Source of the DNA: Bacteroidales bacterium
GTDB taxonomy: Bacteria > Bacteroidota > Bacteroidia > Bacteroidales > UBA932
Length of the DNA stretch: 49,646 bases
Assembly: GCA_017620335.1 (NCBI GenBank)
Contig: JAFZQO010000001.1
Span: 1 to 49,646, forward strand
Direction of reading: 5' to 3'
Part shown: in pieces, positions 1 through 49,646 of the stretch
How the letters are laid out: each line of letters starts with the position of its first letter
Numbering within the stretch: the stretch's first letter is position 1
Notes under the pieces: model-generated
What the model saw: only the letters and a program-made list of their open reading frames with translations
What the model was told of the DNA's origin: nothing
Database searches by the model: none
Translations under genes and position numbers: made by a program

Positions 1-48
1 AGTGCGGCTACTACAGAGGTCGTCAGATCATTGAGAAGAGCGCCGAGT
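1..48 (+). CDS. rpmF: 50S ribosomal protein L32, C-terminal end (partial)
   Basis: Only the last 15 residues lie in the window (CGYYRGRQIIEKSAE, then TAA). The Cys-Gly-Tyr-Tyr-Arg-Gly string is the usual C-terminal part of ribosomal protein L32, where the Cys is the last ligand of the Cys4 zinc site; the rest lies upstream of base 1. L32 is a small protein of the large ribosomal subunit. A tRNA gene starts 20 bases after the stop. The fragment is short, so the identification rests on this one motif. Confidence 0.75.
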
Positions 49-67
49 AATCTCCCGCTCCGTTGAT

Positions 68-139
68 GGTCCCATAGTTCAACGGATAGAACGAAGGTTT
101 CCTAAACCTTAAATACAGGTTCGATTCCTGTTGGGACTA
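68..139 (+). tRNA. tRNA-Arg (anticodon CCT)
   Basis: A 72-base cloverleaf can be folded. The acceptor stem GGTCCCA (68-74) pairs with TGGGACT (132-138) with a G-U at the first pair, the discriminator is A139, and the T arm has the GGTTCGATTCC core. The anticodon loop TTCCTAA gives anticodon CCT, which reads AGG (Arg). CCA is not encoded, so the 3' end would be added by the CCA-adding enzyme. The last bases of the gene take part in the downstream palindrome. Confidence 0.93.
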
Positions 140-181
140 CGAAAAGGCCCTGCACAAACGTGCAGGGCCTTTTCGTAGTCC
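134..181 (+). terminator. Perfect 22-bp inverted repeat, terminator of rpmF/tRNA-Arg
   Basis: Bases 134-155 and 160-181 are exact reverse complements around the loop AAAC (156-159). The stem has an A-run on the left and a T-run on the right, as in a bidirectional intrinsic terminator. Unusually, the stem includes the last six bases of the tRNA (134-139), so the nascent transcript could pair either as tRNA acceptor stem or as terminator hairpin. Confidence 0.85.
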
Positions 182-195
182 TATGTCTTCGACGA

Positions 196-253
196 CCGGG
201 GGCCTAATCCCCCGGAACCCCCTGCGTCGCTTCGCTCCGAATCATCACCAGAC
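196..253. repeat. Dispersed intergenic element with GC hairpin
   Basis: Bases 196-202 (CCGGGGG) and 209-215 (CCCCCGG) form a 7-bp GC hairpin. It is followed by GCGTCGCTTCGCTCCGAAT, which in reverse complement reads ATTCGGAGCGAAGCGACGC. A close relative (ATTCCGAGCGAAGCG) lies at 35020-35034. Elements with this core are common between genes in many bacterial genomes and create spurious small ORFs. It is probably non-coding. Confidence 0.5.
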
Positions 254-283
254 TCACCGTCATCCCAATGCCGCCCGATGTTG

Positions 284-412
284 GTGTGCAGAAAAAGCAG
301 AATCGCACACGAATGGACGGTTTTGAGGCGGTCGGTGTGCAAATAAGGCAGAAACGCACACGAATGGTGGATCTAGGGGGAATCTGTGTGCGGAAAAGGC
401 ATAATCGCACAC
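284..412. repeat. Three 27-base hyphenated inverted repeats with exact 51-base period
   Basis: Units at 284-310, 335-361 and 386-412 each begin GTGTGC and end GCACAC, with a purine-rich 15-base centre containing the shared AAxxCAxAA pattern. Starts are 51 bases apart both times. The 24-base spacers differ but the first two begin GAATGG. Each unit could fold into a 6-7 bp hairpin. The period is a multiple of three, so small ORFs run through on both strands, but these look like by-products. The function is unknown. Confidence 0.8.
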
Positions 413-431
413 GAGGGAGTGGAAAGATGTG

Positions 432-1616
432 TCAGGAGGTGGTGCGGGGCTTGATAGTGGCGGCGTAGGCGCTGTTGCAGAGGCCGAGGAAGGCTGAGAG
501 CATGAATAGGGTCTCGATGCCGAGGACCTTCCAGACCCAACCGCCGAGGAGGGCGACGAAGATGGTGATGGTGTGGTTGACGGAGATGCCGGTGGAGATG
601 GTGGCCTTCATCTCCTCGCGGCTGTCGGAGATGTCCTGGACATAGACGTTGGAGGCCATGGAGGCAAGGGAAATGACGGAGTCCAGCACGTAGTTCACGC
701 AGCAGATGATGAAAGCCGTGTGCATGGGGAACAGATGGTGCGCGAAGCCGTAGAAGAAGCAGACTATCACGAGGATTAGGGTGTCCGCGATCATTACCGG
801 CTTGTATCCGAACCTGTCGATGAGTTTGCCGACCATCGGGGCAAAGATGAAGCAGGAAACGGCCGAGATTGCGAACAGGAGGCTGATCACTCCGGCGCTT
901 GCGCCATAGAAAAGGACCAGGACGTAAGGACCGAAGGTGAAGAAGACCTGCTTGCGGGCCCCGTAGAACACCTCCAGCATGTAGTATTTCCTGAATTTCC
1001 TGCGGAAATAGAAACGCCGGTGGGAAGCGTCGGTGGCGCTGCTGCCGGTGAGCCGGAAAGAAGCCAGCATGGCAAGCACCATGAAGAGCGCCGCCACCAT
1101 GAAGATGGGCCTGAAGGGCTTTCCGCCCGTGCTGATAAGCATGAAAACAGCGATTACGGCTAGGTAGCCGGCGAGGTTGCCGATCTGGTAGATGGAGTTC
1201 TGGTAGCCCAGGGCGCGCCCTCCGGAACCAGGGCACGAATACTCCAGGGACAGCGTGTTCTTCATCCCCAGTTGGATGTGCTCTCCGAGCGAATAGATGA
1301 ATATCGCGCAGATTATCAGGGCTTTGGCCGGGGAGATGAGCGCCTGCATGGTCATGCCGACGACCATTATCACCATGCCTGTCTTGTACATTTTCTCTGC
1401 GGAGAAACGGTAGAAAAGCGCCAGGATAACCACCAGGAGAAGCCCCGGAAGCTCGCGGAAGAACTCCGCGATGCCGCGGTCCATTTCGGTCATGCCGGCC
1501 ACCTCGGCGAGGTAGTTGTCGATCACTCCCTTGTACAGGCCGAAGCCGATTGCGGACAGCAGCAGGGAGGCGAACAGGGCGCGGTATCGGGTATTCTCCT
1601 TGAAAACAGTATTCAT
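432..1616 (-). CDS. MFS transporter
   Basis: A 394-residue integral membrane protein with about twelve hydrophobic segments from residue 15 to near the C terminus, consistent with the major facilitator superfamily in the inner membrane. The N half has YNSIYQIG-like and GMxMQAL segments, and a short basic loop (HRRFYFRRKFRKYY, about residue 195) separates the two six-helix halves, as in many MFS carriers. I see no signature that fixes the substrate. The ATG at 1616 follows a good -7 box by only 7 bases, so the leader is very short or absent. The gene is single, and a divergent operon starts at 1734. The 3' end runs into the 51-base repeat region. Confidence 0.82.
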   Translation of the reverse strand: MNTVFKENTRYRALFASLLLSAIGFGLYKGVIDNYLAEVAGMTEMDRGIAEFFRELPGLLLVVILALFYRFSAEKMYKTGMVIMVVGMTMQALISPAKALIICAIFIYSLGEHIQLGMKNTLSLEYSCPGSGGRALGYQNSIYQIGNLAGYLAVIAVFMLISTGGKPFRPIFMVAALFMVLAMLASFRLTGSSATDASHRRFYFRRKFRKYYMLEVFYGARKQVFFTFGPYVLVLFYGASAGVISLLFAISAVSCFIFAPMVGKLIDRFGYKPVMIADTLILVIVCFFYGFAHHLFPMHTAFIICCVNYVLDSVISLASMASNVYVQDISDSREEMKATISTGISVNHTITIFVALLGGWVWKVLGIETLFMLSAFLGLCNSAYAATIKPRTTS

Positions 1617-1623
1617 AGCGACA

Positions 1624-1631
1624 CAAAGATA
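1624..1631 (-). promoter_or_regulatory. -7 box TATCTTTG for the MFS gene
   Basis: An exact match to the Bacteroidetes -7 consensus TAnnTTTG on the minus strand. The predicted start of transcription would fall at about 1617-1619, one to three bases upstream of the ATG, which suggests a nearly leaderless mRNA. Confidence 0.65.
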
Positions 1632-1697
1632 CTGTTTTTCTCCAGTATTGGAATGTTTTCCGGCAGGTCCCTTTTTGGAAATAATGTCTATTATTGC

Positions 1698-1705
1698 TAA
1701 ATTTG
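1698..1705 (+). promoter_or_regulatory. -7 box TAAATTTG for the 1734-7646 operon
   Basis: A TAnnTTTG match 28 bases upstream of the ATG at 1734, divergent from the MFS promoter. Confidence 0.6.
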
Positions 1706-1733
1706 TTTCTAATATGCATCAAAGCGCGCAGTC

Positions 1734-3977
1734 ATGAACAAGAAAACCCTGATCGCCCTAATCGTCGCAGCGTCCCTGCTCCTCGCCGGAATAGCCGCCG
1801 GAGTCGTTTTCCTGTATAAGGGAGATCCGGGAAGGAGGGGTCCTTCCGTCGGAAAGGTTAATGTCGACGGGCAGTTCCCGCTGCTGCGCGCCGTCCCTTC
1901 GGACGCCGTCGCCATCCTCTGCATGGGGGATGTCCGGGACGGCGCCGCGCTGCTGACCGACGGCACCAAGGCTTTCTCCGCATTCGTCAAGGACGGCAAG
2001 AAGGACTCCTGCGCCACTTTCGTGCGCCATCTTGCCCAGGAACTTGAGGGAGGCGGTCTGGCGCAGATGCGCTCACAGCCCATGGCCCTCTCGATCCATT
2101 ACAGCGGTTCGCTCGCTCCGTTGCTCGTTTTCGGCCTCCCGGAGGCCTCGACGGACTCTGCCGCCTTTGTCATGGACGTGCGGCGGATGGCTGAAGGCTG
2201 CGGCCTCGCCAGCGCCTTCCACGCCTCGGAAGACCTGCCCGTGCTCCTCGTCTCCGCCTCGGAGACCCTGGTCAACTCCTCGGTGAGGCATCAGGGCGAA
2301 GGCCTGTCCATCATGGCCCAGAAGGAGTTCAGCAACTGCCTCAAGGGAGCCGAGAGCAAGAATGCCCTGTTCCTGTCGCATACCTACTCCGGCAAACTCC
2401 TTCAGGGATTCTTCCTGAGGCCGGTTTACCGTCACGCGGATTTCTTCAAGACCGTCGCCTCATGGACCGTCATCTCCCTTAATTCCTTGGAGGAGAAGAT
2501 CTTCTCATCGAAGGGATACCTTTCCTCCGGCAGGAGTTCCGACACCTTCGCCGGAGTCTTCGCGTCCGCGCGCATGGAGACCCCGGGATTCACGAAGGTC
2601 GTCCCTTCAGGCACCGTCTTCGCACTGTCCGTCCCCATGGCCGACCAGGCCGACTATCTCTCGGCTTACAGGAAGTATCTCGACGCCTGCTCGAAGCTCG
2701 GTCCCAACGAGTCTGCGATAGCATCGTTGGGCCGTTCCGCCGGCAAGAATCCCGACGAGTGGGCCAAGGCTTTGTCCATAAAGGAAGTAGCCAAGGCGCA
2801 GTGGCGTTCCAGGGAAGAAACTTTCGAGGCCGTTTTCGTCAGGGTTGGAAGGAAGGATTATTCCTTGATATTCAAGGGTTTGGATGCCAAGACGGAGAAG
2901 GAATACACCATTTCGGCGCAGCCTTACGCCTTCCCCGGCTTCGCTTCCGTGCTCTTCGGCCAGTTCTTCTCCCTCACTGATGAGAGCTGCTTCGCCTTCA
3001 CGGGCGAGTGGCTCGTGAGCGGAAGCCGCGCCGCCGTCTCCGATTATGTGGAGAGATACACCTCCGGAGACGTGCTGCAGTCGCTGCTGGGCGACACGTC
3101 GGCCGCTCCCGCGGCCCTGTCGCGCGACTGCTCCATGGCGGCATACTTCTCCGCCGGAGCGGCGCAGGGCGAGAACCTCTTCGCCCCCGCGATGCTCTCC
3201 GCCGTCACCTCCACCCTTGACGGCGCGGCATACGAGCCCTGCTTCCTGGTCTGCACCGGCGACACCTTCCTCTTCGAGGTGACACGTGTCCCGTTCATCA
3301 ACAAGTCCAGCACTCCCGCCGTGGTCGCCGACGCCGCCGTCGAGGTCCCGGAAGGGCCCTTCGAGGTGAAGAATTCCCAGACAGGCGGGACCAACCTCCT
3401 CGCCCAGCAGTCCAATTACTACCTGAGTTTCAAGGAGATGGACGGCAAGGGCATATGGAGCGTTCCGTTCAGCGGCCCACTCTGCGGCGCGGTTGAAAGC
3501 ATAGACTATTACAATAACGGCAAGATACAGTTCCTGTTCGCCTCCGGCGACAAGCTGTACCTGCTGGACCGCCTCGGACGCTTCGTCTCCGGCTTCCCCG
3601 CGGAGCTTGGAAAGGACGTGCTCCTCGGTCCGGCCGCATATGATTTCACTGGGGCCAAGGGTTATACCGTCATGGTCCTCCATACTGACAATACCATCGG
3701 AATGTATAACCTCCACGGGGTGAAGCCCGAAGGATGGGAGGGCATAGCATCCGATGAAAAGATAATCGCGCTTCCCGAGCTCGTCACCGTGGACGGCACC
3801 CGTTACTGGGCCGTCCGTACTGCGGTTCAGACACAGATCTTCCCGTTTGACGGAGGTGATCCCGTGTACAGGCAGGAGGGCGCCAGATCCATCCGTCGCG
3901 ACAGCGTCATCGAAGTGGACGGCAAGAGCCTCAAGGTGATGTGCAACGACGGCAAAACCAGAAACATAAAGTTGTAA
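1734..3977 (+). CDS. Membrane-anchored conserved protein with extracytoplasmic domain
   Basis: 747 residues. Residues about 5-28 form one hydrophobic segment after MNKK, an uncleaved signal anchor; the rest is predicted to be periplasmic or outer-leaflet exposed. The long middle resembles DUF3352-type bacterial proteins in its weakly conserved Ser/Ala-rich make-up, but I cannot confirm this. The last 170 residues contain strand-turn units such as FLFASGDKLYLLDRLGRF and RYWAVRTAVQTQIFPFDG, suggestive of beta-propeller blades. It is the first gene of a four-gene operon; the acyl-CoA synthetase starts one base after its stop. No catalytic motif is seen and the function is unknown. Confidence 0.6.
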   Translation: MNKKTLIALIVAASLLLAGIAAGVVFLYKGDPGRRGPSVGKVNVDGQFPLLRAVPSDAVAILCMGDVRDGAALLTDGTKAFSAFVKDGKKDSCATFVRHLAQELEGGGLAQMRSQPMALSIHYSGSLAPLLVFGLPEASTDSAAFVMDVRRMAEGCGLASAFHASEDLPVLLVSASETLVNSSVRHQGEGLSIMAQKEFSNCLKGAESKNALFLSHTYSGKLLQGFFLRPVYRHADFFKTVASWTVISLNSLEEKIFSSKGYLSSGRSSDTFAGVFASARMETPGFTKVVPSGTVFALSVPMADQADYLSAYRKYLDACSKLGPNESAIASLGRSAGKNPDEWAKALSIKEVAKAQWRSREETFEAVFVRVGRKDYSLIFKGLDAKTEKEYTISAQPYAFPGFASVLFGQFFSLTDESCFAFTGEWLVSGSRAAVSDYVERYTSGDVLQSLLGDTSAAPAALSRDCSMAAYFSAGAAQGENLFAPAMLSAVTSTLDGAAYEPCFLVCTGDTFLFEVTRVPFINKSSTPAVVADAAVEVPEGPFEVKNSQTGGTNLLAQQSNYYLSFKEMDGKGIWSVPFSGPLCGAVESIDYYNNGKIQFLFASGDKLYLLDRLGRFVSGFPAELGKDVLLGPAAYDFTGAKGYTVMVLHTDNTIGMYNLHGVKPEGWEGIASDEKIIALPELVTVDGTRYWAVRTAVQTQIFPFDGGDPVYRQEGARSIRRDSVIEVDGKSLKVMCNDGKTRNIKL

Positions 3978-3978
3978 G

Positions 3979-5634
3979 ATGCAATTCGAATCAGTAAACA
4001 AGCTTCTTGAGAACAGCTTCAAGAAGAACTGGGACCGCCCGGCGCTGTCCAACTACCATGGTGTCACCCTGACATACGAGGCCGTGGCCAAGCGTATCGA
4101 GCACCTTCATATCACTTTCGAGAAATGCGGTCTCCAGAAGGGGGACAAGGTCGCTATCTGCTCGCGAAACCAGGCCAACTGGGGCGTATGCTTCCTTGCG
4201 GCCCTCACCTACGGTGCAGTCCCGGTGCCCATCCTGCATGAGTTCAAGCCCGGCAACATCCATTATCTGGTGAACCATTCAGACGCCAAGGTATTCTTCG
4301 TCGACGAGGTCATCTGGGAGAACCTCTCGGAGTCCGAGATGCCCGGCCTGTATGTCATCGTGCAGATGAACACCCTCAAGTTTATCTACTCCCGCGGCGA
4401 GGGCATGCAGGACATCCGCGACAATCTCCCCGGGATCTTCGCCTCCATGTACCCCAATGGCTTCACCAAGGACGACATCTCATATTACGAGGACAAGCCG
4501 GAAGAGCTTGCGGTAATCAATTATACTTCAGGAACTTCAGGTTTTTCGAAGGGTGTCATGATTCCCTACAGGGCCCTTTACTGCAACATCCGTTTCGCCC
4601 GCGAGGACGCCGAGCCGCAGATGACTTCCTACTCCGAGATGGTCTCCATGCTCCCGACCGCTCATATGTACGGCATGATGTTCGAGTTCCTCTTCGAGAT
4701 GACCATAGGCGCGCACGTGCATTTCCTGACGAGGGTACCCAGCCCGAAGGTCATCATGAACGCCTTCCAGGAGATCCATCCCGACGTCATCATCGCCGTA
4801 CCGCTCATCATGGAAAAGGTGTACAAGTCGCAGCTCAAGCCCATCGTAGACCGGAACAAGACATTCCTCAAGATTCCCATCCTCGACCAGTTCATCCTGA
4901 AGAAGATACGCAACGGCCTCATCGAGGCTTTCGGCGGCCGCTTCGAGGAGGTCATCCTCGGCGGCGCCGCCTTCAACCCCGAGGTGGAGCGTTTCATGAA
5001 GAAAATCAACTTCCCCCTTACCGTCGGTTACGGCATGACCGAATGCGCCCCGATTATTACCTATGCAAAGTGGTATAAATCAAAGCTTTACTCCTGCGGA
5101 AAGCCTATAGCCGGCTGCCAGATCCGCATCGATTCGGAGAATGAGCGCGCCATACCCGGCGAGATCCAGATCAAGGGAGACAACGTGTTCCTGGGCTATT
5201 ACAAGAACGAGAAGGCCACCCAAGAGGCCTTCACCGAGGACGGGTGGTTCCGTACCGGTGACATGGGCATCGTGGACGAGGAAGGCTTCCTCTTCCTCCG
5301 CGGCCGCTCCAAGTGCATGATCCTCGGCCCTTCAGGCCAGAACATCTATCCCGAGGAGCTCGAGGCAGTCATCAACAATATCTCGTACGTGGTTGACTCG
5401 CTGGTCATCGAGGAGGACGGCGGCCTGACCGCCCTGATCTACCCCGACTACCAGCTCGCAGGGCTCGATGGCATGACCCGCACGGAGCTTGAGCAGCGCC
5501 TCAGGGAAGCTCTTCCCGAGATCAACAAGGAGGTTCCCAACTACGCCAAGATCCGCAAGATAGAGTTCATGCCCGAGGATTTCGAGCGTACCCCCAAGAA
5601 GAGCATCAAGCGTTATCTTTATCAAAGAAGTTAG
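3979..5634 (+). CDS. AMP-binding long-chain acyl-CoA synthetase (FadD-like)
   Basis: 551 residues of the ANL adenylating superfamily. The P-loop-like motif YTSGTSGFSKG lies at about residue 182, the A5-type motif VGYGMTEC near 352 and GWFRTGDMG near 422, followed by the C-terminal swivelling domain ending with an RTPKKSIKRYL segment that contains the catalytic Lys. The family activates a carboxylic acid with ATP to an acyl-AMP and transfers it to CoA. A long-chain fatty acid is the most likely substrate, but other acids cannot be excluded. It sits one base after the anchored protein and three bases before the deaminase gene, so co-transcription is likely. Confidence 0.88.
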   Translation: MQFESVNKLLENSFKKNWDRPALSNYHGVTLTYEAVAKRIEHLHITFEKCGLQKGDKVAICSRNQANWGVCFLAALTYGAVPVPILHEFKPGNIHYLVNHSDAKVFFVDEVIWENLSESEMPGLYVIVQMNTLKFIYSRGEGMQDIRDNLPGIFASMYPNGFTKDDISYYEDKPEELAVINYTSGTSGFSKGVMIPYRALYCNIRFAREDAEPQMTSYSEMVSMLPTAHMYGMMFEFLFEMTIGAHVHFLTRVPSPKVIMNAFQEIHPDVIIAVPLIMEKVYKSQLKPIVDRNKTFLKIPILDQFILKKIRNGLIEAFGGRFEEVILGGAAFNPEVERFMKKINFPLTVGYGMTECAPIITYAKWYKSKLYSCGKPIAGCQIRIDSENERAIPGEIQIKGDNVFLGYYKNEKATQEAFTEDGWFRTGDMGIVDEEGFLFLRGRSKCMILGPSGQNIYPEELEAVINNISYVVDSLVIEEDGGLTALIYPDYQLAGLDGMTRTELEQRLREALPEINKEVPNYAKIRKIEFMPEDFERTPKKSIKRYLYQRS

Positions 5635-5637
5635 ACT

Positions 5638-6042
5638 ATGGAGAAATTCGACCACAGTTATATTGAGATGGCCTCCGTCTGGGCCAGGAATTCCTACTGC
5701 AAGCGCCGCCAGGTAGGAGCCCTGCTCGTCAAGGACAGGATGATCATTTCCGATGGCTACAACGGCACGCCCTCAGGCTTCGAGAACATCTGCGAGGACG
5801 AGAATGGCGTGACCAAGCCGTATGTCCTTCATGCGGAGGCGAATGCCATCACCAAGGTGGCCAAGTCCGGCAACAGCAGCGCGGGTGCGACCCTGTACGT
5901 CACCGCCTCTCCCTGCATGGAATGCTCCAAGCTCATCATCCAGTCCGGAATCAAGCGCGTGGTTTACCGTGACGAGTATCGTCTCACCGACGGCATCGAC
6001 CTGCTCCGCCAGGCCGGCATAGAGGTGGAAAAAGTAGACTGA
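5638..6042 (+). CDS. Deoxycytidylate (dCMP) deaminase family protein
   Basis: 134 residues with the complete zinc site of the cytidine/deoxycytidylate deaminase fold: HAEANA (zinc-binding His and proton-shuttling Glu) and SPCMECSK (two zinc-binding Cys). The N-terminal region has RRQVGALLVKD and GYNGTPSGFEN, which are typical of dCMP deaminases and the related ComEB proteins. The likely reaction is dCMP to dUMP, feeding dTMP synthesis in the cytosol. It lies third in the 1734-7646 operon with gaps of 2-3 bases. Being cytosolic nucleotide metabolism, it does not obviously belong with the envelope genes around it. Confidence 0.88.
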   Translation: MEKFDHSYIEMASVWARNSYCKRRQVGALLVKDRMIISDGYNGTPSGFENICEDENGVTKPYVLHAEANAITKVAKSGNSSAGATLYVTASPCMECSKLIIQSGIKRVVYRDEYRLTDGIDLLRQAGIEVEKVD

Positions 6043-6044
6043 AC

Positions 6045-7646
6045 ATGTCCGAGAAGAGAATATCATCGGTCTGGGTGGCCGTATTGGGCGTAGCCCTCGG
6101 CGCGCTGCTCGTCCTGACCGTCCAGAAAGTGTCGGAGAACAGCCGCCGCCTCAATGCCAGGTATCAGGACTGGCGCAAGCTGAACCTTATCCTGGAGAAG
6201 GTGGATGAGATGTATGTGGATACGGTGGACCACAAGAGCGTGACGGACGCTGCGGTCACCGCCGCCCTCTCCAAGCTCGATCCCCATTCCGTCTATATGC
6301 CTCCGGCGGAGCTTGAGGAGTCCGAAACGGACCTTGCAGGCAATTTCGACGGAATAGGCATACAGTTCAACGTCCCGAACGATACCGCCATAGTGCTGGA
6401 AGTCATTCCCGGAGGCCCTTCGGAGAAGATAGGCATGCTCCCGGGCGACCGGCTCCTGAGCGTCGACGACAAGGTCATTGCCGGCGTGAAATTCCCTCAG
6501 GACAGCATGGTAAGGCGCATGAAGGGACCGGCCGGGACCAAGGTCACGGTCACGGTCCTGCGCGACGGCGTGCAGATCCCGTTCGAGATCACCCGCGGGA
6601 AGATTCCCGTACACTGCGTGGACGCGGCGTTCATGGTGGACGACAAGACAGGTTACATCCGTCTTTCCAAGTTCTCGCGGACGACATATTCCGAGGTCGT
6701 CAACGCTTCCATTGAGCTGCTTACCCAGGGCATGACGCATCTGATATTCGACATCCGGGACAATACCGGAGGGTATTTCGACCAGGCCCTGCTCCTCTCC
6801 AATCTCTTCCTCGGCCGTGGCGACCTGATAGTCTATATGGAAGGCTTGCACCGCAAGCGTGAAGAGTATAAGGCTGACGGCAAGGGCATCATGAGGCTCA
6901 CCAAGCTTACCGTCCTCATCAACGAGTCCTCCGCCTCCTCGAGCGAGATCTTCGCCGGTGCCATCCAGGACAACGACAGGGGAGTGATAATCGGCAGGCG
7001 TTCTTACGGCAAGGGACTGGTGCAGGAGCCCGTCTATTTCACCGACGGTTCAGGCGTCAGGTTGACCGTTGCACGTTTCTATACCCCTTCCGGGCGCTGC
7101 ATCCAGAAGCCCTATTCCGATGATTACCAGTATGATATCATCAAGAGGTACAATGACGGGGAGATGACCGACGCGGACAGCATCAAGGTGGACAAGTCAG
7201 AACTGTTCTATACCAGGGGCGGCAGGAAGGTGTATGGCGGTGGAGGCATCATCCCTGATGTGTTCGTCCCCATGGACACCACGCTTGCTACGCAGTTCTA
7301 TGTCGACTGCAACCGAAAGGCCACGCCCATGCGCTTCGCCTCCGACTATTTCGACAAGCACAAGGCCGAGCTTTCCTCTATTGATGACTATGACAAGCTG
7401 CTGAAGTATCTTGATTCCTCATCCATCGAGTCCCGCTTCCTGTCCTTCGCCAAAGCGAAGGACGGCCTGGCGCCTGCATCGGGAGCGGAGTGGGAGGAAA
7501 CGAAGACCTATCTCATGCCCCAGGTGAAGGCATTGGTCGGAAGGTACTCAAAGCTTGGGGACAACGCTTTCTATCACCTGTATCTGGATGTCGATGACAC
7601 TTTCGAGGAGGCCATGAAACCTCACGAGATCGTCACTGTGCGATGA
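6045..7646 (+). CDS. S41 family C-terminal processing peptidase (CtpA/Prc-like)
   Basis: 533 residues. One N-terminal membrane segment (about residues 8-26) anchors the protein facing the periplasm. A PDZ domain follows at about 85-175 (IGIQFN, GPSEKIGMLPGDRLLSVDD), then the S41 protease core. The catalytic serine is probably Ser298 in SSASSSEIFAGA, with Lys323 in SYGKG as the general base; this Ser/Lys dyad is typical of the family. Such proteases trim or degrade periplasmic proteins from the C terminus. It is the last gene of the operon, and its 3' end overlaps the convergent tonB-like gene by 14 bases. Confidence 0.92.
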   Translation: MSEKRISSVWVAVLGVALGALLVLTVQKVSENSRRLNARYQDWRKLNLILEKVDEMYVDTVDHKSVTDAAVTAALSKLDPHSVYMPPAELEESETDLAGNFDGIGIQFNVPNDTAIVLEVIPGGPSEKIGMLPGDRLLSVDDKVIAGVKFPQDSMVRRMKGPAGTKVTVTVLRDGVQIPFEITRGKIPVHCVDAAFMVDDKTGYIRLSKFSRTTYSEVVNASIELLTQGMTHLIFDIRDNTGGYFDQALLLSNLFLGRGDLIVYMEGLHRKREEYKADGKGIMRLTKLTVLINESSASSSEIFAGAIQDNDRGVIIGRRSYGKGLVQEPVYFTDGSGVRLTVARFYTPSGRCIQKPYSDDYQYDIIKRYNDGEMTDADSIKVDKSELFYTRGGRKVYGGGGIIPDVFVPMDTTLATQFYVDCNRKATPMRFASDYFDKHKAELSSIDDYDKLLKYLDSSSIESRFLSFAKAKDGLAPASGAEWEETKTYLMPQVKALVGRYSKLGDNAFYHLYLDVDDTFEEAMKPHEIVTVR

Positions 7647-8352
7647 AGGCATAGACGATATTCCCGACTTGACGCGCAGGGGCGGTGGGGGAGGCCGAGA
7701 ATTTGGCCGAACGCGCCGCCCTTATCGCGAAGTTGCGCAGGCAGGTGTCGTCCGAAGAGACGTTTTCATCTATCTTGGCTATCAGCACGTTGCCGGCATT
7801 GTCCACGGTGATGATCACAGTGACTTCGCCGGAGCCCATGCAGCGGTACGCCGGTATGGGAAGGCGGCTGGCCTTGCGCCCGTCCAGGCTGTAGGATACG
7901 ACGGAGGGGCCGGTATAGACCTCCTTCTGCTCCTTCTTCCCGTCCCCGTCGTTCTTGGGAGGGGTTATGGGGACGTATTCCTCGGGATTGTCCTCGCGGT
8001 TGAAAGTGTTGTTCAGGGCCTCCTGGAGGCGTTCCGCGTCCTTGTAGAGCTGCTCGGCGTCGGTATTGCGGTCATCCCTAAGGGCTCCGCGGTCCACAAT
8101 CACGTTCCTGACGGGGACATTGCCGCCCTGTGAGGCGATGAGCTCGTCCAGGCGGCGGCTGATCTCCTCCTTGAGAGCCAGCTCCTTCTCCAGTTTCTCA
8201 ATGGTCTCCTGCTTGCTGAAATCCAGCAGGAACGACTCCTCCTTACGGAGGGATACGCTCAGCTGTGAGGCAAGCAAAACAATGATCACCGCGAGATGGA
8301 CTATCACGGTGATGTAAAGTCCGGCGCGGTCCTCTTTCTTAAGCCTCTTCAC
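7633..8352 (-). CDS. TonB-like energy transducer
   Basis: 239 residues. A single membrane segment at about residues 12-30 is followed by a charged helical or coiled stretch (about 36-75), a variable linker, and a C-terminal TonB-type domain (about 155-239: SGEVTVIITVDNAGNV, then RAARSAKF). This matches a periplasm-spanning TonB homologue that passes ExbB/ExbD energy to outer-membrane receptors. The start is GTG at 8352, 12 bases after udk; no ATG fits better. It is the last gene of asnS-udk-tonB-like. The exbB/exbD genes lie just upstream but in a separate transcription unit. It overlaps the protease gene by 14 bases, tail to tail. Confidence 0.78.
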   Translation of the reverse strand: MKRLKKEDRAGLYITVIVHLAVIIVLLASQLSVSLRKEESFLLDFSKQETIEKLEKELALKEEISRRLDELIASQGGNVPVRNVIVDRGALRDDRNTDAEQLYKDAERLQEALNNTFNREDNPEEYVPITPPKNDGDGKKEQKEVYTGPSVVSYSLDGRKASRLPIPAYRCMGSGEVTVIITVDNAGNVLIAKIDENVSSDDTCLRNFAIRAARSAKFSASPTAPARQVGNIVYAFIAQ

Positions 8353-8364
8353 CGGACTGTCCCT

Positions 8365-8985
8365 TTAAAGGCTCCTGGCGAGCGATTTCTCGACCGTGGC
8401 GCAGATGACGTCGATGGCCACCTTGTTGTGGCCTCCCTGGGGGATGATGATGTCTGCGTAGCGCTTGCTGGGTTCGATGAATTGCAGGTACATCGGCTTG
8501 ACGGTATTGGTGTACCTCTCGATGACCCAGCGGACGTCCTTGCCGCGTTCGGTGATGTCGCGGGCCATGACGCGCATGAGCCTGTCGTCATCGTCGGCGT
8601 CCACGAAGATCTTGATATCCATCTGGTCGCGCAGTTCCTTGCAGGTGAAGATGAGGATGCCTTCGATGATGATGACGTCCGCAGGTTCCACCGTGACCGT
8701 CTCAGTCTTGGAACGCGAGCAGGAGATGTACGAGTACACCGGCTGGTGTATGGTCTTGCCGGCCTTGAGCTCACCGAGCTGCTCGCATAAGAGCTCCCAG
8801 TCGATGGCGTCCGGGTGGTCGAAGTTGTGGTGGCGCTTCTCCTCGTCGGTGAGGTCGCTCGAGTCCTTGTAGTAGGAGTCCTGAGGGATGATGACGACTT
8901 TCTCGCCCTTCAGGTTTTCCGCGATGGCCTTGACCACGGTGGTCTTTCCTGAGCCGGATCCTCCGGCGATACCGATAACCAGCAT
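8365..8985 (-). CDS. udk: Uridine kinase
   Basis: 206 residues. The Walker A motif GGSGSGKTT lies at residues 8-16, and the PQDSYYKD and [10 protein letters not shown] segments typical of uridine/cytidine kinases follow. It phosphorylates uridine or cytidine to UMP or CMP in pyrimidine salvage. The length matches bacterial Udk. The gene is in an operon with asnS (11-base gap) and the tonB-like gene (12-base gap). The lid and [11 protein letters not shown] segments are intact and nothing is missing. Confidence 0.95.
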
Positions 8986-8996
8986 ATTGTAATGAA

Positions 8997-10403
<1,407 letters not shown>

Positions 10404-10430
10404 AAAGTGATGTATTTCTGTTTCAACCTA

Positions 10431-10438
10431 CAAAGATA
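10431..10438 (-). promoter_or_regulatory. -7 box TATCTTTG for asnS
   Basis: An exact TAnnTTTG match on the minus strand, 28 bases upstream of the asnS ATG, with a TTG at a plausible -33 distance upstream. Confidence 0.7.
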
Positions 10439-10462
10439 ACTCTTTCCGCCCTATTTGACAAT

Positions 10463-10493
10463 AAAAAAAGCAGCTCCGGATTGGAACTGCTTT
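10463..10493 (-). terminator. Intrinsic terminator of the exbB-exbD operon
   Basis: The stem AAAGCAGCTCC / GGAACTGCTTT (10467-10493, one mismatch, five-base loop) is followed on the minus strand by a run of seven T (10469-10463). It starts 24 bases after the exbD stop at 10517. Confidence 0.85.
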
Positions 10494-10516
10494 CTTTACT
10501 ATAGAGGGTAGGAAAG

Positions 10517-10987
10517 CTATTTCTCGGCTTTCCTCGCCATGTACATGATCTTAAGCGCGGAGCAGCGGCGCAGCTCCTGCTTAACATCCGTAATGATACC
10601 CATTCTGACATCCTCGTCAGCCCTGATGACCGTGGTCATGAACTGGCGGTCTGCCTCACTCAGGCTTTCACGCTCTGCGGCAATGAAGTCGCGGATGTCT
10701 GCCGTGGTCTTGAAGGAGTCGTTCAGCTGGATACGGGCGTCGGTACCGTACTGGCCCTGATACTGGCGGGTAGGGGTGCCGATGTTGACGTACGAGGAGA
10801 GATCCTTCCTTTCCAGTTTGGTAACCTCGGAGGCCTCGGGCATCTTTACGATGACCTTATTCTCCGTCTCACGCATCTGGGTAGTAACCATGAAGAAGAA
10901 CAGGAGCATGAACACAATATCGGAAAGGGAACCGGAAGAGATTCCGGGAACGTCTTTCTTGCTGTTGCTTCCACCAAATTTTGACAT
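10517..10987 (-). CDS. exbD: ExbD/TolR family biopolymer transport protein (second copy)
   Basis: 156 residues. A short cytosolic N terminus (MSKFGGSNSKKDVPGISSGS) leads into one membrane helix at about 20-40 (LSDIVFMLLFFFMVTTQM), which carries the conserved membrane Asp at its start, the proton-conducting residue of ExbD. A periplasmic domain follows. It works with ExbB as a proton-driven motor for TonB. It is the last gene of the operon, 18 bases after the other exbD. It differs clearly in sequence from that copy, which suggests heteromeric complexes or division of labour rather than recent duplication. Confidence 0.9.
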   Translation of the reverse strand: MSKFGGSNSKKDVPGISSGSLSDIVFMLLFFFMVTTQMRETENKVIVKMPEASEVTKLERKDLSSYVNIGTPTRQYQGQYGTDARIQLNDSFKTTADIRDFIAAERESLSEADRQFMTTVIRADEDVRMGIITDVKQELRRCSALKIMYMARKAEK

Positions 10988-11005
10988 AATCTTTTCCTCC
11001 TGTTT

Positions 11006-11584
11006 TTATCGTTTGGAAACATCCTTAGGCTCTGCTTCGGAGATGTTCTGCGGGATCGCCTTCTTGACGATATCCTGCTGCTCCTCGCTGAGCTTAGTGA
11101 AAGGTTTACCGTAATTCCTGTATGAGAAGTCGTCGCGGAGTTCGTTGACGGCCTTTACAAGCTCGTTCTGAACTGCAATATAAGCATGGTAGCTGGTACC
11201 GCGGTCATTCTGCAGGGAGATAACGCCCTGGGAGACCGGATACTGGCCGTAGCCCTCGATGTCCGTCATCTTCTTTTCGGGAAGGTTCGGGTCGTCGGTG
11301 GGATTGGAAAGGAACTCCTTGATTTTATCCTTAAGCAGACTGATGTCCATAGGCTCATTACCTGCGAGCAGTCTGTCGGCGGAGTTAATCTTCACAATGA
11401 TGATATTGCGACGGTTAACCCTCTGGTCCTCTGCCTTCTGGTTGGGGTCAGGCATAGGGGGCAGACGACGTGACAGACCTGTCTGCGATCCCATGGTGGT
11501 AGTCATGAGGAAGTAGCAGAGGAGCAGGAATGCGATGTCGGCCGTAGAACTCGAATTGATTCCAGGTGTTTTCTTTTTGCCCAT
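11006..11584 (-). CDS. exbD: ExbD/TolR family biopolymer transport protein (first copy)
   Basis: 192 residues. The N terminus MGKKKTPGINSSSTADIAFLLLCYFLMTTTM has the ExbD layout, with the conserved Asp opening the single membrane helix (about 16-32), followed by a periplasmic domain. The domain is longer than in the downstream copy, with an insertion around KDKIKEFLSNPTDDPNLPEK. The partner is ExbB at 12068-12862. Gaps are 8 bases to the upstream small membrane gene and 18 bases to the second exbD. It probably supplies half of a two-ExbD motor energising TonB-dependent uptake. Confidence 0.9.
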   Translation of the reverse strand: MGKKKTPGINSSSTADIAFLLLCYFLMTTTMGSQTGLSRRLPPMPDPNQKAEDQRVNRRNIIIVKINSADRLLAGNEPMDISLLKDKIKEFLSNPTDDPNLPEKKMTDIEGYGQYPVSQGVISLQNDRGTSYHAYIAVQNELVKAVNELRDDFSYRNYGKPFTKLSEEQQDIVKKAIPQNISEAEPKDVSKR

Positions 11585-11592
11585 AGCACAGT

Positions 11593-12042
11593 TTATTTAT
11601 TGCGTATAGCCATTATGATCTCACCGATGATGATGGACAAGATGGCCGCCGCACCGGTGACATAAGTAAGATTAAGAATGGTATCCGTAAGTTTGAGGGT
11701 ACCGGCACTCGGCTGGTCCATGGAAGTGAGACCAACGGCGGGAGCACCCTTGGCGAGCAGGTAGCAGACCAAGCACAGTGCGGCGATGCCGAGCAGCACC
11801 AATCCGTATTTGACCAGAACCTTCGGATTGTTCTTGATGGCAAGGAACAGTCCGACGATCAGGATACAGAACAGAGCAATGCCGACCATGATGTACGCCC
11901 AGAACAGCAGGGGATCCACCGTTCCGTTGTCATCAGCAACCGTAGCGGGATAACCCTTTACCCAACCCCATACGAGGAGGGCGACGCTGATGAGGATCAG
12001 GACGAGCTCGATGATTCTGATTATTAAACCGTATTTCTTCAT
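11593..12042 (-). CDS. Small four-helix membrane protein of the exb operon
   Basis: 149 residues from the ATG at 12042 (a GTG one codon upstream is also possible). Four hydrophobic segments lie at about 7-27, 47-68, 80-100 and 125-145, with short loops. It sits between exbB and the first exbD with gaps of 25 and 8 bases, an arrangement I recall as recurrent in Bacteroidales. No catalytic motif is visible. Its place suggests an accessory or assembly subunit of the ExbB/ExbD motor, but this is inference from position only. Confidence 0.75.
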   Translation of the reverse strand: MKKYGLIIRIIELVLILISVALLVWGWVKGYPATVADDNGTVDPLLFWAYIMVGIALFCILIVGLFLAIKNNPKVLVKYGLVLLGIAALCLVCYLLAKGAPAVGLTSMDQPSAGTLKLTDTILNLTYVTGAAAILSIIIGEIIMAIRNK

Positions 12043-12067
12043 CACAATTGAATTTTAATCGTGATTA

Positions 12068-12862
12068 TTACTTGTTGTTGTATTTGGTCAGAGCGTCTAC
12101 GAGCGCGATGGAGGAATCCTCCATGTCGATGGAGATGGAATCGATCTTGGAGAGGATGTAGTTGTAGAACACCTGAAGGATGATGGCGACGATGAGACCG
12201 GCGATAGTGGTGATGAGGGCGACCTTCATACCTCCAGCGACGACGTTCGGGGAGATGTCACCAGCCTTCTGGATGGCGTCGAAGGCCTGGACCATACCGA
12301 TAACGGTTCCGAGGAATCCGAGGGACGGGGCGATGGCGATGAACAGGGAGATCCAGGAAAGACCGTTCTCGAGGTTGCTCATCTGGACGGAGCCGTAGGA
12401 AACGATGGATTTCTCGACGGCGTCAAGGCCCTGGTCGTAGCGGAGGAGACCCTGATAGAAGATGGATGCGACAGGACCGCGGGTATTGCGGCAGACATCC
12501 AGGGCTTTCTCGATACCGCCGTCAGCGAGGGCAGCCTCGACCTTCTCGACGAGTTTCTTGGAGTTGGTCTTCGAGAACGAGAGATAGAGTATCCTTTCGA
12601 TTGCAAGTGCGAGACCGATGATCAAGCAGATGATGATGAGGGACATGAAGCCGGCACCACCTTCGATGAACTTGGTCTTGAGCTGCTGGTGCAGGGGCTC
12701 CTCGCTCTTTGTGTTGAACGGGTCGATGTCACCACTGTCGGAAGCCTCGGCTACCTGCTCGGTAGCGGCTGCGGGAGCAGCCTGATCGTCCTGGGCGGAT
12801 GCGATGTTTGCAGAAAGAACCATGAGGCTCAAAGCTGCCAGAACCATGAAAAACTTTTTCAT
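12068..12862 (-). CDS. exbB: MotA/TolQ/ExbB family proton channel protein
   Basis: 264 residues. It begins with a cleavable-looking signal peptide (MKKFFMVLAALSLMVLSANIASA) and an acidic, Ala-rich linker, both additions often seen in Bacteroidetes ExbB. Membrane helix 1 lies at about 72-92; helices 2 and 3 lie at about 170-195 (ISLFIAIAPSLGFLGTVIGM) and 210-235 (GGMKVALITTIAGLIVAIIL). The GTVIGM and TTIAGL segments are the signature of the MotA/TolQ/ExbB family. It forms the pentameric channel around an ExbD dimer in the inner membrane. It is the first gene of a four-gene operon with a leader of about 90 bases. Confidence 0.93.
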   Translation of the reverse strand: MKKFFMVLAALSLMVLSANIASAQDDQAAPAAATEQVAEASDSGDIDPFNTKSEEPLHQQLKTKFIEGGAGFMSLIIICLIIGLALAIERILYLSFSKTNSKKLVEKVEAALADGGIEKALDVCRNTRGPVASIFYQGLLRYDQGLDAVEKSIVSYGSVQMSNLENGLSWISLFIAIAPSLGFLGTVIGMVQAFDAIQKAGDISPNVVAGGMKVALITTIAGLIVAIILQVFYNYILSKIDSISIDMEDSSIALVDALTKYNNK

Positions 12863-12923
12863 AACCGTTTTTGAATGTGTTTTTAATTAATAAAGTATTA
12901 AATAGTTACAATTATGCTTCCAA

Positions 12924-12946
12924 ACGGGTATAATGCGCACACCCGT
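12924..12946 (-). promoter_or_regulatory. Hairpin in the exbB leader
   Basis: ACGGGT (12924-12929) and ACCCGT (12941-12946) are reverse complements around an 11-base loop, in the transcribed leader of exbB if the promoter at 12958-12964 is right. It may only shape the leader or affect RNA stability; there is no T-run after it. Confidence 0.35.
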
Positions 12947-12957
12947 AAAAACCGTTG

Positions 12958-12964
12958 CAATTTA
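12958..12964 (-). promoter_or_regulatory. Possible promoter (TTTTTTTGCTAAATTG) for the exb operon
   Basis: On the minus strand a T-run is followed by GCTAAATTG, one base short of TAnnTTTG. A very similar T-run plus GTTAAATTG precedes the GH9 gene, and T-run plus GCTAAATTA precedes the GH115 gene. It lies about 95 bases upstream of the exbB ATG. Confidence 0.45.
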
Positions 12965-12989
12965 GCAAAAAAAAACCAATTGACAATAC

Positions 12990-14048
12990 TTATTCGGAGA
13001 TTTCTCCTTTCAGATTCTCTTCCAACTTGGATTTGACCCAGGCGTTGTCCGTGCTGGCGCCCATCAGATGGAAAAGCTTGGCAAGCATGCTTTCTGCGGT
13101 GCTGTCGAATCCGGAGACCACTCCGGCCTCCTTCAGCCTGCGCCCGGTGACGTAAATGTCCATGTTCACGCTGCCGTGGAGGCACTGCGTGACGTTGACC
13201 AGGATCTTCCCCATGTCGTCCGCGACCTTGAGCAGCCGTATGAACCAGTCCTTGGAGATGGCGTTGCCGGAGCCGTAGGTCTCTAGGATGACGGCGCGTG
13301 TCTCGGCTCCCAGGAGGATGTTGCTGACCACCTGCGGGGTGATGCCGGGATGAACCTTGAGGATGGATACGCGCGTATCGAGGGATGTATTGACTTTCAG
13401 GGGCTTACCATAGGTTTCAGGATGCCGTATGAGCGGGGAGAAGTACCTGATGTTGATGCCGGCCTCGGCCAGGGGCGGGATGTTCGGGGAATGGAAGGCG
13501 TCGAAGTCCTCGGCGCTTACCTTGGTTGTGCGGTTGCCCCTCATGAGCTTGGAGTCGAAGAATATCGTGACCTCCGGGACAAGGGCGTGCCCCTGCGCAT
13601 CCTTCGCCGAGGCTATCTCCACCGCCGAGACGAGGTTCTCCTTGCCGTCCGTGCGGGGACGGCCGATGGGAAGCTGGCTGCCGGTGAAGACGACGGGCTT
13701 CTCCAGGTCGTCAAGCATGAAACTGAGGGCCGAGGCGGAGTATGACATGGTGTCCGTCCCGTGCAGGACGACGAAGCCGTCATATTCGCCGTACCTCTCT
13801 CCGATGAGGGCGGCCAGCGCCTGCCACATCGAGGGCTCCACGTCCGAGGAGTCTATCAGCGGGTCGAAGGTGTATGAGTCGATGCGGCACGCGAATTTCC
13901 TCAGCTCCGGGACCTCGTCCATGATCTGGCTGAAGTCGAAGGGCTTGAGGGTCTGGTCCGCGGGATCCTCCTTCATGCCTATGGTGCCTCCGGTGTAAAT
14001 GATGAGGATGGAGGATTTTTCCTGTGCGTTCAATGTGTTCTGGATCAT
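12990..14048 (-). CDS. ansA: Type I (cytosolic) L-asparaginase
   Basis: 352 residues from the ATG at 14048, which lies 4 bases after the tatD stop; an upstream in-frame ATG at 14105 would overlap tatD by over 50 bases and adds a non-homologous Arg/Pro-rich head. The N terminus ILIIYTGGTIGM holds the first catalytic Thr, and VLHGTDTMSYSASALSFML holds the second Thr-Asp pair of the asparaginase/glutaminase fold. There is no signal peptide, so it is the cytosolic type I enzyme that hydrolyses asparagine to aspartate and ammonia. It probably shares the tatD promoter. Confidence 0.93.
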   Translation of the reverse strand: MIQNTLNAQEKSSILIIYTGGTIGMKEDPADQTLKPFDFSQIMDEVPELRKFACRIDSYTFDPLIDSSDVEPSMWQALAALIGERYGEYDGFVVLHGTDTMSYSASALSFMLDDLEKPVVFTGSQLPIGRPRTDGKENLVSAVEIASAKDAQGHALVPEVTIFFDSKLMRGNRTTKVSAEDFDAFHSPNIPPLAEAGINIRYFSPLIRHPETYGKPLKVNTSLDTRVSILKVHPGITPQVVSNILLGAETRAVILETYGSGNAISKDWFIRLLKVADDMGKILVNVTQCLHGSVNMDIYVTGRRLKEAGVVSGFDSTAESMLAKLFHLMGASTDNAWVKSKLEENLKGEISE

Positions 14049-14052
14049 GTGG

Positions 14053-14820
14053 TTAGATATTGAAGAGCCTTCGGGCCGAGGCGGTGGTGACCTCCGCCAC
14101 CTCATCCACTCCGAGGCCTTTGAGTTCTGCGACCTTGGCCGCTATCAGGGGTATGTACTTGCTTTCGTTCCGGGTGCCCCGGTAAGGGGTGGGGGTGAGG
14201 TACGGGCTGTCCGTCTCGAGGATTATGCGGTCCAGCGGGATGCGCTTCACCGCCTCTGCGAGCGAGGCTTTCCTGAAAGTCACGACTCCTCCTATGCCGA
14301 CGTACCATTCGCCGTATTTCTGCACCCTCTGGAATGTCTCGTAGCTGCCGCTGAAGGCGTGAAGGCTGCCGCGCAGGTGCAGGCCGCGGCAGTCGTCCAT
14401 GATGCGGAAGAAGTCCTCCGTGGCCTCGCGGAGGTGGATGTTCACCGGGAGGTCCATCTCCGCGGCGAGCTCCATCTGCACGCGGAAGGCCTCACGCTGC
14501 TCGGCGGCGAACTCCGCCCCGTAATGGTAGTCAAGGCCTATCTCCCCGAGCGCGACCACCTTCCTGTCCCGGTAGCGCAGCATAGCGTCGATCTCGCCGC
14601 GCCAGCCCTTGTCCACGGAGCCCGGGTACAGCCCCAGCATGGCGTACAGTTCTCCTGGATGCCTGTCCACCAGCGCGAACATGGCGTCCCGCTCGCGGGA
14701 GTCCACGTCGGGCTGGAGCATGACCGCGACACCAGCCTCCCTGGCGCGGAGGATGACCGCATCCTCCTCTCCTGCAAAGGCTTCGTCGTATATGTGCGTA
14801 TGCGTGTCGATGAACTGCAT
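14053..14820 (-). CDS. tatD: TatD family metal-dependent deoxyribonuclease
   Basis: 255 residues with the TatD signature at the N terminus (MQFIDTHTHIYD, the metal-binding HxH), then GEIGLDYHYG (metal-binding Glu), a LPVNIHLREA segment, HAFSGSYE and the LETDSPYLTP motif with the C-terminal metal-binding Asp. Members are Mg-dependent 3'-5' exonucleases acting on damaged DNA and RNA. The length is usual. It is the first gene of tatD-ansA. Its -7 box partly overlaps the end of dprA. Confidence 0.94.
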   Translation of the reverse strand: MQFIDTHTHIYDEAFAGEEDAVILRAREAGVAVMLQPDVDSRERDAMFALVDRHPGELYAMLGLYPGSVDKGWRGEIDAMLRYRDRKVVALGEIGLDYHYGAEFAAEQREAFRVQMELAAEMDLPVNIHLREATEDFFRIMDDCRGLHLRGSLHAFSGSYETFQRVQKYGEWYVGIGGVVTFRKASLAEAVKRIPLDRIILETDSPYLTPTPYRGTRNESKYIPLIAAKVAELKGLGVDEVAEVTTASARRLFNI

Positions 14821-14843
14821 GGGCGGACCGTTGCTGTATCACG

Positions 14844-14851
14844 CAAATTTA
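14844..14851 (-). promoter_or_regulatory. -7 box TAAATTTG for tatD-ansA
   Basis: A minus-strand TAnnTTTG match 23 bases upstream of the tatD ATG. It overlaps the last three bases of dprA. Confidence 0.6.
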
Positions 14852-16018
14852 CACAATTTTGACATTAATCGAGCATCTTTGGAGCAGGTCCGTGCTTATG
14901 ATTCCGTCACTTTCGAGCATTCCGGTGTAACGGGCCACCTTTCCGTATGGTAGGCAGGCCTCCGGGCAGAGTTCGTCGAGGGTGATGCCCCTGCGCCTCC
15001 GGATGATGCCGGCGACCGCGAGCAGGTCGCCGAGCTCCTCCGGGGACAGCACGGGGCCGTACCTGGCCCTGATCTCGTCCTCCAGGTTCGAGGCGCGCCT
15101 GCGCGAAGGACTGCCGAGCCCGAGCACGTCCAGGAAATGCACGGTGTCGGTGACGGGCTCGGCGAGCTTCTCGCGCAGCAGCTCGTTGCATCCCTGCGAG
15201 CGCGGGTCGTCCGCCCGGCCGGGGAGCACCATCAGGTCGCGGTCGTAGGACGCGGCCAGCCTGGCGGTGATCATCCCGCCTCCCTTCGCCTTCGACTCGA
15301 CGAGCACCGTCCCGGAACAGATGCCCGCGATGATGCGGTTGCGGCGAATGAAGTTGATGGCCTTGGGCTCCGTCCCCGGGGGATAGTCGGTGACGATGGC
15401 GCAGCCCTCGGTGGCGGCCAGCTTCCCGGCAATGGACCTGTGCCTCGAGGGATACACGTCGTCAATGCCGGTGGGCAGGACCGCCACCGTGGGCAGGCCC
15501 GCCTCCAGCGCCGCCAGATGCGCTATGATGTCCGTACCCATGGCGAACCCACTGACTATCAGGGGCTTGTTCCTGGCAGCTGCCATCGCTCCGACTATCT
15601 TCCGGCACCACTCCCTGCCGTAGAGCGAAATATCCCTCGTGCCCACCACCGCTATCTGCGGCCTCAGGTTGAAGACCTTTTCTGGAGGGGAGTCACCCCT
15701 GTAATAGAGCCCCAGCGGAGCGTCTTCGCACTCGCGCAGCAGTGCGGGATATCCCGGGTCCGTGATTGTGATGAAACCGCATCCCGCCTCTCCGAGGCGT
15801 TCGAGCTCCTCCTCGCTCTTCCTTAATTCATGCTCATCCAGCAGCGGCGCCACCTTGGAGTATGGTCCGAACGCCGCAAGCTTCTCGTCCGGAGTCATGC
15901 CGAACAGCGCGCGCGCCGAGCCCGCGGCTCCGATGAGGCCGTGCGCGATCCCGGGCTCGAAGCCGAGCAGGCGGTTGAGCGCGCAGATGCAAACCTTTTC
16001 GCTGTAATCCTTTTCCAT
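14849..16018 (-). CDS. dprA: DNA processing protein DprA
   Basis: 389 residues from the ATG at 16018. An in-frame start at 16219 would add 67 Arg-rich residues running through the queA terminator and the queA 3' end, so it is rejected. An N-terminal helix-hairpin-helix-like region (LNRLLGFEPGIAHGLIG) leads into the DprA Rossmann fold with VGTRDISLYG, SGFAMGTDIIAH, VLPTGIDDVYPSRH and RNRIIAGICSGTVLVESKAKGGGMITA. A C-terminal winged-helix-like part ends the protein. DprA loads RecA on incoming single-stranded DNA during transformation. It appears monocistronic. Confidence 0.94.
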   Translation of the reverse strand: MEKDYSEKVCICALNRLLGFEPGIAHGLIGAAGSARALFGMTPDEKLAAFGPYSKVAPLLDEHELRKSEEELERLGEAGCGFITITDPGYPALLRECEDAPLGLYYRGDSPPEKVFNLRPQIAVVGTRDISLYGREWCRKIVGAMAAARNKPLIVSGFAMGTDIIAHLAALEAGLPTVAVLPTGIDDVYPSRHRSIAGKLAATEGCAIVTDYPPGTEPKAINFIRRNRIIAGICSGTVLVESKAKGGGMITARLAASYDRDLMVLPGRADDPRSQGCNELLREKLAEPVTDTVHFLDVLGLGSPSRRRASNLEDEIRARYGPVLSPEELGDLLAVAGIIRRRRGITLDELCPEACLPYGKVARYTGMLESDGIISTDLLQRCSINVKIV

Positions 16019-16043
16019 GGCCGCAATATATGGAAAAGAAAAG

Positions 16044-16082
16044 CGCAAGGCCTTCAAAAAGATATTTTTCGAAGGCCTTGCG
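16044..16082 (-). terminator. Terminator of queA
   Basis: CGCAAGGCCTTC (16044-16055) and GAAGGCCTTGCG (16071-16082) form a perfect 12-bp stem, with further A-T pairing inside the loop. On the minus strand it is followed by the T-rich CTTTTCTTTTCC. It lies 28 bases after the queA stop and just upstream of dprA. Confidence 0.85.
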
Positions 16083-16110
16083 GAAGTTTTTATATGTTTC
16101 TTACGAATCT

Positions 16111-17160
16111 TTATATTATCAGCATTGCGTCGCCGTAGGGACCGAAGTGATAGCCCTCCTGCAGGGCTACCTCGTATGCGTGCATGACGTTCTCGAAACC
16201 TCCGAACGCCGCCACGCACATCAGCATCGTGGATTCGGGCATGTGGAAGTTGGAGATTATCGCATCGGGGATGGAGAAGTCGTAGGGAGGGAAGATGAAC
16301 TTGTCGGTCCAGGTGTCGGCGGGGACGACCTTCTTGCCGGGAGTGACGTTGTTCTCGAGGGCGCGGATCACCGTCACGCCTACTCCGACGACCTTGTGGC
16401 CGGCTTCCTTCGTGGCGTTGATCTTGTCGGCGGCCTCCTGGCCGATGATAATGCGCTCAGCGTCGGTCCTGTGCTTGGACAGATCCTCGACATCCACCCT
16501 GCGGAAATGGCCGATGCCCATGTGGACGGTGATGAACGCCTTGTCTATATCCTTGAGTATCATCCTGTTGAAGAGCTCGCGGCTGAAGTGCATGCCTGCG
16601 GCGGGAGCGCTCACGGCGCCTTCGTGGGCGGCGAAGATGGTCTGGTAGTTCTCCTTGTCTTCGGCCGTGACATGGGGCTTGACCCAGAACGGGACGGGGG
16701 TCTCGCCGAGGCTGAAGAGCGTCTCCTTGAAGTCCTCGTACGGACCGTCGTAGAGGAAGCGCAGGGTCCTGCCGCGGGAGGTGGTATTGTCGATGACCTC
16801 GGCCACGAGGCTCTCGTCCTCTCCGAAGTAGAGCTTGTTGCCGATGCGGATCTTGCGCGCGGGCTCGACGATGACGTCCCAGAGCCTCTGCTCGCGGTTC
16901 AGCTCCCTAAGCAGGAACACCATGATGTCAGCGCCGGTCTTCTCCTTCTTGCCGAAGAGACGGGCCGGGAAGACCTTGGTGTCGTTGAAGACGAAGGTGT
17001 CGCCCTTTCCGAAATAATCGATGACATCCTTGAAGAGGCGGTGCTCAATTGCTCCGGTCTTGCGGTCCAGGACGAGCAGCCTGCATTCGTCGCGCCACCG
17101 GGGAGGTTCCTGTGCCACCCTGTCCTTGGGAAGGATGAACTGGAACTGGGAGAGTTTCAT
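16111..17160 (-). CDS. queA: S-adenosylmethionine:tRNA ribosyltransferase-isomerase
   Basis: 349 residues from the ATG at 17160 (MKLSQFQF, where homologues begin); an ATG four codons upstream (17172) is also possible. QueA transfers and isomerises the ribosyl part of SAM to preQ1 at tRNA position 34, giving epoxyqueuosine. Family segments seen are FVFNDTKVFPARLFG near the N terminus, SAPAAGMHFS in the middle, and TVHMGIGHFRRV and GVTVIRALE towards the C terminus. Convincing terminator downstream. The 5' region carries an AT-rich imperfect palindrome (17174-17207), but no preQ1 riboswitch could be recognised. Confidence 0.96.
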   Translation of the reverse strand: MKLSQFQFILPKDRVAQEPPRWRDECRLLVLDRKTGAIEHRLFKDVIDYFGKGDTFVFNDTKVFPARLFGKKEKTGADIMVFLLRELNREQRLWDVIVEPARKIRIGNKLYFGEDESLVAEVIDNTTSRGRTLRFLYDGPYEDFKETLFSLGETPVPFWVKPHVTAEDKENYQTIFAAHEGAVSAPAAGMHFSRELFNRMILKDIDKAFITVHMGIGHFRRVDVEDLSKHRTDAERIIIGQEAADKINATKEAGHKVVGVGVTVIRALENNVTPGKKVVPADTWTDKFIFPPYDFSIPDAIISNFHMPESTMLMCVAAFGGFENVMHAYEVALQEGYHFGPYGDAMLII

Positions 17161-17223
17161 GTTCTGGATCATGCTGTAAAATAATGTTCAGTAATTATTA
17201 TACGGCAGAATCCTTAAAAAGTT

Positions 17224-17835
17224 TCACACCCTGGCCTCGCGGAAGACTTCAGCTATGGAAGGGTAGGTGTTCTTGAGGTAGGGGGGCAGGCTGGAGCGGG
17301 CCACCCATGCCGCCTTGGAGATGTCCTCCTCCCGTTGTGGTGTGAGATCCACCGGGTCCGTGTACATCATGTCGTACCACCACGTATGCTTGAGGTGCCA
17401 GATGCCGTCCCTGCGGTAGCAGTGGTCCGTGACGCAGATCAGGTCACGCAGCTCCAGCTGCATGACGCCGGTCTCCTCCTGCACCTCCCGGACGGCAGTG
17501 ACGCGGATGTCCTCCCCGGGCTCCTGATGGCCTTTCGGGAGGTCCCAGAGGCCGTTCCTGTTGATGAGGAGGTAGTCCCCGCGCCGGTTGGACACGAGCC
17601 CGCCGGCGGCGTTAACCTCCTTGAACTCGGCGCAGACGCGGCGGTACTCCGCCTCCGTGTCGGTGCTGGGGATGAATACCCTGCCGAGGGTGTCCGAGGC
17701 TTCGAAAAGTCCCACCAGCGCATGGATGTCAGGCCTGGCGCCGATGTGGTACTCCACCGCGTTCGGGTCGGTGAGGGCCGTGTCGTCCGGAGTGCAGATG
17801 ACGATGCATCGTTTCCCTATATAGATCCTGTGCAT
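17224..17835 (-). CDS. Nudix hydrolase
   Basis: 203 residues from the ATG at 17835; longer in-frame starts would overlap the divergent gene at 17900. The Nudix box GX5EX7REUXEEXGU is complete (GHQEPGE, then REVQEETG) in the middle of the protein, so metal-dependent pyrophosphohydrolase activity is expected. An N-terminal part (MHRIYIGKRCIVICTPDD) precedes it, unlike the minimal MutT enzymes. The substrate cannot be told from sequence: nucleoside diphosphate derivatives or capped RNA are possible. It has its own promoter at 17877-17884. Following gene queA lies 63 bases downstream, so partial readthrough is possible. Confidence 0.9.
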   Translation of the reverse strand: MHRIYIGKRCIVICTPDDTALTDPNAVEYHIGARPDIHALVGLFEASDTLGRVFIPSTDTEAEYRRVCAEFKEVNAAGGLVSNRRGDYLLINRNGLWDLPKGHQEPGEDIRVTAVREVQEETGVMQLELRDLICVTDHCYRRDGIWHLKHTWWYDMMYTDPVDLTPQREEDISKAAWVARSSLPPYLKNTYPSIAEVFREARV

Positions 17836-17856
17836 CAAAAAGCTATGAAAAATTGT

Positions 17857-17864
17857 TATCTTTG
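17857..17864 (+). promoter_or_regulatory. -7 box TATCTTTG for the 17900-23735 operon
   Basis: An exact TAnnTTTG match 35 bases upstream of the ATG at 17900. Its TTTG forms the left end of a 20-base palindrome. Confidence 0.7.
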
Positions 17865-17880
17865 CATTTTGCAATGCAAA
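17861..17880. promoter_or_regulatory. Operator-like palindrome between divergent promoters
   Basis: TTTGCAT (17861-17867) and ATGCAAA (17874-17880) flank TTTGCA (17868-17873). The two arms overlap the -7 boxes of the plus and minus promoters respectively, so a bound protein would block both. Confidence 0.45.
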
Positions 17881-17884
17881 TTTA
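17877..17884 (-). promoter_or_regulatory. -7 box TAAATTTG for the Nudix gene
   Basis: A minus-strand TAnnTTTG match 41 bases upstream of the Nudix ATG. It interlocks with the plus-strand promoter at 17857-17864. Confidence 0.6.
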
Positions 17885-17899
17885 GTAAATATCGGGAAT

Positions 17900-18361
17900 A
17901 TGACATCAAAGTTCGACAGCAAGCACGGAATCGTCTCCCGTCCCCCGTTCGACCTGTACATGGCTTTCACAGACATGCGCAACTTCCAGCAGATGCTGCC
18001 GGAGGATAAGCGCGAGGGCGTGACGGCCGATTTCGACACCCTGCAGGCCAGCATCCAGGGGTACAACATAGGCGTGAAGGTTTACGAGCGCCAGCCCTAC
18101 TCCAAGATCACCCTTGTGGATTACGGCGCTCCGTTCGCCTTCCAGGTGGAGTTGCATTTCGACCCCACCGGGGTTCAGGGCCAGACGGAGTTCTACATCG
18201 AGGTCCAGGCCGAGCTCAACATCATGATGAAGATGGTGCTGGGCAACAAGATACGCGAGGCCCTGGACAAGGTCGTGGATTCGCTCGTGGACATTTCCAA
18301 CGGTGTCATGCCGGAGGGCTTCGACCCTTCGACCTACCGCGGCAGCCCATTCAATTTCTAG
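17900..18361 (+). CDS. SRPBCC/START-like family protein
   Basis: 153 residues without signal peptide or membrane segment. The pattern of an N-terminal strand (KHGIVSRPPFDLYMAFTDMRNF), strand pairs (VKVYERQPYSKITLVDYGAPFAFQVELHF) and a long C-terminal helix (ELNIMMKMVLGNKIREALDKVVDSLVDISNG) fits the helix-grip SRPBCC fold, which binds hydrophobic ligands. The ligand is unknown. It is the first gene of a five-gene operon and the methyltransferase gene starts 2 bases after its stop. The fold assignment is by pattern and not by a unique motif. Confidence 0.7.
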   Translation: MTSKFDSKHGIVSRPPFDLYMAFTDMRNFQQMLPEDKREGVTADFDTLQASIQGYNIGVKVYERQPYSKITLVDYGAPFAFQVELHFDPTGVQGQTEFYIEVQAELNIMMKMVLGNKIREALDKVVDSLVDISNGVMPEGFDPSTYRGSPFNF

Positions 18362-18363
18362 CC

Positions 18364-19620
18364 ATGGTTACCTTTCCTCCCGCATTCGTATCCTCGCTTG
18401 AGAACCAACTTGGCTCCGAGGACGCCGCCAGGGCCCTTAAGGCCATGGCGGACGAACCATCCGTGTCCGTCCGCCTCAACCCCTTCAAGCGGCCCCAGGA
18501 CGGCAAATTGCCTATCCTTGAAGGTGCCTCCGCCGTTCCATGGAGCCCTTACGGATACATCCTGGCCAAGCGGCCGGTATTCACCCTGCATCCCCTGTTC
18601 CATGCGGGAGTCTATTATGTGCAGGACAGTTCCGCGATGTTCGCGGGCTGGGCGTTCCGCAGCCTGCTCGAGCGCTTTCCCGAGCGCCCGCTGAGGGTCC
18701 TGGACCTCTGCGCCGCCCCCGGAGGTAAGACCACCGACCTCGCCGCGTCGCTGCGCGAGGCCTGCGGCGACGCCTTCCTGCTGGTATCCAACGAGGTGAT
18801 GCGCCAGCGCGCCGCCGTCCTCTCGGACAACGTGGCGGTCTGGGGCGACCCCAACGTCATGGTGACGTCCGTCGACCCGGCGGCCTTCGCCGCGTTTCCG
18901 GGATTCTTCGACATAATAGTCGCGGACGTCCCCTGCTCCGGCGAGGGCATGTTCCGCAAGGACGAAAAGGCGGTCGCGGACTGGTCCCCCGGGACCGTGG
19001 AGCTGTGTGCCGCCCGCCAGAGGCGCATCCTCGCCGACGTGTGGCCGGCGCTGCGCGGCGGGGGAGCCTTGCTCTACTCCACCTGCACCTTCGGGGAGGC
19101 CGAGGATGACTGGAACCTCGCGTGGGCCGCGGAGGAACTTGGCGGCGACATCGTCCCGCCCGAGAATCCCTTCGGCATCCGTACCACCAGGTACGGGCAC
19201 CTTCTCGTTCCCGGCGAAGTCCCCGGCGAAGGCCAATGGGTGGGTGCGCTGGTCAAGGACGGCACCCCGGGTGAAAAGGATATCAGGCCTTCCCTGGAAG
19301 CGTCCGTGGAGGCGCTGCAACGCCTCAGGCCGCTCAGGTACGGGGTCGTGGAAGGTATCTGGAAAGGGAAGGACTTCATTCCGGACCCCGACTGGGCGAT
19401 GAGCATCTTTTTCGACCGTACCAGCTTCCCTGAGGCTCCGGTCGACAAGCAGACCGCCCTGCATTTCCTCCATAGGGACACCATTGTCCTCGGGGACGCC
19501 CCTCTGGGTTACAACGTGATCACTTACCGCGGCGTGCCGCTCGGCTTCGTCAAGAACCTTGGCCGGAGGTGCAACAACCTCCATCCGCAGTCGCGCCGCA
19601 TCAGAATGGATATAGTATGA
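18364..19620 (+). CDS. rRNA (cytosine-C5) methyltransferase, RsmB/RsmF (NOL1/NOP2/Sun) family
   Basis: 418 residues. The SAM-binding motif LDLCAAPGGKTTDLA lies near residue 115-130, DVPCSGEGMFRKD (motif IV with the conserved Pro-Cys) near 193-205, and LYSTCTFGEAEDDW (motif VI with the catalytic TC Cys) near 237-250. These are the two cysteines of RNA m5C methyltransferases. The C-terminal part after about 290 fits the RsmF-type RNA-binding extension. The exact target base is not determinable. The stop overlaps the next ATG (ATGA), so translation of the TPR gene is probably coupled. Confidence 0.9.
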   Translation: MVTFPPAFVSSLENQLGSEDAARALKAMADEPSVSVRLNPFKRPQDGKLPILEGASAVPWSPYGYILAKRPVFTLHPLFHAGVYYVQDSSAMFAGWAFRSLLERFPERPLRVLDLCAAPGGKTTDLAASLREACGDAFLLVSNEVMRQRAAVLSDNVAVWGDPNVMVTSVDPAAFAAFPGFFDIIVADVPCSGEGMFRKDEKAVADWSPGTVELCAARQRRILADVWPALRGGGALLYSTCTFGEAEDDWNLAWAAEELGGDIVPPENPFGIRTTRYGHLLVPGEVPGEGQWVGALVKDGTPGEKDIRPSLEASVEALQRLRPLRYGVVEGIWKGKDFIPDPDWAMSIFFDRTSFPEAPVDKQTALHFLHRDTIVLGDAPLGYNVITYRGVPLGFVKNLGRRCNNLHPQSRRIRMDIV

Positions 19621-20546
19621 AGAAGTACCTGTTGACTTTATTGCTGTCCGCGGTCTCCTGCCTCGCCCTCTTCGCGCAGGACAGCGCCGAGGCTTTCAAG
19701 TCCCGCTACGACGCCCTCGTGAAGCGCGTCGGTTATGACGGGGTCGGCGTCGAGACGGTCCTGGACCGTTGGGAGAAGGCTTTCCCGGAGGATCCGGACA
19801 TGCTGGAGGCCCGTTTCAACTACTATCTGGTGAAGTCCGCGTCCACGGAGGTCAGGCCCAAGAAACAGGATCGTTTCCTTGGCAGCCGTCCGATGCTGGT
19901 GCTCAAGGACTCCCTCGGGGCCGACGTGAACTATTTCCAGGAGACCGTCTATTCCGACTCCCTCTTCGCCCTGGCGTCCCAGGCCATAGACCAGGCCGTG
20001 AAGCTTTATCCCGACCGGCTGGACCTTCGCTTCTCCAAGATTACGTCCCTGGTGGGTTATGAGAAGGAGAGCCCGGACATGGCGACTTCCGCCCTTGCGT
20101 CGCTGATCGACTACAACGGCACGGCGCATCCCGCATGGAACTATCGCGGCGAGCCGGCGGAGGAAGACCTCTTCGAGGCCGGCATCCAGGAGTACTGCGC
20201 CACCTTTTACACCATCGGCACCCCCACCTCATACGAGTCTTTCCGCTCCCTTTCGGAGAAAATGCTGAAATACGACCCGAAGAACCCCCTCTTCCTGTCC
20301 AACATCGGCACTTACTACTTTATCGCCAAGGGCGACAACAAGACCGCGCGCAAGTATTACGACAAGGTCCTGAAGGCTGATCCCTCCAACTACACCGCCA
20401 TCAAGAACAGCGTTCTGATGGCCCGCCACGACAAGAACGCCAAGCTGGAGAAGAAATATCTCCCCATGCTTGTAAGATACGGCGCCGACGAGGGCGAGAA
20501 GGCCGCCGCCCAGGCGCGGCTCAATTCCCTGACATCCAAGAAATAA
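19617..20546 (+). CDS. Exported TPR-type protein
   Basis: 309 residues from the ATG at 19617, which overlaps the methyltransferase stop by four bases; this start gives a clean signal peptide (MKKYLLTLLLSAVSCLALFAQ). The mature part is helical, with tetratricopeptide-like units, clearest at about 220-265 (FLSNIGTYYFIAKGDNKTARKYYDKVLKADPSNYTAIKNS). It is probably periplasmic and a protein-interaction scaffold. It precedes the M13 peptidase by 10 bases. No enzymatic motif is seen. Confidence 0.8.
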   Translation: MKKYLLTLLLSAVSCLALFAQDSAEAFKSRYDALVKRVGYDGVGVETVLDRWEKAFPEDPDMLEARFNYYLVKSASTEVRPKKQDRFLGSRPMLVLKDSLGADVNYFQETVYSDSLFALASQAIDQAVKLYPDRLDLRFSKITSLVGYEKESPDMATSALASLIDYNGTAHPAWNYRGEPAEEDLFEAGIQEYCATFYTIGTPTSYESFRSLSEKMLKYDPKNPLFLSNIGTYYFIAKGDNKTARKYYDKVLKADPSNYTAIKNSVLMARHDKNAKLEKKYLPMLVRYGADEGEKAAAQARLNSLTSKK

Positions 20547-20556
20547 CATTATAATC

Positions 20557-22569
20557 ATGAAAAGAATCATCCTTATGGTCATTCCTCTGATGGTACTGGC
20601 ATCCTGCTCGCAGAAGCAGGGTGTCGTCCCGGCCATCAATCCCGCGGACATGGACCTGTCCGTGAAGCCCGGTGACAATTTCTACATGTATGCCAACGGC
20701 GGTTGGATCAAGAACAACCCCCTCAAGGCCGAGTACGCCCGCTACGGCTCCTTCGACGTCCTGCGCGAGCGCAACGTCGAGGACCTCAACGCCCTCTTCT
20801 CGGAGATGACCGGCCTGAATCCCGAGCCCGGCAGCATCGACCAGAAGATCGTCGACCTGTACAAGCAGGGCCTCGATTCGACCCGCCTCAACGCCGAGGG
20901 CGCGGCACCGCTGAAGAAATACCTCGACGAGATCTACGCCATCCCTGACAAGGCGGCCCTCGCCGCCCATCTCGGCAGGATGAACCTCGTGGGCGAGGGC
21001 GGCTTCTTCGGAGGCGGCGTGGACGCCGACCTTGCGGACAGCAAGATGCAGGTGTTCTACCTCGGCCAGGGAGGCCTCGGCATGGGCGACCGAGACTATT
21101 ATGTCGATCCAGCCAACGCTGAGCTCCGCAAGGGTTACGAGGCCATGCTCGCGAAGTTCTTCTCGCTCGCCGGCCTCGACAGGGCTGAGGAGCGCGCAGC
21201 CAACGCCGCCGGAGTGGAGGACCGCCTGGCGGAGTTCTCCTGGACCAGCGTCCAGAACCGCGACATCGAGAAGCTTTACAACCCCATGAGCTCCCAGCAG
21301 ATATACAAGGCCTATCCCGGCTTTGACTTCAAGGGCTTCGCCGCCGCCATGGGCCTTCCCGAGCTGGACAAGGTCATCGTGGAGCAGCCTTCCTTCTTCG
21401 AGGGCTTCAGCAAACTCTTCAAGGACACCCCGCTCGACGTCCTCAAGGACTATCTGGCCGCCCAGCTTATCAGCGGCGCCTCCAGCTCCCTTTCGGACGA
21501 CTTCTATGCCGCGTCCTTCGACTTCTTCAGCACCCAGATGAGCGGCATCACCGAGCAGAAGCCGCGCTGGAAGCGTGCCATGAGCGTTCCCAACAGCATC
21601 CTCGGCGAGGCCGTCGGCAAGATGTACGTCGAGAAATACTTCCCCGAGGCTTACAAGGAGAAGGTCCTCGCCCTCGTGAAGAACCTTCAGGTCTCCCTCG
21701 GACAGCACATCGACGAACTTGAGTGGATGTCAGACGCCACCAAGGCCAAGGCCCGCGAGAAACTCGCCGCCTTCACCGTCAAGATCGGCTATCCCGACAA
21801 GTGGAAGGATTACAGCACCCTCAAGGTGGATCCGGAGCTCAGCTATTACGAGAATCTCCGCGCCGCCAGCGCATGGTACGTGGCCGACAACATGTCCAAG
21901 CTCGGCAAGCCCACCGACCCCACCGAGTGGGGCATGACCCCGCAGACGGTCAACGCCTATTACAATCCCACGACCAACGAGATCTGCTTCCCGGCCGCCA
22001 TCCTGCAGCCGCCGTTCTTCAACGCGGATGCTGACGATGCCGTCAACTACGGCGCCATCGGCGTGGTGATCGGCCATGAGATGACCCACGGCTTCGACGA
22101 CCAGGGCAGCCTGTTCGACAAGGACGGCAACATGAACAACTGGTGGACTCCCGAGGACCGCGCGGCCTTCGTCGAGAAGACCAAGGTCCTCGCCGACCAG
22201 TACAGCGCCGTGGAGGTCCTGCCCGGCGTCAACGCCAACGGCGAGCTCACCCTCGGTGAGAACATCGCCGACCACGGCGGCGTCAGCATCGCCTGGACGG
22301 CGCTGCACAACGCCCTCGGCGGCGTGGAGCCCAAGCCCATCGACGGCTTCACCGCCGCCCAGCGCTTCTTCCTCGGCTACGCCCATGTCTGGGCGCAGAA
22401 CATCACCGACGAGGAGCGTGCCCGCCTGACCAAGCTTGACGTCCATTCCCTGGGCGACAACCGCGTCAACGTGACACTTCGCAACTTCGGCTACTTCTTC
22501 GACGCCTTCGGCATCAAGGAGGGCGACCCGATGTTCCGTCCCGAGTCCGAGCGCGTGCACATCTGGTAG
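20557..22569 (+). CDS. M13 family metallopeptidase (PepO/neprilysin-like lipoprotein)
   Basis: 670 residues. A lipoprotein signal (MKRIILMVIPLMVLASC) places it on a membrane facing the periplasm or surface. The zinc site is complete: H507-E508-M-T-H511 in VVIGHEMTHGFDD and E568 in GENIADHGG, with Asp572 supporting the His. An N-terminal helical M13 domain (about 30-420) precedes the peptidase domain, and length matches bacterial PepO. It cleaves short peptides. The next ORF begins with a GTG whose G is the last base of its stop codon. Confidence 0.95.
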   Translation: MKRIILMVIPLMVLASCSQKQGVVPAINPADMDLSVKPGDNFYMYANGGWIKNNPLKAEYARYGSFDVLRERNVEDLNALFSEMTGLNPEPGSIDQKIVDLYKQGLDSTRLNAEGAAPLKKYLDEIYAIPDKAALAAHLGRMNLVGEGGFFGGGVDADLADSKMQVFYLGQGGLGMGDRDYYVDPANAELRKGYEAMLAKFFSLAGLDRAEERAANAAGVEDRLAEFSWTSVQNRDIEKLYNPMSSQQIYKAYPGFDFKGFAAAMGLPELDKVIVEQPSFFEGFSKLFKDTPLDVLKDYLAAQLISGASSSLSDDFYAASFDFFSTQMSGITEQKPRWKRAMSVPNSILGEAVGKMYVEKYFPEAYKEKVLALVKNLQVSLGQHIDELEWMSDATKAKAREKLAAFTVKIGYPDKWKDYSTLKVDPELSYYENLRAASAWYVADNMSKLGKPTDPTEWGMTPQTVNAYYNPTTNEICFPAAILQPPFFNADADDAVNYGAIGVVIGHEMTHGFDDQGSLFDKDGNMNNWWTPEDRAAFVEKTKVLADQYSAVEVLPGVNANGELTLGENIADHGGVSIAWTALHNALGGVEPKPIDGFTAAQRFFLGYAHVWAQNITDEERARLTKLDVHSLGDNRVNVTLRNFGYFFDAFGIKEGDPMFRPESERVHIW

Positions 22570-23735
22570 TGAACGCACCTTCCTTCATAGCGAGGAAACT
22601 CCGTTTCGAGGGGAAGATTGCGATGGTCTCCATCGCAATCTCCTTCCTCGTAATGATCATTGCCGTTTCCGTGTCCTCCGGCTTCCGCCGGGAGATACGC
22701 AGCGGCATCGCGTCCGTAAGCGGCGACATCCAGCTCACGCCGGCGGACATGAATTACATAGGGGAGGAGTCTCCCGTATCTTCCGAGCCGCCCGGCCTGG
22801 CCGAGATCAAGGCCTCGCCGGGGGTGCGGGAGGTGACCCCGGTCATCTACCGTGCCGGCATAGTCAAGAAGGACGACATCATCCATGGGGTGGTCTTCAA
22901 GGGCCTTCCGGCACAGGATTCCCTTGCCGGTCTGGGCATCAGCATCCCCGACCGCCTCGCCGACATGCTTGAACTGGGAGAGGGCGACGACCTCCAAGCC
23001 TATTTCGTCGGAGAGCGCGTCAAGGTGCGCAGGTTCGATATCCGTTCGGTGTACCGCATGCCCGTACATGCCGACGACAACCTCGTCGTGCTGGCGACGA
23101 TCGAGGACATGAGGCGCCTGAACGGCTGGGAGGAAGGCGAGGTGTCCGCACTGGAGGTCACACTGGACGATTCCTGGAGGCAGTCCTCCATGATGAAGGC
23201 CAAGACCGACGAGATAGGCACGATAGCCCTTCTGCATGCCGGGGATGATGACGACGTGCTCGTCGCCTCGTCCCTGCTGGACAAGTATCCCCAGCTGTTC
23301 GACTGGCTCAACCTCATAGACTTCAACGCCCTCGCCGTGCTGCTCCTGATGACCGTGGTGGCCGGTTTCAACATGATTTCGGGCCTGCTGATCCTCCTCT
23401 TCCGCAACATCCCCACCATAGGCACGCTCAAGGCCATGGGCATGACGGACAGGAACATCTCGTCCGTCTTCCTGCGCGTGTCGTCCAACCTCGTACTCAA
23501 GGGGATGCTCATAGGCAATGCCATAGCGCTCGCCCTGTGTGCGATACAGGGCGCGACCCATGTCCTGAAACTCAATCCGGACAATTATTTCATCTCTTAT
23601 GTGCCCCTGAAGGTCAACCTTCCGATGATACTTCTCGCGGATGCGCTCGCTTACGCGGTGATCATGCTCCTCCTCCTGATCCCCACCCGCTTCATCTCGA
23701 AGGTAGATCCCGCCGTGACCGTCCGCGCGCAATAG
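22569..23735 (+). CDS. ABC transporter permease, FtsX/LolE/MacB type
   Basis: 388 residues starting at GTG (22569), which shares one base with the preceding stop. The layout is one N-terminal membrane helix (about 18-38), a large periplasmic domain (about 40-255) and three C-terminal helices (about 265-290, 320-340, 355-380). This is the type VII ABC architecture of FtsX, LolC/E and MacB. The N terminus FIARKLRFEGKIAMVSIAISFLVMIIAV resembles LolC/LolE-like Bacteroidetes proteins, suggesting a role in lipoprotein release or envelope transport. No ATPase gene is adjacent, so the partner is encoded elsewhere. Confidence 0.85.
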   Translation: MNAPSFIARKLRFEGKIAMVSIAISFLVMIIAVSVSSGFRREIRSGIASVSGDIQLTPADMNYIGEESPVSSEPPGLAEIKASPGVREVTPVIYRAGIVKKDDIIHGVVFKGLPAQDSLAGLGISIPDRLADMLELGEGDDLQAYFVGERVKVRRFDIRSVYRMPVHADDNLVVLATIEDMRRLNGWEEGEVSALEVTLDDSWRQSSMMKAKTDEIGTIALLHAGDDDDVLVASSLLDKYPQLFDWLNLIDFNALAVLLLMTVVAGFNMISGLLILLFRNIPTIGTLKAMGMTDRNISSVFLRVSSNLVLKGMLIGNAIALALCAIQGATHVLKLNPDNYFISYVPLKVNLPMILLADALAYAVIMLLLLIPTRFISKVDPAVTVRAQ

Positions 23736-23738
23736 GCG

Positions 23739-24806
23739 TCAGGGCATTATCCTCTTGAAATCCCCGTAAAGGGAGAGTACCCTGTCCACGTAGAAGACGG
23801 TTTCCTCCGGCCTTTGGAAAGCACCCAGTTTCAAAACGCTGTCCACCTGTATCGTGGCCTCGTCCCGCAACTCAGGCATGACGGAGAGAAGGCCTTCCCA
23901 GGTACCAGGGTCCGCGCCGACCGACGCGGCGTAGTTGATGCAGTCAAGAAGCCTCCCTTCCCCGGCATTGAATGCCGCCAGGGTGAACTTAATGAGTTCA
24001 TCCCGGCCTGCCGCCCTGCTCCGGAACATGTCCTGCAGGTACTTGAGGTAGGCGACTCCCGCCTTGAGGTTCTCTTCCGGATTGAAAAGGTCATCCACTC
24101 CCATCTTCGCAGCCGTCGCCGGCATTATCTGCATCAGGCCTTCGGCACCCCTGCGGGAACGGTATTCGATGTGGAACTGCGACTCCTGATAAACGACGGC
24201 GCAGAGCAGGCGCCAGTCCCATCCCAGTTTTCCGGCACCGGCCTGCAGAAGGCTGTCGTAAGGTGACACGACGTTAACTGTGCGCCCCCATTCCGCCCGT
24301 TTGGAGGGATTGTATCGGAGAAGGTACAGGTCGCGCATGGCTTCGTGGCCGTCCGAGGACAGGAAGGCGCCTATCCAGGCGTCGACTTCCTCGAGACCTT
24401 TCCCGAAGTCTTCCCGGACAGCCCATACGGTGAGGCTGTCGACAGGGCGGGAGAAGAGGACGCTGTCGGCCCTCAGCGAGTCTCCAAAGGGAAGGACGAC
24501 TATGTCAACCTTTCCCGCGCGCAGGGAATCCAACCACGAGGAACCCGGGCGGGCGTTGGCGATGAAGGAGAGCGAATCGGCCGTGTCTGCCGCGAAGCGC
24601 CGGAGCAGTTCGTAATTATACCCGACGGTAAGGCCGGGAAGATGGTGTGCGGGATGCCCTGTCTGGATGGCGCATCGCAGGGGCCTGCCCTTGAAGGACA
24701 GGCTTTCGCTGCGTTTCAGGAAGCCGCCGCCGACAAGCACGGATGCGGCCACGGCTATCGCTGCGGCTGTTCCGAACAGTATGTTTACAAGCTTTTTCCT
24801 GCTCAT
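23739..24806 (-). CDS. MltF-like lytic transglycosylase with solute-binding domain
   Basis: 355 residues from the ATG at 24806, four bases after the porin stop; the longer reading would overlap the porin gene. A membrane anchor lies at about 6-27. Residues about 40-175 look like a periplasmic solute-binding (SBP_bac_3) domain. The SLT lysozyme-like domain follows, with the catalytic Glu in AVVYQESQFHIEYRSRRGAEGLMQIMP (about 210-235) and a NPEENLKAGVAYLKYL segment. MltF-type enzymes cut glycan strands to 1,6-anhydromuropeptides. Translation of this gene probably follows the porin. Its 3' end lies 3 bases from the convergent permease gene, with no terminator between. Confidence 0.9.
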   Translation of the reverse strand: MSRKKLVNILFGTAAAIAVAASVLVGGGFLKRSESLSFKGRPLRCAIQTGHPAHHLPGLTVGYNYELLRRFAADTADSLSFIANARPGSSWLDSLRAGKVDIVVLPFGDSLRADSVLFSRPVDSLTVWAVREDFGKGLEEVDAWIGAFLSSDGHEAMRDLYLLRYNPSKRAEWGRTVNVVSPYDSLLQAGAGKLGWDWRLLCAVVYQESQFHIEYRSRRGAEGLMQIMPATAAKMGVDDLFNPEENLKAGVAYLKYLQDMFRSRAAGRDELIKFTLAAFNAGEGRLLDCINYAASVGADPGTWEGLLSVMPELRDEATIQVDSVLKLGAFQRPEETVFYVDRVLSLYGDFKRIMP

Positions 24807-24810
24807 GTCA

Positions 24811-27525
24811 TCAGCGTCCCAGGCTCTGGGGTTCCTGCTGGGCGTTCGGACCATCCTTGCGCGGCTGGGTATAGAAGGGCCAGTAGATGCCCAGCTTGAG
24901 GGCGCGCTGCGTCACTATGTAGCGGTCCGCCGAGAAGTAGTCGTTCTTCTTCATCGGCCATCCCTGGTTGGCATTCTGATACTTCACGAAGATGGTGGCG
25001 CGCTTCCACTGCATGTTCACGAATGCGTCGACGACGGGGCCGTTGTTGTAAACCCGTTCCACCTGGTTGTGGAAGACGCCGAGGGCGGGATTCCAGGACG
25101 GTGAGTTCCAGGCGGTGTTGTAAAGGCCGTTGGCTCCTATCTGCATCAGCAGGATGCCCTGCGAGATCCTGAACTGGATGAAGTACTTGAGGTTGACCGC
25201 CAGGGTGGGGAGGGGGAGTACGTCGGGGTTGGAGCTGACCTGGAAGAGCACCCTGTTGTCCAGATGAAGGACGCCAAGCACGAACTCCTTGTGGAGGTCG
25301 GCAGCCAGTACGCTCATGGGAGTGGTGTTCTGGCGTATCACCCCGAGGGTGTCGTAATAGATGTTGTTCGCCAGCAGGGCGTAGCCCACACCGGCGTCAA
25401 GCTTCCAGCGGGGTATGCTGAGACGGCCCTGCAGGCGCGTGACCGACTGCTTCGAGAAGTCGTTGTCCCACTTGAAATGGTTGGTATACAGGTGCTGGTG
25501 GTAGAACTCCGGCTCATCGAGGCTGGTGTCGAAATGCAGGTCGAGGCTGAGCGGACTCTTGCGGGCGCGGCGGAACGGATAAACGCTCAGGCCGAGGTTG
25601 GCCTCCAGGCTGAGGTCGTTGATCTCGTTCCCGAGGAAGACGTATTCGCCCTTGGCATCCCAGTTTATGTAGTTCCGCAGCCTGCCTTCGACGCCCGCGT
25701 ACAGGTATGCGGAATTCCATGTCACGCTGTGCCTGGTCCTGGTGAAGGTGGGGTCGAACTGATAATAAGTGAGCAGCCTGTCGCCGATGCCGACGTTGAG
25801 CTTGGACACGATGGCATCCTCCGACCATGGCTGCAGACGCAGGAAGAAGCGGTTCTCAAACCTCTGAACGCGCATGGAGTCTGCGGTGGCGGAGGGATTG
25901 ATGTAGTGAATCTTGTTGTAGAATCCGTCCTCTACGGCGTTGGAAGCCCTAACATCGTCGGAATACAGGCGCCTGTATGTCGAGTACTCGGTACTGTGGC
26001 CTATGAAGGCGGTGGTGATGTTCCTGTCGTCAAGAGTATCGGCCCGGGCCCTGGCCTCGCGCCTGGAATCGAGCCATGCTTTCATGTCATCCAGGGAGAG
26101 GGTGTCCCCGGCGGCGGCCACGCTGTCGCGGTAGGCCGCCTCCAGCTCCTTGTCAAGCTTACGGTCCTTGATCCTGTTGATGAAACTGAAGGGAATCCTG
26201 TACTGCTGGTCGAGGAAGAGGGTGTTCTTCTTGACCTTGCTCTTGGCATTGTTGAGGAAGACATTCAGTTCCCTGGCGTTGAGGGTGGTGTCCCGGATGC
26301 CCCCGAGGTCCACCAGGCCGCCGTTCTCGGTACGGTTCACTCCGTTGTAGAGATAGCCGGCGTGCGCCATGTAGCGTTTGCCAAGGTAGTTGGCGGTCAC
26401 CTGGGTGTTCTTGTTCGCGGTAGCCTCGTTGTTGAGTATGCCTCCTCCTCCGAAACGGTCGTACACTAGCGTGAAGTTTAACTCAGGTGTGATGTTCTGA
26501 GAGGTCAGGAGGTGGAGGTTGTCGGACTCCCTGTCGGAGTCTGACAGCAGTGTGCCGAAGTATCCGAGCTCGGTGTAAGGGGTCTTGGTGTTGTACATCG
26601 TGACGTCCGAAGGAGTATGGCTCCAGCTCTCGAGCGCCTCGTAGAACGACACCTTGTCCTTTGACTTCCTGTTGAAATAGTTGTAGTACTGTACCGGTGA
26701 GCCGGCGACGCCGAGCCAGGTGGCGTTGACGTCGTTGCGCAGGAAGGGATAGTCGTAGAAACGGTAGTTGAAGCCCGTGTCCGCAGGGACGTGGGTTATC
26801 TTGTGGAACTCCTGCTCGTGGGTCCAGCGGACTATGCGCTTGTACTGCATCGAATCGGCGAATGCAAAGGTCTCGAGTATGCGCGGCGTCGCTTTCAGTA
26901 TGCTGTCGCGAACGGTCTGCAGGCTGTCCTTCCGCGCCTTTTCCAGTTCAGCCCTGGCGGTCTTTTCCGCTATGCGTTCCTGAGTCCTGAGCCTTCTCTT
27001 CTCCTTGTCCGAGAGGCTTGCATACCAGAGGTCGTACTCCAGTTGCTTCCGCGTCACTGAATCGGTGACATATAGGGAATCGAGCCTCTTGCATTCCAGG
27101 GTGTCCCCCGCAGCGAGCAGCGAATCGGTCAGGAACCTGAAGGTGGGGCGGTCGAAAAGGGCGACGTAGTATTTGTAACGGAAAGGGTCCGTGAGGCGAA
27201 GTGAGTCCGGCGCTTTTATGGTGTCCCTGGCCGTGAGCTTCGGAAGGGTGTCGGCGGGAGCGAGCGTGTCCGCCACGTCGAGACTGTCGGTGAACAGGGA
27301 GTCCGCCAGGGGGTTGGCGTCCATGAGGAAATCCTCCTTCGTCCATCCGCGCTTGTAGCCGTTCACCGGGTAGATGACGGTGTCGGGACGCTCGGTCATC
27401 ACTTCGATGGGGACGCCCACCAGCCTGGTGTCGGTCTTGACTCCGGGGTCGCCCGCCACCGCGCCGGCGATGGCCAGCGTGGTCACGACAAGGGGAAATC
27501 CTATTCTGGAAATTAGACTCTTCAT
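24811..27525 (-). CDS. Putative outer-membrane porin (Porin_10 family)
   Basis: 904 residues from the ATG at 27525 (a TTG three codons upstream is less likely). A signal peptide (MKSLISRIGFPLVVTTLAIAGAVAG) is followed by a charged, Asp/Ser-rich periplasmic stretch with repeated DTL/DSL units (about 60-220). A long beta-strand-rich C-terminal part (about 240-890) with aromatic and alternating hydrophobic residues fits an outer-membrane barrel. I recognise the Bacteroidetes Porin_10-type organisation; the transported molecule is unknown. The lytic transglycosylase gene starts 4 bases downstream, suggesting one envelope operon. Confidence 0.8.
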   Translation of the reverse strand: MKSLISRIGFPLVVTTLAIAGAVAGDPGVKTDTRLVGVPIEVMTERPDTVIYPVNGYKRGWTKEDFLMDANPLADSLFTDSLDVADTLAPADTLPKLTARDTIKAPDSLRLTDPFRYKYYVALFDRPTFRFLTDSLLAAGDTLECKRLDSLYVTDSVTRKQLEYDLWYASLSDKEKRRLRTQERIAEKTARAELEKARKDSLQTVRDSILKATPRILETFAFADSMQYKRIVRWTHEQEFHKITHVPADTGFNYRFYDYPFLRNDVNATWLGVAGSPVQYYNYFNRKSKDKVSFYEALESWSHTPSDVTMYNTKTPYTELGYFGTLLSDSDRESDNLHLLTSQNITPELNFTLVYDRFGGGGILNNEATANKNTQVTANYLGKRYMAHAGYLYNGVNRTENGGLVDLGGIRDTTLNARELNVFLNNAKSKVKKNTLFLDQQYRIPFSFINRIKDRKLDKELEAAYRDSVAAAGDTLSLDDMKAWLDSRREARARADTLDDRNITTAFIGHSTEYSTYRRLYSDDVRASNAVEDGFYNKIHYINPSATADSMRVQRFENRFFLRLQPWSEDAIVSKLNVGIGDRLLTYYQFDPTFTRTRHSVTWNSAYLYAGVEGRLRNYINWDAKGEYVFLGNEINDLSLEANLGLSVYPFRRARKSPLSLDLHFDTSLDEPEFYHQHLYTNHFKWDNDFSKQSVTRLQGRLSIPRWKLDAGVGYALLANNIYYDTLGVIRQNTTPMSVLAADLHKEFVLGVLHLDNRVLFQVSSNPDVLPLPTLAVNLKYFIQFRISQGILLMQIGANGLYNTAWNSPSWNPALGVFHNQVERVYNNGPVVDAFVNMQWKRATIFVKYQNANQGWPMKKNDYFSADRYIVTQRALKLGIYWPFYTQPRKDGPNAQQEPQSLGR

Positions 27526-27538
27526 ATTATACAAGCAA

Positions 27539-27546
27539 CAAAGTTA
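27539..27546 (-). promoter_or_regulatory. -7 box TAACTTTG for the porin operon
   Basis: A minus-strand TAnnTTTG match 13 bases upstream of the porin ATG, giving a leader of only about 6-8 bases. Confidence 0.6.
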
Positions 27547-27569
27547 AGCACTTTTTGGGAATAATTTCG

Positions 27570-27577
27570 TAAATTCG
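27570..27577 (+). promoter_or_regulatory. Possible -7 box TAAATTCG for the kinase-RapZ operon
   Basis: One mismatch from TAnnTTTG, 19 bases upstream of the ATG at 27597. Confidence 0.4.
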
Positions 27578-27596
27578 AAGGCTTAAATCTCTTCCC

Positions 27597-29012
27597 ATGG
27601 ACCGTTTGGAAGCATTGTTCCGTTCATATACAGGCGTTGCGGCAGAAAACTGCCTCAGGATGTCCCCCTCCGGGAGCCGGAGGAGTTACTGCCGTCTCAT
27701 CGCGGGAAACATCTCGCTCATTGGCGTCGCCGGGACGGATAAGGACGAAAACCGTGCCTTCATCGCCCTTTCGCGCCATTTCCGCTCAAAAGGTCTCCGT
27801 GTGCCCGAGGTCCTTGCGGTCAGCCGGGACGGGATGTACTACCTCCAGCAGGACCTGGGGGACAGGCTGCTTTATGACGCGCTGGCGGAGGCGCGCGCGG
27901 CGGGGGCCTACGGCCCGCTCGAGCGCGACCTGCTCCTGCGCGCCATGGCCGCACTCCCTGCCCTGCAGGTCGCCGGCGCGCAGGGCCTCGACTTCAGCGT
28001 CTGCTACCCGACGCAGGCCTTCGACGCCCGCACGGTCGATTTCGACCTCAATTATTTCAAGTACTGTTTCCTCAAGCCCTCACCCGTGGAATTCAACGAG
28101 GAGAAGCTTCAGGACGAGTTCGAAGCCCTGAAGGCCGACCTGCTTTCGGATGATTCCGACACGTTCATGTACAGGGATTTCCAGGCAAGGAACATCATGC
28201 TGCACGAAGGCGATCTGTGGTTCATCGACTTCCAGGGAGGACGCCGCGGACCGGTTTATTACGATGTTGCTTCCTTTGTCTGGCAGGCCAGGGCGCGCTA
28301 CCCCCTGGATTTGAAAGATGAGCTTGTCGACGCATACCTCGATGCCCTGGAGGTTTACATCCCCGTGGACAGGGAAGCCTTCCGGAAAAGACTGCGCATA
28401 TTCGTCCTCTTCCGTACGCTGCAGGTGCTCGGAGCATACGGCTTCCGGGGCCGGATCGAGAAGCGCGCGCATTTCCTCGAAAGCATCCCGTACGCCCTTG
28501 AGAACCTGAGGGAACTGCTCGCAGTGCCTTTTGAATCCTATCCTTACCTGTCCGGCGTCCTATCGGAGCTTGTCCGCACCGGTCCCGCGCTTCCGCCTCC
28601 TCCCGACGGTCTCCTGCATGTGCACATTTACAGTTTTTCCTTCAAGAAGGGCGTCCCCGAGGACCTTTCCGGCAACGGCGGGGGCTATGTCTTCGACTGC
28701 CGCTCGGTCCACAATCCGGGCAAGTACGAGCGCTTCCGCACCATGACCGGGCTGGACCGGGAGGTGCAGGAATTCCTGGAGTCGGACGGCGAGGTCTTCA
28801 CCTTCCTGGGCCACGTATTCCCCCTGGTGGACGCCCATGTGGAGCGCTTCGTCAGCCGCGGCTTCTCGCACCTGCAGGTGTCGTTCGGCTGCACCGGCGG
28901 CCAGCACCGCTCGGCCTACTGCGCCCAGAAGCTCGCCGAGCATCTGTCCGGCCGCGACGGGGTCATGGTACACCTGCATCACCGCGAACTCGGCATAGAA
29001 CGCACGCTATGA
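27597..29012 (+). CDS. AmgK-like sugar kinase fused to a RapZ C-terminal domain
   Basis: 471 residues, two domains. Residues 1-330 are an aminoglycoside-phosphotransferase-fold kinase. The catalytic loop is YRDFQARN, with Asp194 and Asn199, and the metal-binding DFG-equivalent is IDFQGG, with Asp211. Residues about 339-471 match the C-terminal domain of RapZ: DCRSVHNP (367-374) and GCTGGQHRS (431-439). In E. coli that domain binds glucosamine-6-phosphate and small RNAs; the N-terminal P-loop domain of RapZ is absent here and the kinase takes its place. AmgK phosphorylates MurNAc or GlcNAc at the anomeric position in peptidoglycan recycling. The stop overlaps the next ATG (ATGA), so the two genes are probably translated together. 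Confidence 0.85.
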   Translation: MDRLEALFRSYTGVAAENCLRMSPSGSRRSYCRLIAGNISLIGVAGTDKDENRAFIALSRHFRSKGLRVPEVLAVSRDGMYYLQQDLGDRLLYDALAEARAAGAYGPLERDLLLRAMAALPALQVAGAQGLDFSVCYPTQAFDARTVDFDLNYFKYCFLKPSPVEFNEEKLQDEFEALKADLLSDDSDTFMYRDFQARNIMLHEGDLWFIDFQGGRRGPVYYDVASFVWQARARYPLDLKDELVDAYLDALEVYIPVDREAFRKRLRIFVLFRTLQVLGAYGFRGRIEKRAHFLESIPYALENLRELLAVPFESYPYLSGVLSELVRTGPALPPPPDGLLHVHIYSFSFKKGVPEDLSGNGGGYVFDCRSVHNPGKYERFRTMTGLDREVQEFLESDGEVFTFLGHVFPLVDAHVERFVSRGFSHLQVSFGCTGGQHRSAYCAQKLAEHLSGRDGVMVHLHHRELGIERTL

Positions 29013-29791
29013 AGGCCATGATCTTCGCGGCGGGCCTGGGAACCCGCCTGAAACCCATTACCGATACAATCCCCAAGGCACTCGTGCCGGTCTGCGGCGA
29101 GCCGCTGCTGAAGCACGTCGTCATGAAGCTCGCCGCTTCGGGCATCGATGATTTCGTCGTCAACGTCCATCATTTCGCGGAAAAGATCGTCTCGTACCTG
29201 GAGGGGGAGGACCGCTTCGGACTGAAGATAGCCGTCTCCGACGAGACGGGCCGCCTGCTGGAGACCGGAGGCGGCATACTCCACGCCAGGGACCTCCTTC
29301 TGGACGGCGAGCCGGAGGATGGACGTTTCCTCGTCCACAACGTGGACATACTTTCCGACCTGGACATACCCTGGTTCATGGATTCATGGCGCCCCGGAGC
29401 CCTCGCCGTTCTTTTGGTAAGTCCCAGGAAGACACAGCGTTACCTCCTTTTTAACGATGACATGAGGCTGGTCGGCTGGACCAACCTGGCCACGGGCGAA
29501 GTCCGCTCGCCGTATCCCGGCCTCGACCCTTCCGGGTGCACGATGCTGGCTTTCTCCGGCATCCACCAGATATCAAACGGCGTCTTCGGCGTGATGGCGT
29601 CGGAAGGAATGTGGGAACGCTTCCCCATAATGGATTTTTACCTGCGGGTTTGTGACCGCTATCCCATATACGGAACAAAGCCGGCGTCCCTCGAACTCGT
29701 GGACGTCGGCAAGCTTGAAACCCTGGCCGCAGCCGAGGAGTTTATTCTGAAACGAGCTCCGCGCAGCTGCCCTGGGAGCTCAGAGGCTTGA
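29009..29791 (+). CDS. Sugar-1-phosphate nucleotidyltransferase (MurU-like)
   Basis: 260 residues. The N-terminal signature FAAGLGTRLKPITDTIPKALVPV is that of NTP_transferase enzymes that join a sugar-1-phosphate to a nucleotide. HNVDILSDLDI supplies the metal-binding Asp. Next to an AmgK-like kinase it best fits MurU, which makes UDP-MurNAc from MurNAc-1-phosphate; however, sequence alone cannot exclude other sugars (e.g. HddC- or GlmU-like). It overlaps the kinase gene by four bases and the convergent CPBP gene by 50 bases. Confidence 0.85.
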   Translation: MKAMIFAAGLGTRLKPITDTIPKALVPVCGEPLLKHVVMKLAASGIDDFVVNVHHFAEKIVSYLEGEDRFGLKIAVSDETGRLLETGGGILHARDLLLDGEPEDGRFLVHNVDILSDLDIPWFMDSWRPGALAVLLVSPRKTQRYLLFNDDMRLVGWTNLATGEVRSPYPGLDPSGCTMLAFSGIHQISNGVFGVMASEGMWERFPIMDFYLRVCDRYPIYGTKPASLELVDVGKLETLAAAEEFILKRAPRSCPGSSEA

Positions 29792-30665
29792 TCGCCAGGA
29801 ACTTGTACACAAAGTAGACGATAAAGGCTGCGCAGAATGCGAATATGGCCCAGAAGAGGGGAGCCGGAAGGACATCGCCCAAGCTTTCGATATCCTTGAG
29901 CGAGTCGACATTGCTCAGTATCAGGGCGAAGGTATTGTTCGTGAAATGCATGAGCATGGTGAGCCATACCGAGCCGGTCCTGTAGTACACGTAGCCGAAG
30001 ACCAGGCCCATGGCGAAGGCCGCGATGCCCTGCCAGGAGTTGAAATGGATCAGGGCGAAGAATGCCGCGGAAATGACGATGGCCCATACGGGCTTGAGGC
30101 CTCGGACGGTCTCTCCCGCCTTGTTCTTGTGCTCATAGTTCAGGAGCCCGCGCAGCACCATGCCACGGCAGAGCCACTCCTCGAAGAACGGGGCGAAGAT
30201 ACTGACGCACAGGAAATTGAGTAGGAAATTCCCTTGGGTTATACTTTTCAGCATATTCTCAAGCCACTCCGGCATCGGGGGCAGGAGCGAGATGGCGGAG
30301 TCGGAGATGAAGGTGGTGGAAAGGGTGGCAATCATAACCAGCGCCATGCACAGCGCCGGCCCGAGAGGGGAGTAATGATTGTTCGAGAGCTTGTATCCCT
30401 TCCCGAAGAAGGAATTCTCCTGGCTCTTGTACGATGCGAAGATCATCGGGGGGATGAACGTCACGGGATAGGAGATGAGCGTGGCGTACATCATCGCATC
30501 GGGGTTGTCCTTCAGGAACAGCACCAGAGGGGCGGAGATGAGTCCGCCCAGGAGGCCTCCGGCCAGAAGTAGCAGGAAAAGGATGAGGATTCCTCCCGGA
30601 CCGGGGGTGTAATAATCGTAGTTGGAGAAGAGCTCGAAGTTCTTACGGATCTTTCTATGTGCCAT
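29742..30665 (-). CDS. CPBP family intramembrane glutamic protease
   Basis: 307 residues with about eight membrane segments. The signature EExxxR is present as FEEWLCRGMVLRG, followed by a second motif (FNSWQGIAAFAMGLVFG, with Phe/His-type residues) and a third with MHFTNNTFA. This is the CPBP (CAAX protease and bacteriocin-processing) family of inner-membrane proteases; substrates in Bacteroidales are mostly unknown. It is the last gene of tmk-DoxX-CPBP, starting 4 bases after the DoxX stop. Its 3' end overlaps the nucleotidyltransferase gene by 50 bases on the opposite strand. Confidence 0.9.
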   Translation of the reverse strand: MAHRKIRKNFELFSNYDYYTPGPGGILILFLLLLAGGLLGGLISAPLVLFLKDNPDAMMYATLISYPVTFIPPMIFASYKSQENSFFGKGYKLSNNHYSPLGPALCMALVMIATLSTTFISDSAISLLPPMPEWLENMLKSITQGNFLLNFLCVSIFAPFFEEWLCRGMVLRGLLNYEHKNKAGETVRGLKPVWAIVISAAFFALIHFNSWQGIAAFAMGLVFGYVYYRTGSVWLTMLMHFTNNTFALILSNVDSLKDIESLGDVLPAPLFWAIFAFCAAFIVYFVYKFLAIKPLSSQGSCAELVSE

Positions 30666-30669
30666 GATG

Positions 30670-31836
30670 TCAAAGGATTAGCAGGATTGCGAGTGAGTAG
30701 AGGACAACTCCCTGGAAAGCGATTCGGCGGCGTGACGAGCGCTCCACGAACTGCTCGAGGGAATTGCGGGAATATACCTCCGCCAGGCCTTCCGCATCCG
30801 GAATCCTGCGGGCTGGCCATTTGCAGATGATCTCCCCGTCGTCGAGGTATGTCACTCCTCCGTTTGAGCGGTTGAGCGTGATGATCTTCTTGTAGTCCGA
30901 AGTGAATGTCTCGATGCCGGGGATCGGCTCGCGGGCGACGGCCAGGGCCGTGAAGCCCGCCTCCTCGGCTTTTTGAAGGAACTGCCCAGCCTTTTCAACG
31001 TCGTGGTATCCCGGAACGTTGTAAACGGAGAGGATCATCACCCTGCCTTCGGTCAGCAGGTCGTCGCGGTACTGTCCGTCGGCGTCGGAAATGTAGAAGA
31101 GCGGAGCGGAGGACGCTTGGACCGGGGTGTCCGGATCCACCGGCTCCACCCTGACGAAGGTCCAGGTCGAGTCGGGGAGGTTCTCCAGCGTGAAGGCTCC
31201 TTCCTGGCCGTCCTTCTCGTAGATGACGTAATACTCCTTTCCGGTGATGCCCGGGGCGTCGTCGTCCTCACCGGCCACGAGGGACACGCCGGGGGCGAAC
31301 TCCGTGAAGTCCATCAGCGGGATGGAGATAAGCGAATGGACGGTGAAGAGCAGCACAGTGGCGGCGACCAGGAAAAATGCCACGAGCTTGGACTTCGTGT
31401 TGCCGCCGTAATCCCTTGCGGGAAGGAAGGCTACGATGCACAACAGACAGAGTACCAGATTCTTGGCGAATGTCTGGAAGTGGGTCAGGTGGATGGCCTC
31501 CCCGAAGCATCCGCAGTCCATCTCAGGGTTGAAGATGACGAGCTGGAGGGTGAGGATGGTGAATCCTATCGTGATGAAGGAGGTGACGGCGGCCACCTGC
31601 TTGCGCCAGACCTTGGCGAGCAGGGCCGCGCCGACAAGCGCCTCGACGAGCGCCAGGGCCACGCCTATGGCCTTGGCCGCCGGGGCCATCCAGTCTATGT
31701 GGAGGAAGTCAAGGTAGCCTTCCACGATCAGTCCGGTGCCGACAGGGTCCATGAGCTTCAGCATTCCGGCGATGAAGTACACCAGACCCAGCAGGACGGA
31801 GCAGATCCTTCTTATTCCTTTGTGAAAGCCTTTCAT
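30670..31836 (-). CDS. DoxX/MauE-like membrane protein with C-terminal periplasmic domain
   Basis: 388 residues from the ATG at 31836; a TTG three codons upstream is rejected. The N-terminal half has four hydrophobic segments (about 12-32, 50-72, 78-95 and 115-140) and the DCGCFGEAIHLTHFQTFAKN stretch seen in MauE/DoxX proteins, whose Cys pair may take part in thiol chemistry. A fifth segment lies at about 150-168. The C-terminal part (about 175-365) is probably periplasmic, ending with another short hydrophobic stretch near the end. I recognise this as the Bacteroides BT_3928-type family; its function is not known. It lies between tmk (5-base gap) and the CPBP gene. Confidence 0.75.
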   Translation of the reverse strand: MKGFHKGIRRICSVLLGLVYFIAGMLKLMDPVGTGLIVEGYLDFLHIDWMAPAAKAIGVALALVEALVGAALLAKVWRKQVAAVTSFITIGFTILTLQLVIFNPEMDCGCFGEAIHLTHFQTFAKNLVLCLLCIVAFLPARDYGGNTKSKLVAFFLVAATVLLFTVHSLISIPLMDFTEFAPGVSLVAGEDDDAPGITGKEYYVIYEKDGQEGAFTLENLPDSTWTFVRVEPVDPDTPVQASSAPLFYISDADGQYRDDLLTEGRVMILSVYNVPGYHDVEKAGQFLQKAEEAGFTALAVAREPIPGIETFTSDYKKIITLNRSNGGVTYLDDGEIICKWPARRIPDAEGLAEVYSRNSLEQFVERSSRRRIAFQGVVLYSLAILLIL

Positions 31837-31841
31837 GTCCG

Positions 31842-32522
31842 TCAATGCAAGTATTTGTCAACGATGGCCCTGATCCTCGCGAAGATTCCGTCGGGGTCGA
31901 GCATCTCCCCGTCGGGGCCGGAGCAGTCCACCACTATGAAGTCGCTGTCGAGCGAGGCCTGCTTGAGATAAATGGAGCGCACCCTCCGCTGGAAGGCGAT
32001 GTCGGCCTCGTGTATGTCCCTGCCTCCGGAGAGGTAGCCGCGGTCGTCCCCCTCCCTTTGTGACTTGAGATTGGCCTCTACAAAGCCGATGGGCACGTCG
32101 AGGAAGAGGTTGAGGTCGGGTTTTGGAAGGTTGAAGTCGCCGTATTCGGTGTCCATGATCCATTTCCTCAGGGCTTCGGACTCCTCTTCGGAGCCGAGCT
32201 TTGCGCACTGGTAGGCGATGTTGGAATACACGTAACGGTCAAGCAGCACGGTCCCGCCCTCTTCAAGGGTCTCGCGTATCCCGGGACCGGCGCCGTGCCT
32301 GTCCTCGGCGAAGAGCAGGGCTACGAGCTGGGGATGGACCGTCTCGTTGGAGCCGAAGTCACCGCGCAGGAAACGGCTTATAAGGCCGCCGTACACGGGG
32401 GCGTCGTATCGGGGGAAGTGTATGTACTCGAGTCCGCCGCAGACGGACTCGAGATAGGATCTCAGTTTCTTGACCTGCGTGGATTTGCCAGCACCGTCAA
32501 GTCCTTCCAGTACAACAAGCAT
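31842..32522 (-). CDS. tmk: Thymidylate kinase
   Basis: 226 residues from the ATG at 32522, where MLVVLEGLDGAGKST begins; longer in-frame readings cross the promoter and are rejected. The P-loop GLDGAGKST (7-15) and the DRY motif in LLDRYVYSNIAYQ (about 95-107) are both present, and PDLNLFLDVPI matches the family. It converts dTMP to dTDP. The length is slightly above the E. coli enzyme. It is the first gene of tmk-DoxX-CPBP, with a good promoter 20 bases upstream. Confidence 0.93.
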   Translation of the reverse strand: MLVVLEGLDGAGKSTQVKKLRSYLESVCGGLEYIHFPRYDAPVYGGLISRFLRGDFGSNETVHPQLVALLFAEDRHGAGPGIRETLEEGGTVLLDRYVYSNIAYQCAKLGSEEESEALRKWIMDTEYGDFNLPKPDLNLFLDVPIGFVEANLKSQREGDDRGYLSGGRDIHEADIAFQRRVRSIYLKQASLDSDFIVVDCSGPDGEMLDPDGIFARIRAIVDKYLH

Positions 32523-32542
32523 AATCTGAGGGTATATCGGTA

Positions 32543-32550
32543 CAAAGATA
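32543..32550 (-). promoter_or_regulatory. -7 box TATCTTTG for tmk
   Basis: An exact minus-strand TAnnTTTG match 20 bases upstream of the tmk ATG. Confidence 0.7.
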
Positions 32551-32563
32551 TTCAAAAAATCCA

Positions 32564-32571
32564 TATTTTTG
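32564..32571 (+). promoter_or_regulatory. -7 box TATTTTTG for folP
   Basis: An exact plus-strand TAnnTTTG match 21 bases upstream of the folP ATG at 32593; this placement favours that ATG over the codon at 32569, which lies inside the box. Confidence 0.65.
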
Positions 32572-32592
32572 TGCGTAAATGCATCCTCAGCC

Positions 32593-33369
32593 ATGACAGA
32601 TCCGGACAGAAAGATACTGATAATGGGTATCCTCAATCTCAACGGGGATTCCTTCTATGCTCCCAGCAGGTACAATTTCCCTGTTCTGGACGAAGGCCCC
32701 GACATACTCGACATCGGGGCGGTGTCCACACGGCCGGGGGCGGCGGACGTGTCCGCCGCGGAGGAGTGGGCGCGCCTGAAGCCGGTCCTGCGCACGCTGG
32801 ACACTGGTGTTTCCGTCTCCATCGACACCACCCGCGCGGAAATAGTCGAGCGGGCGTGCGACCTCCTCGGCCGCCGCGTAATCGTCAACGACATTTCGGC
32901 GGGGGAGGACGATCCGGACATGCTTCCCGTCGTCGGCAGGATGGGGCTGGAATATGTGGCCATGCACAAGCGGGGGACTCCCGCGACCATGCAGTCTATG
33001 TGCGACTATTCCGATGTGGCCGCGGAGATCGCGGATTATTTCAGGGCGTTTGCCGGGAAGGCGGGGGAGCATGGTATCTCCGACTGGATTCTTGACCCCG
33101 GATTCGGCTTCGCCAAGACCGTGGAGCAGAACTACCTCCTGCTGGATTCACTCCCGGCTTTCAAGGCCCTGGGCCGTCCCGTTCTGGTGGGAATCTCCCG
33201 CAAGAGTTTCATTTACAAGCCGTTGGGGAAGGGCCCTGAGGATGTGCTGACCGCCACGCAGGTGCTCCACATGGCAGCCCTGGAGCGCGGCGCGGACATT
33301 CTCCGCGTCCACGACGTCGCCGCGGCACGTGAAACAGTGGCGCTGTACCGACGGCTGAAAGGAGCCTAG
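32593..33369 (+). CDS. folP: Dihydropteroate synthase, unusually compact N terminus
   Basis: 258 residues from the ATG at 32593. Family motifs are IMGILNLNGDSFY (loop 1), DILDIGAVSTRPGA (loop 2), VSIDTTRAEIVERA, DPGFGFAKTVEQNYLLL, VGISRKSFI and the C-terminal ILRVHDV. It joins pABA to the pterin diphosphate in folate synthesis and is the sulfonamide target. The stretch between SFY and DILDIG is about 18 residues, where homologues have some 35; the first helix appears shortened, and TPDSF of loop 1 is changed to NGDSF. The four-base 3' overlap with the nuclease gene is tail to tail. All catalytic motifs remain, so it is probably functional. Confidence 0.9.
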   Translation: MTDPDRKILIMGILNLNGDSFYAPSRYNFPVLDEGPDILDIGAVSTRPGAADVSAAEEWARLKPVLRTLDTGVSVSIDTTRAEIVERACDLLGRRVIVNDISAGEDDPDMLPVVGRMGLEYVAMHKRGTPATMQSMCDYSDVAAEIADYFRAFAGKAGEHGISDWILDPGFGFAKTVEQNYLLLDSLPAFKALGRPVLVGISRKSFIYKPLGKGPEDVLTATQVLHMAALERGADILRVHDVAAARETVALYRRLKGA

Positions 33370-34190
33370 CGCTCCCTGATGTTCCAGAAGGAAAGCCTGA
33401 GCTGCGACTCGACGGTATTCTCCACGTCGTCCGGCAGCAGGGGGAAGAAGTCCAGTCCCGTGATCGCCTCCAGTTCGTTCACCGTCATGGCGCAGTCGTC
33501 CAGCCAGTAGCGCTTGTCGTCGTTGTCCATCGTGAAGGCGATGGAGTGGTACTTGCCGTTCTTGTACGCCAGCACCGCCTTGAAGAAGCTGTCCGGCACC
33601 ACGACGTCCCTGTCGCCTATGGTTCCGTATTTGTTGGTTCCGATGATAGGACCTGTAACTACCCACACCTTGCCGAACTCGCGGGCCCAGCTGCGGACCT
33701 GCTTCTCAAGGTAGTTCCAGTCGTTCTTGTTGAGCTCCCGGTCCTGGGGGCAGATGTTGGTGAGGTAGAAAGTCTCGCCCATGGCCTCCGCGTCCCACTC
33801 GAAGTCCGCGGCGGGCGCCATGTGCCCGCGGCTCCAGTTGTAGTCGTAATAGTCCTCGCGCATCGCCTGGGTGCTGCCGTAAGACGGGTCCATGCGGAAT
33901 ACGTATTCGTCCCTGTCGAGGTCTCCGCGGGTCTCCTCGTCCGTGAGCTCGTAAGCCACCCAGTACGGTATGAGGGCATCTGCGTTGTAGGAGATGACGA
34001 AACCGTTGTGGGTCAGGATGATGTCGTCGGCGTCGCAGGCGGGGAGCTCCATGAGTCCCTCTGGGACGTTGCCCTGGGGCTCCCCGCCGGACATGATGCC
34101 GTCGAGGAAGCCTGTCTCCTTCTGTATGAGGTAGATGGCGCAGAGTGCAATCAGGGCTATGGCCGAGAGGAGGGAGGAGCGTTTTTTCAT
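33366..34190 (-). CDS. Exported DNA/RNA non-specific endonuclease
   Basis: 274 residues from the ATG at 34190. A signal peptide or anchor (KKRSSLLSAIALIALCAIYLIQ) puts it outside the cytoplasm. The betabeta-alpha-metal nuclease motif appears as NWSRGHMAPAADF, with the catalytic His; the usual DRGH Asp is Ser here. A downstream Asn in YLTNICPQDRELNKNDW is the probable metal ligand. The family (NUC1/Serratia type) cuts DNA and RNA without sequence preference; in this location it may be a periplasmic or surface scavenger. It has its own promoter and no clear operon partner. Confidence 0.88.
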   Translation of the reverse strand: MKKRSSLLSAIALIALCAIYLIQKETGFLDGIMSGGEPQGNVPEGLMELPACDADDIILTHNGFVISYNADALIPYWVAYELTDEETRGDLDRDEYVFRMDPSYGSTQAMREDYYDYNWSRGHMAPAADFEWDAEAMGETFYLTNICPQDRELNKNDWNYLEKQVRSWAREFGKVWVVTGPIIGTNKYGTIGDRDVVVPDSFFKAVLAYKNGKYHSIAFTMDNDDKRYWLDDCAMTVNELEAITGLDFFPLLPDDVENTVESQLRLSFWNIRER

Positions 34191-34207
34191 CTTGCGGGTC
34201 GTTTCTG

Positions 34208-34215
34208 CAAAAATA
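34208..34215 (-). promoter_or_regulatory. -7 box TATTTTTG for the nuclease gene
   Basis: An exact minus-strand TAnnTTTG match 17 bases upstream of the ATG at 34190. Confidence 0.65.
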
Positions 34216-34258
34216 ATCATTCCCGGCCAATGGTCGATGATATTAGAAAATAAATTCG

Positions 34259-34266
34259 TATAATTG
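34259..34266 (+). promoter_or_regulatory. Possible -7 box TATAATTG for the 11-mer repeat gene
   Basis: One mismatch from TAnnTTTG, 41 bases upstream of the ATG at 34308. Confidence 0.45.
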
Positions 34267-34307
34267 CAGATACACGCCGATAATCCAACAATCTAAATCA
34301 TAAGCTT

Positions 34308-34964
34308 ATGTCAGAAGAAATCAACGGAAAAGTCGAGGAGATCGATGATGAGATCCGCGACAAGGTAGAAGAAGCCGCAGAAGCGGTGGAGGAAGGCGTG
34401 AACGAGGCTGCCGAGGCCGTCGAGGCCGAAGTCGACGAGGCGGCTGAAGCCGTGAACGACAGGAAGGAGGAGTTCAACCAGAAGGTCGATGAGGTGAAAG
34501 CCGACGTCAAGGAGGCTTATGAGAATGTGAAGGAGAAGGCCTCTGAGACCTTCAAGGATGTGAAGGAAGGTGCGGCGGCGGCTTTCGCCACGGCCAAGGA
34601 GAAAGCCCAGAGCACCGTCGAGGACATCAAGAAGGAGATTGACGACTACTCGGACCAGATGGATCCGGACGACGTGTCGAAGAACAGGCTGATGGCGGTC
34701 CTCGCATACATCGGACCCCTCGTGCTGATACCCATCTTCGCCGCGAAGGACTCCAAGTTCGCGAAATTCCATGCGAACCAGGGTCTCATACTCTTCCTGC
34801 TCGAGATCGTTTTCTGCGTGCTCGGAGGACTGAAGTTCATCGGATGGCTCTTCGACCTCTGCAACATCGTGGTCGCCATCCTCGCCATCGTGGGTATCAT
34901 CTATGCAGCCCAGGGCAAGGCCAAGGAGCTTCCCGTGGTCGGCAACTGGACCATCCTGAAATAG
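34308..34964 (+). CDS. 11-residue-repeat amphipathic protein with Tic20/DUF4870-like membrane tail
   Basis: 218 residues. Residues 10-119 divide without a gap into ten 11-residue units, such as EEAAEAVEEGV, NEAAEAVEAEV, EKASETFKDVK and EKAQSTVEDIK, with hydrophobic residues at positions 3, 7 and near 10. This is the 11/3 amphipathic helix pattern seen in LEA proteins, apolipoproteins and synuclein. The C-terminal part (about 128-218) has NRLMAVLAYIGPLVLIPI, FHANQGLILF and two more hydrophobic segments, resembling DUF4870/Tic20-like membrane domains. There is no signal peptide. A long surface-lying helix tethered to the inner membrane is likely; a stress or membrane-curvature role is inference. 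It is monocistronic with a strong terminator. Confidence 0.8.
   Translation: MSEEINGKVEEIDDEIRDKVEEAAEAVEEGVNEAAEAVEAEVDEAAEAVNDRKEEFNQKVDEVKADVKEAYENVKEKASETFKDVKEGAAAAFATAKEKAQSTVEDIKKEIDDYSDQMDPDDVSKNRLMAVLAYIGPLVLIPIFAAKDSKFAKFHANQGLILFLLEIVFCVLGGLKFIGWLFDLCNIVVAILAIVGIIYAAQGKAKELPVVGNWTILK
34335..34664 (+). repeat. 33-base coding period (ten 11-residue units)
   Basis: Codons 10-119 of the gene at 34308-34964. Units 2, 3 and 4 are most alike and share the EAAEAV core; later units have diverged at the DNA level but keep the period. Confidence 0.75.
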
Positions 34965-34977
34965 AGGATCCGGTCAT

Positions 34978-35019
34978 TGACGTAAAAGTGCGGCCCCTGG
35001 GGACCGCACTTTTACGTCA
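34978..35019. terminator. 16-bp palindromic bidirectional terminator
   Basis: Bases 34978-34993 and 35004-35019 are perfect reverse complements. The loop (34994-35003) has CCCC and GGGG that can pair further. The arms contain AAAA and TTTT respectively. It serves the repeat-protein gene and, from the other side, the nucleotidyltransferase gene ending at 35042. Confidence 0.8.
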
Positions 35020-35041
35020 TTCCGAGCGAAGCGGAGGAACC
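35020..35041. repeat. Second copy of the GAGCGAAGCG intergenic element
   Basis: ATTCCGAGCGAAGCG directly follows the palindromic terminator, matching the reverse complement of the element near 225-243 with one or two differences. Confidence 0.45.
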
Positions 35042-35971
35042 TTAATACAGTGGCGAAGGGTATACGCCCTTGTCGGCCAGTTCCCTGAACTTGGCCACCA
35101 CTGCCGGCCGGTCCTCCTTGTATGTGACGCCGAACCAGCGTGAAGGCGTGGAGAGCACTTCCGTACGTGCCTGTCCGGACTTGACCAGGCAGTCGACGGC
35201 GTAAGGGATGTAGAACTCCTTCTTCATCTCACCGATATTCTTCTCCAGGAAACCTTCGAAGATGGCGGTGCTGCCCTCGAAGTAGTCGGGGGTGAATCCC
35301 CACATGTTCATGGAGCAGAGTGCCTTGCCGTCGAGGACGACGCGCTCGCCTGTGGCGGAGTTGTCGCCGCGGACGGCGCCGTCCGGCTCCAGCATGATGC
35401 TGAGGTGCTCGACTATGTCGGTCAGGTTGTTGTCAGCGTCGTATGAGCAGATGCCGCGGCTGACACCGCCCGATTCGGAAAGGGTGTTGTCCAGTTCGAA
35501 ACCCACGATGGAATAAACTCCGCGGCTGTTTTCGTGCGCGCGGAGCCAGTCGCCGAGTATGCGGAACGAGTCCTTTCCGTAATAGTCGTCACCGTTGATG
35601 ACGGCGAAGGGCTCACGGATGACGTCAGCTGCCATCAATACCGCATGGGCGGTACCCCAGGGCTTCTGGCGTTCGGGGTTGAGCGTGAAACGGGCGGGGA
35701 TCTTGTCCAGTTCCTGGGTGACGAAGACGAACTCGAGAGGCTCGCCGTCGATGCACCTGACACCGGCGTATTTCTGCCGGACGGTCTGCTCCATCTGTTC
35801 GCGGAAATACTCCCGTACGATGTACACGACCTTTCCGAAGCCGGCCTGGACGGCGTCGTAGATGGAATAATCGATGATGGTTTCGCCGGACGGCCCGAGG
35901 CCGTCCATCTGCTTGAGTCCACCGTAGCGGCTGCCCATTCCGGCGGCCAGTACCAACAATGTAGGTTTCAT
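35042..35971 (-). CDS. Sugar-phosphate nucleotidyltransferase
   Basis: 309 residues. The N terminus LVLAAGMGSRYGGLKQMDGLG is the nucleotide-binding signature of NTP_transferase enzymes, and FAVINGDDYYGKDSF contains the metal-binding Asp pair. A long central part (about 110-240) includes GTAHAVLMAADVI for sugar-phosphate binding. This group is common in Bacteroidetes but its sugar is not established; UTP- or dTTP-dependent activity is possible. It is monocistronic, with a promoter divergent from the FtsB-like gene. Confidence 0.82.
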   Translation of the reverse strand: MKPTLLVLAAGMGSRYGGLKQMDGLGPSGETIIDYSIYDAVQAGFGKVVYIVREYFREQMEQTVRQKYAGVRCIDGEPLEFVFVTQELDKIPARFTLNPERQKPWGTAHAVLMAADVIREPFAVINGDDYYGKDSFRILGDWLRAHENSRGVYSIVGFELDNTLSESGGVSRGICSYDADNNLTDIVEHLSIMLEPDGAVRGDNSATGERVVLDGKALCSMNMWGFTPDYFEGSTAIFEGFLEKNIGEMKKEFYIPYAVDCLVKSGQARTEVLSTPSRWFGVTYKEDRPAVVAKFRELADKGVYPSPLY

Positions 35972-35994
35972 CTGTTTTTTCTCTTTTATCTCTG

Positions 35995-36002
35995 CAAATT
36001 TA
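35995..36002 (-). promoter_or_regulatory. -7 box TAAATTTG for the nucleotidyltransferase
   Basis: A minus-strand TAnnTTTG match 23 bases upstream of the ATG at 35971, two bases from the divergent plus-strand box. Confidence 0.65.
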
Positions 36003-36004
36003 GC

Positions 36005-36012
36005 TATTTTTG
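36005..36012 (+). promoter_or_regulatory. -7 box TATTTTTG for the FtsB-like gene and fucP
   Basis: An exact plus-strand TAnnTTTG match 16 bases upstream of the ATG at 36029. The leader would be about 10 bases. Confidence 0.65.
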
Positions 36013-36028
36013 TACAAATACGAGTGAA

Positions 36029-36352
36029 ATGGGCAAGTTCAGCAAAATATGGAACAGATCAAAGGACGGGGCCAACCATGAGGAGAGGTCGTTTGTCCGG
36101 TACGCCATCGTTTCCACGGTCATCTTCCTGCTGTTCATCTGCGTGATCAAGCGGGACAATCTCTTCCGCTGGATAGAGGCCGGTCTCACCATCCACAGGC
36201 AGGAGAAGCAGATGGAGTACTACGACGCCGACATCGCCCGGCTCAAGGACGAGCTGAACAGCCTGACCACCGACAGGGACACGCTGGAGAAGTTCGCCCG
36301 CGAGAAGTTCCTCTTCGCCGAGCCCGGCGAGGACGTTTATGTACAAGAATAA
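36029..36352 (+). CDS. Septum formation initiator family protein (FtsB/DivIC-like)
   Basis: 107 residues from the ATG at 36029. A basic N terminus, one membrane helix (about 24-41, RYAIVSTVIFLLFICVI), and a coiled coil (about 55-90, RQEKQMEYYDADIARLKDELNSLTTDRDTLEKFAREKF) ending with the FAREKFLFAEPGE segment typical of DivIC/FtsB. It would form a divisome complex with FtsL and FtsQ. Longer in-frame readings from 35534 are antisense to the nucleotidyltransferase and are rejected. fucP starts 9 bases downstream, a pairing without a clear logic. Confidence 0.88.
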   Translation: MGKFSKIWNRSKDGANHEERSFVRYAIVSTVIFLLFICVIKRDNLFRWIEAGLTIHRQEKQMEYYDADIARLKDELNSLTTDRDTLEKFAREKFLFAEPGEDVYVQE

Positions 36353-36361
36353 TCCTTAGCC

Positions 36362-37567
36362 ATGAAAACCGTCGAAAAGAAGTATCTGGTACCGTTCATC
36401 CTGGTCACTTCGCTCTTCCTTCTTTGGGGCATCGCCAACAACATGACCGATACGCTCCTGAGCGCGTTCAAGAGGATCATGTCGATGTCGGACACGCAGA
36501 CCTCGCTCATCCAGCTGGCTTTCTACGGATCCTACTTCTGCTTCGCCCTTCCCGCCGCGATCTTCATACGGAAGAAGTCCTACAAGAGCGGAGTCATCCT
36601 CGGTCTCGGACTTTATGCCGCGGGAGCGATACTGTTCCTCCCGGCTGCAAAGGCCGCTTCCTACGGTTTTTATCTGATGGCCATATACATTCTCGCCGGA
36701 GGCTGCTCCGTGCTGGAAACGACGGCCAATCCCTATATCCTCGCCATGGGCGCTCCGGAGACGGCCACGCGCCGCCTCAATGTCGCGCAAGCGTTCAACC
36801 CGCTGGGGTCCATCACCGGCATCCTTCTCAGCAAATATTTCATCCTTAAGGACATATCCCTTTATTCCATCTCCGGAACATATATGACGCTGGGCCTGGT
36901 GCTGCTCGCCATCCTCATAGTGATGCTTTTCGCACGCATGCCCGAGGGCAGGGACGACGGGGCTGCCGATTCGCTCCGGGCGACCTTCGGGCGCCTGCTG
37001 AAGAACCGCCGCTACGCCTTCGGCGTCGTGGCGCAGTTCTTCTACGTCGGCGCCCAGATCGGCGTCTGGTCCTTCACCATCCGTCTCGTGATGCAGGAGC
37101 TCGGGATCGTCGAGGCCCAGGGTGCGACGCTGTACCTGATCAGTATCATCTGCTTCAGTGTCGCACGCTTCCTGTTTACCTGGCTCATGAAGTATTTCCG
37201 CCCGGCCAGGCTGCTGCTGTTCGCCGCCGCGGCCGACATAGTGCTGTCGCTACTTGTTGTGGTTCTGGGCGGCACCGGATGGCCGTGCGTGATAGCATTG
37301 ATCGCGGTTAGTTTCTTCATGTCCCTGATGTTCCCGACCATTTACGGACTGGCCCTTGACGGCGTCGAGGATCCGGCGCAGGGCGGCTATGCCGGCGATG
37401 CCAAGATCGGGGCCTCGGGCCTGATCATGGCCATCCTCGGCGGAGCCCTCATCACCCCGCTCCAGGCCATGGTCTCGGACGTGTTCGGCATCAACCTGGC
37501 GTATCTCGTACCGCTGGTCTGCTTCGCCGTGGTCTTCGGCTATGCATTCATGCTGCGCCGCACCTGA
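36362..37567 (+). CDS. fucP: FucP-type sugar:proton symporter (MFS)
   Basis: 401 residues with twelve membrane segments. NNMTDTLL (about 25-32) has the Asp equivalent to the proton-handling Asp of E. coli FucP, and LETTANPY (about 120-127) has the membrane Glu of the fucose binding site. MFPTIYGLAL and the KIGASGLIMAILGGALITPLQ segment near the C terminus are also family features. It probably imports L-fucose or a related hexose with a proton. It is co-directional with the FtsB-like gene, 9 bases downstream. Confidence 0.85.
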   Translation: MKTVEKKYLVPFILVTSLFLLWGIANNMTDTLLSAFKRIMSMSDTQTSLIQLAFYGSYFCFALPAAIFIRKKSYKSGVILGLGLYAAGAILFLPAAKAASYGFYLMAIYILAGGCSVLETTANPYILAMGAPETATRRLNVAQAFNPLGSITGILLSKYFILKDISLYSISGTYMTLGLVLLAILIVMLFARMPEGRDDGAADSLRATFGRLLKNRRYAFGVVAQFFYVGAQIGVWSFTIRLVMQELGIVEAQGATLYLISIICFSVARFLFTWLMKYFRPARLLLFAAAADIVLSLLVVVLGGTGWPCVIALIAVSFFMSLMFPTIYGLALDGVEDPAQGGYAGDAKIGASGLIMAILGGALITPLQAMVSDVFGINLAYLVPLVCFAVVFGYAFMLRRT

Positions 37568-37693
37568 TAAAAAGGTAAATATTAACGAAAAACCCCCTTA
37601 GGATTCCTCTCAAGGATTGTTTATACCGAAAAGAGTCCGTAGCATTGCGCCGTAAACCCGGCGTCCCGTCAGGGGAGCCACAAATACTTTACT

Positions 37694-38047
37694 ATGAAAA
37701 AGATACTTGAAGTTCTCCAGTATGGGGATTTCGATATCCGTTTCAATACGGATATAAAAGCGTCGGAAACCCCGGATATCATTCCCGATATCACAAGCCG
37801 TATCGCCATCGCCATGTCAACGAGCCTTTGGGGCGGAAACGAGCGTGAGATTCTCGCCATAATCCGTGCGTTATCGATAGCAGACCTGGCTCTCAGCATA
37901 AACAGGGAGGAGATGGTCAGTTATCTGGACGACTGCTCAGAAATGCTCGCCCGCTCCTTTGCTGAAGCGAGGGAATTGTTTGAGAAGGGTGGAGGTGAAG
38001 TGACAGTCTTCCCGCCGCATGCCATGCCGCCCGATATCAAGAGCTGA
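37694..38047 (+). CDS. Conserved small helical protein of unknown function
   Basis: 117 residues with no signal peptide or membrane segment. The sequence begins MKKILEVLQYGDFDIRFNTDI, has a polar, probably helical middle (ISRIAIAMSTSLWGGNEREILAIIRALSIADLAL) and a charged, amphipathic C-terminal helix. I do not recognise the family; composition suggests a soluble cytosolic protein. It is 126 bases after fucP and has no clear -7 box. Its stop lies 22 bases from the convergent nitroreductase stop. Coding potential is supported by normal codon use and composition. Confidence 0.6.
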   Translation: MKKILEVLQYGDFDIRFNTDIKASETPDIIPDITSRIAIAMSTSLWGGNEREILAIIRALSIADLALSINREEMVSYLDDCSEMLARSFAEARELFEKGGGEVTVFPPHAMPPDIKS

Positions 38048-38069
38048 CCATGCAGCGGGTCGTGTCAGA

Positions 38070-38702
38070 CTAGTAGAAGCGGACGATTTCGTCGATGGGC
38101 TTGCGGTCGGGACGGCGGGGGTCGGAGGCGCGCTTGCCGAGGCTGATGACGGCCATGACCTGCTCGTTTTCGGGAATACCGAAGAGCTGGCGCAGGCCGT
38201 CGGCGTCGCGCATGCCCATGATCAGGGTGTCGAAGCCCTGCTCGCGTGCCTTGAGGATGAAGTAGGCGTTGCTGAGGCCGTTGTCATAGGCGCCCCAGCC
38301 GTCGGCGACAGCGTCGGCGGGGTTGCCGCGGCCGAAGCCCGACTGGCCTTTGACGAAGGTCGAGACTATCATGACGGGGGCGTTGGTGGTGTTCCTGGAG
38401 TTGCCGCCGATGAGTCCCTTGACTGCCGTCACCTTCTCTTCGCTCATTGCGACATAGTAGCGTGTGGTCTGGGTGTTGGCCCAGGAGGGTGCCTCCATGG
38501 CCGTTGCTATCAGGGCACGCACCTCAGCCTCGGAGATGGTCGTGCCTGCGGCGTAGTCGCGCACGCTGCGGCGCGAAGCTACGATCTCGTCGAAAGTTGA
38601 GCCGGCGGCGGCTTGGGAGCCGCCTTCGATGTTGACGCCGCAGCCCGGCAGCAGCGTCATTGCGGCGAACAGGGCCGCGATGATGGAGATGGCGTTTTTC
38701 AT
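38070..38702 (-). CDS. Exported nitroreductase-like lipoprotein
   Basis: 210 residues from the ATG at 38702; upstream in-frame starts overlap the promoter. A lipoprotein signal ends at LLPGC. The mature part is a nitroreductase fold: FDEIVASRRSVRDYAAGT is the usual N-terminal FMN-binding segment, followed by APSWANTQ, APVMIVSTF and AKSNAYFILKAREQGFDTLIMGM-like segments. Most family members are cytosolic flavoenzymes, so a membrane-attached, extracytoplasmic one is unusual and would need FMN outside. It has a good promoter at 38730-38737. Confidence 0.85.
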   Translation of the reverse strand: MKNAISIIAALFAAMTLLPGCGVNIEGGSQAAAGSTFDEIVASRRSVRDYAAGTTISEAEVRALIATAMEAPSWANTQTTRYYVAMSEEKVTAVKGLIGGNSRNTTNAPVMIVSTFVKGQSGFGRGNPADAVADGWGAYDNGLSNAYFILKAREQGFDTLIMGMRDADGLRQLFGIPENEQVMAVISLGKRASDPRRPDRKPIDEIVRFY

Positions 38703-38729
38703 TGTTCCTGAATATAATAGTGTCGTTGA

Positions 38730-38737
38730 CAAATATA
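38730..38737 (-). promoter_or_regulatory. -7 box TATATTTG for the nitroreductase gene
   Basis: An exact minus-strand TAnnTTTG match 28 bases upstream of the ATG at 38702. Confidence 0.65.
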
Positions 38738-38772
38738 TAACGATTAATTTTCTTTAGTGTCCTTTTTTTTGT

Positions 38773-38779
38773 TAAATTG
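38773..38779 (+). promoter_or_regulatory. Possible promoter (T-run, GTTAAATTG) for the GH9 gene
   Basis: Nine T (38763-38770 and nearby) followed by GTTAAATTG, the same composition as the exbB and GH115 upstream regions. It lies 54 bases upstream of the ATG at 38833. Confidence 0.45.
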
Positions 38780-38832
38780 CACGAAAACCAGGGACATTGA
38801 TTTATTATCAACTCCAAATACAACTTATATTC

Positions 38833-41370
38833 ATGAAAAAACTTTTATTGACGTTGGCGGCGCTGGCCGCTTCGGGGGCATTGAGCGCTAGTGCTCAGAC
38901 CTTGAAAATGAACGATCTCGAGTATTTTGAGGCAAGAGGCACAAATGTGCTCGTTTACAACAACCTTTACAACGGAAGCTTTTACGACGAGAAGTTCGCA
39001 GGCCTCGAAATCATCCAGCGCGGCGAGCGCATCTGCACCGGCGGCGGCGTCCGCCTGATGAACACCCCTGAACAATGGGACATCTTCGGCGACATCACCG
39101 CCAGGGAAGTGGACCGCGCCAAGAGCAGCGTGGAGGTCGAGATGACCTATGCGGACTATGGCTTCGCCCCCAGGCTCAGGGTTACGCCCAAGGACAAGGG
39201 CGTCCTTATCCAGATACTCCTCAGCGAGCCAGTGCCGCAGAACCTGGTCGGCAAGGCCGGCTTCAACCTCGAGTTCTTCCCTGCCTCTTATTTCGGAAAG
39301 AATTATCTTGTGGACGGCAAGGCGAGGATACTGCCCAAATACCCCATGCACGACACCGAGGTGCACCCCGTTTCCGAGAAGATCACGCAGTATTTCGGCG
39401 AATCCACCTTCGACGACAGGGGCAGGGGAGACTTCCTTGTGCCTCTCGCCATGTCCACCGGACACCGGATCGTCCTGGCTCCGGAAGACGACGCCCTCAG
39501 GGTCAGCGTTTCCTCCGAGAGCGAAGTCAGCATCTTTGACGGCCGTCACCTCGCCCAGAACGGCATGTTCGTCCTCCGCTCCCTGCTCCCGGCCGGCAAG
39601 ACTGGTGTCGTCCTTGAGTGGTATCTGGAGCCCAGTGTCTCCGATGACTGGATCCGCAAGCCCAATATCGGCTTTTCCCAGGTAGGTTATTCCCCCGCCC
39701 AGAAGAAGGTCGCCGTGGTGGAGCTCGACAAGAACGACACTCCTGCCGCGACCGCGAAGCTGCTCAAGGTCAACCCTGACGGCTCCAGGACCGTCGCCAA
39801 GACCATCACCGCAAAGTTCTGGGGTGAGTTCCACCACCGTTACAACTACGTTCAGCTGGACTTCTCGGATGTCCGCGAGCCCGGCCTCTACTGCATCGAA
39901 TATCAGGGCGTGGAGACCAACGCCTTCCCCATAGACAAGAGCATCTACAGCGACAAGTGGCATCCTTCCATGGACATCTCGCTCGTAGTAAACATGGACC
40001 ACATGGAGGTCAACGAAGCCTACAGGATCTGGCACGGGCGCGCGAATATGGACGACGCCCTGCAGGCCCCCGCAAATGTCCGTCTGCACGACGGCTATTA
40101 CCAGGGTGACCAGACCAATACAAAGTATCAGCCGCTCGAGCACATTCCCGGTCTTGCGGTCGGCGGATGGTATGATGCCGGCGACTTCGACATCCAGGCC
40201 AATTCCGTCCTCAACACCACTGAGGACCTTGCATATATATGGCGTTATTTCCGTCCCGAGAGGGACCAGACCCTCATCGACGAAAATACACAGTATGCCG
40301 ATATCCACGTTCCAGACGGCATTCCCGACAATGTCCAGCTGATCATGCACGGTACGCTCAATATCAACGCACAGGTCGAGAACATCGGCTTCGTGGCCCA
40401 GGTCATCGGCCAGCCGGACATGCATCACTACCATCATCTCGGTGACGCCCTGACACTTACTGACGGCAAGATTTACGACCCTTCGCTCGCGCGTTACGAG
40501 GTAAGGGGAGACCGTTCCGGAACCCCTGACGACCGCTACGTCTTCACCAGCCGGTTCAGCCCCGCCGGAACGATGCAGGACATCGTTTCCCTGGCCGCCG
40601 CCTACCCGGCCCTCAAGGATTACTTCCCCGAGGAGGCCGAGCGCTCCTTGAAGAATGCCATAATGCTCTGGAACAAGTATTACGAGGCCGCTGCCCCGAA
40701 CAACAACGCCAGCCAGGGCGGCAGGCGCGGGGGCGGCGACTCCAGGATCAATGCAGCCATCGAGCTGTGGTTCGCCACGGGAGATGCCAAGTACAAGGAC
40801 TTCTTCCTTCCCATATTGGAGAACGCGCTCGCGGCGGGTACCTCCGCCAACCTCGCCACCGCGCTCAAGGTCTATCCTTACATGGACAAGGGATTCCAGG
40901 ACAAGGTGAAGGCCCTCGTTCCCGCTTACGTGAGGAATCTCACCACAAACGGCCGTGACAACCCTTACGGCGTCGCCATCACCGGAGCCACCTGGGCGGG
41001 CAACGCCAATGTCATCTCAACCGCTTACAACTGTTACAGGATATGGAAACTGTTCCCTGACATGATCGATCCCGAGTTCGTCCTTGCCGGCATGAACTAT
41101 ATCCTGGGATGCCATCCTTACACCAATTTTTCCTTCGTCACCGCCGTTGGAGTCAATACCAAGAACGCCGCATACGGCAACAACCGTGCGGACTACTCCG
41201 TAATCCCCGGAGGCATCGTCCCCGGCCTTCTCGTCAAGGAGGATTTCTACGAGAACAAGGACGACTATCCGTTCCACTGGGGCGAGAACGAGTGTTGCAT
41301 TAACACCGCTCCCCAGTACGTGCTGCTCTGCCTCGCCGCTGATGAGATAGTCCGGTATCTCAACGATTGA
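38833..41370 (+). CDS. Glycoside hydrolase family 9 enzyme with extra N-terminal domain
   Basis: 845 residues from the ATG at 38833. A signal peptide (MKKLLLTLAALAASGALSASA) is followed by a beta-rich region of about 240 residues with no known match, then a CelD_N-type Ig-like domain (from IGFSQVGYSPAQKKVAVVEL, about 278-365), then the (alpha/alpha)6 GH9 barrel. Catalytic Asp448 and Asp451 lie in WYDAGDF, and the proton donor Glu820 lies in GENECCINTAP. The family cuts beta-1,4-glucans and related chains. A Gly/Arg-rich loop (NNNASQGGRRGGG) near residue 630 is inserted in the barrel. The 3' end overlaps the convergent GH3 gene by 11 bases. Confidence 0.9.
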   Translation: MKKLLLTLAALAASGALSASAQTLKMNDLEYFEARGTNVLVYNNLYNGSFYDEKFAGLEIIQRGERICTGGGVRLMNTPEQWDIFGDITAREVDRAKSSVEVEMTYADYGFAPRLRVTPKDKGVLIQILLSEPVPQNLVGKAGFNLEFFPASYFGKNYLVDGKARILPKYPMHDTEVHPVSEKITQYFGESTFDDRGRGDFLVPLAMSTGHRIVLAPEDDALRVSVSSESEVSIFDGRHLAQNGMFVLRSLLPAGKTGVVLEWYLEPSVSDDWIRKPNIGFSQVGYSPAQKKVAVVELDKNDTPAATAKLLKVNPDGSRTVAKTITAKFWGEFHHRYNYVQLDFSDVREPGLYCIEYQGVETNAFPIDKSIYSDKWHPSMDISLVVNMDHMEVNEAYRIWHGRANMDDALQAPANVRLHDGYYQGDQTNTKYQPLEHIPGLAVGGWYDAGDFDIQANSVLNTTEDLAYIWRYFRPERDQTLIDENTQYADIHVPDGIPDNVQLIMHGTLNINAQVENIGFVAQVIGQPDMHHYHHLGDALTLTDGKIYDPSLARYEVRGDRSGTPDDRYVFTSRFSPAGTMQDIVSLAAAYPALKDYFPEEAERSLKNAIMLWNKYYEAAAPNNNASQGGRRGGGDSRINAAIELWFATGDAKYKDFFLPILENALAAGTSANLATALKVYPYMDKGFQDKVKALVPAYVRNLTTNGRDNPYGVAITGATWAGNANVISTAYNCYRIWKLFPDMIDPEFVLAGMNYILGCHPYTNFSFVTAVGVNTKNAAYGNNRADYSVIPGGIVPGLLVKEDFYENKDDYPFHWGENECCINTAPQYVLLCLAADEIVRYLND

Positions 41371-43687
41371 CCCCGGAGAAATATTCGTCGCGAATACTCT
41401 TTCTGACGTCCCTGCCTTTCAAGCTGCAAACAGCTTCGAGAGGCAGGTTTGCTGAAGAGTTGCCGATGCGGAAGATGTAATCCCCGGCGGAGATGGTCCA
41501 GAGCGGCTTGCCGTCTGATCCTTCGGACCACCAGGCAAGCTGGTCCGGCGAGAGTTCGAAGCTCACTTCCGCGCTCTCGCCCGGTTGCAGGCTTACCTTC
41601 TTGAAGCCCTTGAGCTGCAAGGGTTTGAGAGGTTGGCCGGAGGCGGGGGAAACGTACAATTGGACGACTTCGGAGCCTGCAGTGGGGCCGGTATTGGTCA
41701 CCTTGCAGCTGACTGTTACACCCTTGTCGGAAGTCTTGGCTTCGGCCGGAACGGACAGGTCGGAGCAGCTGAACTTCGTGTATGAGAGACCGTATCCGAA
41801 AGGCCATGCGACCAGTTTGTCGGAAGGGAGTTCGTTGTAGCAGATGAACTCTTCGGACTCCGTCCTGGGGTAGCTGAAGCAAAGCTTCCCGGAGGGGTTG
41901 ACCTTTCCCGAAAGGATGGACGCCACGGCGTTTCCGCCCTCCTCGCCCGGATACCAGGCCTGGAGGATGGCGGCGCAGCCCGCCGCGACGGGCTCCACCA
42001 CCTGCGGCCTTCCGCCGAACACCACGAGCACCACGGGTTTGCCCGTGGCGATGAGGTCCTTCACGAACTCCTCCTGGTCACCGGGCAGGCGGATGCCGTT
42101 CCTGTTGCGGTTCTCGCCGCAGAGGTAGACGTTCTCGCCCATCGCTGCGACGATGACGTCGCTCCTGGTTGCGAGGGCCATCGCGTCGTACCAGTCGGTG
42201 AAGTCCGGTGACTCTATCCTGCGTACGAGCATGCCGCTGATGCGGGCGTCGCCTCCTCTGGCGATTCTGACGTCATCGAGGGTGCTCCAGTCGCATCCCC
42301 TGGCGTATTCTACCTGTCCTGAGTAGTTTGCATCCATCCCTTCCAGCAAGGTGACGACCTTGAGGGATGAAGGGTCGACTTCGTGGCGGTGGAAGAACAG
42401 TTGCATGGACTGGAATGTGTAGTCCCCGAGCATGCTCCAGATGGAATTGGCGTTGGGACCGACAAGAGCGACCTTGAGCCCTTCCCTGAGCGGCAGTATG
42501 CCGTCGTTCTTGAGCATCACGACTGATTCCGCGGCGATGTCGAATGCCAGCTGTCGGTTTTCCGGCTTGTCAAGGTTGAGCGGGCCCTCCTCGTAGAGCT
42601 TCGGCGAAGGGTCCAGAAGGCCGGCCCTCGCCTTCAGCATCAGGGCCCGCTTGACAGACCTCTCCAGGACTTCCTCGGGGATGGAACCGTCCCTGACGAG
42701 CTCGGGAATGAACCTGTAGCTGTAGTTCCACGCGATCTCAAGGTCGTTCCCGGCCATAAGGGCATCGACGGCATATCTCTTGAGCGACTCCTCGTCCCTT
42801 GCGCTGCCTGTCTGGACTGCACCGTAATCGCTGATGACAGCCCCGCCGTATCCGAGATAGTCGCGCAGGATGACATTTATGAGTGTGTCGCTGCATACGG
42901 CATACTCGGAGCGGAACTTGTCGTAGGAAGTCATGACCGACTCGGTGCCGAGCTTGCGTATGATGCTCTCGTGCGGGAGAAGGACTTCTTCGTATATCTC
43001 TTTCCAAGGAAGGGTATTGGCTCCGCCGTATCCGAGGAAGTGTTTGGTCGTGGCGGCCACGCCTTCGCGGAAACCCTTCGACTGAAGACCGGCCACGAAA
43101 GCGCTGCCCATGACCGCGGTGAGATATCCGTCCTCTCCGCATGATTCCTCGATCCTGGGCCAATGGGCCGTGCGGATGACGTCCATCATCGGGGAAAGGG
43201 CGTACTGCTGCCCGACCGAACGCATGTCCCTCGCCGTAGTTTCGGTCTTCGTCCGGATGAGGTCCGGATTCCAGGTGCAGGCTGCGCCGATGGCCTGGGG
43301 ATAAGCCGTAGCCCCCCTTGCAGTAAGGCCCGTCAGCGCCTCTTCATGGAAGATGGCGGGGATGCCGGCGGCGGTCTCGTTCAAGAGATAATCCTGAATG
43401 TCCCGGACCATCTCCCGTATTCCGTCCGCATCCTTGTCCTGCGAACTGGTGGGCTGGCAGATGTGTCCTACGCCGTAGGGGATGATCTCCCGGCATTTTT
43501 CGAGTGAAACTTTCCCGTCGACAAGGAGTTCGCCGGGGTAGATGCCGTACAGTTGGGCCGCCTTCTCTTCGAGGGTGAGCCTGTCATAGACGGAATCGAC
43601 CAGTCTTTTCAACTGACGGTCGGAATCGTTGCAGCCGCAAAGCGCCATGGCCATGATGCAAAAGGGTAAGAGGGCGATTTTTTTCAT
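41360..43687 (-). CDS. Glycoside hydrolase family 3 beta-glycosidase lipoprotein
   Basis: 775 residues. A lipoprotein signal (MKKIALLPFCIMAMALCGC) suggests outer-membrane or surface location. The GH3 barrel includes the KHFLGYG segment and the nucleophile Asp287 in GGAVISDYGAV (Tyr replaces the usual Trp). The (alpha/beta)6 sandwich follows at about 380-600 (AALVGPNANSIWSMLGDYT-like), and a fibronectin-III-like tail ends the protein (about 640-760). Activity is likely beta-glucosidase or beta-xylosidase. The gene starts 36 bases after the DUF4153 gene, with a weak possible -7 box (TATCTATG) between them, so either co-transcription or an own promoter is possible. Confidence 0.92.
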   Translation of the reverse strand: MKKIALLPFCIMAMALCGCNDSDRQLKRLVDSVYDRLTLEEKAAQLYGIYPGELLVDGKVSLEKCREIIPYGVGHICQPTSSQDKDADGIREMVRDIQDYLLNETAAGIPAIFHEEALTGLTARGATAYPQAIGAACTWNPDLIRTKTETTARDMRSVGQQYALSPMMDVIRTAHWPRIEESCGEDGYLTAVMGSAFVAGLQSKGFREGVAATTKHFLGYGGANTLPWKEIYEEVLLPHESIIRKLGTESVMTSYDKFRSEYAVCSDTLINVILRDYLGYGGAVISDYGAVQTGSARDEESLKRYAVDALMAGNDLEIAWNYSYRFIPELVRDGSIPEEVLERSVKRALMLKARAGLLDPSPKLYEEGPLNLDKPENRQLAFDIAAESVVMLKNDGILPLREGLKVALVGPNANSIWSMLGDYTFQSMQLFFHRHEVDPSSLKVVTLLEGMDANYSGQVEYARGCDWSTLDDVRIARGGDARISGMLVRRIESPDFTDWYDAMALATRSDVIVAAMGENVYLCGENRNRNGIRLPGDQEEFVKDLIATGKPVVLVVFGGRPQVVEPVAAGCAAILQAWYPGEEGGNAVASILSGKVNPSGKLCFSYPRTESEEFICYNELPSDKLVAWPFGYGLSYTKFSCSDLSVPAEAKTSDKGVTVSCKVTNTGPTAGSEVVQLYVSPASGQPLKPLQLKGFKKVSLQPGESAEVSFELSPDQLAWWSEGSDGKPLWTISAGDYIFRIGNSSANLPLEAVCSLKGRDVRKSIRDEYFSGVNR

Positions 43688-43723
43688 GTTCTGTTAAAGT
43701 CTTGTAACTGACATAGATACAAG

Positions 43724-45367
43724 CTATTCCGATTTTTTGAAAAGCATATGCTGTCCGGTCGTGAAACTCTGTCCGGGATTATCTCCGTAGTCGGAGATGG
43801 AGGTGAAAACTGCCAGATAGCCGTCGTTGCTGTAGACCAGTGCTTCGTTTCCTTCCGCTCCGCTGTCCAGCCTGTCCTTGATGTCGCACTGAAGCAGGAC
43901 CGTGGCCTTGTCGGGACCGGAATAGAATATGGCGTATTGCTTGTCTTCGTAGTAATGATAGTTCCCGGACGGTATGAACTCAGTGTATTTCCCCAGACTG
44001 ACTGGCTCTTCCAGGCGGTAAACGACCGGTTCGGCCGTAAAGTCTTCCACCCATTGCTCCTTGCCGGCAAGCGTCCAGGAGATCCAGGATGGCATGATAC
44101 CGTACTTACCATACTTTTTCTCAAAGGAATCCTTGTCCATGTTGAGTTTCAGGTATTGCCAGCTGCTTCCGACCGTCTTCCAGTTTCCCAGGAGGGTGCT
44201 GTCGGCGGAAATCGATGCGTAGTCCAATTTCTCCGGGAAACGGCCTTCCTCCAGCACCTGCGGCAGCAATGCATCCAGGCGCTTCTGCTGCCAGCGGATT
44301 CCGAAATCCCTGGCGCTGATGCCCGGGATATATGTGAACAGTGCCAGTGCTGCGGCAAGGATCAACGTCATTATCTGAAAATTGCGGCTTTTCCTGTGAA
44401 CCAGCATGGCCACGAAAAGGGTCATCAGTGCGGATGCCAGAAGCAGGTAGAAACGCTGCCCGGTCATTCCGTATTCCCCGATACGCCGGAGAACGCCGGT
44501 CCATAACAGGATGAGCGGGGCTGCGGCAATGGCCGGGAACCATCTGTAGAACCAGTCGAAATGCCTGTTACCGATCATGTGCTGGAACAGGCAGCACAGA
44601 AGGGCGATGCCGATATAAGAGGCTACCATGTATGCAACGCCTCCATCAGGCAGTTCCCAGCGTATCAGGATCCTGACAATGTACGCGTAAAGGATGAGCG
44701 TATAAAGGATGAGGGCAGGGGAGAGGATGCCGTCCACGACGGTACGTAGCAGCCGCTCGCCTTTCTGCAGCGGTTTTCCGTCGGAAACCGCGCTGCAGCA
44801 CAGGAGCGGGATGAAGTTCATCGCGATGAACATATTGGGATATGTTAACCACTCGTCCTTGAGATTAAGCCCGAAAAGGTAATTGAAGGATGCTACGATG
44901 GCGGAGACGACTGCCATCAGGATCCCTCCGACAATGAAGCATACTGCGATTTTGACGACTGTCCGGAGTATGTTCCTGCCATATGGTCCGTTGTCGAGTT
45001 TCCTGTCTCCTATGACGAGCAGGATGACTGCGAGTATGTATGCGACGACCCAGGGTGCATTGAAAGCAGACAGGGGTTTTCGGAAGAAGAACAGCGGAAT
45101 CCACAGGACCCATGACAGGAAATACAGCCATTTTACCACCGGCCTCCCTTCGCTGAACCGGTGCAGGGTATAGGTCAGGACATAGTGGGGGAAGAACCAC
45201 AGGAAGAAGGTGAAAGCCTTGGACCAGTCAGTGGTGTCGAAAACCTTCTCCGCGAAGACGAATATGATGAAATACGTAAGGCCAAGCAGTGCCTCCACCG
45301 GGAATTCCTTGATACTTAGGGCGAAGCGTCCTGCACCGGAACGGATCCTTTCGGAAAAACGGCTCAT
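43724..45367 (-). CDS. DUF4153 family membrane protein
   Basis: 547 residues. Twelve or so hydrophobic segments cover residues 25-360, including the conserved LNYLFGLN-like and FIAMNFIPLLCCSA stretches; a soluble C-terminal part (about 365-547) follows, with PSWISWTLAGKEQW and SGNYHYYEDKQYAIFY segments. This layout fits DUF4153, an uncharacterised inner-membrane family in Bacteroidetes. It lies directly upstream of the GH3 gene, 36 bases apart on the same strand. A role in polysaccharide uptake is not supported by any motif. Confidence 0.75.
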   Translation of the reverse strand: MSRFSERIRSGAGRFALSIKEFPVEALLGLTYFIIFVFAEKVFDTTDWSKAFTFFLWFFPHYVLTYTLHRFSEGRPVVKWLYFLSWVLWIPLFFFRKPLSAFNAPWVVAYILAVILLVIGDRKLDNGPYGRNILRTVVKIAVCFIVGGILMAVVSAIVASFNYLFGLNLKDEWLTYPNMFIAMNFIPLLCCSAVSDGKPLQKGERLLRTVVDGILSPALILYTLILYAYIVRILIRWELPDGGVAYMVASYIGIALLCCLFQHMIGNRHFDWFYRWFPAIAAAPLILLWTGVLRRIGEYGMTGQRFYLLLASALMTLFVAMLVHRKSRNFQIMTLILAAALALFTYIPGISARDFGIRWQQKRLDALLPQVLEEGRFPEKLDYASISADSTLLGNWKTVGSSWQYLKLNMDKDSFEKKYGKYGIMPSWISWTLAGKEQWVEDFTAEPVVYRLEEPVSLGKYTEFIPSGNYHYYEDKQYAIFYSGPDKATVLLQCDIKDRLDSGAEGNEALVYSNDGYLAVFTSISDYGDNPGQSFTTGQHMLFKKSE

Positions 45368-45466
45368 TGGATAATACTTTATTGACGTTTTTTTGCTTTC
45401 AATTATTATGCCCTTTCATTACATCCGTTTTTTTGCTAAATTAGATGACTTGAATATTTCTATGCT

Positions 45467-48298
45467 ATGAGAAGATTCATCACCTCCTTCCTGTCATTGG
45501 CTGTAATCCTTCTGATTTACGCTTGCAGCGACCCTGTTTCCAAGGAATTGGACGCTTTCCCCCAGGTGTCCGAAAAATCCGCTAACGGCTGGTTCCCCCT
45601 TTCAGGGTCCGTCATATGCTATGATCCCTCCGACTTCAAGGTGGTGGGCATCACGGCCGGTATGCTCTCGGACGACATCGGGCGGGTGACGGGCAGCGGG
45701 GCGGAAGTGCAGGCGCAGACGGCGCTCCCGAAGGGACCGGCCGTCGTAGCCGGCACTGTCGGGCACAGTGCCCTTGTCGACGCCCTGGTCCGTGAAGGAA
45801 AGATTGATGTGTCGGCACTGGAAGGCAAGTGGGAGTCGTACATAGTGCAGCAGGTGCGCCGGAAGGAAGGCGGCCCGCTGCTTGTGGTCGCGGGCAGCGA
45901 CCGCCGCGGCACGGCATTCGGCCTGACGGCCCTCGGCCGCGCCACGGGCGTCTCGCCCTGGTATTTCTGGGCTGACGTCACTCCCGCTGCCAAGGCTGCC
46001 CTGTACGTCCAGCCCGGCCGTTTCCTGCAGAAGGAGCCTTCAGTGCAGTACCGTGGCATCTTCATCAACGACGAGCGCTTCGGCGGCTGGGCGAAATGGG
46101 TCGAGCAGACCTTCGACAAGGAGACAGGCAAGGTCGGGCCTAAGGTCTATGAAAAGGTCTTCGAACTCCTTCTCCGTCTGGGCGGCAATTATCTCTGGCC
46201 CGCGATGCACCCCGGCACCGCCGCTTTCAACGACAATCCCGAGAATGCCCGCCTCGCCGACGACTATGCCATAGTGATGGGCTCCTCGCACTGCGAGCAG
46301 ATGCTCCGCAACAACGAAGGCGAATGGAAGGCGGTCGGCACCTACGGCGACTTCAACTACATCACCAACCGCAAGGTCATGCAGGACTACTGGGAAGAAC
46401 GGGTCAGGACCAACGGGAAGTACGAGAACACTTATACCTTGGGTCTACGTGGCATCCACGACTATCCCATGGAAGGTGCAAATACCACCACGGAGCGCCG
46501 CAACCTCATGCAGCAGGCAATAGACGACCAGCGCGACATGCTCCGGCGCAACATAGACAAGCCTCTCGAGGAGATCCCTCAGGTGCTCTGCACCTACGAG
46601 GAGGTCCTGGATGCATACCATGACGGTCTGGTCATACCTGAAGAGGTCACGATGCTTTGGGCGGACGACAAGCAGGGTTACACCCGCAACCTCTGCAATC
46701 CTGAGGAGTTGAAGCGCAAGGGAGGAGCAGGCATCTATTACCATATCTCCTATCACGGCGACCCTGCCAGCTGGATATGGCTCAGCCCCCTGTCGCCTGC
46801 TTTCATCTCCACCGAGCTTACCAAGGCCTACACGTTCGGGGCCAGGAAGATATGGGTCTTCAACGTAGGCGACATCAAACCCGCCGAGAAGGAGCTGACA
46901 TTCGCCATGCAGCTGGCCTGGGACATAGACCGCTGGAGCCCTGAAAAGGCGCACGGATTCATAAGGGAGTGGGCGGGCTACACTTTTGGCGAGGAGTTCG
47001 CGCAGGAGATATCCGATATCCAGGATGCCTATTACAGGTTCCAGGCTTCCGGAAAGGATGCCCACGTGTACTTCCTGGAGTATCCCGAAGAGCAGATACG
47101 CGCGCGCATCGAGGAGTTCCGCGCCGTCGCCGCCCGGGCCGAGGCCCTGGAGGGCCGTATCCCGGAGCGGCTGCGCGCGGCCTACTTCGAGCTGGTGCTC
47201 TATCCAGTCAAGGGCGCGGAGATGATCAACGAATATCAGCTGCTGTCACGCCTCAGCCTGGCGCATGCCACCTACGGCGACTCTGAAACCGCCCTTAAGG
47301 ATGCCGCCCGTGCCGTCGAAATGTACGACGCCCTCAACGACTGGACGCGCAGATACAATCAGGAATTGCTCGGCGGTAAATGGGATCATTTCTTCGACTG
47401 GAGACCGTACTTCTGGAATGGTTCCAAGGTCATGGACGCTCCCGTGGCTACAATGGAGCTTCTGGACGAAGTCGCTGCCGCCCCCAAGCCCGGCTTCCTC
47501 TCCGTAGACGACGCCCTTTCCGGGGAAGGTGTAGGGATTGACTCTGAAGTGGAGGGAGATATCCAACTCTGGATCAAGGCGTTAAGTCCGATACGCAATT
47601 TCTCCAAGGCTCCGGAGGACAACGTTTTCTGCCGTGTCGTGTCCGGGGGGGCATCATTCAATGCTTCCGCCACTCCCATCAACAACATCTGGCATGCGCC
47701 GTATGTCGGCCCGATGTGGAGCAAGGTGGGTACTATACATCTCAGGAAGGGCTCCAATGTCCTTCGCCTGACGGAGCTCAAGCCGGATGCCAGGATAGAT
47801 GACATCTTCCTCGGAGTCTATCCGCCGTTCCCTGCTGAAAGCCGCCTGTGTGTGCCAGCCGCGGATTATTCCTCCGTGCGTCAGGGCAGGGAGGGAAGGA
47901 TAGCGACTGTCCGGCAACTCGGTTTCAGCGACGGCGTGCTGGTGCTGCCATTCGATACGCCGTCTTATGATGCCGGCAAGCTGGATGACGCCCCTTGCGT
48001 CGAGTTTGACCTCGAACTGAAGGACACTGATACCAGGGTGGAAGTCCGCACCCTGCCTACGCTGCATGTCTATGAAGGCCGCGACGCGCGCTATGCCGTC
48101 CGGCTGGACGACCGCGCGCCCGAGGTCTTCTCCATCCATACGGATGATTTCTCGGCGGAATGGCGCTGGAATGTCCTCCGGGGCTACTCCTTCCGCACCG
48201 TCGACGTCAGGGACGTTCCCGCCGGAAAGCACAGCCTGAAGGTATATCTCCTCGATCCCGGCATCATCCTCCAGGAAGTGAGGGTTTTCGACAGGTAG
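45467..48298 (+). CDS. Glycoside hydrolase family 115 alpha-glucuronidase lipoprotein
   Basis: 943 residues from the ATG at 45467 (an ATG five bases earlier runs into a stop after one codon). A lipoprotein signal (RRFITSFLSLAVILLIYAC) is followed by an N-terminal alpha/beta domain, then the catalytic barrel with family motifs LGGNYLWPAMHPG (about 240-250), LWADDKQGYTRN (about 396-407), YHISYHGDPASWIWLSPLSP and KIWVFNVGDIKPAEKEL, and C-terminal helical and beta domains. GH115 enzymes remove (4-O-methyl)glucuronic acid from xylan, also from internal xyloses. A T-run with GCTAAATTA precedes the gene. Its stop is 4 bases from the convergent GH43 stop. Confidence 0.94.
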   Translation: MRRFITSFLSLAVILLIYACSDPVSKELDAFPQVSEKSANGWFPLSGSVICYDPSDFKVVGITAGMLSDDIGRVTGSGAEVQAQTALPKGPAVVAGTVGHSALVDALVREGKIDVSALEGKWESYIVQQVRRKEGGPLLVVAGSDRRGTAFGLTALGRATGVSPWYFWADVTPAAKAALYVQPGRFLQKEPSVQYRGIFINDERFGGWAKWVEQTFDKETGKVGPKVYEKVFELLLRLGGNYLWPAMHPGTAAFNDNPENARLADDYAIVMGSSHCEQMLRNNEGEWKAVGTYGDFNYITNRKVMQDYWEERVRTNGKYENTYTLGLRGIHDYPMEGANTTTERRNLMQQAIDDQRDMLRRNIDKPLEEIPQVLCTYEEVLDAYHDGLVIPEEVTMLWADDKQGYTRNLCNPEELKRKGGAGIYYHISYHGDPASWIWLSPLSPAFISTELTKAYTFGARKIWVFNVGDIKPAEKELTFAMQLAWDIDRWSPEKAHGFIREWAGYTFGEEFAQEISDIQDAYYRFQASGKDAHVYFLEYPEEQIRARIEEFRAVAARAEALEGRIPERLRAAYFELVLYPVKGAEMINEYQLLSRLSLAHATYGDSETALKDAARAVEMYDALNDWTRRYNQELLGGKWDHFFDWRPYFWNGSKVMDAPVATMELLDEVAAAPKPGFLSVDDALSGEGVGIDSEVEGDIQLWIKALSPIRNFSKAPEDNVFCRVVSGGASFNASATPINNIWHAPYVGPMWSKVGTIHLRKGSNVLRLTELKPDARIDDIFLGVYPPFPAESRLCVPAADYSSVRQGREGRIATVRQLGFSDGVLVLPFDTPSYDAGKLDDAPCVEFDLELKDTDTRVEVRTLPTLHVYEGRDARYAVRLDDRAPEVFSIHTDDFSAEWRWNVLRGYSFRTVDVRDVPAGKHSLKVYLLDPGIILQEVRVFDR

Positions 48299-48302
48299 AC
48301 GC

Positions 48303-49646
48303 TTATCTCCTCTGTGCCTCTCCGTCCAGCGGGAGGTTTGAGAAAACCGGCGTCGCGACTGCCGGAGCGTCATATCCGTCAGGATATCCGAAGACCGTGA
48401 AGTCGATGATGCCCAGGGGATTGTTTTTCGGCCAGTCAGTTACCGTCAGCCTTACGAAACGGCAGTTCACCGGAGCGAATCCTTCGTATATGGTGTCCTT
48501 CGCCGTGGTGTTCCCGGTCTTGTCAAGCACCGTCACGTACTTCTCACCATCCTGAGAGACCTCAAGCTTGTATTTGTATACCGGCAGCGTCTGTGCGGCG
48601 CCGAAGCCCCTGCGCCCGCCGCTGAACATGACGCGCATGGCGTCGACGGTGAAGTGCTGGACTACGTCGAAGCGGGTGGCGGGGGAGAGTTCCACGGTAA
48701 TGGACGGCTGCGCGTCATCCGCGGCGGGCATCCATACCGTACCGCTGTAATTGTCCACCGCGAAAGCGGCAGGATATCCGTTCTGCTGAGAGGAGAACTT
48801 CGAAAGCGCGTTCATAGCATTCATCTTGTTGATTGTCACGGGGATGGATGCCGGTACAACGTCATCCGCAACCGTTCCCGGAGCCGGCTGGGGAGTGTCG
48901 GTGACGGTACAGTACATAAGCCCGTCGGAGTCGAACTCCACCTTGTCCATGCCTATCCTGCGGCCTCCGGGAGGATTGGAGAGCACGATGGTGTAGAACT
49001 GCCACCATTCATCCTTGTCCCTGAGTTTTACGATGGAACCGTGGGCGGTGCCGGTGACGAGGCCCTCGGTCTTGCGCAGCAGGGGATTGTTCGGCGCATA
49101 GGTGTACGGACCGAGCGGGGAAGTGGCGGTGTAATAGCCTTCGGCATACGTCTTCCACTGGGTTCCGGAAGCCGAATACTCTAGATAGTAGATGCCTTTC
49201 CTCTTGATCACCCAGGGGCCTTCTATCCATGCCACTCCGGGGTACTCGTTCATTTCTCCGTACCTCTCCCAGGCGTGCATGGGATTGAAACCGAACAGGT
49301 GGGTGGGAGTCCCGACGAAGGTTGTCAGATCATTCGGATCGAGCTTGACGCCGTAGATGCCGCTGATGCCCCTGCCGGGCCAGAACAGGTACGGCTGGTT
49401 GTCGTCGTCGATGAAGATCTTGGTGTCGAAGCCTCCGTTCCAGCCGAGTTCCACCGGACCGGTGTTCTTGAACAGTCCGAGATCCGTGTAGGGACCGAGG
49501 GGATTGTCCGCGACATAAACGTGGTCGGTATTGCCGGTGAGATAGAACTTGCCGTTGTACTTCACCAGGTCAGGAGCGACGGGGATATGCTCCACCGCGT
49601 GGAAATCCCAGTTCAGCAGGTCGTCGGAGACCCACATGCCTCCTCC
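48303..49646 (-). CDS. Glycoside hydrolase family 43 enzyme with C-terminal F5/8-type domain (5' partial)
   Basis: At least 447 residues; the reading frame is open to the right edge (GGGMWVSDD...), so the start and the N-terminal catalytic Asp of GH43 lie beyond the window. Visible five-bladed propeller pieces are YNGKFYLTGN, DTKIFIDDDNQPYLFWP (the second Asp region), the proton-donor Glu in AWIEGPWV, and HGSIVKLRDKDEWWQFY. A discoidin-like (F5/8, CBM32-type) domain spans about the last 140 residues (TVWMPAADDAQPSITVELSPATRFDVV, FVRLTVTDWPKNNPLGIIDFTVFG). The likely activity is beta-xylosidase or alpha-arabinofuranosidase. Confidence 0.88.
   Translation of the reverse strand, partial: GGGMWVSDDLLNWDFHAVEHIPVAPDLVKYNGKFYLTGNTDHVYVADNPLGPYTDLGLFKNTGPVELGWNGGFDTKIFIDDDNQPYLFWPGRGISGIYGVKLDPNDLTTFVGTPTHLFGFNPMHAWERYGEMNEYPGVAWIEGPWVIKRKGIYYLEYSASGTQWKTYAEGYYTATSPLGPYTYAPNNPLLRKTEGLVTGTAHGSIVKLRDKDEWWQFYTIVLSNPPGGRRIGMDKVEFDSDGLMYCTVTDTPQPAPGTVADDVVPASIPVTINKMNAMNALSKFSSQQNGYPAAFAVDNYSGTVWMPAADDAQPSITVELSPATRFDVVQHFTVDAMRVMFSGGRRGFGAAQTLPVYKYKLEVSQDGEKYVTVLDKTGNTTAKDTIYEGFAPVNCRFVRLTVTDWPKNNPLGIIDFTVFGYPDGYDAPAVATPVFSNLPLDGEAQRR

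Follow-up and report, generated by a model that had tools for sequence, protein, structure and literature searches.

A RapZ C-terminal domain joined to an AmgK-like kinase beside a MurU-like transferase in Bacteroidota, with a probable place in amino-sugar salvage

Salvage of N-acetylmuramic acid (MurNAc) by AmgK and MurU is known from Pseudomonas and Caulobacter, where the route comprises AnmK, MupP, AmgK and MurU; AnmK produces MurNAc-6-phosphate (MurNAc-6-P), and MupP is a MurNAc-6-P phosphatase of the HAD type. Tannerella forsythia makes UDP-MurNAc via AmgK and MurU (PMC7670621), and the same two enzymes, placed in E. coli, provided the positive control for labelling with MurNAc probes (PMC13041923). 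RapZ connects the supply of amino sugars with small RNAs and has been studied in depth. In E. coli, its C-terminal domain (CTD) binds glucosamine-6-phosphate (GlcN6P; PMC9841335) and forms dimers (PMC5737377; PMC9841335), the C247A/S variants are inactive, and RapZ needs a tetramer that is assembled with the N-terminal domain (PMC9841335). The phosphatase-like loop of the protein has been remarked upon in print (PMC7199280).

We herein describe a locus in which the two subjects meet, located in a stretch of 49,646 nucleotides analysed as a whole and referred to as the window (Table 1). The initial annotation had proposed that a kinase of the APH fold is fused to a RapZ C-terminal domain (RapZ_C) in the absence of the RapZ P-loop domain, and that the fusion gene overlaps a nucleotidyltransferase gene. 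Each of these proposals was confirmed: the domain search found the APH-type kinase fold and a complete RapZ_C in one protein, the P-loop model PF03668 had no match in this protein, nor in genome G000, and the overlapping gene encodes a protein with an NTP_transferase domain. The APH-fold kinase and the adjacent MurU-like uridylyltransferase are shared with the salvage route of Pseudomonas and Caulobacter, but here the kinase bears RapZ_C and both proteins score far below the curated cut-offs. We did not find the kinase-RapZ_C combination, its spread or its tie to AmgK-like kinases in the open-access literature, most subscription papers being outside this scope; while the separate parts were already known, the combination, its spread and the AmgK-like tie are apparently undescribed.

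Table 1. Positions of the fusion gene, its domains and the partner gene within the window.
Feature	Position	Strand	Size and residues
AmgK-like kinase / RapZ_C fusion	27597..29012	+	471 aa
Kinase domain	27597..28595	+	residues about 1-333; catalytic-type Asp194, Asn199, Asp211
RapZ_C domain	28617..28991	+	residues 341-465; CX5R loop Cys432-Arg438; invariant Asp367, Arg369, Gly361-363, Gly375
MurU-like sugar-1-phosphate nucleotidyltransferase	29009..29791	+	260 aa; ATGA overlap with the fusion

Among the kinase models of NCBIfam, those of AmgK match the fusion best, ahead of the choline or aminoglycoside kinases considered as an alternative in the initial annotation, though the score of 57 bits misses the equivalog cut-off of 550 bits by far, and we therefore call the kinase AmgK-like, not AmgK. 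Its catalytic Asp and Asn and the DFG-like Asp (D194, N199 and D211) are invariant in 48/48 sequences. For the second gene, the best NCBIfam model is MurU (118 bits, missing the equivalog cut-off of 250), MurU models score above those of heptose and other transferases, and the closest PDB sequence is the MurU entry 4y7t (E 3.3e-22). Homology, context and literature make it probable that the two enzymes salvage MurNAc, in indirect support of the earlier suggestion that an AmgK-like kinase and a MurU-like partner cooperate in amino-sugar salvage. The pair could instead act on another sugar (GlcNAc, GalNAc or a heptose), which would be compatible with any reading of RapZ_C: both curated cut-offs are missed, the names of the AmgK models include GlcNAc, and the kinase fold also resembles N-acetylhexosamine 1-kinase and glucosamine kinase. 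We consider this unlikely, given the ranking of the MurU models over the heptose and other transferase models, the link of homologues in family f18 to NamZ, and the occurrence of the fusion in genomes without MurA or MurB matches. In the f18 loci (L168-L172), an AmgK-like kinase gene, a MurU-like gene and namZ follow in a row in 5/5 examined, forming a predicted compact MurNAc salvage operon that is devoid of RapZ_C. NamZ is an exo-N-acetylmuramidase, and its adjacency supports MurNAc as the sugar. NamZ is in turn followed by a sodium:solute symporter in two of these loci, L172 and L169, the latter assignment being confirmed with Pfam.

Genome G341 was taken as T. forsythia because its MurK is identical at 283/283 positions to PDB entry 8oqw and also matched 8ow9, which is listed as T. 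forsythia MurK with MurNAc (PMC10465942). This genome carries the same type of fusion as the window (56% identity), with a MurU gene overlapping it. Of the three APH matches in G341, the third being a frame of 254 aa, the other two were scanned, and of these only the fusion matches AmgK models, and it matches both. Hence, we infer that the published T. forsythia AmgK is the RapZ_C fusion. The other candidate scanned, a kinase of 362 aa, was rejected on sequence grounds, as it matched no NCBIfam model at E 0.001; we take it to be NahK-like. MurA and MurB had no match in G341, G344, G314 and G316, four of the 59 genomes of the family searched. The whole fusion is present in G341 and in G344, the latter being possibly incomplete or another MurNAc auxotroph, and G314 and G316 are small (1.6 and 1.9 Mb) and probably incomplete. 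T. forsythia itself appears to depend on the fusion/MurU module.

The binding pocket of the domain was compared with that of E. coli RapZ in an alignment of 115 sequences, from which a 116th (L107) had been removed, its frame running off the contig and the motif being absent. Cys247, Thr248, Gly249, His252 and Arg253 (E. coli numbering) are identical in 115/115 sequences, and His190 is replaced by Gly in all of them; by this sequence alignment the E. coli pocket is largely kept, at five of six positions. The neighbouring Trp191 is Arg or Lys in 114/115. Since the CX5R motif was part of the search pattern for the best 80 of at least 589 loci, only the 36 genomes found with the Pfam model count independently for the Cys and Arg, and in these the C-X5-R-S/T loop retains both residues in 36/36 domains. 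Compared with the E. coli RapZ/YvcJ family, the protein in the window lacks the P-loop N-terminal domain and has a glycine-rich GNGGG insertion; against the NCBIfam RapZ equivalog it scores 98 bits, below the cut-off of 244. As in Cys-X5-Arg phosphatases of the PTP superfamily, a CX5R(S) loop connects a strand to a helix, and PTPs are among the structure matches of the domain, with weak overall similarity; unlike in these enzymes, the general acid is only a candidate (the invariant Asp367) and the phosphatase activity is predicted. The sugar-phosphate domain of 6-phosphofructokinase aligns at 8% identity, and its pocket is reportedly unconserved in RapZ (PMC5737377).

Further residues of the domain bear on the earlier idea that it binds RNA to control amino-sugar synthesis, a role comparable to that of RapZ towards GlmZ. 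Some basic contact positions persist (K170 is Lys or Arg in 106/115, R184 is Arg in 115/115 and R196 is Lys or Arg in 100/115), but R238 is Phe in 112/115, K251 is Gln in 107/115, R211 is mostly non-basic and His190 is gone, and the window protein has no basic tail. Moreover, the tetramer-building N-terminal domain (PMC9841335) is missing, PF03668 being without match in 23/24 genomes searched, and a search of the window with Rfam at gathering thresholds returned one tRNA and nothing else. With several RNA-contact residues mostly lost, control of this kind is very improbable.

A pattern search with tblastn confirmation yielded at least 589 relatives, of which the best 80 were kept. Those listed include records of Parabacteroides, Bacteroides, Phocaeicola, Prevotellaceae, Muribaculum, Tannerella, Paludibacter, Ignavibacteriales and Calditrichia; the fusion is widespread in many Bacteroidales and other Bacteroidota, and in the family of the Tannerella-like genome G299 it matches 49/59 genomes. 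Among 296 genomes drawn from the phylum, the Pfam model finds RapZ_C in 36, and a close kinase homologue (kinase-domain search, E<1e-40) occurs in 36/36 of these vs 1/260 of the genomes without RapZ_C (Fisher 1.4e-45, with the relatedness of the genomes ignored). In other words, 36/37 genomes carrying the close kinase have the domain, G009 being the sole exception. Another 63 genomes, all of family f18, lack RapZ_C but have a distant AmgK-like kinase, with E from 1e-10 to 1e-22. Pocket conservation and the co-occurrence with the close kinase suggest that RapZ_C binds phosphorylated amino sugars and is linked to the salvage pathway. One metagenome-assembled genome (MAG) assigned to Candidatus Sulfotelmatobacter (G308; locus L108, contig JASHQK010000275.1) carries a fusion that groups with a Bacteroidales row (92/77), and a classical P-loop RapZ as well, pointing to misbinning or transfer.

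A MurU-like gene lies directly downstream in 78/110 loci. The remaining 32 comprise 22 fusions with no MurU in the locus, six with MurU further off, two with no room and two solitary RapZ_C; the loci span just ~1.5 kb past the match, so that some of the 22 may be short views, and the window is counted among the six solely because its open frame extends upstream. A motif placed the MurU start in 57 of the 80 named loci (the best 80 of at least 589), and the 4-nt overlap was found in 19/57. The order kinase, RapZ_C, MurU is common to the fused, the three-gene and the triple-fused forms: they stand side by side as separate genes in L156-L161 (family f5) and L162, and make up a single ORF in L075, which comes from one MAG contig, where an indel in the overlap could mimic a fusion. 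In G180 and G271, the kinase gene is remote from that of RapZ_C (different contigs; 547 kb), and neither has a MurU gene nearby. In the kinase tree, whose backbone is weakly supported, the split genes nest within the fused ones, and it is only plausible that the fused form is ancestral and the splits came later. In G324, G348 and G310, which belong to a mostly fused family, kinase and RapZ_C are adjacent separate frames, representing either split genes or frameshifts. The solitary RapZ_C frame of G271 (L155, 6776-8508, - strand) is directly followed by an MFS transporter frame on the same strand.

The position of RapZ_C between both enzymes, together with the triple-fused ORF and the dimerisation of the E. 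coli CTD (PMC5737377; PMC9841335), would suit a scaffold for dimerisation or channelling that joins kinase and MurU and in which the pocket is a relic. Nevertheless, a relic would not be expected to keep the CX5R loop invariant, and unlinked RapZ_C fits a scaffold poorly; we regard this role as improbable.

Instead, we tentatively favour an enzymatic role, albeit with less than even confidence in the proposal as a whole, from MurNAc salvage to the RapZ_C step. The AmgK-like kinase domain would phosphorylate free MurNAc, perhaps also GlcNAc, at C1, and the MurU-like enzyme would convert MurNAc-1-P to UDP-MurNAc, by which de novo synthesis is bypassed. The Cys-X5-Arg loop would remove the phosphate from an amino-sugar 6-phosphate, most probably MurNAc-6-P, and deliver free MurNAc to the kinase. 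RapZ_C would thus stand in place of the Pseudomonas MupP, so that three consecutive enzymes would be fused or co-encoded; the likeness to MupP lies in the proposed job only, and the domain search of the fusion gave no HAD match. We count in favour of a phosphatase the invariant loop, the free-standing and unlinked RapZ_C, which suits an enzyme, the near-constant presence with the close kinase, and a contrast in AnmK. Among kinase-bearing genomes, RapZ_C is present in 25/25 with AnmK (in G216 the AnmK match is weak) and in 11/75 without, AnmK-negative meaning not among the 206 listed AnmK positives of 296. Against it, this contrast stems mainly from one family, RapZ_C occurs in the absence of AnmK in eleven genomes, among them the window's, in which no AnmK was found, and His190 is lost. 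Furthermore, AnmK was rejected as a positive predictor of RapZ_C, as it shows no clear enrichment (25/36 vs 206/296). NamZ was uninformative as a correlate, occurring in 286/296 genomes (41/43 in a smaller set).

The same domain could bind GlcN6P or a MurNAc phosphate without turnover and tune the kinase, balancing salvage against de novo synthesis. Allosteric control is often gained through fusion to an enzyme, and the fusion seen here would follow that common route. RapZ_C is, moreover, retained in T. forsythia and in the AnmK-less genome of the window, with no source of MurNAc-6-P known, its pocket is kept at five positions, and the E. coli CTD offers a precedent in its GlcN6P binding (PMC9841335). 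On the other hand, a free-standing or unlinked RapZ_C would need a separate route to the kinase, presence in 36/37 genomes with the close kinase is unusual for a regulator, and His190 is always Gly. The sensor role advanced in the initial annotation hence stands as one of two live readings, a real possibility beside the phosphatase, and we put the phosphatase proposal just ahead of it.

If RapZ_C is a phosphatase, a further and more speculative scenario, doubtful in our own estimate, would make it the ancestral MurNAc-6-P phosphatase of a Bacteroidota line leading from MurNAc-6-P to MurNAc, MurNAc-1-P and UDP-MurNAc. The change of His190-Trp191 to Gly-Arg/Lys would give room and positive charge for the lactyl group, and E. 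coli RapZ would have evolved from this enzyme into a sensor of GlcN6P that also binds sRNA. It is thus a possibility that the RapZ domain originated within a cell-wall recycling pathway. The large natural family described here, whose carriers include gut bacteria and T. forsythia, a MurNAc auxotroph, holds RapZ_C without the RNA machinery and beside a likely salvage pair, and makes the original chemistry of the domain directly testable; its role would either complete the peptidoglycan recycling route of Bacteroidota or put a control on it.

Beyond MurU, no recurring neighbour is widespread among the 80 loci (the best 80 of at least 589). In the window, a gene for a presumably MltF-like SLT transglycosylase, which also matches SBP_bac_3 weakly (23739-24854, - strand), adjoins a Porin_10 gene, and homologues of Porin_10 and SLT lie near the fusion in 11/80 and 10/80 of these best loci, respectively. 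A 309-aa NTP_transferase-like protein is encoded at 35042-35971 (- strand) and has homologues near the fusion in 6/80 of the same set. Finally, a cluster of glycoside hydrolases (GH9, GH3, GH115 and GH43) at 38797-49637 suggests the use of plant polysaccharides.
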